Assembly (NCBI GenBank): GCA_010031635.1 | Contig: RGZI01000003.1 | Location: 1-49,279, forward strand | Source: Actinomycetota bacterium | GTDB lineage: Bacteria > Actinomycetota > Actinomycetes > Nanopelagicales > Nanopelagicaceae | Reading direction: 5' to 3' | Length of the DNA: 49,279 bases | Shown: one piece after another, positions 1 through 49,279 of the stretch | How the letters are laid out: every line of letters starts with the position of its first letter | Numbering within the stretch: position 1 is the stretch's first letter | Notes under the pieces: generated by a model | Told to the model about the DNA's origin: nothing | The model's database searches: none | The model's input: the letters and a program-made list of their open reading frames with translations, nothing else | Program-made: the position numbers and the translations under genes

Positions 1-1
1 C

Positions 2-958
2 TCAAAGATCACCAACATCAAAGATATGTTGCCAATTCTTGAGAAAGTAATGCAATCAGGAAAGCCACTTGCAATCATCGCCGAAGATGTAGAAGGCGAA
101 GCACTTGCAACACTTGTGGTAAATAAAATTCGTGGAACTTTCCGCTCAGTTGCTGTTAAAGCTCCCGGATTTGGCGATCGCCGTAAAGCTATGTTGCAAG
201 ACATCGCAATCCTGACTGGCGCTCAAGTAGTTTCAGAAGAAGTTGGATTGAAACTTGAAGCAACCACCATGGATCTACTTGGCCGCGCTCGCAAGATTGT
301 GGTTACCAAAGATGAGACCACAATTGTTGAAGGTGCCGGAGATGCAGAGCAAATCGCAGGTCGCGTTGCACAGATTCGCGCTGAAATTGAGAAGAGCGAT
401 TCAGATTATGACCGCGAGAAGTTGCAAGAGCGCTTGGCAAAACTTGCTGGTGGAGTTGCAGTAATTAAGGCTGGAGCTGCAACTGAAGTAGAGCTAAAAG
501 AGCGTAAGCACCGCATTGAAGATGCTGTACGAAATGCAAAAGCAGCTGTTGAAGAAGGAATCGTTGCCGGTGGTGGCGTAGCTCTTCTACAAGCAGCCAA
601 AGTTGCATTTGCGAAGTTGAAATTAACTGGTGATGAAGCAACTGGTGCAAGAATTGTTGAATTAGCAGTTGAAGCGCCACTAAAGCAGATTGCAATTAAC
701 GCTGGCATGGAAGGTGGAGTTGTAGTTGAGAAAGTAAGCCACCTTGAGTCAGGGTTTGGCTTAAATGCTGCAACAGGTGAGTATGTTGACATGATCAAAG
801 CTGGAATTATTGATCCTGCCAAGGTAACTCGTTCTGCGCTGCAAAATGCCGCTTCAATCGCAGCGCTGTTCTTAACAACAGAAGCTGTAATTGCTGACAA
901 ACCTGAGCCAAAGAGTGCAGCGCCTGCAGCTCCTGGCGGCGGGGATATGGATTTCTAA
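2..958 (+). CDS. groEL: Chaperonin GroEL (60 kDa), C-terminal part; 5' end outside window
   Basis: Open from the window edge; [48 protein letters not shown]-terminus GGGDMDF. Confidence 0.98.
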
Positions 959-965
959 ATCCAAA

Positions 966-1670
966 ATGGAATTAACTGCAGATCACCTTTTAAGTAACGC
1001 GATCGAATTAGCGCGCGCAGCAGCATTTGATGAGGCGCGCGCAAGTGGTCTTCCTTATGAAGGTGAATTAGTTGGAGAACATCTAGGTGTTGAAGTTGAT
1101 GGTGAAAGATTTTTAACACATCTATTTGGAACTGGACTCTCTGGATATCGTGATTGGCGTTGGGCTGTAACACTCACTCGCGCTGATGAAGATGCGACTA
1201 GCGAAGCAACTGTTTGTGATGTTGTGTTACTACCTGGTTCAGATGCTTTGCTTGCACCGAAATGGATTCCGTATCACGAAAGAATTCAAGCTGGTGATTT
1301 AACACCTGGCGCGATTGTGCCGACATCTCACGACGATGCGCGTTTAACTCCTGGTTATGCCGCACTTCCTGGTGATGAAGAGTTGGATATGGCGCAATTA
1401 TTTGAATTGGGATTAGGAAGAGAGCGAGTCCTTTCCGCATTTGGAAGAGATGCAACAAGCCAACGTTGGTACCGCGGTGATTTTGGTCCTGAGGCCCAAA
1501 TGGCAAAAGCCGCTCCACTTCCTTGTGCTGCATGTGCATTTTTTATTCCAATGGCCGGCTCGATGCGATCCGCATTTGGAGTCTGTGCCAATGAGATCTC
1601 ACCGGCCGATGGCCATGTAGTTTCGATAGATCATGGGTGCGGCGCCCACTCACAAGCCCAAGTTATTTAA
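966..1670 (+). CDS. DUF3027 family protein
   Basis: Start set at ATG 966 inside the longer ORF; ...YRDWRWAVTLTRA...PWIPY-like block and C-terminal DHGCGAHS typical of actinobacterial DUF3027. Confidence 0.8.
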   Translation: MELTADHLLSNAIELARAAAFDEARASGLPYEGELVGEHLGVEVDGERFLTHLFGTGLSGYRDWRWAVTLTRADEDATSEATVCDVVLLPGSDALLAPKWIPYHERIQAGDLTPGAIVPTSHDDARLTPGYAALPGDEELDMAQLFELGLGRERVLSAFGRDATSQRWYRGDFGPEAQMAKAAPLPCAACAFFIPMAGSMRSAFGVCANEISPADGHVVSIDHGCGAHSQAQVI

Positions 1671-1805
1671 TCCAAGAGCTGGAATCAGGCTCAACTCAGC
1701 AGAAATCGAGCCAAAAAACCGCTTAGCAAGGCCGGCCCTTTTCTCGGTAAACTCATCGCCCTAGCTACTTTCCCAGCTATACCTGAACTGTTGATGGAGA
1801 TGATG

Positions 1806-2189
1806 ATGCCTACCGGTCGTGTTAAATGGTTTAGCCTTGAAAAGGGCTTTGGTTTCATCGCATCTGAAGAGGGTGATGATGTCTTTCTTCCAGCAACTTC
1901 ACTTCCTTCGGGAGTAACAAGTGTGAAACCAGGCACCCGACTTGAATTCGGCGTTGCTGATGGTCGTCGTGGACCCCAAGCACTTTCAGTCAGCATTATC
2001 GAAGCACCTCCATCGCTAGTAGCGAGCTCAAGAATTAACCCTGATGATTTAGCGGCGATCATTGAAGACGCGATAAAGATTTTAGATCGCGTCGGAAATG
2101 GATTACGTCATGGCCGTCATCCATCAACGAGTGAAGCTGAGCGATTAGGAAAAGTGTTGCGCGGTATTGCAGATCAGATAGAAGCTTAA
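1806..2189 (+). CDS. Cold-shock domain protein with actinobacterial C-terminal extension
   Basis: MPTGRVKWFSLEKGFGFIASEEGDDVFLP CSD; start among the ATG cluster 1794-1806. Confidence 0.9.
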   Translation: MPTGRVKWFSLEKGFGFIASEEGDDVFLPATSLPSGVTSVKPGTRLEFGVADGRRGPQALSVSIIEAPPSLVASSRINPDDLAAIIEDAIKILDRVGNGLRHGRHPSTSEAERLGKVLRGIADQIEA

Positions 2190-2195
2190 ATTTAG

Positions 2196-2399
2196 TTAAT
2201 TTATTTTTCGTTTTTTGATTGCATGTAAACCGTATAAACCAAGCGCAACACCGATCACGCTAGTTATTGCCCAATGTCCATATTTATCATTTGTTAATTG
2301 CAAAATAAGGGCGCCAACAAAAATAATTGTCCAGATAGTGATACCAATCTTCACCACCTGTTCATCTTTTAGTTGCATAAGGCTATTGTAGGAGGACAT
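2196..2399 (-). CDS. Small two-TM membrane protein, DUF2530-like
   Basis: 67 aa with two hydrophobic segments; position next to CSP/DUF3027 is as in other actinobacteria. Confidence 0.6.
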   Translation of the reverse strand: MSSYNSLMQLKDEQVVKIGITIWTIIFVGALILQLTNDKYGHWAITSVIGVALGLYGLHAIKKRKIN

Positions 2400-2426
2400 A
2401 TAGAAATACCCAGAGACATTCAGAGA

Positions 2427-3686
2427 ATGCGTGGCGAGAAGTTGACGAAGCCTTTAGGAACTTTCCGCTGCTTTAAGCACAGAAATTTTCGGATCTTCTT
2501 CATTGCCAGTTTTTTCTCAAATATAGGCACATGGGTACAGCGGATTGCACAGGACTGGCTTGTACTTGAATTAACCCATAACGCATTTCAGCTAGGGATT
2601 GTTACTGGTTTGCAATCTATTCCATTTATATTTTTTTCGAGTTTTGGTGGAAAACTGGCTGACAGATTCCCCAAACGCAAGTTATTAATTATTGCTAATT
2701 CAACTGTCGCATTATGGGCGTTAATTCTTGGGATACTTGTGATTTCTGGCAATGTGCAGATCTGGCATGTGTACATAATTGCGTTACTACTAGGCATCTC
2801 AAGTTCGATTGAAGCCCCAATTGCACAATCATTTATAACCCAGATAGTCCCTCCTGAAGATATGGCCAATGCGATTAGTTTACGAGCTGTGAATTTTAAT
2901 TCTGCCAGATTAATTGGACCTGCAATATCTGGATTTATGATCAGTGCCTTTGGGACTGGGCCTTCTTTTATCTTTAATTCTTGTTCTTTCGTTTTTATAT
3001 TAAGTGCGTTAACTTTTATGAGTACTGGAGGAATCAGAGAACTAAATCCGGAACAAGGTAAAGTTTATATTCGCGAAGCAATTGATTACATCCGAGCAAG
3101 ACCTGACTTAAAAGCATTAATGTTGTTAACTTTCTTTTTTGCAACTTTTGGATTCAATCCAGAGTTATTTAGCGCGACAATGGCTACTATGGCTTTTGGC
3201 AAAGATGCAAAAGAGTTTGGTCTTTTAGGAAGTTGCATCGCAGTAGGTTCATTGTCTGGTTCCTTGCTTGCAGCTAAATTGGAATGGAAGCCGGGCACAA
3301 GGCGGGTAATTGCCTGTTCAATTGGCTTTGGAATCGCGCTGATGATTGGCTCTCTTGCACCCTCGTACACTTTGTATGCCATCGCTTTGCCATTATTTGG
3401 TGCAGGAATGCTGACAACTGGAATCGCCGCAAACAGAACGGCTCAATTAGGTAGTGATCCACTAATTCGTGGGCGAGTAATGGGAATCTATTTCACGATC
3501 TTTATGGGTGGAACTCCTATAGGTGCGCCATTTATCGGATGGTTAGCTGAGATTTTTGGACCAAGACAAGCCTTAATAACAGCCGGATTAATTGTAGTTG
3601 TTGGCTCAATATTTGTTTCTTGGCGCTTTCGAGGTCGACTTGAACCCCCTGAAGATGTTTCCATTGAGGCAACTTTTAACAAATAA
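2427..3686 (+). CDS. MFS transporter (MFS_3/EntS-like)
   Basis: ~12 hydrophobic segments; FRHKNFRxFFxASFxSNxGTWVQRIAQDWLVLELT motif; start re-set to ATG 2427. Confidence 0.88.
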   Translation: MRGEKLTKPLGTFRCFKHRNFRIFFIASFFSNIGTWVQRIAQDWLVLELTHNAFQLGIVTGLQSIPFIFFSSFGGKLADRFPKRKLLIIANSTVALWALILGILVISGNVQIWHVYIIALLLGISSSIEAPIAQSFITQIVPPEDMANAISLRAVNFNSARLIGPAISGFMISAFGTGPSFIFNSCSFVFILSALTFMSTGGIRELNPEQGKVYIREAIDYIRARPDLKALMLLTFFFATFGFNPELFSATMATMAFGKDAKEFGLLGSCIAVGSLSGSLLAAKLEWKPGTRRVIACSIGFGIALMIGSLAPSYTLYAIALPLFGAGMLTTGIAANRTAQLGSDPLIRGRVMGIYFTIFMGGTPIGAPFIGWLAEIFGPRQALITAGLIVVVGSIFVSWRFRGRLEPPEDVSIEATFNK

Positions 3687-3712
3687 ATATTAAAGATCAG
3701 AATGGATAAAAC

Positions 3713-4966
3713 TTGGTAAAAGAATCTATCTTGAGTGGATCTCTTCGATCATTCCGTCATAAAAACTTTCGCTTATGGTTTTTTGCTAGTTTTTTGGGAA
3801 ATATGGGAACTTGGGCCCAGCGAATTGCTCAATATTGGCTGGTTCTTGAATTAACCGATGATGCATTTCAGTTAGGCATTGTTGCCGGATTGCAATCATT
3901 TCCATACATAATCCTTTCAAGCTTCGGTGGAAAACTAGCAGATAGATTTTCAATGCGAAAAATGATTATTTGCTTAAATTTAAGTGCCTCGCTGTGGGCA
4001 GCCATACTCGGGACACTTGTGATTTCTGGAAATGCGCAAATTTGGCATGTTTACATAATCGCTACATTGCTTGGCATTTCAAGTGCTATTGAATCTCCAA
4101 TAACTCAATCTTTCTTAACCCAATTAGTTTCACCTGAAGATATCTCCAACTCAATAAGCCTAAGGTCAGTGAATTTTAATACGGCCCGACTATTTGGTCC
4201 CGCAGTTTCTGGATTTATGATTAATGCTTTTGGAACGGGACCTTCCTTTTTATTTAATTCTATTTCATTTGTATTTGTAATTTCAGCTCTGGCATTAATG
4301 AAGAAAGAGGATATTTCTAAAGTTAATCCACTGAGAGAAAAAGTTTATATAAAAGAGGCGATTGAATACATTAAAGCTAGGCCAGATCTAAAAGCATTAC
4401 TATTGGTGGTTTTTTGCTTTGGAACTTTTGCTGCGCTCCCTGAACTCTTTAGCGCGACAATGGCTACTAAAGTATTTGATAAAAATGCATTAGATTTTGG
4501 TATTTTAGGAAGTTGCATCGCAATTGGTTCTATTTCTGGATCGGTACTTGCAACCAAATTTGAGTGGAAACCATCCACTAGAAGTGTGATTATGTGTACG
4601 TGCTGGTGGGGAGTAGCGATAATCATCTCTTCATTAGCCCCAACATATTATTTGTACGCATTAATTCTTCCTGCGTATGGAGCCATAATGTTAATTACTG
4701 GAATTTCAGCTCTAAGAACAGCACAGTTGGGAATTGATGCAGCAATCAGGGGACGGATTATGGGGATCTATATTTCGGTTTCCATGGGTGGAGTTGTCTT
4801 TGGAGCTCCACTGATTGGATGGGTCACGGAATTTTTTGGACCTCGGCAGGCTGTGTCCAGTGGCGGAATTCTGACAATATTTGGGTCGACATTTGTATAT
4901 TTTCGCTATCGCGGCCGACTGGAAGCACCAGAAGATCTATCAATTGGTGCCACACTAGGCAAATAA
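3713..4966 (+). CDS. MFS transporter, tandem paralogue of preceding gene
   Basis: Colinear with 2427..3686 over full length (GNMGTWAQRIAQYWLVLELTDDAFQLGIVAGLQSFPYI...). Confidence 0.88.
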   Translation: MVKESILSGSLRSFRHKNFRLWFFASFLGNMGTWAQRIAQYWLVLELTDDAFQLGIVAGLQSFPYIILSSFGGKLADRFSMRKMIICLNLSASLWAAILGTLVISGNAQIWHVYIIATLLGISSAIESPITQSFLTQLVSPEDISNSISLRSVNFNTARLFGPAVSGFMINAFGTGPSFLFNSISFVFVISALALMKKEDISKVNPLREKVYIKEAIEYIKARPDLKALLLVVFCFGTFAALPELFSATMATKVFDKNALDFGILGSCIAIGSISGSVLATKFEWKPSTRSVIMCTCWWGVAIIISSLAPTYYLYALILPAYGAIMLITGISALRTAQLGIDAAIRGRIMGIYISVSMGGVVFGAPLIGWVTEFFGPRQAVSSGGILTIFGSTFVYFRYRGRLEAPEDLSIGATLGK

Positions 4967-5030
4967 CCATTAGAGATGGTTAGAATTGAATACACTCAAG
5001 GAACGCTAAGAAAATAACTTTGGAGTTGAA

Positions 5031-5138
5031 ATGGCTAACAAGGAACAAAAAAGCAATGCGAACCAGAAAAAGGAACCAAAGCTTTCGCTAAAAGAGAAGC
5101 GTTTGAAGAAGCAAGAAAAACAATCCAAGAAGGATTAA
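5031..5138 (+). CDS. Lys-rich 35-aa small protein MANKEQKSNANQKKEPKLSLKEKRLKKQEKQSKKD
   Basis: Complete ATG..TAA ORF in an otherwise empty intergenic gap; biased basic composition; below the ORF-track size cutoff. Confidence 0.5.
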   Translation: MANKEQKSNANQKKEPKLSLKEKRLKKQEKQSKKD

Positions 5139-5143
5139 TTTTC

Positions 5144-5224
5144 TTAAAGGCCACCAATTGCGATAAGGCCGAGCAGAGCGATAAGAATCACCAATGAGGT
5201 TATGCGACGAGCGCGGGGACTCAA
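5144..5224 (-). CDS. Possible 26-aa single-TM micropeptide (LSPRARRITSLVILIALLGLIAIGGL)
   Basis: TTG-start ORF immediately after the serC stop and in the same frame; basic N-terminus plus hydrophobic helix. Confidence 0.35.
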   Translation of the reverse strand: MSPRARRITSLVILIALLGLIAIGGL

Positions 5225-5227
5225 CTC

Positions 5228-6355
<1,128 letters not shown>

Positions 6356-6369
6356 CTACCGATGAATTG

Positions 6370-7020
6370 TTATGGGGCGAGACGAGTTAATTGCCACTTT
6401 TTATTTGGATCTAATGTGTAGCGCAGGCGATCGTGGAGCCGTGAGTAACGCCCCTGCCAAAATTCAATTGAGTGGGGCACAACACAGTAACCGCCCCAAT
6501 TTGGCGGAAGAGGCACAGTGCTGCCCTCCGGATATTTAGCGGCGATCTCATCCCAATTTTTCTGCAAGCTTTCCCGGCCAGCAATTACTTCGGATTGGTT
6601 ACTGGCCCAGGCACCAATTTGGCTAGACCAAGGTCGAGTAGAAAAGTAATCCGCAGATTCAGCATTACTAACTTTTGTTGCAGTACCCAAAACAATTACC
6701 TGTCGTTCCATTGGAAACCAAGGAAAAGTCAGGCTGACATTTTGATTTTGGCTGATCTCTTTACCCTTATCTGATTCGTAATTGGAGTAAAAAACAAAAC
6801 CAGTTTGGCTGACCTCTTTAAGCAGAACCGAACGCGACTTGGGCTGATCGCCCGCGATAGTTCCGAGCACCATCGCATTTGCTTCCACCACATATGGATT
6901 CTCAGCGGCGGCTGTGAGCCAGATCTCAAATTGAGTGATGGGGTTTGGATTGGCATCACTCTCACTTAGCCCTAATTCGCCGTATGAACGGCGCATCGCC
7001 CTGATTTCATCCCGATCCAT
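6370..7020 (-). CDS. pdxH: Pyridoxamine 5'-phosphate oxidase
   Basis: MRRSYGELGLSE, PKSRSVLLKEV, FYSNYESDKGKEI, WGGYCVVPHSIEFWQGRxSRLHDR; start re-set to MDRDEIR. Confidence 0.95.
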   Translation of the reverse strand: MDRDEIRAMRRSYGELGLSESDANPNPITQFEIWLTAAAENPYVVEANAMVLGTIAGDQPKSRSVLLKEVSQTGFVFYSNYESDKGKEISQNQNVSLTFPWFPMERQVIVLGTATKVSNAESADYFSTRPWSSQIGAWASNQSEVIAGRESLQKNWDEIAAKYPEGSTVPLPPNWGGYCVVPHSIEFWQGRYSRLHDRLRYTLDPNKKWQLTRLAP

Positions 7021-7163
7021 TGGAGTATTAGAGCAGGTGGCTGACCTCATAGCGAGTCGAGAAGTACTGGCTAAATTTATGAATAGTTGGGTAAGAGGGG
7101 CAGAATAAGCGAGTGGACATCGGCTCAGCGCCGGTGACTTTTACTTAAGGGGTTAGGAATCTC

Positions 7164-8276
7164 ATGAGCGAATTCAAACCAGGTCTTGAAGGTGTTATTG
7201 CATTTGAATCAGAGATTGCTGAGCCCGATAAAGAGGGAAGTGCGCTGCGCTACCGCGGTGTTGATATTGAAGATTTAGTTGGTCGAGTTACTTTTGGAAA
7301 TGCTTGGGGCTTACTAGTTGATGATGAGTTTAATCCAGGGCTTCCACCAGCAGAACCTTTTCCACTGCCAGTTCACTCCGGTGATGTTCGTGTAGATGTG
7401 CAATCAGCAATTGCAATGTTGGCACCGGCTTGGGGATTTAAACCACTTTTAGATATCACTGATGAAGAAGCTCGTAGCAACCTTGCTCGCGCATCTGTAA
7501 TGGTTTTGTCATACGTTGCACAATCTGCCCGCGGAACTTGGCAGCCAATGGTTCCTCAATCTGAAGTTGATAAAGCACACACAGTTGTCGAGCGCATGAT
7601 GATCCGTTGGCGCGGTGAGCCAGATCCAAAACATGTACGAGCAATTGATGCATATTTTGTTTCTGCAGCAGAACACGGAATGAATGCTTCTACATTTACA
7701 GCTCGTGTTATTGCTTCAACAGGTGCTGATGTTGCCGCAGCTTTGTCAGGTGCGATTGGTGCGATGTCAGGCCCACTTCATGGCGGTGCACCTTCACGTG
7801 TTTTACATATGATTGAAGGCGTAGAAAAGACTGGCGATGCACGTAAATATGTAAAAGATTTGATGGATCGCGGCGAACGTTTAATGGGCTTTGGTCATCG
7901 GGTTTATCGTGCTGAAGATCCACGCGCACGTACATTGCGTCGCACTGCTGAAGAGTTAGGTGCTCCTCGTTACCAAGTTGCACTTGCTCTTGAAGAAGCA
8001 GCGCTCGCCGAACTTAAAGAACGTCATCCAGATCGAGTACTCGCAACAAATGTTGAGTTCTGGGCTGCGATCATCCTTGATTTCGCTGAAGTGCCAGGAC
8101 CACTATTTACCTCAATGTTTACTGCTGCACGTACCGCTGGATGGAGTGCACATATCCTTGAGCAAAAGCGAACTGGTCGCTTAGTACGTCCGTCAGCGAC
8201 TTACATTGGCAAAGCTCCTCGCAAGCCAGAAGATGTAAAAGGCTGGGATCAAAGCGTAATTTCGTTGCACGCCTAA
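7164..8276 (+). CDS. Citrate synthase (actinobacterial citrate synthase 2)
   Basis: GPLHGGAPSRVL, GFGHRVYRAEDPRA, conserved position next to serC/pdxH. Confidence 0.93.
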   Translation: MSEFKPGLEGVIAFESEIAEPDKEGSALRYRGVDIEDLVGRVTFGNAWGLLVDDEFNPGLPPAEPFPLPVHSGDVRVDVQSAIAMLAPAWGFKPLLDITDEEARSNLARASVMVLSYVAQSARGTWQPMVPQSEVDKAHTVVERMMIRWRGEPDPKHVRAIDAYFVSAAEHGMNASTFTARVIASTGADVAAALSGAIGAMSGPLHGGAPSRVLHMIEGVEKTGDARKYVKDLMDRGERLMGFGHRVYRAEDPRARTLRRTAEELGAPRYQVALALEEAALAELKERHPDRVLATNVEFWAAIILDFAEVPGPLFTSMFTAARTAGWSAHILEQKRTGRLVRPSATYIGKAPRKPEDVKGWDQSVISLHA

Positions 8277-8291
8277 GGGATATTTAAGCTA

Positions 8292-9641
8292 ATGCCAAAA
8301 ACTTCAATATTTTGGTTTCGACGCGATTTGCGCATCTCTGATAATCCTGCGTTGTTAGCAGCATTAGCTGAAGGCGATGAAGTATTGCCGATTTTTATTG
8401 TAGATCAGGCAATCGCAGATCGTGCTGGTAGTTTTAGGCGCTCTTATTTAGCAAGTGCATTGAAAAACCTAGACAAAACCCTTGCTGGGAATTTGCAAGT
8501 TTTTAATGGAGACGCAGTAGAAATTTTGCAAAATGTCACAAAAAAATACGATGCAACTTCAATTCATTGTGCCCAACAGTATGCACCTTACGGAGTTGCG
8601 TTGGAAAAAAGAATTTCTGACAGTGGAATCAAATTAGATTTCACTGGTTGTGATTATGCAGTTGATCCGGGGAAAGTCCGTAAACCTGATGGAACTCCCT
8701 ACAAGGTTTACACTCCATTTTTTAAAGCATGGAGCGCTATTGGTTGGGAGCGCCCATACAACGCACCAAAATCTCCAAAATGGGTCAACACAAAAGCTGC
8801 AGAACGGTATTTTCCAGATTGGGACCTAACAGCAAAAACGGAGACTTTTGAAGTTGGTTCAGATATTGCACTTGAAAAATGGAATAAATTTTTTAAAGAA
8901 CCAATAAATTCTTATAATCACAATCGAAATTTTCCAGGAATAAAAGGAACAAGTGGAATGAGTCCACATTTGCGGTGGGGAGAGGTACATCCAAGAACTT
9001 TGTTGGCCAATTTAAATAATAGTGCGGATCAAGAGGTGTATCGCAAAGAGATTGCTTGGCGAGAATTTTATGCTGATGTTCTGCACCATAATCCGCATAC
9101 TTCTCGTGAATATTTAAATCCACAATTTACCAAGATGCGCTATGAAAAACCTGGTAAAAAATTTGAAGCTTGGTGTGAAGGCAAAACCGGATTCCCATTT
9201 GTAGATGCAGGAATGCGACAACTTAGACAAACAGGATGGATGCATAATCGGGTACGAATGGTTGTTGCTTCATTTCTAGCTAAGGATTTGCATATTGAAT
9301 GGCAACATGGTGCGAATTTCTTTATGCAATATTTAATTGATAATGATGTCGCTTCAAATTCACATGGATGGCAATGGACTGCAGGTTGCGGAACTGATGC
9401 CTCTCCTTATTACCGTATTTTCAACCCCATTGAACAGGGCAAAAGGTTTGACCCTGAAGGTGATTACATTAGAAAATATGTACCTGAACTCGCTCATCTA
9501 ACTGGCTCAGATATTCATGAACCTTGGCTCTACCTTGATGGATATTCAGGTGGATATGTAGAGCGAATCGTGGATCATGCAACTGAAAGACTTGAATCTC
9601 TAGCGCGGTTAGAAGAAATTAAAGTTGGCCCGCGCCTTTAA
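8292..9641 (+). CDS. phr: Deoxyribodipyrimidine photolyase / cryptochrome family
   Basis: WFRRDLRISDNPAL N-terminus; FAD-binding WMHNRVRMVVASFLAKDL and WQWTAGCGTDASPYYRIFNP. Confidence 0.93.
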   Translation: MPKTSIFWFRRDLRISDNPALLAALAEGDEVLPIFIVDQAIADRAGSFRRSYLASALKNLDKTLAGNLQVFNGDAVEILQNVTKKYDATSIHCAQQYAPYGVALEKRISDSGIKLDFTGCDYAVDPGKVRKPDGTPYKVYTPFFKAWSAIGWERPYNAPKSPKWVNTKAAERYFPDWDLTAKTETFEVGSDIALEKWNKFFKEPINSYNHNRNFPGIKGTSGMSPHLRWGEVHPRTLLANLNNSADQEVYRKEIAWREFYADVLHHNPHTSREYLNPQFTKMRYEKPGKKFEAWCEGKTGFPFVDAGMRQLRQTGWMHNRVRMVVASFLAKDLHIEWQHGANFFMQYLIDNDVASNSHGWQWTAGCGTDASPYYRIFNPIEQGKRFDPEGDYIRKYVPELAHLTGSDIHEPWLYLDGYSGGYVERIVDHATERLESLARLEEIKVGPRL

Positions 9642-10947
9642 CTTTATACATCGCCTCATCTGCGGCTCGGATCAAATCAATTCCGGGCGTTTTTTCGGCT
9701 ACTCCAATACTCACAGATAGATATCTTGGAACTTGGTCCACATAAATTGGAGAGGAAAGGGAAAGTTCCAAACGTTTTGAAATCTCTGTAGCTTGTTGAA
9801 AATCTGCATGAACCAAAACTCCAAATTCATCTCCACCAAGTCTTGCCAGAAAAGCATTACTTGGAAGTACTTGTTCGAAGCGTCGAGCAACCTCTCTAAG
9901 CACAGCATCGCCAGCTTCATGCCCAAATAGATCATTAATTTCTTTGAAAGAATCCAAATCTAATAGCAACATGCAATGAGTGGGACCAAATTCAGCATCA
10001 TTTAATTTAGCAAGAAGTGACCTTCTATTTGCAATTCCGGTTAACTCGTCTGTGCGTGCCAACTTATGTTCTACATCTAGGTTTTGGGAATCTTTTAATG
10101 CAATCGACATCCGCAAGAAAGCCATTATCAGAGATAGAACTGCAGGAATTGCAGCAAATTTTGAAAGAGAATTTGACCAGATAGTTAGTGAACCAAGCGT
10201 TAAGAAACTTAAGAAAATCGAGAGAATTATCATTTTTTGATTAAAGAGTTGGTTTTCACTTTCTTTTTTGGAAATACGATCTTTATGTAGAGATATAAGA
10301 ATTAAGGCAAATATCCAACCACTCTCTATCCACGAACCCAGTGAGTACTCATCATTAGCCGATATCCAAAAGAATTTTATATCTGTAAGGGTAAAGGCCA
10401 GAAAGCCAAATCCTTGTAAAATATTTACTGGTGAAATTTTATATTTAGAAAAAATGGTAATTACAAGGGCACACAAAATTACATCAGAGATTGGATAGAA
10501 ATTATTCAATAAATTGCGCAGGTTTATTGAACCTTCAAGATTTGGAATCGGTTCTAGTGCAAAAGCTGTCAAAAATGACGAGACACCAAGAGCGATAATT
10601 GCAGCATCTAAAAATTGAATTTTTGATTTAGGAGTACTGTCAAAGAATTTTAGGAAGTGAATAATTAGAAATGGAAAAAAGAGCACATAGCCAAGGTCAA
10701 GGATGATTGGGGAATCGGAGAAGTGGTTTAAGGCAAACCAGCTTGAAGAGATGGAGCTCAACCCCCAGCATGCAAATCCGATACCGAGGAGTAACTCAGA
10801 TTCAATAAGTAATGTCACAGCCAAAACGAGGACAATCAGGTTATAAATTAGTAAATCCCAAAAAAAGGAAGGCTCCGGAGAAATTATTCTTTCAATGGCA
10901 TGTGCAGATAGGAGTCCGATGCAAGCAGCTCGAACTGATAACCACAT
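9619..10947 (-). CDS. Membrane-anchored diguanylate cyclase (GGDEF)
   Basis: Multiple N-terminal TM segments; DELTGIANRR and LARLGGDEFGVLVH; no EAL domain. Confidence 0.9.
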   Translation of the reverse strand: MWLSVRAACIGLLSAHAIERIISPEPSFFWDLLIYNLIVLVLAVTLLIESELLLGIGFACWGLSSISSSWFALNHFSDSPIILDLGYVLFFPFLIIHFLKFFDSTPKSKIQFLDAAIIALGVSSFLTAFALEPIPNLEGSINLRNLLNNFYPISDVILCALVITIFSKYKISPVNILQGFGFLAFTLTDIKFFWISANDEYSLGSWIESGWIFALILISLHKDRISKKESENQLFNQKMIILSIFLSFLTLGSLTIWSNSLSKFAAIPAVLSLIMAFLRMSIALKDSQNLDVEHKLARTDELTGIANRRSLLAKLNDAEFGPTHCMLLLDLDSFKEINDLFGHEAGDAVLREVARRFEQVLPSNAFLARLGGDEFGVLVHADFQQATEISKRLELSLSSPIYVDQVPRYLSVSIGVAEKTPGIDLIRAADEAMYKVKGAGQL

Positions 10948-11024
10948 GAGTCAACGGTAAATCTATTTGAGTCGATTGAGAAGATCTAGGTAGACAGATA
11001 GTGATTTATGGGGATAATTAAGGA

Positions 11025-11444
11025 ATGGAAAAAGAGATCAGCCGTAGAGGATTTATTTGTGCGGGAATCGCAACGGCCGCTGGAGTTGTGATTTCTGGCC
11101 CTTCTGCGGAAGCCGCCGGGGGTATCAGAATTTTGAGAGATGGACGCGTAGAAGTTGAGCTCTCAAAATTTAAGGTTCTTGCAAAGATAGGTGGAGCACT
11201 TGTAGTGGGTGCGGTAAAAGATATTCCCACAGCTTTAGTACGTACTGGTAAAGACTCATATCAAGGATTAGATCTGCGCTGCACTCATCAAGGAGTGACA
11301 TCAAAATTGGTATCAGGGGCTTTTAAGTGTCCGGCGCACGGATCAGAGTTTACAAAAACGGGTGCTGTGAAAATTGGCCCAGCACAAACTGGATTAAATA
11401 AAATTAATACCGAAGTTGTCAGAAAAACTGTAATTCTTGGTTAA
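11025..11444 (+). CDS. Tat-exported Rieske [2Fe-2S] protein
   Basis: SRRGFICAG twin-arginine signal; CTHQG...CPAHGSEF cluster ligands. Confidence 0.9.
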   Translation: MEKEISRRGFICAGIATAAGVVISGPSAEAAGGIRILRDGRVEVELSKFKVLAKIGGALVVGAVKDIPTALVRTGKDSYQGLDLRCTHQGVTSKLVSGAFKCPAHGSEFTKTGAVKIGPAQTGLNKINTEVVRKTVILG

Positions 11445-11445
11445 A

Positions 11446-11895
11446 TTAGAGACCAGGCGTACAAGCTAGGTCGCGGACCTGCTTGTTCATTTTGCTCAAA
11501 GTGTTATAAGTATTAATTATTGTGTCATAGAGACTTAGGCCATCTTTTTTTGCTTGAGCCAACATCTCACGATCGGCAGGACTCAAGGTCTGATCAGCCT
11601 CAGTTGCGGCTGTCTGACCTAAAAACACACCTCTTTTAATCTTCTCTTCAGATAATTGAGTAGTACCTTTTAAATAAGCTGTGTGTGAGGTCAAGCACTC
11701 GGCAACGACCCAAGTGTTCTTTGCATTTACAACAATCGGATTTTTTGTACATACATACTGCTTGCCACCAATTGTTGCTTTTGCATTAGCACTTTTGCAG
11801 GCCGCCCCAGATTTGTTAGCAGCTTGAGCGGGAGGAACGACCGCACCAATCAGAAGAACTGTCATCGCGATAGCTAACCCGTTACGTTTGATCAT
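11446..11895 (-). CDS. Secreted hypothetical protein with a small Cys-containing module
   Basis: Sec signal peptide; GAACKSANAKATIGGKQYVCTKN module. Confidence 0.7.
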   Translation of the reverse strand: MIKRNGLAIAMTVLLIGAVVPPAQAANKSGAACKSANAKATIGGKQYVCTKNPIVVNAKNTWVVAECLTSHTAYLKGTTQLSEEKIKRGVFLGQTAATEADQTLSPADREMLAQAKKDGLSLYDTIINTYNTLSKMNKQVRDLACTPGL

Positions 11896-11936
11896 GAGGC
11901 AACCTTAACTTGAGGCCCCACGAAAACGTTGGATTT

Positions 11937-12701
11937 TCAAGTGAACCGCCTGTGAGTCTGGACTCTGCGTACTAATTTGCGGGGCAAATGCCGGGCTAGG
12001 AAAACTATAGCTCGATACTGCTGACCTGAAATTACGATGGCATCACCACGGAGGGCACCCTCCCAGCCGGCTTTAACAACATCTGTTGCCTTTTCCCAGA
12101 AAAATTCTGGCACCGCTCCCATCTTCATTCCACCACGTTGATGAAACTCGGTGTGGGTAAATCCAGGCGCTAAGGAGGTAACTGTAATTCCATCTCTGGC
12201 TAAATCTGCGTTTAAATATTCGGAAAAAACATTGACCCATGCTTTTGCTGCACTATAGGTACTTCCAGTTAGCCAGCCAGCAACACTGCCAACATTAATA
12301 ATGTAACCGCTTTTTGCATTTCGCATATTTGGAAGTGCTGCATGAGTTAGCCGCAAAATTGCAGTCACTAACACATTAAGTAAATCAACTTCTGCTGCGG
12401 AAGTATGGTTAATAAACCGGCCTTTTAGACCGTATCCAGCATTGTTAATCAGCACACCTACGGCCAGAGTTGGATTTGTAGTTAACAGGCGTTGTTCTAC
12501 TAGAAAAATTTCATTTTCAACCGATAGGTCTGCCACAATTATTTCAGTTGTGACACCAAATTCTTTCTCTAACTCTTCAGCGGATTTCTTTAATCGATTC
12601 TCATCTCGGGCGACCAGAATGAGGTTGTAATGCTCTTTAGCTAAAAGTTTTGTGAATTCCGCCCCGATGCCTGAAGTAGCTCCAGTAACTAATGCCCACA
12701 T
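11937..12701 (-). CDS. Short-chain dehydrogenase/reductase
   Basis: TGATSGIGAEF, NNAGYG, YSAAKAW. Confidence 0.9.
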   Translation of the reverse strand: MWALVTGATSGIGAEFTKLLAKEHYNLILVARDENRLKKSAEELEKEFGVTTEIIVADLSVENEIFLVEQRLLTTNPTLAVGVLINNAGYGLKGRFINHTSAAEVDLLNVLVTAILRLTHAALPNMRNAKSGYIINVGSVAGWLTGSTYSAAKAWVNVFSEYLNADLARDGITVTSLAPGFTHTEFHQRGGMKMGAVPEFFWEKATDVVKAGWEGALRGDAIVISGQQYRAIVFLARHLPRKLVRRVQTHRRFT

Positions 12702-12801
12702 GATTTAATCTTAGGAGATAACTAAGATAAATTTGAGCGCTGCCGTAAATAATCTACGAAAGAGTAGTTACATTTACGAGTGGGTGGTGTAAGTTTTTTA
12801 T

Positions 12802-13989
12802 ATGAAAATAACCAAGATCGAATGCCACGTTCTCTTAGACCCAGAATATGACCCAGCCGCAACTAGTTCGGCTCAGGATGATCTTGTTGTAGAAGTCCAT
12901 ACCGATGAGGGGATTGTTGGAATTGGGGAAACTGATCTAAATCCATGGATTGCGCGTGAGTGCATTGAGGCACCGGGCACTCACACTATGGATCAAGGTC
13001 TTGGTTCTATGCTAATTGGTGAAAACCCATTAGAGATCGAAAAACTTTGGTGGAAGGCGTATCAAGCAACCGCAATGACTGGGAGACGTGGTGCATTAAT
13101 TAATGCACTCGGTGCAATAGACATGGCGCTTTGGGATATTGCTGGAAAAGCTGCTGATAAACCAGTTTGGCAATTGTTAGGTGAAAAATCCCGAGAGCAT
13201 CTTGGTGCATATGCTTCATTGCAACCCGAGGTTGGATCTTTTGATGCCTACATAACATCAATGGTTAAGTGGGCTCACTCTGCGAAAGAGATGGGTTTTC
13301 GTGCAGCGAAATTAGAAACAACTTTTTCTGGACCTTATGCAAATATGGGGATTAGAGAAGACGATGAAAAAATGACTGAAGTTATCAGGGCAGTACGAAA
13401 TGCAGTCGGCCCAGATTTCACGCTGATGGTTGATGTTCAATATGCATTTGATTCTGTCGATCGTGCAATAAAAACCATCAACACTTGGCAAGAGTTTGAT
13501 TTATTTTTTGTAGAAACTCCACTTTGGGTAGATGACCTCGAAGGATTAGCAAAATTGGTTGCAGCTACCCCGATAAAGATTGCATCAGGGGAGTGGTTAA
13601 GTACTCGCTATGAATTCGCTGATTTGATTAAATATGGAAATGTTGGCGTAGTACAGCCAGACATTGGCCGCGTTGGTGGATTATCCGAAGCGCGTAATGT
13701 TTGCAATATGGCAAAAGCCAATAACAAGATTGTGGTGCCGCATCTTTGGAAAACTGGAATTTCTGTTGCGGCCGCTGCGCATTTAGCTACCGTGACTCCA
13801 CATATGCCATTTTTTGAGTTTTTACCACCCGCTCTATGTGAATCTCGACTCCGTAAAGAGTTGGTAGTTGATGAGGTCACTATGGTGGATGGAAAAGTTA
13901 CGATCCCACAACGGCCTGGCCTTGGAATTGAATTAAACCGCGATGCACTTGAGTTGTTTAAAGATGCTGCACGAAGGATCAGAGCCTAA
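12802..13989 (+). CDS. Mandelate racemase/muconate lactonizing enzyme family dehydratase
   Basis: Enolase-superfamily: KLE, VDVQY, VETPL, SGEWL, PDIGRVGG, VPHLWKTGIS. Confidence 0.88.
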   Translation: MKITKIECHVLLDPEYDPAATSSAQDDLVVEVHTDEGIVGIGETDLNPWIARECIEAPGTHTMDQGLGSMLIGENPLEIEKLWWKAYQATAMTGRRGALINALGAIDMALWDIAGKAADKPVWQLLGEKSREHLGAYASLQPEVGSFDAYITSMVKWAHSAKEMGFRAAKLETTFSGPYANMGIREDDEKMTEVIRAVRNAVGPDFTLMVDVQYAFDSVDRAIKTINTWQEFDLFFVETPLWVDDLEGLAKLVAATPIKIASGEWLSTRYEFADLIKYGNVGVVQPDIGRVGGLSEARNVCNMAKANNKIVVPHLWKTGISVAAAAHLATVTPHMPFFEFLPPALCESRLRKELVVDEVTMVDGKVTIPQRPGLGIELNRDALELFKDAARRIRA

Positions 13990-14030
13990 AGAGTAAACTC
14001 TGTTTATAGGTTTATATCTCTTTTGATCAG

Positions 14031-14107
14031 GTCCTCGTAGCTCAGTTGGATAGAGCGATCGCCTCCTAAGCGGTAGGTCACCAGTTCGATTCTGGTCGAG
14101 GACACCA
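14031..14107 (+). tRNA. tRNA-Arg(CCT)
   Basis: Cloverleaf: acceptor GTCCTCG/CGAGGAC, anticodon loop CTCCTAA, T-arm ACCAG-TTCGATT-CTGGT, encoded CCA end. Confidence 0.95.
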
Positions 14108-14122
14108 CTAAAGATTCCGACG

Positions 14123-14971
14123 CTAAGAAAATACTACGGTGCGTGCCCCAACTAGGAATACTCGATCTTCAGCATATAAACGAACGGCTTTTGCAAGAAC
14201 TCGTCTTTCGATATCACGGCCTATTGCAACTAAATCTTCCGGAGTTGCAGAGTGAGAAACATGGGTTATGTCCTGTTCGATTATTGGACCTTCATCTAAA
14301 TCTTCAGTTACAAAGTGTGCAGTTGCGCCAATAATTTTTACACCACGCGCATGTGCCTGATGGTAAGGCTTGGCACCTTTAAATCCAGGAAGAAAGGAAT
14401 GGTGGATATTTATTATATGACCAGTAAATTTTCGACAGAAATCAGCGGAGAGAATTTGCATGTATCGAGCAAGTACAACTACATCAATTTGGTGCTTCTC
14501 AATTCTTTCAATCAATCGCGCTTCTTGCTCTTTTTTAGTGGCTGCCGTAACTGGAAGATATTCAAAAGCAATTCCATGGGACTCAACAAGTGTGCGCAGC
14601 TCTTCGTGATTAGATACAACTAGCGGAATATCAACTGGAAGTTCGCCAAGATCACGTAAGTAAAGCAAATCTCGCAAACAATGACTTTCCTTAGTCACAA
14701 GAATTAGCGCACGTTTACGATTTTCAAAAGGTCTGATCTCTAAAGTCGGGGAGAATCGGCTTAACTCCTTGCTTAAAATTTCTTTTGCTGTCGAAAGATT
14801 TTCCGCCGTCGTAAACCGGGTACGCATACAGAACAACCCAGTTACTGGATCGGTAAATTGCTGGTTTTCAATAATATTTCCATTTGAATTCAAGACTGCT
14901 GTGGTCATCGCATGCACAATTCCAGGTTGGTCTTTGCAAGTAAGGGTGGCCAATAAATCAATTGTGGACAT
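14123..14971 (-). CDS. purU: Formyltetrahydrofolate deformylase
   Basis: ACT-like N-terminus plus formyltransferase domain: HSFLPGFKGAKPYHQAHARGVKIIGATAHFVTEDLDEGPII. Confidence 0.95.
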   Translation of the reverse strand: MSTIDLLATLTCKDQPGIVHAMTTAVLNSNGNIIENQQFTDPVTGLFCMRTRFTTAENLSTAKEILSKELSRFSPTLEIRPFENRKRALILVTKESHCLRDLLYLRDLGELPVDIPLVVSNHEELRTLVESHGIAFEYLPVTAATKKEQEARLIERIEKHQIDVVVLARYMQILSADFCRKFTGHIINIHHSFLPGFKGAKPYHQAHARGVKIIGATAHFVTEDLDEGPIIEQDITHVSHSATPEDLVAIGRDIERRVLAKAVRLYAEDRVFLVGARTVVFS

Positions 14972-15028
14972 GCGATTAAGTCTATTGCATCCCCTGCATC
15001 CGCTGAATCTGCTAAATTCGCTGAATTC

Positions 15029-17134
15029 TTAATGAGAGATGGTGAAGCGCTTTAACTGCTTGGGAGCCCACCAATTGGCATTCCCAAAGAGCCTCATTAA
15101 GGCTGGCACAAGCAATCCGCGAACAACAGTGGCATCAAGCAAGATTGCAAATGCGACGCCAAAGCCAAGCATTTTAATTGAAGTTACTCCACCAAGCATA
15201 AAGGCACCAAATACAACCGCGAGCACAAATGCCGCCGCAGTAATAATACGTGCAGATCTTTGCAAACCAATCGCTACGGCGTCAGCATTTGATTTCCCAG
15301 CCTCGTACTCTTCTTTTATGCGAGAGATTAGAAAAACTTCATAATCCATCGATAAACCAAAAGTAGTTACTGCGATCAAAATTACCGAACCTGTATCTAA
15401 TGTTCCAGTTACTGTAAATCCGCCAAATAGGTTTGCAAGATGACCATCAATAAAAATCCATGTTATGACACCTAATGTTGCTCCGAGTGAAAGCATGTTA
15501 AGCAAGACAGCTTTTATTGGTAATAGAAGAGATCCGGTAAATATAAATAAAAGTAAAAAAACGGAGATTGAAATCCAAAGAAGTGCCCATGGAAGTGCAT
15601 CAGCAATTCCTTGTTGCGTATCTGTGTAATCAGCTGCCGCCCCACCTATTAATGTGCCAGCGGGGGCAGGAATCTCGCGCAATTTATCAATCAGTGCTTC
15701 CGCCGGCAATGAGCGCGGTGCCATGGAGTGGATTGCGGTAAAGCGCAAAATATTTCCTGATGTAACTGCGTCCGTCAGATACAAAATTCCGTCAGTAGAA
15801 CCTATTTCCGCTTGATATAACTTGAGCTCGGCACTCCCGAGAAACTTTGTTCCATCCTCAATCACAAATTCAACTGGAACCGATTCGCGGCCGGGGAATC
15901 GTTCATCAATCACTCGAGCCGATACGGCGGCTGGATGGTTCTTAGGAAGAACTTGCGAATCCACTTGTCCGAAAGCAATATCTTTTATTGGTACCGCAAA
16001 AATTCCTAAACCAATTAGAGTTAAAATTAAAACCGCAACTGGGCGCCGCATTACAAAATGAGCAGTATTTGCCCAGCCCCCATGCTCCTTCGGTGTTATC
16101 GCGCTTTTCCGAACAGCATATTTGTCAATGCGATGACCCAATAGAGCGAGCATTGCCGGAAGTGGAATAAGTGCACCAATTACCGCCATAGCAACTACTG
16201 TGATTCCGGCGTAACCAAAAGATTTTAAAAAGTACAAGGGGAAAATTAACATCGATCCCAAAGTCACCATGATTGTTAGGCCTGAGAAAAATACCGTTCT
16301 TCCTGCTGTTGCGACAGTTTTAATCACTGCATCATTCACTGATAATCCACGATGTAATTCTTCACGAAATCTATTCACAATCAGAAGTGAGTAATCAATT
16401 CCAAGACCGAGACCAAGCCCAGTTATTAAATTTATGGCAAAAATACTCACATCTGTGAGCAATGAGATTAGAAATATCACAAAAAATGAACCAAGTATTG
16501 CGCTAACCCCTACAACCAATGGAGTAGCTGAGGCGACCAATCCCCCAAAAATAAAGAGTAAAAGCAAAAATGTTAGTGGTATTGCGATTGCTTCAGATTT
16601 TGCCAAGTCCCTACTAATTTGACCATTAATTGCGTGTCCTGCGACGCCAGAACCGGTGGCGTACAAAGTCAGCGAGCGATATTTATTTCCATAAGTTTTT
16701 GTAACTACCCCAGCCACTTTACTCATTAAGTCGAAATCTGATTTAGTAGCGTAAATAAAAATGTAAGCCGCTTTTCCATCAGTGCTTTTAAGTTGCGGAG
16801 CTTTCACATCCCAATAAGAGAATGTTTTACCAATATTTTGCATTTGTCGTAATTCAGCTGTCAATGCAATTACATCAGAAGTAACAGTCGGATCATCAAC
16901 ACTTCGCGAACCAGAATCAACTATAAGAACAACGGCAGGATCTTCAATGTCAAAATTCTCCTGGAGGTATTTGTAAGCTTTTGCTGATTCGCTCTTTGGG
17001 TTTGTATATCCACCGCTATCTAACCTGCTAAAAGCGAGAGAGCCGATAGCACCTGCAGAAATAAAAATAATTAGAAAAATAGCCAGGATCCTGGATTTAC
17101 GATGAGCTATTACTCGCCCAAGACGCTCAAACAT
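15029..17134 (-). CDS. MMPL/RND-family transporter
   Basis: 701 aa, two 6-TM repeats; GLGLGIDYSLLIVNRFREEL and FGLSMDYEVFLISRIKEEY. Confidence 0.92.
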   Translation of the reverse strand: MFERLGRVIAHRKSRILAIFLIIFISAGAIGSLAFSRLDSGGYTNPKSESAKAYKYLQENFDIEDPAVVLIVDSGSRSVDDPTVTSDVIALTAELRQMQNIGKTFSYWDVKAPQLKSTDGKAAYIFIYATKSDFDLMSKVAGVVTKTYGNKYRSLTLYATGSGVAGHAINGQISRDLAKSEAIAIPLTFLLLLFIFGGLVASATPLVVGVSAILGSFFVIFLISLLTDVSIFAINLITGLGLGLGIDYSLLIVNRFREELHRGLSVNDAVIKTVATAGRTVFFSGLTIMVTLGSMLIFPLYFLKSFGYAGITVVAMAVIGALIPLPAMLALLGHRIDKYAVRKSAITPKEHGGWANTAHFVMRRPVAVLILTLIGLGIFAVPIKDIAFGQVDSQVLPKNHPAAVSARVIDERFPGRESVPVEFVIEDGTKFLGSAELKLYQAEIGSTDGILYLTDAVTSGNILRFTAIHSMAPRSLPAEALIDKLREIPAPAGTLIGGAAADYTDTQQGIADALPWALLWISISVFLLLFIFTGSLLLPIKAVLLNMLSLGATLGVITWIFIDGHLANLFGGFTVTGTLDTGSVILIAVTTFGLSMDYEVFLISRIKEEYEAGKSNADAVAIGLQRSARIITAAAFVLAVVFGAFMLGGVTSIKMLGFGVAFAILLDATVVRGLLVPALMRLFGNANWWAPKQLKRFTISH

Positions 17135-17148
17135 GGTTAAATCCTAAT

Positions 17149-17286
17149 ATGGAAAACCAAGGCGTCGAACCAGCCAAGAAAAACGTTGAAAAAAATCCGC
17201 TTGCTAAGCCAGAGTTTGTTGATCCATCAGAGGAACGAGTAAGAGATGAGGAGATCCGAAGGGAGGTGCCTCCCCATCACTCATGA
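17149..17286 (+). CDS. Charged 45-aa small protein
   Basis: ATG..TGA ORF MENQGVEPAKKNVEKNPLAKPEFVDPSEERVRDEEIRREVPPHHS filling the gap between two minus-strand genes. Confidence 0.4.
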   Translation: MENQGVEPAKKNVEKNPLAKPEFVDPSEERVRDEEIRREVPPHHS

Positions 17287-17766
17287 TCACTCATGAGTTT
17301 CAGGTAGCAGCAAGAAATCTAACTCACCTTCGCGGCGGGCTTGCGCAATAGCTAACACATCCTTTTCTTGAACTGCGAGCAATGCGCGCACATCTTGATT
17401 TTGAGGAATACTTTTAATAACTCTTAAATTGCGAGCAAGAGTCCAAGATTTTGCAGATACATCATCATCAACAATATTTTGCTGCACATTGGTCGCAATT
17501 AAATCTATTCGGTCTTGTGGATGTAAAATATTTTCAGCACCAGATAAAATTAAGGAAATTCCAACCTCGCCGGTGTGTAGTAAAGGAACCGCAATTTGTA
17601 CTTTCGAAGCCTCTGGACGATAAAAAAGAGTTACTCCAATAATTACCGTAAGCCCAGTAGCAAGTATTAATCTTCGACGTATCGAAAATAAGGCAAAAAT
17701 TCTTTTAATCTTTTCAATATCTTGTGAGGGAATGATTTTTCTGAGATTAAGCAGATTAATTAGCAT
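17287..17766 (-). CDS. CpaB/RcpC-like membrane-anchored protein, SAF domain apparently missing
   Basis: N-terminal TM followed by ...HPQDRIDLIATN... RcpC-like segment. Confidence 0.55.
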   Translation of the reverse strand: MLINLLNLRKIIPSQDIEKIKRIFALFSIRRRLILATGLTVIIGVTLFYRPEASKVQIAVPLLHTGEVGISLILSGAENILHPQDRIDLIATNVQQNIVDDDVSAKSWTLARNLRVIKSIPQNQDVRALLAVQEKDVLAIAQARREGELDFLLLPETHE

Positions 17767-17805
17767 CGCGTAAATCTGGCAGAGATCTAAAGAATAATAA
17801 TTTTC

Positions 17806-18108
17806 TTACTTAGTGCCTGTGGATGGTGCGGTAGGAGTGGAGGCTGGGGCAGGCGTAGCGGGGGTAGATGTTGGCGTAGCTGCAGGTGTTGAGGGAGCCG
17901 GAGGTGCTGAACTAGAGGTTGCTGCACCACGTGAATCGGTGCGATAGAAACCTGAGCCTTTGAAGACAACTCCAACTGATGAGAAAACTTTACGCACGAT
18001 GCCATTGCACTCGGGACAGGTTGGAACTGTTGAATCTGTGAAGGCTTGTGTCACTTCAAAAGAGTGTTCGCACTCGGTGCAGATATATTGGTATGTAGGC
18101 ACAGCCAC
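17806..18108 (-). CDS. FmdB-family zinc-ribbon protein
   Basis: PTYQYICTECEHSFEVTQ...CPECNG...FKGSGFYRTD, Pro/Ala/Thr-rich tail. Confidence 0.92.
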   Translation of the reverse strand: MAVPTYQYICTECEHSFEVTQAFTDSTVPTCPECNGIVRKVFSSVGVVFKGSGFYRTDSRGAATSSSAPPAPSTPAATPTSTPATPAPASTPTAPSTGTK

Positions 18109-18165
18109 CTCCTGTTAGTGCAGAGTTTAGGGAAGTGGCACGATTGGGGCTAATTGAGGGGGGTT

Positions 18166-18714
18166 ATGAAGAAATTTAAGTTGGTCTTTTCCGCTTTATT
18201 GCTCATGATCTTCACTTATACGAACCCAAATCCGGCTACAGCAGCAGAACTGATTTCCTCATCGCCGGCGGCTGGATCCTCCATAACTTCGGCTCCAAGT
18301 GTCGCGACAATTACTTTTTCAAATTCCATCGGAGATGTCGGAAATTCAGTAACTGTAACTGCACCTAATGGAGATCGCATCGATGATGGATCACTCCAAA
18401 TTGCTGATACTAAAGTTTTAATTGGGCTAAAACCATTAACTATTGGTGGCGAGTATTCAGTTGAGTATGAGGTTGCTACAAGTGAAGGTGAAACTTTAAT
18501 TGGTCAATACAAATTTACTTTTGTTGCCCCAGCGGTTCTGTCATCTACCACCCCAGAGAGTAGCGAATCTCCCACTCCTGATTTAAATAAGGAAACAAAA
18601 TCATCCAAAGCGACTGATTTTTTTATGATGGGATTACTAGTTTTATCAATTTTAGTATTAATTTTAGTTTCTAGATCATTACGAAAGCCAAAGAAAAAGA
18701 AACGCAAGAAGTGA
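18166..18714 (+). CDS. CopC-domain secreted/membrane-anchored protein
   Basis: Signal peptide, LISSSPAAGSSITSAPSVATITFSN..., C-terminal TM and Lys-rich tail. Confidence 0.85.
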   Translation: MKKFKLVFSALLLMIFTYTNPNPATAAELISSSPAAGSSITSAPSVATITFSNSIGDVGNSVTVTAPNGDRIDDGSLQIADTKVLIGLKPLTIGGEYSVEYEVATSEGETLIGQYKFTFVAPAVLSSTTPESSESPTPDLNKETKSSKATDFFMMGLLVLSILVLILVSRSLRKPKKKKRKK

Positions 18715-20549
18715 AAACTGAAGAAATAAATTTGATATTACATTTTTTTGCAAAATTTATAACGCTTTTTTCATTCATTACCTTAATTGGAATTTTACTT
18801 GGCCTCGCATTTTTGGCTCCAGAACACAAAGGATATTTTCAATCATCTCGCTTACAAAAATTTCTTCCACCAGTCTCACTTATATGGCTACTTGGCAGTA
18901 TTTTCTTCCTGATTTCAGAAGTGGCATTTATTTTAAATACCCCTATCTCTGAAGTGGTTGATGGCAATATTTTGCGATCTTTTATAACGCAAACAACTTT
19001 AGGTAAACTTTTTGAGATTCAAATCGTTGCCGCATTGGTATGTGCATTTGCCGCTGTCCGAGTTAAGAAAACCGGTGGAGCAGTATTTTTGATTTTTATT
19101 GCATGGATTGGTGGATTAGCGCCCTATTTAGAAAGCCATGGAAGCAGTTCCGGTAACCATATGTTGGCAATCGGCTTAGTAATAGTGCATGTGGCTGCAA
19201 TTTCTTTATGGTTTGGGGGCGTTATTGCACTTTTCTTAATGTCAAAGAGTGATCGTGAAATTGCGCGAAAAAGATTTACCCCTTTGGCGTTGTGGTGTGT
19301 TTCTGCTATTGCGTTAACCGGAGTTGTTAACGCCTTTATACGAATTGAAAGTTTTGCAAATATCAGATCAGAATATGCTCTTTTGGTAATTTTAAAAACT
19401 ATCATCTTTGTATTTGTCCTTGTACTTGTTGCCCATAGTAGGAAAAAACTAGGGGAGCAAAATTTTACTAAACAGCTAATCCAAGAGTTAATTTTACTTA
19501 CAACTGTTTTAGTCTTAGGAGTTTTACTAGGCCAAGGAAAACCTCCAGAACACAGTTCAGCCGATGTAGTTGAAGCGATCGGTATAAAAATGCCTGAGAG
19601 CCCCACACTTTCTAGATTACTTTTTGAATATGAGCCAGATGGCTTATTCCTTGCACTTCTAATTCTTGCAGTAGCACTATACGTAAAAGGCGTAATAATT
19701 TTGAGTAGGCGTGGAGATAAATGGCCCATCGGTCGCACTGTCGCTTTTGCTCTGGGAATTACTGCCATCGATTACGCAGTTAATGGGGGATTAGGCGTAT
19801 ATGCACAAGTTGCATTTTCATTTCATATGATTTCACATATGGTTTTAGCAACACTTGCTCCAATTGGAATTGTTTTAGGAGCACCAATTACGTTGGCATT
19901 ACGTACCTTGCCGATTGGGCGTACTCAAGAAGAGAGAGGTGTGAGGGGTTATGCGATTGCAATCTTGCATTCAAGATATTCGAGCATAATTACTCATCCG
20001 GTGAGTGCCTTAATTATTTTTGAGGCGTCACTCTTTGCACTTTATTTCACTAATTTATTTAATTGGCTGATGAGTTATCACTTTGGTCATTTTTTTATGG
20101 GGTTTCATTTCCTACTATCAGGAATTTTACTATTTTTTGTAATCATCGGAGTTGATCCAACTCCACAAAAAAGCCCATTCATTTTTCGGATAGTAATTCT
20201 TTTTGTCGCAATTAGCATTCATGCCTTTTTCTCTGTCGCACTGATGTCTTCATCACAATTAGTTGACGGCGGCTACTTTGCCGAAATCGCCAGGCCGTGG
20301 TGGCCAGATTTCTTGGCGGATCAAAAGATGGGCGCTTCGATTGGGTGGGCAATGGGCGAGATTCCAATTTTGTTGGCGCTGATTGCCACTTTCTTGCAAT
20401 GGATCCGAGCCGATGAACGAGATGCCGTGCGGATTGAACGTAACTCAAATCGGGCTCGCCAATTTGGGGAACCGGATGAATTAGATAAGTACAACCAGTA
20501 CCTCTCTTCACTAAACAAAAGGGACGGTTCCAGGGATGCTACTGAGTAG
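18711..20549 (+). CDS. CopD-CtaG fusion membrane protein (copper handling/oxidase assembly)
   Basis: CopD-like N-terminal half; CtaG-like half (FSFHMISHMVLATLAPIGIVLGAP); GTG start overlaps the copC stop. Confidence 0.88.
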   Translation: MKTEEINLILHFFAKFITLFSFITLIGILLGLAFLAPEHKGYFQSSRLQKFLPPVSLIWLLGSIFFLISEVAFILNTPISEVVDGNILRSFITQTTLGKLFEIQIVAALVCAFAAVRVKKTGGAVFLIFIAWIGGLAPYLESHGSSSGNHMLAIGLVIVHVAAISLWFGGVIALFLMSKSDREIARKRFTPLALWCVSAIALTGVVNAFIRIESFANIRSEYALLVILKTIIFVFVLVLVAHSRKKLGEQNFTKQLIQELILLTTVLVLGVLLGQGKPPEHSSADVVEAIGIKMPESPTLSRLLFEYEPDGLFLALLILAVALYVKGVIILSRRGDKWPIGRTVAFALGITAIDYAVNGGLGVYAQVAFSFHMISHMVLATLAPIGIVLGAPITLALRTLPIGRTQEERGVRGYAIAILHSRYSSIITHPVSALIIFEASLFALYFTNLFNWLMSYHFGHFFMGFHFLLSGILLFFVIIGVDPTPQKSPFIFRIVILFVAISIHAFFSVALMSSSQLVDGGYFAEIARPWWPDFLADQKMGASIGWAMGEIPILLALIATFLQWIRADERDAVRIERNSNRARQFGEPDELDKYNQYLSSLNKRDGSRDATE

Positions 20550-20581
20550 CGCGGTGGCGAAAACTCTGTATTAATTAACCC

Positions 20582-21721
20582 ATGGACGCGCTTTTTCAAT
20601 TACCCGATGAGTACATCTCTTTACGAAAATCTGTACGAGCGCTAGCCGAAGAAAAGATTGCCCCATTTGCTCGAGAAGTTGATGAAGATGCAAGATTTCC
20701 AGAAGAGGCGGCAATAGCGTTATCGGCAAATAAACTATCAGCTGCTCATGTTCCTGAAGAGTTCGGTGGTGAAGGTGCTGATGCTTTAGCCGTTGTGCTA
20801 ATCATTGAAGAAGTTGCTCGAGTTTGTGGTTCATCCTCACTCATACCTGCAGTAAATAAATTAGGATCATTACCATTGATATTGGCTGGTAATAAAGATC
20901 AAAAAGAGCGATGGCTACGCCCGCTAGCAAGTGGTAAAGGTTTTTCTTACTGTTTATCTGAGTCAGAGGCGGGATCAGATGCCTCCGCATTAAAGACAAA
21001 AGCAGTGCGCTTTGGAGATAAATGGATTCTTTCGGGAAGTAAAAAATGGATTTCAAATGCAGGTGAGTCTGAGTTTTACACAGTTTTAGCAGTAACCGAC
21101 CCTGAAAAAGGCAGCAAAGGAATTAGCGCTTTTATAGTTGAGAAAAACGATAAAGGGATTTCTTTTGGTGCACACGAAAAGAAAATGGGGTTTAGAGGCT
21201 CTCCAACTCGTGAGGTTTATTTTGATCAAGTTGAATTAGCAAATGATCGAATGTTAGGCGTTGAAGGTACTGGATTTGCTCTGGCTATGAAAACATTGGA
21301 CCACACTCGAATCACAATAGCCGCGCAAGCAATAGGCCTAGCTCAAGGCGCATTTGATGTGGCAAATAAATATTCACATGAGCGTAAGCAATTCGGTAAA
21401 GAAATTTTTGATTTTCAAGCGATTCAATTTATGTTGGCAGATATGGCCATGAAAATCGAAGCAGCACGCCAATTAACTTATACCGCTGCTGTTAAGAGCG
21501 AAAATGAAAGTTCTGACTTGACTTTTTATTCAGCGGCTTCTAAATGTTTAGCATCGGACACTGCCATGCAGGTCACCACAGATGCTGTGCAAATTCTTGG
21601 TGGTTATGGGTATGTATCTGATTATCCAGTGGAGCGCATGATGCGAGATGCAAAGCTGACTCAAATTTATGAAGGTACGAATCAGGTACAACGCATAATT
21701 ATTGCCCGAAATCTTTTGTAA
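20582..21721 (+). CDS. Acyl-CoA dehydrogenase
   Basis: [36 protein letters not shown]-type motif, [40 protein letters not shown]. Confidence 0.95.
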
Positions 21722-22228
21722 TTAAATAAAGCGAAAAATTTTAGTAGGTGTAACAACAGCGTTAACTTTTTGATCGTGAATTTCTTGGGGTAACTTACCT
21801 TCAAAAATTTCGCCATCATGCAATAGGCAGACTTTCCAACCTGAGTTCAATTTGAGGGCTCGATCATATGAACCACCACCTTGGCCAATTCTAATTCCGC
21901 TCTCATCAACACTTAGGGCGGGGACAACAACAATTTGGGCCAATGAAATTCCAGTAACTCCGAAATTTTTGCCGGTTTTGAAATCTACCCACTCCAAAGA
22001 ATTGTCCTCGAGTAAATGTGGCAGAAGTATTTGGACTTCACGGCTCAGGAGAGTGGAGTTAAAACCTTGAGTTGATGGCTCATTTCCGTAAGAGGTGTAG
22101 GAAGCCACGACCTTCACTTGAGCAAATTCAACTTGCTCAAGCAGTAGTGAACTTGCTCGCTCATCACCTTCAGGGGCCAATTTTCGCAAGTTACGCAGCA
22201 CACGCCGAGTCTGGCTCTTCTCTTCCAC
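21722..22228 (-). CDS. 5-formyltetrahydrofolate cyclo-ligase
   Basis: RIGQGGGSYDRAL motif; GTG start proposed at 22228 (MEEKSQTRRVLRNLRK); divergent to galU as in other actinobacteria. Confidence 0.85.
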   Translation of the reverse strand: MEEKSQTRRVLRNLRKLAPEGDERASSLLLEQVEFAQVKVVASYTSYGNEPSTQGFNSTLLSREVQILLPHLLEDNSLEWVDFKTGKNFGVTGISLAQIVVVPALSVDESGIRIGQGGGSYDRALKLNSGWKVCLLHDGEIFEGKLPQEIHDQKVNAVVTPTKIFRFI

Positions 22229-22253
22229 GTGATCAGCGTAGGGTGTGATCACT

Positions 22254-23156
22254 ATGGGATCTAGCGTATTTAAGGCAGTTATTCCGGCGGCCGGTCTGGG
22301 TACTCGTTTTTTGCCAGCGACCAAGTCGATCCCAAAAGAGATGCTCCCGATTGTTGATAAGCCGGCGATTCAATATGTAGTGGAAGAAGCCATTCGTGCA
22401 GGTTTAAGTGATGTGTTATTAATTACTGGAAGAAATAAAGGTGCGCTTGAAGATCATTTTGATCGAGCTATTGAACTTGAGGCAACATTAGAAAATCGTG
22501 GCGATGTTGAAAAGTTAGCAGCAGTCAAGCAAATAACTGAACTCGGTAAAATCCATTATGTACGTCAAGGAGATCCGCTCGGACTCGGTCATGCTGTTCT
22601 CACAGCTGCTAATCATGTCGGCAATGAAACTTTCGTAGTTTTACTTGGCGATGACTTAATTGCTGAACAAGACAACTTATTAGGTGAAATGCTTGATGTG
22701 CATAAAAAATTTGGAGGAAGTGTAATTGCTTTGATGGAAGTTCCTGATTCTCAAGTTTCGCTCTACGGCATCGCATCAGTAAAAAAAACCGACTCACCTA
22801 ATATTGTGGAAATTTTAGATTTAGTTGAGAAACCTAATGTTGAGAACGCTCCATCAAATTTTGCAATTATTGGCAGATATGTATTAGATCCTGCAATTTT
22901 TAAAGTATTGGAGAAAACGCAAGCCGGTCGTGGTGGCGAGATTCAATTAACTGATGCAATTCGCGAATTGGCGGTAAATGAGAAATTAGGCGGCCCAGTT
23001 CATGGAGTTATTTTTTCAGGGCGACGTTATGACACGGGCGACCGTGTTAGCTATTTGAAAACAGTAGTTGAATTAGCAAGTGAAAGAGCAGATATTGGCG
23101 GCGAGTTTACTGTGTGGTTGAAAAATTTTGTTGGGAATTTGAATGGAAAACGTTGA
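22254..23156 (+). CDS. galU: UTP-glucose-1-phosphate uridylyltransferase
   Basis: KAVIPAAGLGTRFLPATKSIPKEMLPIVDKPAIQYVVEEA. Confidence 0.97.
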   Translation: MGSSVFKAVIPAAGLGTRFLPATKSIPKEMLPIVDKPAIQYVVEEAIRAGLSDVLLITGRNKGALEDHFDRAIELEATLENRGDVEKLAAVKQITELGKIHYVRQGDPLGLGHAVLTAANHVGNETFVVLLGDDLIAEQDNLLGEMLDVHKKFGGSVIALMEVPDSQVSLYGIASVKKTDSPNIVEILDLVEKPNVENAPSNFAIIGRYVLDPAIFKVLEKTQAGRGGEIQLTDAIRELAVNEKLGGPVHGVIFSGRRYDTGDRVSYLKTVVELASERADIGGEFTVWLKNFVGNLNGKR

Positions 23157-24033
23157 AAGTTATTTAAAGCAACTCTTATTGCTGGCCCAACCATTGGCAC
23201 CGCTAGATTTACCATTATTAGATGCACATGGTGCGACTCTTGCTTCAGATATTGAAATAGGAAGCCGCAAAGTATTAACAGGCGGCAGTCGAATTAGATC
23301 TACACACATCGGGATAGCTGCCTCTGTTGGCCTAGATCACCTGCCTACACACCCACATCCTCGCGTAGTAGTTATTTCAGCTGGTGGAGATTTGACTGAA
23401 CCAGGTGAGCAACTTGAAACTGCTCATTTTTACGAAGTTAACTCTTGGTTATTAACCACATCAGTCCGAGAGGCTGGAGCAATTGGTTATCGGGTACATA
23501 CAATTCCAACAACCTCGGCACAACTTCGATTACTGATTGAAGACCAACTTGTGCGTGCTGATCTCATAGTCATTACAAGTGGACCAGAGTCCGAGGAGAT
23601 GACTCAAGCAGCACTAACTGAACTTGGAATTATTAGTAAAATTCAAATAGAGATGAACCCAAGTGGAAGCCATAGTTTTGGCTTAATTGGACCAGATAAG
23701 ACGCCGGTAATAACTTTGCCAACCGACCCAATGACCTCATTTATTTCATTTGAATTATTTGTGCGGCCAATGATTCGCCAGATGTTTGGCAGAAAAAATA
23801 TTTTGCATCCAACTTTAAATGCGAAATCGATAGATGCAGTTAACTTTGAGGCTGGAGCACAGCGATACCTTCCAGCGATCACAGATTTAACTCATAGTGA
23901 AAAAACGGTTAAAGCTCTAGCTGTAGAAAATTGGGCAGATGCTAACTCTTTTATAATTGTTCCAGCGGGAGTCAATAATTTAGTAGCCGGAGAATTAGTT
24001 TCTGTGATGAATCTTGAGTTGAGAGCTGATTAA
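23143..24033 (+). CDS. MoeA/gephyrin-E-like protein lacking domain II (Glp-like)
   Basis: MoeA-type domain I, III and IV segments (LPLLDAHG, HPRVVVISAGGDLTEPGE, YEVNSWLL, VPAGVNNLVAGELVSVMNL); central domain absent; overlaps galU by 14 bp. Confidence 0.85.
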   Translation: MENVESYLKQLLLLAQPLAPLDLPLLDAHGATLASDIEIGSRKVLTGGSRIRSTHIGIAASVGLDHLPTHPHPRVVVISAGGDLTEPGEQLETAHFYEVNSWLLTTSVREAGAIGYRVHTIPTTSAQLRLLIEDQLVRADLIVITSGPESEEMTQAALTELGIISKIQIEMNPSGSHSFGLIGPDKTPVITLPTDPMTSFISFELFVRPMIRQMFGRKNILHPTLNAKSIDAVNFEAGAQRYLPAITDLTHSEKTVKALAVENWADANSFIIVPAGVNNLVAGELVSVMNLELRAD

Positions 24034-24034
24034 A

Positions 24035-24562
24035 GTGTTGCTGCGAAATAGTGAAATAAAATTACGACCACTACGCAGAACCGATAAAAAAGAGTGGGAG
24101 CAACTTCGATACAATAATGAAAAATGGCTTAGCCCGTGGGAAGCCACCTCTCCAGATCCATTGATTTCATTACCAACCTTCCAGCAGATGAGAGCATTCC
24201 ATCGACGCGAAGAGAAGGCTTTGCGATCAATTACCTGGGCAGTGATTTACCAGGGAAGAATTTCTGGCCAAGTTACCTTGGCAGGAATCTCATTTGGCTC
24301 ATATCGAGGGGCCCATATCGGTTATTGGATCACCGAAGAACTAGCTGGACGAGGATTTATCCCAATAGCTGTGAATTTAGTGAGCGAATACGCCTTCAAA
24401 GAACTGGGGTTGCATCGCTTGGAAATTTCTATGCGTCCAGAAAATGTTGCTTCAAAGCAGGTAGCGCTCAAATGTGGATTTGAATTTGAAAGTTTACGAA
24501 AGCGGTTTTTACATATCGATGGCGATTGGCGAGACCATCACACTTATGTGAAACTCCACTAA
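24035..24562 (+). CDS. GNAT N-acetyltransferase, RimJ-like
   Basis: IGYWITEELAGRGF, GLHRLEISMRPENVASKQVALKCGFEFE. Confidence 0.9.
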   Translation: MLLRNSEIKLRPLRRTDKKEWEQLRYNNEKWLSPWEATSPDPLISLPTFQQMRAFHRREEKALRSITWAVIYQGRISGQVTLAGISFGSYRGAHIGYWITEELAGRGFIPIAVNLVSEYAFKELGLHRLEISMRPENVASKQVALKCGFEFESLRKRFLHIDGDWRDHHTYVKLH

Positions 24563-24619
24563 TCAACACACTCCTTAAATCCATGATTTGAGCCATCCGG
24601 ACTCGTATCGTTGACCATC

Positions 24620-25297
24620 ATGAGTTCTGGCTTGATCTACTTCGCAGTCGTCGCAATGTGGGTAGCGTATTTCCTTCCAAGATGGCTACGAACCCATGAC
24701 GAAATTTCAGACAATAGAAGTTTAGAGCGGTATCAGAGTGCCATGAGTTTGGTATCACTAGGTACTAGCCATGAAAATCTTCCAAGTCGTACAGAGGTGG
24801 CTGAAAATAAAATTCGCCAAATGCGCCAACGTCAACTTATTTTGATCGGACTCGCTGCAATTTTTCTAATTGTTTTTATTTCAACTTTATTTGGTGGAGT
24901 TCCTTTTAAAACAAATGCACTTCCTCTTTCACTTATTTTAATTTATGTTATTCATGTTCGCAGACAAAAAATTGTTGAAGAAGTTGCAACTCGCCGTAGG
25001 CTTGCAGCAGCGAGGGCGACAAACGGCGTTCGTGCGAATTTTTCAGATGTGCTGTATCGCTCTAATGAAAGTGCGACTGAACATTGGATTCCATTACGCC
25101 CATCCACCACAGTCACTGTTATTCCTAACACAACGTGGCAACCATTAGATGTTCCACTTCCAACATATGTCACAGCCCCTAAGGCAACCTCTCGACCAAT
25201 GAAAGAGGTAGCTACTAAAGTAGAAGTGGCAGTAGGGCCAGATGAGATATTTGATCAAGTTGCCGTAGAAGAAGCGGATTTACGCGCTGCAAATTAA
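24620..25297 (+). CDS. Membrane protein, Rv0996/GLPR-like
   Basis: N-terminal TM + YFLPRWLRTHDEISDNRSLERYQSAM, two further hydrophobic segments, basic cytoplasmic region; synteny galU-moeA-rimJ-this gene. Confidence 0.75.
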   Translation: MSSGLIYFAVVAMWVAYFLPRWLRTHDEISDNRSLERYQSAMSLVSLGTSHENLPSRTEVAENKIRQMRQRQLILIGLAAIFLIVFISTLFGGVPFKTNALPLSLILIYVIHVRRQKIVEEVATRRRLAAARATNGVRANFSDVLYRSNESATEHWIPLRPSTTVTVIPNTTWQPLDVPLPTYVTAPKATSRPMKEVATKVEVAVGPDEIFDQVAVEEADLRAAN

Positions 25298-25302
25298 GTA
25301 AA

Positions 25303-26634
25303 TCATATCCATTTCTTAAACCACATTAATGAATGCCAATCATCATAAGTAATAATTTGTCCAACAAAAATTGGAAAGTGGTAGATGAAATTTGCAGCGA
25401 TTAAGCACGTGATAAAAATTATTGAATAAAGTTTTAATTTTGGATTGCCGAATGAAGTTAAATAGTAATTACGCAGAACGGCTACAAAAGCCATTATTAG
25501 CCAAGGTTCAAAAATTATTGCATAGAAGATGAAAGTTGTGCGTTGTGGAAAGGCAAACCAAGGTAAATATCCGGCACTTATCGCGAGTAAAATAAATCCG
25601 GTACTCCACTGTTTATTTTTTAACCAAAGCGCAATCAAAATCACGAGTGAAATTGCCGCGCTCCACCAAAGTACTGGAGTCCCCATAGCCAGAACTTCTT
25701 GCGCGCAAGATGCTGCCCCACACCCCTTTGGCGTCTCATAAAAAAAAGATGTTGGGCGATACATAATTAGCCAAGACCAAGCTTTAGCCTCGTAACTATG
25801 GTTTTCGGTTAGGTGGGTATGAAAGTAAAGGATTTCGGATTGATAATGCCAAAAGGATCTGAGGGCATTTGGTAACAGGCCACGATTTTCAACTCCCCAA
25901 TTTCTGCTCCAGCCCAATGTGGAATTAAACCAACCAACCCAAGTTGCTACGTAAGTCAAAAGAGGCAGAATCGCCAATTGCGCGATTCGCATGGCTATTA
26001 TTTTGAAGTAATTTCCAACTTTACTTTCTTCATTGATACGGATTCGATAAATATCTCTTGCTAAATAATAAACCCCAAAAATAGCGATGTAGTAAATGGC
26101 ACTCCACTTAGTTGCGAGTGCCAATCCAAATAAAAACCCAGCAAACCAAAAATTTTCTTTTAGCAAAGCGTAGAGTCCAACTAATATAAAAAACATTAAC
26201 GTCATATCGAGCAGTGCAGTACGTGACATTACAAGATGTAATCCATCTAGTGAAACCAGTGCGGTAGAAAGCAAAGCCCACTTTTCTGAGTTAAATAAAT
26301 GTTTTGAAATTAAATAGACAAAAAAGATTGAGAGAGTTCCGAGCAATGCGGTAGAGAATCTCCATCCGAATGGATTATCGCCAAATAATTTAATTCCCGA
26401 TGCAATAACCCATTTCCCAATCGGTGGGTGGACGATAAATTCAGATTTACCATTTTCAATTTCTACGCCGTATTTTAGAAAATCTTTTGCTCCATCAACA
26501 TAGTAAATCTCATCAAAAACCAATTTTTTTGGTCGATCGAGATTTACAAAACGTACACTTGCTGAGAATGCAAGAATCAGAACCAGCCAACGGCGCAGCA
26601 AAGGGTATCGGATGCCTTCCAGCGCTTTGGTCAT
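25303..26634 (-). CDS. pmt: Protein O-mannosyltransferase (GT39 family)
   Basis: LVFDEIYYVDGAKDFL, EFIVHPPIGKWVIA, SWLIMYRPTSFFY; divergent from rsmI. Confidence 0.93.
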   Translation of the reverse strand: MTKALEGIRYPLLRRWLVLILAFSASVRFVNLDRPKKLVFDEIYYVDGAKDFLKYGVEIENGKSEFIVHPPIGKWVIASGIKLFGDNPFGWRFSTALLGTLSIFFVYLISKHLFNSEKWALLSTALVSLDGLHLVMSRTALLDMTLMFFILVGLYALLKENFWFAGFLFGLALATKWSAIYYIAIFGVYYLARDIYRIRINEESKVGNYFKIIAMRIAQLAILPLLTYVATWVGWFNSTLGWSRNWGVENRGLLPNALRSFWHYQSEILYFHTHLTENHSYEAKAWSWLIMYRPTSFFYETPKGCGAASCAQEVLAMGTPVLWWSAAISLVILIALWLKNKQWSTGFILLAISAGYLPWFAFPQRTTFIFYAIIFEPWLIMAFVAVLRNYYLTSFGNPKLKLYSIIFITCLIAANFIYHFPIFVGQIITYDDWHSLMWFKKWI

Positions 26635-26667
26635 GGAGGATAGGTTAGAACCTGAGATGATAAGTGT

Positions 26668-27519
26668 GTGAAAAAAGGCCCATTAATCCTCGCTGGTGCC
26701 CCATTAGGCAATAGCCGAGACCTCTCGCTACGTGTACGAGATTTACTCGGCGAGGTCGATCTCATTGCGGCGGAGGACACCCGCAGACTCTTGCGACTTT
26801 GTAGTGATTTAGAGATTTCACTTAGCGCTCCAGTGGTTTCTTTTTTTGCTGGCAATGAAGCACAGCGCACCCCGGAATTAATTTCTGCTTTACTAGAAGG
26901 TAAAACTGTTTTAGTAATTACCGATGCAGGAATGCCAGGAATCAGTGATCCAGGATATTTAATTGTAAGAGCGGCGCTAGATGCAAATATTGAGATTGAA
27001 GTTGTGCCTGGACCAAGTGCAGCAAGTACAGCGTTACTTCTTTCTGGGTTATCGATGGAACGATATATTTTTGATGGTTTCCCACCGCGAACTCAACAAG
27101 CGAGGCAAAATTATTTTGAAACAATAAAAGTAGAAGGCAGAACTGTTGTTTTATTTGAAGCTCCACATCGAATCAGAGAAACTCTGGCCGATGCGATAGA
27201 AATTTTGGGAGGTCAACGCCAAGGTGCTGTTTGTCGCGAAATGACAAAAACCCATGAAGAGATTGTGCGCGGTTCACTAACTGAATTGGAAACATGGGCC
27301 AATTCAAAAGAGATGCTTGGCGAAATAACTTTGGTGATTGCTGCACCCAGTGCCGGGGAAATATTAGAGTTAACACCTCTGGAAATAGCCGCAAAGGTGA
27401 AGGAGCTGGAGGGAGTTGGGGCAACACGGCAAGAGGCGGTCGCACAGATTGCAACGGAGTTTGGCTTACGCAAACGTGCAATATTTGATGCCTTGGTCGC
27501 CTCTAAGATAGGACAGTGA
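26668..27519 (+). CDS. rsmI: 16S rRNA (cytidine(1402)-2'-O)-methyltransferase
   Basis: LAGAPLGNSRDLSLR, AEDTRRL, ITDAGMPGISDPGY, VPGPSA; GTG-type start. Confidence 0.95.
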   Translation: MKKGPLILAGAPLGNSRDLSLRVRDLLGEVDLIAAEDTRRLLRLCSDLEISLSAPVVSFFAGNEAQRTPELISALLEGKTVLVITDAGMPGISDPGYLIVRAALDANIEIEVVPGPSAASTALLLSGLSMERYIFDGFPPRTQQARQNYFETIKVEGRTVVLFEAPHRIRETLADAIEILGGQRQGAVCREMTKTHEEIVRGSLTELETWANSKEMLGEITLVIAAPSAGEILELTPLEIAAKVKELEGVGATRQEAVAQIATEFGLRKRAIFDALVASKIGQ

Positions 27520-29093
27520 GCAACAAAGCCTTTTATCTAACCACGCCGATTTACTATGTAAATGATGCGCCGCATATAGGCCATGCATATACGACAGTGG
27601 CTGGCGATGTTTTGACTCGTTGGCACCGTCAAAAAGGTGAGCAAGTGTGGTTTCTAACTGGCACTGATGAGCATGGACAAAAAGTTATGCGCACCGCAGA
27701 AGCAAATGGTAGCGACCCGCAGAGTTGGGCCGATCGGTTGGTCAAATCTGCTTGGATCCCAACTTGGGAAAAATTAAATATTGCAAATGATGATTTTATT
27801 AGAACAACTGAAGATCGACACATGGATCGTGTCCAACGGTTTTTACAAGGACTCAAAGATTCTGGCCATATTTACGAAGGTAAATATGAAGGACCATACT
27901 GTGTTGGGTGCGAAGAGTTTAAACTTGCTGGAGATTTACTTGATGGTGCAACTCCTGATGAAAAACTTTGCCCAACCCACTCAAAACCTGTTGAGTTATT
28001 GAGTGAAACAAATTGGTTTTTTAAATTATCTGCTTTTGCTCAGCCTCTGATTGAACATTACAAAGCTAATCCAAGTGCTTGTGAGCCAGCAAGTGCACGA
28101 AATGAAGTCCTCTCCTTCTTGGAAAGTGGCGTTTCAGATCTTTCAATTTCGCGCTCTTCATTTGATTGGGGTATTCCAGTTCCTTGGGATACCAAGCAGG
28201 TCGTTTATGTATGGTTTGATGCGCTACTCAATTATGCGACTGCAGTAGGAATTGGTGACGATCTAAATTCTGAAGGTGGCAAAAAATTTGCGCAAAGTTG
28301 GCCAGCTGATGTTCACCTAGTTGGCAAGGACATTCTTAGATTTCATGCGGTCATCTGGCCAGCGATGTTGATGGCAGCAGGAATTTCGGTGCCGAAAAAA
28401 GTATTTGCGCATGGCTGGCTACTTGTAGGTGGCGAAAAAATGAGCAAGAGCAAGTTAACTGGTATCGCACCCTCAGATATAACTGATTTCTTTGGTGTTG
28501 ATGCATTTAGATATTATTTTTTGCGTTCAATTCCATTTGGTACAGATGGCTCTTTTTCTTGGGAAGATATGGTCGCTCGATATACCAGCGAACTTGCCAA
28601 CGATTTCGGAAATTTAGCATCGAGATCTATTGCGATGATTGAAAAGTATTGTGACGGCAAAGTTCCACAACCAGCAGCGGAACCAAAAGTGGCCGAGGCA
28701 GCGCAAAAAGCTTGTGAAATAGCGGATGAACGGATTTGCGCTTTAGATTTTCAAGGTGGAATTTTAGCGATTTTAGATTTTTGCAAAGTAGTAAATGGAT
28801 ACGTTACCGAGCAGGCTCCATGGGTTCTGGCAAAAGATCCAGCAAATAAAGTTGAACTTGAAAAAGTTTTATATACAACTGTGGAGTCTCTTCGAATCCT
28901 TGCAGTGCTGTTTCACCCAGTGATGCCAGAAACTTGCGAAAAATTATGGGAAGCGCTTGGTGCAAAAATTCTAGGTCCGATCGGTGATCAGAAAATAAGT
29001 GAAGTCGCTACTTGGGGGCAATTACCAGCGGGTGTTCAAGTATCAAGAGGAGATGTGCTTTTCCCAAGATTGCCAGAACCGGAGAGCGCGTGA
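27516..29093 (+). CDS. metG: Methionyl-tRNA synthetase
   Basis: YYVNDAPHIGHAYTT, TGTDEHGQKV, KMSKSKLTG. Confidence 0.97.
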   Translation: MSNKAFYLTTPIYYVNDAPHIGHAYTTVAGDVLTRWHRQKGEQVWFLTGTDEHGQKVMRTAEANGSDPQSWADRLVKSAWIPTWEKLNIANDDFIRTTEDRHMDRVQRFLQGLKDSGHIYEGKYEGPYCVGCEEFKLAGDLLDGATPDEKLCPTHSKPVELLSETNWFFKLSAFAQPLIEHYKANPSACEPASARNEVLSFLESGVSDLSISRSSFDWGIPVPWDTKQVVYVWFDALLNYATAVGIGDDLNSEGGKKFAQSWPADVHLVGKDILRFHAVIWPAMLMAAGISVPKKVFAHGWLLVGGEKMSKSKLTGIAPSDITDFFGVDAFRYYFLRSIPFGTDGSFSWEDMVARYTSELANDFGNLASRSIAMIEKYCDGKVPQPAAEPKVAEAAQKACEIADERICALDFQGGILAILDFCKVVNGYVTEQAPWVLAKDPANKVELEKVLYTTVESLRILAVLFHPVMPETCEKLWEALGAKILGPIGDQKISEVATWGQLPAGVQVSRGDVLFPRLPEPESA

Positions 29094-29947
29094 CCGATCG
29101 GCACAATCGCGATATTGAAAGAGTTGCTGCGCCACTACCTGAACCATTGGAAGAAACAACAATAGATTCGCATTGTCACATGGAGTTAATTGCTAAGGGA
29201 AATGCAGATGACCCTACAGTTGGCATTATTTTAACTGAAGCAAAAAGTGTCGGAATTGATCGAGTGGTCCAAATTGGTTATGACTTAGAACAATCAAAAT
29301 GGTCTGTTGCATGTGCGAATGCTTGGCCAGGCAAAGTGCTTGCAACTGTGGCTTTGCATCCAAATGAGGCTCCAGTTGTTGAAAATCTGGAAGATCAGTT
29401 AACAGAGATAGAGAAATTAGCTGCGGACCCACGGGTTAGAGGAGTGGGGGAGACTGGGTTAGATTTTTTCAGAACCGAACCGGCCCTTCGTGCAAAACAA
29501 GAAGATTCTTTTAGAGCACACATTGAAATTGCAAAAAGAAAAAATAAGGCGTTAATTATCCACGATAGAGATTCACATTCAGATGTCCTTAGAGTTCTGC
29601 GAGAAGTGGGAGCGCCTGAGAAAACTATTTTTCATTGCTTCTCTGGAGATCGAGAAATGGCAGAAGAATGTATTTCTGCTGGGTACTTCTTATCTTTTGC
29701 AGGAACAGTCACCTTTAAAAATGCTCCTGAACTGCGTGAGGCTTTGAAAATAACTCCACTTTCACAGATGTTAGTTGAGACAGATGCGCCATTTTTAGCT
29801 CCGATGCCGCACCGAGGTTTGCTTAATTCGCCGGCTCAAATTCCAAACACTCTTAGATTTATGGCTGAAGTAGTTCAACGTAACGTTAATGAATTAGCTA
29901 TCGCAACCCGTGAAAATGCCTTAACTATCTTTGGCGCTTTCGAGTAA
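29090..29947 (+). CDS. tatD: TatD-family metal-dependent hydrolase
   Basis: IDSHCHMEL, GVGETGLDFFR, HCFSGDREMAEE, VETDAPFLAP; GTG start overlaps the metG stop. Confidence 0.94.
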   Translation: MTDRHNRDIERVAAPLPEPLEETTIDSHCHMELIAKGNADDPTVGIILTEAKSVGIDRVVQIGYDLEQSKWSVACANAWPGKVLATVALHPNEAPVVENLEDQLTEIEKLAADPRVRGVGETGLDFFRTEPALRAKQEDSFRAHIEIAKRKNKALIIHDRDSHSDVLRVLREVGAPEKTIFHCFSGDREMAEECISAGYFLSFAGTVTFKNAPELREALKITPLSQMLVETDAPFLAPMPHRGLLNSPAQIPNTLRFMAEVVQRNVNELAIATRENALTIFGAFE

Positions 29948-29949
29948 TA

Positions 29950-30810
29950 ATGGAAAATACTGAGGCAACCCTCCCAACTTTGGGTGCAAGCGAGATCCGT
30001 GAAATTGCTAAGCTGTTAGATCTGCATCCAGCTAAATCTCTTGGCCAGAATTTTGTTATTGATGGAAATACCTGCAGAAAAATAGTGCGGCTAGCCGATA
30101 TAAATAACAAGGATATAGTTTTAGAAATTGGCCCAGGGCTAGGTTCGCTAACTATTGCACTATTGCCATTGGCAAGCGAAGTCATTGCAGTAGAGATTGA
30201 CCGTAGATTAGCCACCCAGTTAATCGAAACGATGCAAAGTAAAATTCCAAACCATGCCGACAAATTGCAGATTATTAATGAGGATGCTCAATTAATAAAT
30301 ACTTTGCCACAATCCCCAACGGCTTTAGTCGCAAACCTTCCGTATAACATTTCAGTACCGGTAATTTTGCACTTTCTTGAAAAATTCCCGTCAATTAATA
30401 AAGGGTTAGTCATGGTGCAGGCAGAAGTCGCCCAACGTCTAGCTGCCAAGCCTGGAAATAAAATTTATGGAACTCCTAGTGTTAAGGCAAAATGGTGGGC
30501 TGATATGTCGATCGCTGGAAATGTTTCAAGGGAAGTCTTTTGGCCAGTCCCAAATGTAGATTCATTGTTGGTGGCTTTTAAGCGCAGAGAATCCCCAGGG
30601 GATGAAGCGCTCAGGGTGCAAACCTTCACTATTATTGAGGCTGCTTTTTCACAACGTCGCAAAATGCTTAGAAGTGCATTAAGTGTTTGGGCGGGAGGAA
30701 GTTCATCTGCAATTGAAATCTTAGAAAAGGCTGGAGTAGCCCAAACTTCTCGGGCGGAGGAGCTCGAACTTAAAGAATTCATTGCAATTGCTCAGGCAAG
30801 AAGCATTTAG
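29950..30810 (+). CDS. rsmA: 16S rRNA dimethyladenosine transferase
   Basis: KSLGQNFVID, VLEIGPGLGSLT, VANLPYNIS. Confidence 0.97.
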   Translation: MENTEATLPTLGASEIREIAKLLDLHPAKSLGQNFVIDGNTCRKIVRLADINNKDIVLEIGPGLGSLTIALLPLASEVIAVEIDRRLATQLIETMQSKIPNHADKLQIINEDAQLINTLPQSPTALVANLPYNISVPVILHFLEKFPSINKGLVMVQAEVAQRLAAKPGNKIYGTPSVKAKWWADMSIAGNVSREVFWPVPNVDSLLVAFKRRESPGDEALRVQTFTIIEAAFSQRRKMLRSALSVWAGGSSSAIEILEKAGVAQTSRAEELELKEFIAIAQARSI

Positions 30811-30837
30811 ATTAATTCCTGCCAATAAGGTAAAGCC

Positions 30838-31740
30838 ATGAAAGTTGTTGTCCGTGCCCCCGCAAAAATTAATTTGCAATTATCAGTTGGGCCACGCGGT
30901 GAAGATGGATTTCATGAATTAGCGACTGTCTTTCAAGCGATTTCGATCTATGATGAAATATCGATTGAGTCTGCTACTAAAGGAAGTGGAATTAACTTAT
31001 CTTTCACAGGAGATGGCACTGCTGGCTTACCAGTAGATGATAAAAATTTGGCATATCAAGCAACAAAGTTATTTGCTAAACATACAAAAATTGATTGTGA
31101 TATTAGAATTTCGATAAAAAAAGGAATTCCTGTTGCTGGAGGTATGGCCGGCGGAAGTGCAGATGCGGCCGGAACACTTATCGCACTAGATGCATTGTTT
31201 GAGACATCACTACGAAAAGATGAGTTATTTAATCTTGCAGCAAAACTTGGAAGTGATGTTCCTTTTTCATTGATGGGTGGCACAGCTATTGGTAGTGGCC
31301 GTGGAGATCAACTCACACCAGCATTATGTCGTGGTACTTTCCATTGGGTTTTAGCTTTTTCCTCTCAAGGGCTATCAACCCCCGCGGTCTATGCCGAATC
31401 CGATCGATTACGCCAATCGCTAGATATTAGAAAACCACGAGTTAGTGAAGAGTTGATGCACGCACTTAGTGGTGGAGATGCTATTGGATTAGGAAAAGCC
31501 TTAGTTAATGATTTGCAACCAGCAGCAATCTCTCTTCGCCCCGCTCTTAAGATGGCGATAGGTGCTGGAATTGAATGCAAAGCAATTGGCGCAATAGTTT
31601 CCGGATCTGGTCCAACCGTCGCATTCCTAGCGGTTGATGAAGAGAGTGCGATCGACTTAGCAGTAGCACTTTCTTCCACTGGCGCAGTTACAAAGATCAA
31701 CCGAGCCAGCAGCCCAGTGCACGGACCTAAAGTTATTTAG
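30838..31740 (+). CDS. ispE: 4-diphosphocytidyl-2-C-methyl-D-erythritol kinase
   Basis: APAKINLQLSVG, PVAGGMAGGSADAAGTL. Confidence 0.96.
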   Translation: MKVVVRAPAKINLQLSVGPRGEDGFHELATVFQAISIYDEISIESATKGSGINLSFTGDGTAGLPVDDKNLAYQATKLFAKHTKIDCDIRISIKKGIPVAGGMAGGSADAAGTLIALDALFETSLRKDELFNLAAKLGSDVPFSLMGGTAIGSGRGDQLTPALCRGTFHWVLAFSSQGLSTPAVYAESDRLRQSLDIRKPRVSEELMHALSGGDAIGLGKALVNDLQPAAISLRPALKMAIGAGIECKAIGAIVSGSGPTVAFLAVDEESAIDLAVALSSTGAVTKINRASSPVHGPKVI

Positions 31741-32861
31741 TAGATAGCCAGAGTGTGCTTGTCGATGAAATCCCAATCGTAATCAATGCCCAAACCGGGA
31801 CCTTTTGGGGCTTGAAGTAAGCCATTTTTGATCTCTAGCTTATTTTTTGTTCCAAAATCTAAAGGCTCAGTTGGATAGCAAAGTTCAAAAAATTGACAAT
31901 TTGAAATTGCCAGAGCTACGTGAAGTTGTACCATTTCGAGAGCATGATAAATCGTTGTATGTAATTCACATCGGACACCAAATGCTTCTGCCATATGTGC
32001 AGTTTTCATTACTGCGCTTATGCCACCTCGCCAAGAAACATCACTTCGGACAATATCAACAATGTCATTTGCGATATACATAGCAGTTGAATAATTTGCA
32101 CCTGCTAGAACTTCTGTCGCAATAATTGGAATATCTAATTTTTTGCGAAGTTTTCTTAATGAATTAAAATCAACATCAAGCACTGGTTCTTCTAGCCAAA
32201 GAAAATCTAATTTTTCAAGTTCGCGTCCAACTTTCAAAGCTTCTTCATAATCATGTCCAATTACCGGATCTGCCATTAATGGAAAATCTGGCCCGACAGC
32301 TGCTCTTACCGCTTTGTAAGCAGCGATATCCATTTCTACTTTTCCACCTTCGACCATTCCTGGTGGGTGCAATTTGTATCCTCTGTAGCCTTTTGCTTTT
32401 GCATCAAGTGATTCAGCAACGTACGCATCGACAGAAGGCAAAACTCCGGAACTTACGTAAACTGGAATTTCCTCACGGGCGGCACCGAGCATTTTGTAGA
32501 CTGGCAGTTCAGCAATTTTCCCTTTTATATCCCAGCAAGCATTGTCAAAAGGTGCGTAAGCGTAAATAGGGACGTGGTTCCACTTGCGATCAAAGTTTTC
32601 AAACTCTTTTAATGCTTTCTCAGTATCGCAAGGAGTGCGACCAAGGAAAAAGGGTTTAATCGCTGACATTGTCTTTCCAGCGATCGTTGCATCAAGTGCG
32701 CCAAATCCAAAAGAGGTTCCTTTAATTCCTTGTGAATCAGTCAAAGTAATAACAGTGAAATTCATGCCATCTGCAACACTCCAATTATCGTAAGTGTCTC
32801 GTTTTGCAGTTCTACAGGCACGAATTTCTACATCAGTAATAACTGAATCGAATTTCGCCAT
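31737..32861 (-). CDS. Enolase-superfamily (MR/MLE) dehydratase, tandem copy B
   Basis: YKLHPPG, LMADPV, WLEEPV, IIATEVLAGA, DVSWRGG, ELHTTIYHAL. Confidence 0.9.
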   Translation of the reverse strand: MAKFDSVITDVEIRACRTAKRDTYDNWSVADGMNFTVITLTDSQGIKGTSFGFGALDATIAGKTMSAIKPFFLGRTPCDTEKALKEFENFDRKWNHVPIYAYAPFDNACWDIKGKIAELPVYKMLGAAREEIPVYVSSGVLPSVDAYVAESLDAKAKGYRGYKLHPPGMVEGGKVEMDIAAYKAVRAAVGPDFPLMADPVIGHDYEEALKVGRELEKLDFLWLEEPVLDVDFNSLRKLRKKLDIPIIATEVLAGANYSTAMYIANDIVDIVRSDVSWRGGISAVMKTAHMAEAFGVRCELHTTIYHALEMVQLHVALAISNCQFFELCYPTEPLDFGTKNKLEIKNGLLQAPKGPGLGIDYDWDFIDKHTLAIY

Positions 32862-32863
32862 CT

Positions 32864-34000
32864 TTAGTAAATCTCGACAGTGTGCTTGTCAATGAAATCC
32901 CAGTCATATTCAATTCCTAGCCCAACTCCAGTTGGAGCTTGAACATAGCCATCTTTGATTACCAATCCATTTTTTAATCCAAAATTGAAGTCATCAAATG
33001 GATATAACGTTTCGAAGAATTGGCAATTTGATATTGCCAGCGAAGCATGGAGTTGAACCATCTCAAGACCATGATAAATAGTTGTATGCAATTCGCATCG
33101 AACACCAAAAGCTTCAGCAAGGTGTGCAGTTTTCATAACAGCTGTTAAGCCACCACGCCAAGAGACATCGGTCCTGACTATGTCCACAATATCTTCTTTA
33201 ATATAAAGCGCTGTTGAATATTGAGCACCTGCGATTACTTCAGTTCCACAGATTGGAATATCTAACTTCTCCCGCAATTTTCTAAGCGTATTAAAATTGA
33301 CATCCAGAACCGGCTCTTCCATCCAAAGATAATTTAATCGCTCTAGTTCACGGCCTACCTTTAACGCTTCTTCATAGTTATAAGCAATAACAGAATCTGC
33401 CATCAGATTAAAATCATCACCAACTGCTTTTCTGACTGCACGGTAGCAAGCAATATCTTCTTCTACAGTTCCGGGTGGGTGCAGTTTGTAACCTTTATAG
33501 CCTTTTGCTTTTGCAGATAAAGCCTCTGCAACATACTCATCTGGTCCTGGTAAAAACATAGAGCTGACATAAAGCGGAACTTCTTCGCGCGCAGCGCCAA
33601 GCATTTTATAAACTGGCATTTCAGCGATTTTGCCTTTTATATCCCAGCACGCATTATCAAAAGGTCCGTATGCATAAATTGGAACGTGATTCCATTTGCG
33701 ATCAAAATTTTCAAACTCTTTTAACGCTTTCTCAGTATCAAAAGGATTTCGACCAATAAAAAATGGCTTAATTGCTGACATTGCTTTACCAGCAATAGTT
33801 GCATCAAGTGCGCCAAAACCAAATGAAGTTCCAGTTACTCCATCAGCAGTTGTTAACGTCACGACTGTGAAATCTGGACGGTTGCCACCCGGCAATTTGA
33901 CTCCGCGTACTGCGTCAATCGATTCGCCTTTGTCACTGCCACGGCAGGCGCGGATCTCTACTTTTTCAATCACAGCGTCGCTTTTAGCGTTCTGACTCAC
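32864..34000 (-). CDS. Enolase-superfamily (MR/MLE) dehydratase, tandem copy A
   Basis: Full-length paralogue of 31737..32861, same motifs. Confidence 0.9.
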   Translation of the reverse strand: MSQNAKSDAVIEKVEIRACRGSDKGESIDAVRGVKLPGGNRPDFTVVTLTTADGVTGTSFGFGALDATIAGKAMSAIKPFFIGRNPFDTEKALKEFENFDRKWNHVPIYAYGPFDNACWDIKGKIAEMPVYKMLGAAREEVPLYVSSMFLPGPDEYVAEALSAKAKGYKGYKLHPPGTVEEDIACYRAVRKAVGDDFNLMADSVIAYNYEEALKVGRELERLNYLWMEEPVLDVNFNTLRKLREKLDIPICGTEVIAGAQYSTALYIKEDIVDIVRTDVSWRGGLTAVMKTAHLAEAFGVRCELHTTIYHGLEMVQLHASLAISNCQFFETLYPFDDFNFGLKNGLVIKDGYVQAPTGVGLGIEYDWDFIDKHTVEIY

Positions 34001-34081
34001 GGCTAGCCCCTTAATGAAAAATCGTTTTCCCAGAGGCTACAGCGCTAAAGGTGCAAATTCAATACTTATTTACTGGTGATC

Positions 34082-34117
34082 AACCTAGATCAAAGTTGAT
34101 CAACTCTGATCTAGGTT
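34082..34117. promoter_or_regulatory. 36-bp near-perfect palindrome, candidate operator
   Basis: AACCTAGATCA-A-AGTTGATCAACT-C-TGATCTAGGTT; one mismatched pair; upstream of the tandem enolase genes. Confidence 0.7.
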
Positions 34118-34597
34118 ATTGAGCACTACCCCCAAGAGATTTGCCAATGCCTTTTGCTGAGCTGAATCGAGTGAGTTAATTAACTCTCGCTCCCGCAAAA
34201 GCAGATCAGCCATAGATGCATCCACTGCTTTGATTCCAAGAGCGCTCAGTTTTACTAATGAGCCACGACCATCAGAGGGATCAGCGTTTCGAGAAAGAAA
34301 TCCAGCACCCTCTAATAAATCAAGTCGATGTGTGATTGTTCCACTTGATACCAACGTCTCATGCATTAATTGTCCCGGCGTTAATTGATAAGGCTTACCA
34401 GCACGGCGCAATGCCGCAAGTACATCAAATCCCCATGTTTCTAAACCATGGTGTGAAAAAGCATTCCTTCGCGCAATATCTAATTGACGTGCAACTCGGG
34501 TTATTCGACTTAAAATTTCAAGAGGTGCAACATCTAAATCAGGACGTTCGCGTTTCCATGCAGAAACAATTCGATCCACTTCATCACTCATGATCAC
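34100..34597 (-). CDS. MarR-family transcriptional regulator
   Basis: wHTH: LTPGQLMHETLVSSGTITHRLDLLEGAGFLSRNADPSDGRGSLVKLSALG. Confidence 0.92.
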   Translation of the reverse strand: MIMSDEVDRIVSAWKRERPDLDVAPLEILSRITRVARQLDIARRNAFSHHGLETWGFDVLAALRRAGKPYQLTPGQLMHETLVSSGTITHRLDLLEGAGFLSRNADPSDGRGSLVKLSALGIKAVDASMADLLLRERELINSLDSAQQKALANLLGVVLNNLDQS

Positions 34598-34603
34598 TCA
34601 TCA

Positions 34604-35248
34604 TCAATCATTATTTCTTCCTGCTGAATTTCGGGATAATTTAGGGTTAGATTCCAATCCAACTAATCCATTCCATGCAAGATTAACAATGTGTGCGGCG
34701 ACTTCTTCGCGAGTAAGTAACCGGGCATCAAGCCACCACTGACCAGTTAACGCGACCATACCGACGAGCATCTGTGCATACATTGGCGCCATTTGTGGAT
34801 CAAAGCCGCGCGCACCCAACTCAGCAACAAAAATATGCTCTACTTGTGATGCGACTTCACTTAACAAAGTTGCAAAAGATCCACTCTGTCCACCAACAGG
34901 AGAGTTCAAAACTAAAATTCGGAAACCATCACTACGAGTTTCAATGTAAGTTAAAAAAGCGAGCGCTGCATTTTCTGCTTTGACTCGCGGACTTCCCGTT
35001 AAAAGTGATTCTGAAATCAACTGCAGCAACGCCCGCATCTCGCGATCGACTACAACCGCATACAAGCCTTCTTTGCCCCCGAAATGTTCATAAATAAGTG
35101 GCTTAGATACACCGGCGCTGGCGGCGATCTCTTCGACACTGGTTCCTTCAATCCCTTTTTCGGCGAAAAGGGCGAGGCCAACTTCAATTAATTGAGCCCG
35201 TCTTTGGGCGCTGGTCATCCGGATTCTGGCTGGAATTGGGGCGCTCAC
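34604..35248 (-). CDS. TetR-family transcriptional regulator
   Basis: RRAQLIEVGLALFAEKGIEGTSVEEIAASAGVSKPLIYEHFGGKEGLY. Confidence 0.94.
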   Translation of the reverse strand: MSAPIPARIRMTSAQRRAQLIEVGLALFAEKGIEGTSVEEIAASAGVSKPLIYEHFGGKEGLYAVVVDREMRALLQLISESLLTGSPRVKAENAALAFLTYIETRSDGFRILVLNSPVGGQSGSFATLLSEVASQVEHIFVAELGARGFDPQMAPMYAQMLVGMVALTGQWWLDARLLTREEVAAHIVNLAWNGLVGLESNPKLSRNSAGRNND

Positions 35249-35305
35249 GAGAAAGAGGGTAGCGGTATGGTCGAAAGTGGCTAATTTTTGCGAGAGAATA
35301 CAGGT

Positions 35306-35377
35306 TCCGCCATTGTGTAGTGGCTAGCACATGGGCCTTTGAAGCCCAGGGTCCAGGATCGATACCTGGTGGCGGAG
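35306..35377 (+). tRNA. tRNA-Gln(TTG)
   Basis: Acceptor TCCGCCA/TGGCGGA, anticodon stem TGGGC/GCCCA with loop CTTTGAA, T-stem CCAGG/CCTGG; upstream of glmU as in other actinobacteria. Confidence 0.92.
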
Positions 35378-35452
35378 CTCTCTTCCCCGGCTAGACCTTA
35401 GGCTTAACCCAGTGCAGTAGTTTGAAGATCGAGGCAAGTAAGGGGGACCTTA

Positions 35453-37642
35453 ATGTCTGGAGTGTCTGGAGTGTCTGGTAAGTCTGGGACATCTGCCGGT
35501 CCAGTGATCTTTATTCTCGCTGCAGGTGAAGGCACGCGGATGCAATCTCAACTTCCCAAAGTTTTACATAAAGTTTTAGGCCGCACACTTATTGAGCATG
35601 TAATCGATGCGGCTAATGATTTAAACCCTAGCCAATTAGTAGTTGTTGTTGGTGCACATCGAGATTTAGTTGAAGAGGTGGTTAGCAAAGTTTCACCTGG
35701 TGCAAAAATCGTGGTTCAAGAAAAACGCGGTGGAACTGGCCATGCTGTTCGAATAGCGTTAGAAAATGTAAAAGTATCTGCAGAGACTCCCATATTGGTT
35801 TTAGCTGGTGATATTCCACTTATTACTTCAACAACTTTGCTATCACTATTAGATACGCATGTAGCAGAACAAAATTCGGCCACAGTTCTCACTGCAGAGA
35901 TAGATGACCCTGAAGGTTATGGACGAATTGTGCGAGATGGAAGTGATGGAATTCTAAGAATTGTAGAAGATCGAGATGCAACAGAGATAGAGCGCGAAAT
36001 AACTGAAATAAATTCCAGCGTTTACGTTTTCAATTCACATGATCTTGTTGATTCGTTGAGCAAAATTAATAATAAAAATGCCCAAGGTGAAGAGTATTTA
36101 ACTGATGCTATCGGAGTATTGCAATCGACAGGTAAGCGAGTAGAACCAGTTATTGTTGAAGATTTCATTGAAATTCTGGGAGTGAATGATCGTTTTCAAC
36201 TATCTGAGTGCACTGCATTATTACGCGATCGGATTAACCTACATTGGATGAAAAATGGCGTGACCATGATTGACCCAACAACTGTTTGGATTGACCCAAC
36301 TGTTTCATTATCGCAAGATGTAATTATTTATCCAGAAGTTGCGCTCGCCGGGAATACATCTATTGAAAGCGGAGTAACCATCGGAGCCCGAACTACCTTA
36401 ATTAATTGTGAAGTTAAAAGCGGTGCAAATATTCGCGACTCATATTGCGATGGAGCTCAAATTGGGGCTGAAGCTACGGTCGGACCATTTTCCTATTTGC
36501 GACCTGGAACTGTTTTAGAAAAGGGCGTAAAAGTTGGGGCTTATGTTGAGGTAAAGGAATCTCAAATCGGTGCCGGATCTAAAGTGCCACACCTTTCATA
36601 TATTGGAGACACCACAATTGGTGTTGGAACGAATATTGGCGCTGCAACCGTAACTGTGAATTATGACGGCGTAGAAAAGCATCAGACAGTGATCGGCGAT
36701 CATGTTCGAATTGGCAGTGACACGATGTTGGTTGCGCCACTTTCAATTGGCGATGGGGCTTACACGGCCGCAGGATCTGTAATTACTGAAGATGTTCCGG
36801 CGGGTTCAATGGGCGTTGGACGTGCGCGTCAACGTAATATCCTCGGGTGGGTGCTGCGCAAGCGCAGTGGAAGTGACAAACACATAATGGAACAATTGAT
36901 TATGGTTGATGCGCTAAAGCGTGCATCTGCAAAAAGAATTACGGTCGTTGCGCCTTTCTATGGTTACGCACGTCAAGACAAGAAGCACCGTGGACGCGAA
37001 CCAATCTCAGCTCGATTGATGGCAGATCTGTTTAAGACTGCTGGCGCTGATCGCTTAATGGTTGTTGATTTGCACACATCACAAATTCAAGGATTTTTTG
37101 ATGGGCCGGTTGATCATCTCTTTGCACTTCCTTTGCTGGCAAATTACGTCGGTAGCAAAGTTGATAGATCGCGATTGACAATAGTTTCACCAGATTCTGG
37201 CCGAGTTCGAGTGGCTGAACGTTGGAGCGATTTGCTAGGTGGCTGCCCTATTGCCTTTATCCATAAAACCCGTGACCCAAGAATTCCAAATGAATCATCA
37301 ACTGGAAGAGTTGTTGGTGACGTCAAAGGACAAACTTGCGTAGTAATCGATGACATGATCGACACGGCTGGAACAATCACTAAAGCAGTTGATGCACTTT
37401 TTGAAGATGGAGCAGCAGAAGTAATAATCGCAGCAACGCATGCGGTTATGTCAGGACCTGCGATTGAGCGTTTACGTAATTCGCGTGCCAGTGAAATCGT
37501 GATTACCGATACTCTGCCGATTGCAGATGAATGGAAATTTGATCGATTAACTGTGCTTTCAATCGCCCCACTTCTTGGTCGAGCAATTCGTGAGGTTTTT
37601 GAAGATGGATCGGTCACCAGCCTCTTTGATGGCCATTCCTAA
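35453..37642 (+). CDS. glmU-prs: GlmU (N-acetylglucosamine-1-P uridylyltransferase/acetyltransferase) fused in frame to ribose-phosphate pyrophosphokinase lacking its N-terminus
   Basis: GlmU: LAAGEGTRMQSQLPKVLH ... AGSMGVGRARQRNILGWVLRKRSGS; Prs from HIMEQLIMVDALKRAS, YARQDKKHRGREPISARL, VVIDDMIDTAGTI. Confidence 0.9.
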   Translation: MSGVSGVSGKSGTSAGPVIFILAAGEGTRMQSQLPKVLHKVLGRTLIEHVIDAANDLNPSQLVVVVGAHRDLVEEVVSKVSPGAKIVVQEKRGGTGHAVRIALENVKVSAETPILVLAGDIPLITSTTLLSLLDTHVAEQNSATVLTAEIDDPEGYGRIVRDGSDGILRIVEDRDATEIEREITEINSSVYVFNSHDLVDSLSKINNKNAQGEEYLTDAIGVLQSTGKRVEPVIVEDFIEILGVNDRFQLSECTALLRDRINLHWMKNGVTMIDPTTVWIDPTVSLSQDVIIYPEVALAGNTSIESGVTIGARTTLINCEVKSGANIRDSYCDGAQIGAEATVGPFSYLRPGTVLEKGVKVGAYVEVKESQIGAGSKVPHLSYIGDTTIGVGTNIGAATVTVNYDGVEKHQTVIGDHVRIGSDTMLVAPLSIGDGAYTAAGSVITEDVPAGSMGVGRARQRNILGWVLRKRSGSDKHIMEQLIMVDALKRASAKRITVVAPFYGYARQDKKHRGREPISARLMADLFKTAGADRLMVVDLHTSQIQGFFDGPVDHLFALPLLANYVGSKVDRSRLTIVSPDSGRVRVAERWSDLLGGCPIAFIHKTRDPRIPNESSTGRVVGDVKGQTCVVIDDMIDTAGTITKAVDALFEDGAAEVIIAATHAVMSGPAIERLRNSRASEIVITDTLPIADEWKFDRLTVLSIAPLLGRAIREVFEDGSVTSLFDGHS

Positions 37643-37730
37643 GTTCTTAAACCTTCACTAGGCAATCAGTTAGGTAGTGCCTGAACCGCAATTTCCATTT
37701 CCAACCATCTTTGGCTAACCTTCGCAGATA

Positions 37731-37790
37731 TTCCGGCGAGGGGGAAACCTCCCGTTATCGACGGGGCTTCGAAAGAAGTTCTCGCTGGGA
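37731..37790 (+). ncRNA. Candidate structured leader RNA of rplY
   Basis: Outer stem TTCCGGCGAG/CTCGCTGGGA enclosing hairpins CCCGT-TATCG-ACGGG and CTTC-GAAA-GAAG. Confidence 0.5.
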
Positions 37791-37818
37791 AAATTACCAG
37801 GAGTACCAGGAGGATGTA

Positions 37819-38448
37819 ATGGCTGAGATCAAAATCGCAGGTGCCCGCCGGACTGAATTCGGAAAAGGTGCATCTCGCCGAACCAGACGTGATGGATTAG
37901 TTCCAGCTGTTATTTACGGCCATGGTGAAAATCCAATCCACATCTCATTGCCAGCACGCGAACTTGGTGTCGCTCTCAAATCTTCAAACGTATTGCTAGA
38001 TATTGATCTTGGGGATCATGTTGAGTTAACACTTCCAAAATCGGTTGTTCGCCATGCGATCAAAGGAACTCTTGAGCACATCGATTTAATTATTGTTCGA
38101 CGCGGTGAGCGCGTAGTTGTTTCTGTTCCGGTTCACACATCAGGTGAGTACGACCGTGATGGAATTTTAGAACACAATCACAACTCGATTGAAGTTGAAA
38201 CTGAAGCAACATCAATTCCAAGCTTCTTAGAATTAGATATGACTGGATTGGAAGCCGGAAGTTCTCTACATGCATCTGATGTGAAACTTCCTGCTGGTGT
38301 AATCCTTATCAGTGATCCAAAGATGGTTGTTGTACATCTTTCTGTCCGCTCTGCTCAAGAAGAGCCTGTTGCAGTTGTTGCACCTGTTGAAGGTGCCGCC
38401 GTACCTGCTGATGGCGCTGCCCCAGCTGCTGAAGGCGCAAAGAGCTAA
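37819..38448 (+). CDS. rplY: 50S ribosomal protein L25/CTC
   Basis: RRTEFGKGASRRTRRDGLVPAVIYGHGENP; AGGAGG 5' of ATG 37819; Ala/Pro-rich C-terminus. Confidence 0.95.
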   Translation: MAEIKIAGARRTEFGKGASRRTRRDGLVPAVIYGHGENPIHISLPARELGVALKSSNVLLDIDLGDHVELTLPKSVVRHAIKGTLEHIDLIIVRRGERVVVSVPVHTSGEYDRDGILEHNHNSIEVETEATSIPSFLELDMTGLEAGSSLHASDVKLPAGVILISDPKMVVVHLSVRSAQEEPVAVVAPVEGAAVPADGAAPAAEGAKS

Positions 38449-38465
38449 TCCGCTAGCCTTCTTTC

Positions 38466-39041
38466 ATGAGTTGGCTTGTAGTAGGTCTTGGTAATCCCGG
38501 AAATGAATATTCGGCAACCCGTCACAACATCGGATTTCAGGTTGCTGATTATTTAGCTGAACAAGTTGCTGGAAAATTTAGCAAACATAAATCAAAAGCA
38601 GAAGTTTTAGAGGGCCGATTTGGCGTGGGCGTGGATGCTCCAAAAATTATTATTGCCAAGCCACAAACTTTTATGAATGATTCTGGGAAATCGGTAGTAG
38701 CACTTAGAAACTTTTATCAATTATCCAATTTGCAAATTATTGTTATTCACGATGAACTAGATATTGATTTTGCAAAGATCCGGGTCAAGCAAGGTGGTGG
38801 AGATAATGGACACAATGGGTTGAAAAGTTTGACCCAATCTCTTTCCGGACCAGATTACTTTCGAGTTCGAGTTGGAATTGGTAGACCAGTTGGGCATCTA
38901 GATGCGGCAGATTTTGTATTACAGGGCTTTAGTAATATTGAAAAAAAATCATTGCAAGATCTAATTATCAAAGCTGGCGATGCGGTCGAATCAGTTATGC
39001 GAAATGGGCTAGAGCGCACGCAACAAGATTTTAATGAGTAG
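38466..39041 (+). CDS. pth: Peptidyl-tRNA hydrolase
   Basis: LVVGLGNPGNEYSATRHNIGFQV, KPQTFMNDSGKSV, HDELDIDFAKIRVKQGGGDNGHNGLKS. Confidence 0.97.
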   Translation: MSWLVVGLGNPGNEYSATRHNIGFQVADYLAEQVAGKFSKHKSKAEVLEGRFGVGVDAPKIIIAKPQTFMNDSGKSVVALRNFYQLSNLQIIVIHDELDIDFAKIRVKQGGGDNGHNGLKSLTQSLSGPDYFRVRVGIGRPVGHLDAADFVLQGFSNIEKKSLQDLIIKAGDAVESVMRNGLERTQQDFNE

Positions 39042-40458
39042 CGCGTTCAACCCACTCTAAATATTTTGTGTATTCAATATTTGCCATATTTTGATCTTCA
39101 GTTGTTGCGGTGAAGGAGATCTTTTCGCCTGAGAATTTAGGTGCTAAAACCTCTGGTGCGACTCCGCTTGCTGCACTTGCTGCCAAAATTGCCGCCCCAA
39201 CACTTGAAGAATCAGATTCACTAAAAGAAATAATTTCAGAGCGCAAAATTCGACTTCTAATGTCGCGCCACAATTTTGATTGATGGGATGCACCGCCAAG
39301 GTGAACAGTTGATGGCAACTCATCACTTAGGGATTTAGCTTGATCAATTATATGTCGAGCAGTAAAACCAACTCCGAAAATTACCGCATGAGCAATATCG
39401 CTAAATTTACTTTGGTGCGAAAGTCCGGCAAAGAGGGCGCGAATATCACTACGCCAAATAGGAGCACGCTCACCTGCAAGATATGGCAAAAAGATTTCAT
39501 TGTGGGCGTTGCTACTTTCGACAGATTTAGAGAGTAACTCTTCAGGTGTGGAATTAAAAAGATCTGCAGCCCAAGAGATTGCAGAACCGCTACTTTGGGT
39601 TGGACCAAATATCACTGGTATTGGCGCACAACTTTCAGGAACGGTAGAAAGGTTATGTTTACCTTCACTTAATTTTCTACAAGATATTCCCGCGATATCC
39701 GAACTTCCTGAGATAACAAATGCTGTGGGTTTTGAAAATACTTCAAGAGCCAACATGCCAGCAAGTGCATCTGACCAACCAATTGCGACTGGAATTCCAG
39801 CGGGTAGAAATTTATTGCCAACAGAAGTTGCGCCAGCAACCTCCCATGGCTTACCAATTGCTGGGATTAATTCATTTGGCAATCCAAGACTCTTCCAAGC
39901 CTGCGTGGGCTTTAAAGTTGTGGCATGAATTAAACCTTTGCTTGACCAATTGTCAGAAGAAAATTGTCCAGTTAAATGGAAAAGTAAAAAATCTTTTGCT
40001 TGCAATAAGCGCGAATCTTTTTGTAAAATTTTTGGCTCATGCTCCTTTAGCCAGCGAACTTTTGGCAAAATTCCAGAAGGGGCCCATGGCAAAGAGAGTC
40101 CAAAATCTTTCGCGACATCTGGGATTTCAACAGCAAATAGATCTGCCTCATTTTGTGAACGCGTATCTTGCCAAGTCATGGCGGGGCGCAAAGAATTACC
40201 AAGTAAATCTGTCACCACCAAGGTCGGCGTCTGTCCGACAATTCCGACCCCGGCAATTTTGGTTAGATCAACATCTAATTCACTTAAAACCTTTGTGAAG
40301 GCTGCTAACCAGTTGAGTGGATCTTGCTCTACCCAACTTTCATTTGGTCGGTGCGTTTCATACCCAGCAGAAGCTCTGGCCAAAACAAGGCCATCTTGAT
40401 TAATTGCGGTTGCTTTTAGGGCAGAGGTTCCTAGATCAATGCCAAGCCAGATTTGCAT
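39031..40458 (-). CDS. FGGY-family carbohydrate kinase, xylulokinase-like
   Basis: IWLGIDLGTSALKATAINQDG, WVEQDPLNWL, LPYLAGERAPIW. Confidence 0.9.
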   Translation of the reverse strand: MQIWLGIDLGTSALKATAINQDGLVLARASAGYETHRPNESWVEQDPLNWLAAFTKVLSELDVDLTKIAGVGIVGQTPTLVVTDLLGNSLRPAMTWQDTRSQNEADLFAVEIPDVAKDFGLSLPWAPSGILPKVRWLKEHEPKILQKDSRLLQAKDFLLFHLTGQFSSDNWSSKGLIHATTLKPTQAWKSLGLPNELIPAIGKPWEVAGATSVGNKFLPAGIPVAIGWSDALAGMLALEVFSKPTAFVISGSSDIAGISCRKLSEGKHNLSTVPESCAPIPVIFGPTQSSGSAISWAADLFNSTPEELLSKSVESSNAHNEIFLPYLAGERAPIWRSDIRALFAGLSHQSKFSDIAHAVIFGVGFTARHIIDQAKSLSDELPSTVHLGGASHQSKLWRDIRSRILRSEIISFSESDSSSVGAAILAASAASGVAPEVLAPKFSGEKISFTATTEDQNMANIEYTKYLEWVERATH

Positions 40459-40480
40459 AGCACTCCCTTTCTGCCTGAGT

Positions 40481-40494
40481 TGAGGGTACCCTCA
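40481..40494. promoter_or_regulatory. 14-bp perfect palindrome in divergent promoter region
   Basis: TGAGGGTACCCTCA centred about equally between the start codons at 40458(-) and 40519(+). Confidence 0.6.
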
Positions 40495-40518
40495 CGTTTG
40501 CAATAGAAGGGGGTCAAG

Positions 40519-41592
40519 ATGACAACTATAAAGAAGATCTCAACATATTTATTAGGGCAAGATCAAATTTTTGTAAAAATTGACACCTCAGAGCCAGGAT
40601 TATTTGGTTGGGGAAGTGCTGCATTTGCTGGCCATCACAAATTAATTGCAATCAGCGTTGACGATTACCTAACTGATTTTTTGGTTGGCAAAGAGATAAC
40701 TGAGATTGAAGATATTTGGCAAACCTCTCAAGTGCAATCCTCTTGGCGAAATGATCCAGCGCTTAATTGCGCCCTTTCGGCAATTGATCAAGCGCTTTGG
40801 GATATTAAAGGGAGGGAGGTTGGAAAGTCGGTTGTCGATCTCATCGGCGGGCGTGCCCGTAAAGCGGTTCCGGTATTAATGAAAAGTGAAAAGAATTTAA
40901 ATTCGGGATTGATAGACGAGATTGCAAAATTACAAGAAGAGGGATTTCAATATTTTTTGATTAACCCAGAGATGGATTCCAAAGCAGTTACATACGGCAA
41001 ACAAATTGTTGAAGTTTTTAGCAAATTGCGATCTGAGTTCGGCAATACAGTAAATCTTGCGCATGATTTTGATGGAAGGTTGTCACCTACCGAAGCACTT
41101 TCAGTTGTTAAACGTTTAGAAGAATTTCATCCTTTCTTTCTAGAAGATGTATTTCCTCCCGAACATATTGATTGGCACCTTGCAATGAGAATGCAAACCA
41201 AAGTTCCAATGGCTACAGGCAAAAGATTTGTAAATCCACATGAATGGCTAAACATAATTCCGCAAATGGCAATTGATGTCTTGCGTTGCAACGTAGGTGC
41301 AATTGGTGGATTTAGCCAAGCCTTAAAAATTGGACATTATGCGGCTCCAATAAGTATTCGAACTTCATGGTCAGCTGGTCAATTGCAAAGTCCAATTGAG
41401 TCGGTAGCAACTGGCCATCTATCGCTCAATCTGCTCCTCTCTGGTCCGCAGGAATGGCACGAACTTTCCTCGGAAATTACCGATGTGGTCGGGGGATTAC
41501 CTGAGTTGAAAAATGGATACCTTTATTTCAACGCTGAACCTGGATTTGGCCTTGAAATTTCAGAACAAGCTCTCGCCCTATTGAGTAATTAG
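40519..41592 (+). CDS. Enolase-superfamily protein, ManD/RspA-like, divergent active site
   Basis: ALWDIKGREVGKSVVDLIGG, HDFDGRLSPTEAL, FFLEDVFPPEH, MATGKRFVNPHEW. Confidence 0.8.
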   Translation: MTTIKKISTYLLGQDQIFVKIDTSEPGLFGWGSAAFAGHHKLIAISVDDYLTDFLVGKEITEIEDIWQTSQVQSSWRNDPALNCALSAIDQALWDIKGREVGKSVVDLIGGRARKAVPVLMKSEKNLNSGLIDEIAKLQEEGFQYFLINPEMDSKAVTYGKQIVEVFSKLRSEFGNTVNLAHDFDGRLSPTEALSVVKRLEEFHPFFLEDVFPPEHIDWHLAMRMQTKVPMATGKRFVNPHEWLNIIPQMAIDVLRCNVGAIGGFSQALKIGHYAAPISIRTSWSAGQLQSPIESVATGHLSLNLLLSGPQEWHELSSEITDVVGGLPELKNGYLYFNAEPGFGLEISEQALALLSN

Positions 41593-41617
41593 CCAATAAA
41601 TAGAAAGATAACCCACT

Positions 41618-42475
41618 ATGACAACCATTAATTGTGTAAATGAAATTCGTAGCGAAGTTGGCGAAGGCCCAAACTGGGATGCAGGTACTTCAACAATCTC
41701 CTGGGTAGATATTGCTGGAAAGTTTTGGTTCGAGCAGAACATTGATGGTGGTGCAGTTACTACCCATTCAGTACCAGAAGTTATTGGTGCGATTGTTGGT
41801 CGGAAGAAAGGTGGTTATTACGCCGCAACTAAAGAAGGATTTGCTGAATTAAATCCAGATAATGGTTGGAAAATTACCAAGAATTTTCTAAAAGAAGATG
41901 AACGCATGAATGATGCAAAAGTTGATTCTGCTGGAAGATTTTGGGCTGGAAGTTGCACTATGGATATGGTGCCAGGAACCGGTGCTTTGCATGTCTTATC
42001 TGGTGATCTAACAATGAAAACCGTAGCAACCGGAATTACCCTTCCGAATGGGTTGGCATGGAGTGCAGATAATTCACATTTTTACCACGTAGATAGCATG
42101 CAGCACGTTCTGACTAGTTATGAAGTAGATTTTGAAAATGCTGAGTTACATAATAAGAAAACATTAGTTTCTTTTCCTGATGATGGATCAGTCCCTGACG
42201 GAATGTGCATTTCAAACGAAGGTTTATTATTAGTTGCCATGTGGGGTGGCTCACGAATTGAAATTTATGACCAACAGGGCAAAAAGCAATCGGTTATAGA
42301 TATGCCAGTAAAACAGCCAAGCTCATGTACTTTCGGTGGCGCAAATGGGGATCGATTAATTGTCACCTCAGCTCGTGCATCGCTAGGTGCAACTGCTAAT
42401 GATTTAGATGGCGGTTTGTTTATTGTTGATGGGCTCGGACTTACCGGTGCTCAAAGTGAAAAATTCAACGGTTAG
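41618..42475 (+). CDS. SMP-30/gluconolactonase/LRE family lactonase
   Basis: EVGEGPNWDAGTSTISWVDIAGK, NDAKVDSAGRFWAGSCTMD, LPNGLAWSADNSHFYHVDS. Confidence 0.93.
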   Translation: MTTINCVNEIRSEVGEGPNWDAGTSTISWVDIAGKFWFEQNIDGGAVTTHSVPEVIGAIVGRKKGGYYAATKEGFAELNPDNGWKITKNFLKEDERMNDAKVDSAGRFWAGSCTMDMVPGTGALHVLSGDLTMKTVATGITLPNGLAWSADNSHFYHVDSMQHVLTSYEVDFENAELHNKKTLVSFPDDGSVPDGMCISNEGLLLVAMWGGSRIEIYDQQGKKQSVIDMPVKQPSSCTFGGANGDRLIVTSARASLGATANDLDGGLFIVDGLGLTGAQSEKFNG

Positions 42476-42483
42476 GAGAAATT

Positions 42484-43518
42484 ATGCGCGCGCAATCCCG
42501 TAATCACTCATGTCGAATCCATGATAATTTCAAAATAGGAAAATTAGACGCTGTTGTATTAGAAAATGAAAAGTTGCGCATCACAGTAGCCGCAGGCCGT
42601 GGCGCTGATGTAGTTGAATTTTTGCACAAGCCTGATGATTTAGATTTGGTTTGGCTTACACCCAACGGTATGGTGGATGGCGAAGTTAATTACAACTACA
42701 ACGACCCACTTGGTGCATTTACTGATGAGTATCCAGGTGGTTGGCAAACAATTTTTCCAAATGGTGGTGCTGCATCTAATTACCAAGGTGCAGATTTTGG
42801 GCAACATGCTGAAATGGCACTTTTGCCATGGGATTTTAAGATTTTGAAAGATACTCCTGAAGAGATTTCCGTTGAATTTTTTGTGTATGGCCGGAAAACT
42901 CCATTTTTAGTAAAAAGAACCATGAGTTTGAAATCCAACTCCACAACTCTAGATATGGTCGAGACAATTGAGAATTTATCTGATGTTGAGATTCCGACAA
43001 TGTGGGGATTCCATTTCACATTTGGCCCACCATTTATGGATGATGAATGCCGAGTGGTACTCCCAGGAAAACCAACTGTGATGCCGCACGCCAGTGAGGT
43101 ATTCGGCAGTTCACGCCGACTAAAAGGAAATGAATATTTTGCTTGGCCTGTAGGAGTTGGACCAGATGACAAGCCAATTGATTTCAGCAATATTCCACCA
43201 CGAGATACTCCGACTGAAATGTTATACATGAAGGATTTAGAGCGAGGTGAGTACCGAGTCGAATCACCAAACAAAGGCTTAGCCGCAGTTGTTAAGTGGG
43301 ATAAAACAAATCATCCATACCTTTGGTTCTGGCAAGAGTTCGGCGCAACTAAGGGATATCCATGGTATGGCCGTTATTACAACATTGGCTTAGAACCATT
43401 TTCAAGTCTTCCAACAACAGGTGTAGTTGATTCAGTAAATAATGGAACTGCACTGATTTTTAAGGGTCGGGAAGTTAAGAGTAATAAATTCTCATTTGGC
43501 GTTGAAAAGTTAAAGTAA
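42484..43518 (+). CDS. Aldose 1-epimerase-like / DUF4432-type sugar-binding protein
   Basis: Galactose-mutarotase-like pattern: ITVAAGRGADVVEFLHK, GGWQTIFPNGG, MWGFHFTFGPPF. Confidence 0.7.
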   Translation: MRAQSRNHSCRIHDNFKIGKLDAVVLENEKLRITVAAGRGADVVEFLHKPDDLDLVWLTPNGMVDGEVNYNYNDPLGAFTDEYPGGWQTIFPNGGAASNYQGADFGQHAEMALLPWDFKILKDTPEEISVEFFVYGRKTPFLVKRTMSLKSNSTTLDMVETIENLSDVEIPTMWGFHFTFGPPFMDDECRVVLPGKPTVMPHASEVFGSSRRLKGNEYFAWPVGVGPDDKPIDFSNIPPRDTPTEMLYMKDLERGEYRVESPNKGLAAVVKWDKTNHPYLWFWQEFGATKGYPWYGRYYNIGLEPFSSLPTTGVVDSVNNGTALIFKGREVKSNKFSFGVEKLK

Positions 43519-43537
43519 AAAATTAGTAAGGAGTAAA

Positions 43538-44296
43538 ATGGATTTTGTTGGGAAAGTAGTAATAGTTACCGGTGCCGCAAAAGGTATGGGTTTTGGCGCT
43601 GCAGTTAAATTTGCAAACGAAGGTGCAAGTGTGGGACTTGTGGATAATGATGCTGCGACGCTTGCAACTGTTGAGAAGAACTTTTTAACATCAGGCAAAA
43701 AAGTAAAGGCTTTTCCAACTGATGTGAGCAATGCAAAAGATGTTGAGAAAATGGTCGCCGGAGTTATTGCTGAATTTGGAGCGCTAGACGTAATTGCAAA
43801 TTGTGCCGGAATTCAAACTTATGGTGATGCCGTTGAGACGACAGAAGAGATTTGGGATAAAACCCTAGATGTAAATGTTAAATCTATGTTCTTGACTGCA
43901 AAGTATGGCGTTCCGCATATGCGTAAACGTGGCGGCGGAGCTATTGTAAATATTTCATCAGTTCAATCAATTGGCGCTCAAAAGCAAGTTGTTGCTTACT
44001 CAACTTCGAAAGGTGCAATTAACGCATTAACTCGTGCGATGGCGATGGATTTTGCGGTAGATAAAATTCGGGTTAACTCAGTTCTTCCTGGTTCGGTTGA
44101 TACACCTTTGTTACGTTTTGCTGCTGAAACTCACAAGGGCAATAAAACGGTGGATGAAGTTGTGGCTGAGTGGGGAAGTTCGCATCCGATTGGTCGAATG
44201 GGAACTATCGAAGATATTGCCGAGCTTATTGCGTTTCTAGCCAGTGATCGAGCTTTATTTATTACATGCTGCGATACCGTTAATAGTAAGAAGTAA
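43538..44296 (+). CDS. Short-chain dehydrogenase/reductase with truncated C-terminus
   Basis: VTGAAKGMGFG, NCAGIQ, YSTSKGAINALTRAMAMD; ends FIT-CCDTVNSKK in place of the usual ITGxxxxVDGG tail. Confidence 0.9.
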   Translation: MDFVGKVVIVTGAAKGMGFGAAVKFANEGASVGLVDNDAATLATVEKNFLTSGKKVKAFPTDVSNAKDVEKMVAGVIAEFGALDVIANCAGIQTYGDAVETTEEIWDKTLDVNVKSMFLTAKYGVPHMRKRGGGAIVNISSVQSIGAQKQVVAYSTSKGAINALTRAMAMDFAVDKIRVNSVLPGSVDTPLLRFAAETHKGNKTVDEVVAEWGSSHPIGRMGTIEDIAELIAFLASDRALFITCCDTVNSKK

Positions 44297-46957
44297 TGCT
44301 CGGCGAAGTGTTGCTTCGTCGCTGTAGTCACCTTTACGAACTCTTTGTAGTAGAGATACCTGTAGAAGTTGAAGTGGACGAAGGTAAGCATCACGAACTT
44401 GCAAAGTTTGTGAAAGAATTGGCTGATCACTTAGCAACTCGCTCTTGCCAGTCAAATGTAAAATTTCAGCTACGGTTAAATCAAATTCAGTCCGAATTTC
44501 ATCTAAGAAATGATGAAGCTCAGGGTTGACCAAAGTTTTTACATAATGCTCAGCAGTTAAAAGATCAGTCTTTACCAAAGTCATTTCAACATTACTTATA
44601 AATGTGCGGAAGAAATGCCATTCCGTAAGCATGTGCGCCAATACATCAGAGTTGCCTGCTTCACGGGCTGCCTTTAAACCAGTTCCAACACCAAACCACC
44701 CGGGAACAATCTGACGCGATTGAGTCCAACCAAAGACCCAAGGAATAGCGCGCAACCCGCTTAGGTCAGCACTTGAATCTGGTCGTCGTGAAGGTCGCGA
44801 ACCTAAGAATAAATCTCCAAGTTGTTCTACTGGAGTTGATTCGAAAAAGTACTGTGGAAGATCAGGATGGTCCGTCAAAGTGCGGTACTGCGTCATCGCT
44901 GCACTACTTACGAGATCCATGCATGAATCCCATTTAGCTAAATCTTTCGGATTTTGACGTGGCGCGCGATTTAAAACTGTAGCTTCCAAAGATCCCGCAA
45001 GCATTAACTCAACATTTTCACGCGCGAGTGATGGCAGCGAGTACTTATCGCTAATAACTTCACCCTGTTCAGTCATTTTGATTTCTCCATCGACCGAACC
45101 CCAAGGAAGTGCAATTAATGCGTCATAAGTTGGCCCGCCACCACGACCTACAGAACCACCTCGACCGTGGAATATCCGAAGTGCAATTCCGTGTTTCATC
45201 GCAACATCACGCAAACGTCTTTGGGCTCGGTGAATTTCCCATTGGCTAGTTGTAATTCCAGCATCTTTATTTGAATCAGAGTATCCGAGCATCACTTCTT
45301 GTACATTTCCGCGTAGCTCAAGAATCTGTCGGTATTCAGTAACAGCCAAAAGTGATTCCAAAATCTTGTCTGCTGATTGCAATTCAGCCACTGTTTCCAA
45401 AAGTGGGACATAACCAATTAAAGAAAATGGATCTTCACAATTTAGATTTAATAATCCTACTTGCTTGCCAAGCACCACCGCGGCCAACAAATCATCAGCA
45501 CCTTTTGTCATTGAGACGATATAACTTTCGATGGCCTCATTGCCATATCGCTCGATAATCTCACCTATTGCAGCAAAAGTTGCCAAGGTTTGTCTACCAA
45601 GATCATCGAGATCATCGAGATCATCTGTTAAATTTGCAGCCGATGGTCGAGAGTTTGCTAATTCTGCTGCCAATAGATTTATACGTTCAGCACTACTAAG
45701 TTCTAGATAATTCTTGGTTCCAACACTGCTAAATAATTGATTTAAAAGATGGTGATGCCGGTCAGAGTGTTCGCGTACATCAAGAGTGGCATGAGTTAAT
45801 CCAAATGCTGAAACATTTCTAATCATTCGATCGAGTTCACCATTTGCAATCAATTCACCTTTATGGCTCATTAGTGAATCACGCATAATCAGCAGATCGT
45901 CAAGTAATTCCTGTGTATTTGCATAGTCGCGCCCTGGCTCATGATCTTGTAGGGAAGCATGGCGCTTTTGAGTTAGTAATAATTTGTGGCGGATAGCAGT
46001 GGCTTTTAATCGATATGGCTCTTCAACGTTGATGCGCCTAAAACGTTCTTCAATCTCAGGCAAAATTATTAAATCAACTTTTACGGAAGCAAGTAACTCT
46101 TCGGAGGCTCCAGCAATACGGGTTGATACAGAAAGTGATTGGCGAAGTGCATCTAATCTTTCGAGAGTTACCCTAATGCTGTGCCCAACTTGGGTAGAAA
46201 CAGCGTTTTTAGTTACCTCTGCGGTTACATGTGGATTTCCATCTCTATCTCCACCGATCCAACTTCCAAATGACAGTGGGCGAGCGGTCGAATCAAGAGT
46301 TATTCCAAATTTATTTAATTCAAATGCAAAATCTTCAAGAACTTGGGAAACAGTAGATCTGCTTAAATCATCTAAGTAGTACAGCGCATTCATAGCTTCA
46401 TCAATTGGTTCTGGACGTTCTAGACGCAACTCATCTGTCTGCCATAACAGTTCAATAGCCTCAGCAAGTCTGCGGTTATTCTCTGGCGCATTTTTCGCAT
46501 CAAGTAAACCTGCAATTGTTGCAAGTTTACTCAAAATAGATCTGCGTGCAGCTTCAGTTGGGTGTGCTGTAAATACTGGCCGAACTGAAAGTGATGCAAC
46601 GCTTCTGGCTAATTCATCTCGAGAAATCTTTTGCTCAGCAATCCGATTAGATGCACGTTGCAACCAGGATTCACCACTTCCACGCTCTTGAGCTAATGTG
46701 CGCGCGCGGTGTACCTGTTCAGCAACATTTGCTAAGTGAAAGTAAGCGTTAAAAGCCCTTACTAATCTGATGCTGTCGTCAACATTAACTTTGGCAAGCA
46801 AATTTGCACCTGCCGGTGAATCTTCACGGACCGCTTGGCGGACTTGTTCAACTAGATCAAGGAGTGATTGTCCTTCTTGACGAGCGATTGTTTCTCCCAA
46901 TAGATCGCCTAAGCGGCGAACATCTGCGCGTAACTCCGCGCCATCACTGGAAGGCAT
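44255..46957 (-). CDS. ppc: Phosphoenolpyruvate carboxylase with altered C-terminus
   Basis: FTAHPTEAARRS, GGDRDGNPHVT, VMLGYSDSNKDAGI, FHGRGGSVGRGGGPTYDA; ends TINGIAACNK. Confidence 0.96.
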   Translation of the reverse strand: MPSSDGAELRADVRRLGDLLGETIARQEGQSLLDLVEQVRQAVREDSPAGANLLAKVNVDDSIRLVRAFNAYFHLANVAEQVHRARTLAQERGSGESWLQRASNRIAEQKISRDELARSVASLSVRPVFTAHPTEAARRSILSKLATIAGLLDAKNAPENNRRLAEAIELLWQTDELRLERPEPIDEAMNALYYLDDLSRSTVSQVLEDFAFELNKFGITLDSTARPLSFGSWIGGDRDGNPHVTAEVTKNAVSTQVGHSIRVTLERLDALRQSLSVSTRIAGASEELLASVKVDLIILPEIEERFRRINVEEPYRLKATAIRHKLLLTQKRHASLQDHEPGRDYANTQELLDDLLIMRDSLMSHKGELIANGELDRMIRNVSAFGLTHATLDVREHSDRHHHLLNQLFSSVGTKNYLELSSAERINLLAAELANSRPSAANLTDDLDDLDDLGRQTLATFAAIGEIIERYGNEAIESYIVSMTKGADDLLAAVVLGKQVGLLNLNCEDPFSLIGYVPLLETVAELQSADKILESLLAVTEYRQILELRGNVQEVMLGYSDSNKDAGITTSQWEIHRAQRRLRDVAMKHGIALRIFHGRGGSVGRGGGPTYDALIALPWGSVDGEIKMTEQGEVISDKYSLPSLARENVELMLAGSLEATVLNRAPRQNPKDLAKWDSCMDLVSSAAMTQYRTLTDHPDLPQYFFESTPVEQLGDLFLGSRPSRRPDSSADLSGLRAIPWVFGWTQSRQIVPGWFGVGTGLKAAREAGNSDVLAHMLTEWHFFRTFISNVEMTLVKTDLLTAEHYVKTLVNPELHHFLDEIRTEFDLTVAEILHLTGKSELLSDQPILSQTLQVRDAYLRPLQLLQVSLLQRVRKGDYSDEATLRRALLLTINGIAACNK

Positions 46958-47051
46958 GGGGTAATTCTCTCAGATAGAGTCGTCCTATTGCCCCCCGCAT
47001 TTAGCGGATTGGGGCTTGTCGTGCTGTATCAAGAAGAGAATTGGGGCAAAG

Positions 47052-49279
47052 ATGGCAGTTGAATCCTTATTGCCTCATCTCAAATTGCAAGATCTAAGTT
47101 CAGCGATCGCCTCGGGCAAAAAAGTAATAGCGCCAAATTCACTCCACTCTTGGCTAATTGCTCAAGCGGCAATTTCAAACAGCGAAAATCAAAGTGCTCC
47201 AATCTTGGTGGTTACGCCAGGAAGCATTCTTGATTTACAACGCGAATTACATGAGATTGCACCAGAATTAATAATTCAAACTTTTCCTAATTGGGAAACT
47301 TTGCCTCATGAAAGATTGAGTCCACAAAGCGATACGGTTGCTGCCAGATATAAAGCTTTAAACATGCTGCGTACAAATCAACCAATAGATATTTTGCTAA
47401 CACCTGTACGTGCATTAATGCAACCATTTGTTAAAGGATTTGGCTCAATCGCTGCTCCGAAATTTGAAGCAGGTTTGCAGATTGATATGCATAAATGTGC
47501 ACAGGAGTTAGTTTCACTTGGATACGTAAGAACTGACTTAGTTGAAAAACGTGGTGAGTTTGCAATTCGTGGAGGCTTACTTGATATTTTCCCACCGCAA
47601 GAAGATCACCCGATCAGAGTTGAATTCTTTGATGACACAATCGAGGAAGTCCGCAGCTTCTCTATCGCCGATCAAAGGACTATGGCACTTATCGCCGGAT
47701 CTGTGACGGCACTTCCTAGTCGTGAAATGGCTTTAACTGATGATGTCAAAAAACGAGCTGGAGCATTAGTTGAAAAGTATCCTGGGATTTCAGATTTACT
47801 AGGGAAAATCGCTAATGGCATTGCTGCGGAGGGTATGGAATCTTTAATCCCAGCCTTGGTTGATTCAATGGAATCTTTAACTGAAGCACTTCCGGAAGGT
47901 TCAAAAGTAATTTTAGTTTCGCCAGATTTAATAAATTCTAGAGCTGGTGAATTAATTTCAACTGGTCGTGAATTTTTAGAAGCATCTTGGCTTAATGCCG
48001 CACATGGAAATACAGTTCCAATTGAATTAGGTAGAAGTTCATTTATAGAGTTGCCTGAAGTTTTATCGGCACTAGGTAATCGCAATTTCAATATTGGCTC
48101 CGTTGCACCATTTGGAATCGATGGTGAAAATTCAGAGTTTGCCGAGTTTGAAGTGATTGAACCTATAAGGGGAAACATTGATCGCTTTACTTTGCAGATC
48201 AATGAAAAGATTAGCGCAGGATGGCGAGTTGTAATTACAGCCATAGGACATGGAACCGCTGAAAGATATGCAACTTTGCTAAATGATGCAGATATACCGA
48301 TGAAGTTAATAGAAGATTTGGCAGATCTCACACCAAATGTTGTACATGTGACAACTTCAGCCATCAGATTTGGATTTAGCGCACCACAAGAAAAGATTTT
48401 TTTGGTCACTGAACGAGATTTTGTTGGGGCCAAGGCTGTTAATACCGAAGGTGCACGGCTTGCCCCTCGTCGAGGTAAAAGAATTGACCCGCTTGCATTG
48501 AAAGATGGCGATTACGTCGTGCATGAAATTCATGGAGTAGGTCGTTTTATTGAAATGGTTGAACGAGTAGTTGGGGGAACAACCCGGGAGTATTTAGTTA
48601 TTGAATATGCTTCAAGCAAGCGGGGCCAGCCAGCAGATCGACTTTATTTACCAACTGACTCATTAGATCAGATAACTCGTTATGTTGGTGGGGAAGCTCC
48701 AAGTGTGCACCGTATTGGTGGTGCTGATTGGCAAAAAGCAAAGGGGCGAGCTAAAAAAGCGGTTCGGCAGATCGCTAGTGAGCTAATACAACTCTATGCA
48801 GCACGAACAAGTTCACCAGGATTCGCATTTTCACCAGATACTCCGTGGCAACGCGAATTAGAAGATGCATTCCCATTCTCAGAAACACCAGATCAACTTT
48901 CAACAATTTCAGATGTAAAGGCGGATATGGAAAGACCATATCCAATGGACCGGATTGTTTGCGGAGATGTTGGGTTTGGAAAAACTGAGGTTGCGATACG
49001 TGCGGCATTCAAAGCTGTGCAGGATGGAAAACAAGTTTCAATTTTGTGTCCAACTACATTGCTTGTACAACAACATTTAACAACTTTTAGGGAACGTTAT
49101 TCAGGATTTCCAATTAGAGTTGAAGCGCTATCTCGTTTTTCAACACAAAGTGAAATTAAAAAAGTTCTAGCAGATTTAGCAACAGGTGCTGTGGATGTTG
49201 TGATTGGAACCCACAGATTGCTTTCAACTGATGTGATTTTTAGAGATTTAGGATTGATGGTCGTAGATGAAGAACAAAG
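47052..49279 (+). CDS. mfd: Transcription-repair coupling factor Mfd, N-terminal part; runs off window (absent from ORF track because no stop)
   Basis: FPNWETLPHERLSPQSDTVAARYKAL, RGGLLDIFPP, GDYVVHEIHGVGRF, VCGDVGFGKTEVAIRAAFKA, GTHRLLS, VVDEEQ. Confidence 0.96.
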   Translation, partial: MAVESLLPHLKLQDLSSAIASGKKVIAPNSLHSWLIAQAAISNSENQSAPILVVTPGSILDLQRELHEIAPELIIQTFPNWETLPHERLSPQSDTVAARYKALNMLRTNQPIDILLTPVRALMQPFVKGFGSIAAPKFEAGLQIDMHKCAQELVSLGYVRTDLVEKRGEFAIRGGLLDIFPPQEDHPIRVEFFDDTIEEVRSFSIADQRTMALIAGSVTALPSREMALTDDVKKRAGALVEKYPGISDLLGKIANGIAAEGMESLIPALVDSMESLTEALPEGSKVILVSPDLINSRAGELISTGREFLEASWLNAAHGNTVPIELGRSSFIELPEVLSALGNRNFNIGSVAPFGIDGENSEFAEFEVIEPIRGNIDRFTLQINEKISAGWRVVITAIGHGTAERYATLLNDADIPMKLIEDLADLTPNVVHVTTSAIRFGFSAPQEKIFLVTERDFVGAKAVNTEGARLAPRRGKRIDPLALKDGDYVVHEIHGVGRFIEMVERVVGGTTREYLVIEYASSKRGQPADRLYLPTDSLDQITRYVGGEAPSVHRIGGADWQKAKGRAKKAVRQIASELIQLYAARTSSPGFAFSPDTPWQRELEDAFPFSETPDQLSTISDVKADMERPYPMDRIVCGDVGFGKTEVAIRAAFKAVQDGKQVSILCPTTLLVQQHLTTFRERYSGFPIRVEALSRFSTQSEIKKVLADLATGAVDVVIGTHRLLSTDVIFRDLGLMVVDEEQ

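Follow-up and report, generated by a model that had tools for sequence, protein, structure and literature searches.

A domain II-less Glp encoded beside SepX/GlpR in Nanopelagicaceae as a probable cell-division scaffold

The glp locus

The window, that is, the whole stretch of 49,279 nucleotides that was analyzed, comes from a fragmented MAG (85% complete, 6.4% contamination) of Nanopelagicaceae, which we take to be the abundant freshwater acI group. Four genes are tightly packed on its forward strand, overlapping or separated by short gaps (Table 1), as the earlier note had described: galU, a 296-aa MoeA-like ORF (glp), a gene for a RimJ-like GNAT acetyltransferase (rimJ), and one for a membrane protein (glpR). 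The 3' end of galU overlaps the start of glp, and rimJ sits between glp and glpR in the loci that we have read. The adjacency of galU and glp, although present here, is unusual in Nanopelagicaceae, being detected in 4 of 80 loci. Upstream of glp, galU is also found in the genera g6 and g14, in the families f5 and f39, and in the class-wide loci; in g6, the gene order is galU-glp-moaC-mogA-rimJ-glpR (L245). galU is the ancestral neighbor of glp.

Table 1. Genes and protein features of the glp locus, in window coordinates
Feature	Position	Strand	Evidence or comment
galU (UTP-glucose-1-phosphate uridylyltransferase)	22254..23156 (GTG start at 22245 also possible)	+	Pfam NTP_transferase, E 3e-29
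Domain II-less Glp (MoeA homologue), 296 aa, domains I, III, IV only	23143..24033	+	
Pro-rich hinge 1 (AQPLAPLDLPL)	23185..23217	+	signature from PMC10522489
Domain II junction, between residues 39 and 40; predicted beta-hairpin, residues 37-45	23251..23277	+	alignment, predicted secondary structure
Pro-rich hinge 2 (LPTHPHPRVVVI)	23341..23376	+	signature from PMC10522489
EDQLVRAD, Glp-specific segment in domain III	23539..23562	+	kept in Glp of either length but not in canonical MoeA
Eroded GGVSxGxYD catalytic motif (SGPESEEM), residues 146-153	23578..23601	+	alignment with full-length relatives
Equivalent of the C. glutamicum Glp FtsZ-binding loop (PAITDLTHSEKTVKAL), key residues not conserved	23872..23919	+	loop from PMC10522489
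rimJ-like GNAT acetyltransferase	24035..24562	+	Pfam Acetyltransf_3, E 4e-20
SepX/GlpR membrane protein, 225 aa from ATG	24620..25297 (TTG start at 24611 possible)	+	NCBIfam SepX_GlpR_2, E 5e-30, under cut-off
GlpR tail motif TWQPLDVPLPTYVTAPKA, putative Glp-binding segment	25133..25186	+	alignment over three lineages

The best sequence, fold, and NCBIfam matches of the 296-aa protein are all to Glp, and its neighbor is a SepX/GlpR protein, in agreement with the earlier assignment of the locus to the Glp/GLPR type. In sequence, the protein matches the Glp structure 8bve with E 3e-32 and Escherichia coli MoeA with E 1e-10. The best of all NCBIfam models is NF045515 (Glp; E 4e-66), with a score of 223.6 bits, which is under the 475-bit cut-off in part owing to the absence of a quarter of the model from the short protein. 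For the membrane protein, the best NCBIfam match, SepX_GlpR_2, scores 105 bits vs. a cut-off of 150 bits.

Domain II loss and the decay of catalytic motifs

In the 296-aa ORF, Pfam detects MoCF_biosynth, MoeA_C falls just below the cut-off, and MoeA_N is not found. In the alignment, residues 39 and 40 (window 23259/23260) directly abut at a clean junction where full-length relatives have ~106 aa carrying the PPFDNSAMDGYA (MDGYA segment), RIMTGA, and GED segments of domain II. The gap is domain II, since the crystal structure of C. glutamicum Glp places this domain at residues 46-145 (PMC10522489). The absence of domain II had been recognized in the earlier note, although the domain I segment LPLLDAHGATLASDIEIGS, placed there at about 23263, spans 23209-23265. 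The replacement of the GGVSxGxxD motif by SGPESEEM is found exactly where it had been reported. The protein therefore lacks one of the four domains of C. glutamicum Glp and, of the features that define MoeA, both domain II with its MDGYA motif and GGVSxGxYD. With domain II and the catalytic motifs gone, it cannot serve as a normal molybdate insertase, as had been supposed, and is very likely enzymatically dead.

The AlphaFold2 model (45 alignment rows; pLDDT 93.2, pTM 0.90) has two short strands, residues 37-39 and 42-45, which we read as a hairpin in the place where domain II would be. The top Foldseek match of the model is C. glutamicum Glp (E 6e-30), followed by E. coli MoeA, Cnx1E, and gephyrin, so that the fold supports the proposed kinship with Glp. 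E. coli MoeA, plant Cnx1E, and the animal gephyrin E domain share the fold of domains I, III, and IV with the window protein, but have domain II, a working or near-intact active site, and other partners. Gephyrin, too, has a MoeA fold and serves membrane receptors as a scaffold. C. glutamicum Glp (Cgl0883; PDB 8bve/8bvf; NF045515) has the same rimJ and glpR neighbors, the Pro-rich hinges, and an eroded active site; it differs in having domain II and the FtsZ-loop residues, and proteins of the window type occur in genomes where the molybdenum-cofactor (Moco) genes sought were not found.

Matches to the window Glp were found in 143 of 151 Nanopelagicaceae genomes and in 194 of 201 genomes of the order sample, which held only Nanopelagicaceae; full-length proteins in the family (404-405 aa) are restricted to the genera g6 and g14. 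The 296-aa form is present without stops in four congeners (89-95% identity, dN/dS 0.07-0.15), and the same junction is shared by 25 non-redundant members of the family. A deletion introduced by sequencing or assembly, or a decaying pseudogene, could be suspected in a fragmented and partly contaminated MAG, but was rejected as hardly credible, given that the same short form and junction recur in congeners and family-wide, single-contig genomes among them, that selection is purifying, and that the fold is confident. The loss, which the earlier note had allowed might prove a sequencing deletion, is thus ancient, family-wide, and recurrent.

Outside Nanopelagicaceae, the best matches in the class-wide sample are full length. 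Two further short forms were found, L190 in family f39 (genus g94, 1.5-Mb genome) and L199 in family f5 (genus g72, 1.4-Mb genome), each with a full-length relative within its family; the model of L190 has pLDDT 93.5 and its best match is also Glp. On a tree built without domain II columns and without C. glutamicum Glp, the domain II state requires three changes (bootstrap 5-95% range 3-3). The f39 pair is supported at 92/96, and L199, although on a long branch, lies inside the starred f5 clade. The window protein falls in the Glp clade, and the canonical MoeA proteins of Nanopelagicaceae (L115-L140) form a clade apart from the Glp-locus proteins (100/100). Small-genome Actinobacteria have therefore lost domain II on at least three occasions, the number being a lower bound from the sample read. 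Neither a MoeA or Glp devoid of domain II nor any Glp from Nanopelagicales was found described in the non-subscription literature searched.

Molybdenum-cofactor genes at the locus and in the genomes

Of the 30 best class-wide loci, 29 have moaC next after glp, and the remaining one stops at a contig edge; mogA and rimJ come after moaC in 25. The catalytic motifs are intact in the full-length proteins checked from this moaC-bearing group, and MoaA is present in 13 of its 14 genomes. By contrast, the loci of short forms carry neither moaC nor mogA in any of the three loss lineages; the motifs are eroded there and kept where moaC is present. Proteins from f5 (g21), f39 (g95, copy L197), f29, f16, and f11 look like an intermediate state, being full length with eroded motifs and no moaC or mogA seen at the locus. 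MoaA was not found in f5, in f39 g94, in f16, in f11, or in genome G293; it is present in G354 and G245, each of which has a further MoeA copy. When the loss of moaC was compared by independent pairs with the loss of the motif and of domain II, 2-3 contrasts were obtained, none of them against expectation and too few for significance, with two moaC-bearing rows scored as lacking the motif owing to an over-strict pattern. Genome G354 (f39, g95) has two copies of the Glp clade, the motif-eroded L197 beside rimJ-glpR and the motif-intact L206 beside moaC, as if the enzyme and scaffold roles were split between them.

The earlier note had pointed to other Moco genes as a check. Neither MoaA nor canonical MoeA was found in the window's MAG (85% complete) or in most Nanopelagicaceae genomes, where Glp is nevertheless kept. 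In counts that ignore relatedness, 37 genomes of the family have both MoeA_N and MoaA and two have each alone, while the presence of Glp is independent of MoaA (38/39 genomes with MoaA and 105/112 without it, relatedness again ignored). Fourteen single-contig genomes have Glp, with neither MoaA nor MoeA_N found. The canonical MoeA proteins are homologous to the window Glp, but retain domain II and the active-site motifs and co-occur with MoaA.

Two individual MoeA matches deserve mention. The only MoeA_N match in the window's MAG is an 88-aa piece (L243; G000:C11:3-266, - strand) at the end of a 3.5-kb contig; it looks foreign and probably belongs to a contaminant contig, and was not accepted as a second moeA. 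Among the congeners searched, a separate canonical MoeA occurs only in L127 (G026:C30), in a 647-aa open frame near moaA that is possibly a fusion.

A continued role of the short protein in Moco chemistry, using the retained parts of domains III and IV, is very improbable. The MoCF_biosynth domain is still detectable and some genomes with the short form do have MoaA, but the protein lacks domain II and the GGVS motif, MoaA is missing from most genomes with the short form, and 37 of the 39 genomes with MoaA have MoeA_N, usually in a separate canonical MoeA and, in g6 and g14, in the Glp-locus gene. That Glp and GlpR are kept where MoaA and canonical MoeA were not found, with domain II deleted on at least three occasions, makes abundant freshwater bacteria a large natural experiment, which provides strong comparative evidence for a non-enzymatic retained function.

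GlpR, FtsZ, and a probable role in cell division

A GlpR homologue is encoded downstream of glp in all 76 readable loci, four others ending at a contig edge. GlpR binds Glp in C. glutamicum (PMC10522489), and GlpR/SepX is required for septation in Streptomyces (PMC8748795). Like known SepX/GlpR proteins (Cgl0885; Streptomyces SepX vnz_14865; NCBIfam NF050099), the window protein is encoded downstream of glp-rimJ and has an N-terminal hydrophobic segment and a central pair; of the three transmembrane helices and two cytoplasmic disordered regions of SepX/GlpR, TM1 and TM2 are flagged by simple hydropathy, and TM3 and the disorder were read from the alignment alone. Its tail motif is conserved within the lineages read, and the form WxPxxxPxPTYV recurs across GlpR lineages. 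The first cytoplasmic region is ~46 residues (27-218 in C. glutamicum) with a predicted pI of 6.9, as opposed to the acidic C. glutamicum counterpart, and the tail has pI 5.4, where that of C. glutamicum GlpR is basic. Unlike for the known proteins, no DivIVA was found that it could bind. GlpR is the likely partner of the window Glp.

The catalytically dead, domain II-deleted Glp is probably a protein scaffold that acts in cell division together with SepX/GlpR. The ancestral MoeA, encoded in a galU-moeA-moaC-mogA-rimJ-glpR operon, would have been both a molybdate insertase and a partner of GlpR. When Moco synthesis was lost or passed to a separate MoeA, moaC and mogA would have left the locus, the active site would have decayed, and domain II, which only the enzyme requires, would have been excised, leaving the beta-hairpin, with domains I, III, and IV, RimJ, and GlpR remaining under purifying selection. 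We infer that the short Glp dimerizes via the retained domains and that GlpR, perhaps via the tail motif, anchors it at the membrane, where it may help to stabilize the FtsZ/SepF ring.

The position of rimJ between glp and glpR in all three domain II-loss lineages raises the question of whether the conserved unit is mainly a partnership of Glp with RimJ, in which Glp might, for instance, scaffold the acetyltransferase or be its target and division would come second. We consider this unlikely, as C. glutamicum interactomics link Glp with GlpR, FtsZ, and SepF (PMC10522489).

The published Glp signature comprises two Pro-rich hinges and the FtsZ-binding loop (PMC10522489). Both hinges, between domains I and III, are kept in the window Glp. 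The Glp-specific segments that survive catalytic decay include P17 (near-invariant) and P71 (invariant) of the hinges, EDQLVRAD, GPDxTP, and ExFVRP, none of which lies in domain IV. The latter, which binds partners in C. glutamicum Glp (PMC10522489), shows about twice the variability (mean entropy 1.93 vs. 0.97 bits), and the FtsZ-binding loop residues M361 and Y369 are not conserved, with an uncertain alignment in this variable stretch. Hence the earlier inference of a retained Glp architecture lacks support where it concerns what Glp uses for FtsZ: the hinges and the Glp-contacting residues of the FtsZ tail are retained, and the loop residues are not. In C. glutamicum, FtsZ binding and GlpR binding both depend on this loop (PMC10522489); the loss of its residues suggests that any contact here is made differently.

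It is accordingly quite possible, at somewhat less than an even chance, that the Glp-GlpR scaffold no longer touches FtsZ directly, its working face being formed by domains I and III, GlpR, possibly together with another protein, acting as its partner, and the link to the ring coming from GlpR or SepF. The distribution of Glp-specific conserved positions, the variability of domain IV, the lost loop residues, and the retention of GlpR in every readable locus would all fit. On the other hand, loss of the loop counts against either contact in the known mode, that with GlpR included, and the FtsZ tail of the window genome, EELDIPDFLK, keeps the equivalents of the contacting residues L435, V437 (as I), P438, and F440. 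SepF, encoded within the ftsZ cluster of this genome, may by itself explain the conserved tail. As a minimal scaffold, the domain II-less Glp lends itself to structural work and indicates the surfaces that are under constraint.

In the window genome, DivIVA, the known partner of GlpR, was not detected, and its domain model had no match over the cut-off in 101 Nanopelagicaceae genomes, although a diverged protein could be missed. In three fully read ftsZ clusters and in g6 (L249, L250, L251, L252), yggT and the convergent ileS directly adjoin, with no divIVA between them. For an actinobacterial family, a lack of detectable DivIVA is unusual. If the lack is real, the Corynebacterium Glp-GlpR-Wag31 link cannot operate here, and the GlpR-Wag31 half of the known pathway seems to be missing in Nanopelagicaceae; a septation role like that of Streptomyces SepX could still operate.

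In g6 and g14 (L111-L114, L245, L246), the MoeA_N match is the full-length, motif-intact Glp-locus gene itself, beside moaC. It is the only MoeA found in these genomes, which have MoaA and a molybdopterin-enzyme domain (PF20256), and therefore one protein may do both jobs. On this gene content, it is a candidate bifunctional MoeA/Glp, and the ancestral protein may have done both the enzyme and the scaffold jobs as well. More tentatively, Glp might have originated as a moonlighting, bifunctional MoeA, a state persisting in g6 and g14, and might have been repeatedly stripped to a three-domain scaffold upon Moco loss; in Nanopelagicaceae, where no DivIVA was found, it would work with GlpR via a domain I/III face rather than via the Corynebacterium FtsZ-binding loop. 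The intact single copies in g6 and g14 raise the question of whether Glp was always separate from the enzyme.

Elsewhere in the window (35453-37642, + strand), one 729-aa ORF looks like a fusion of GlmU with ribose-phosphate pyrophosphokinase in which the GlmU C terminus and the kinase N terminus are apparently missing; it is either genuinely fused in frame or misassembled.
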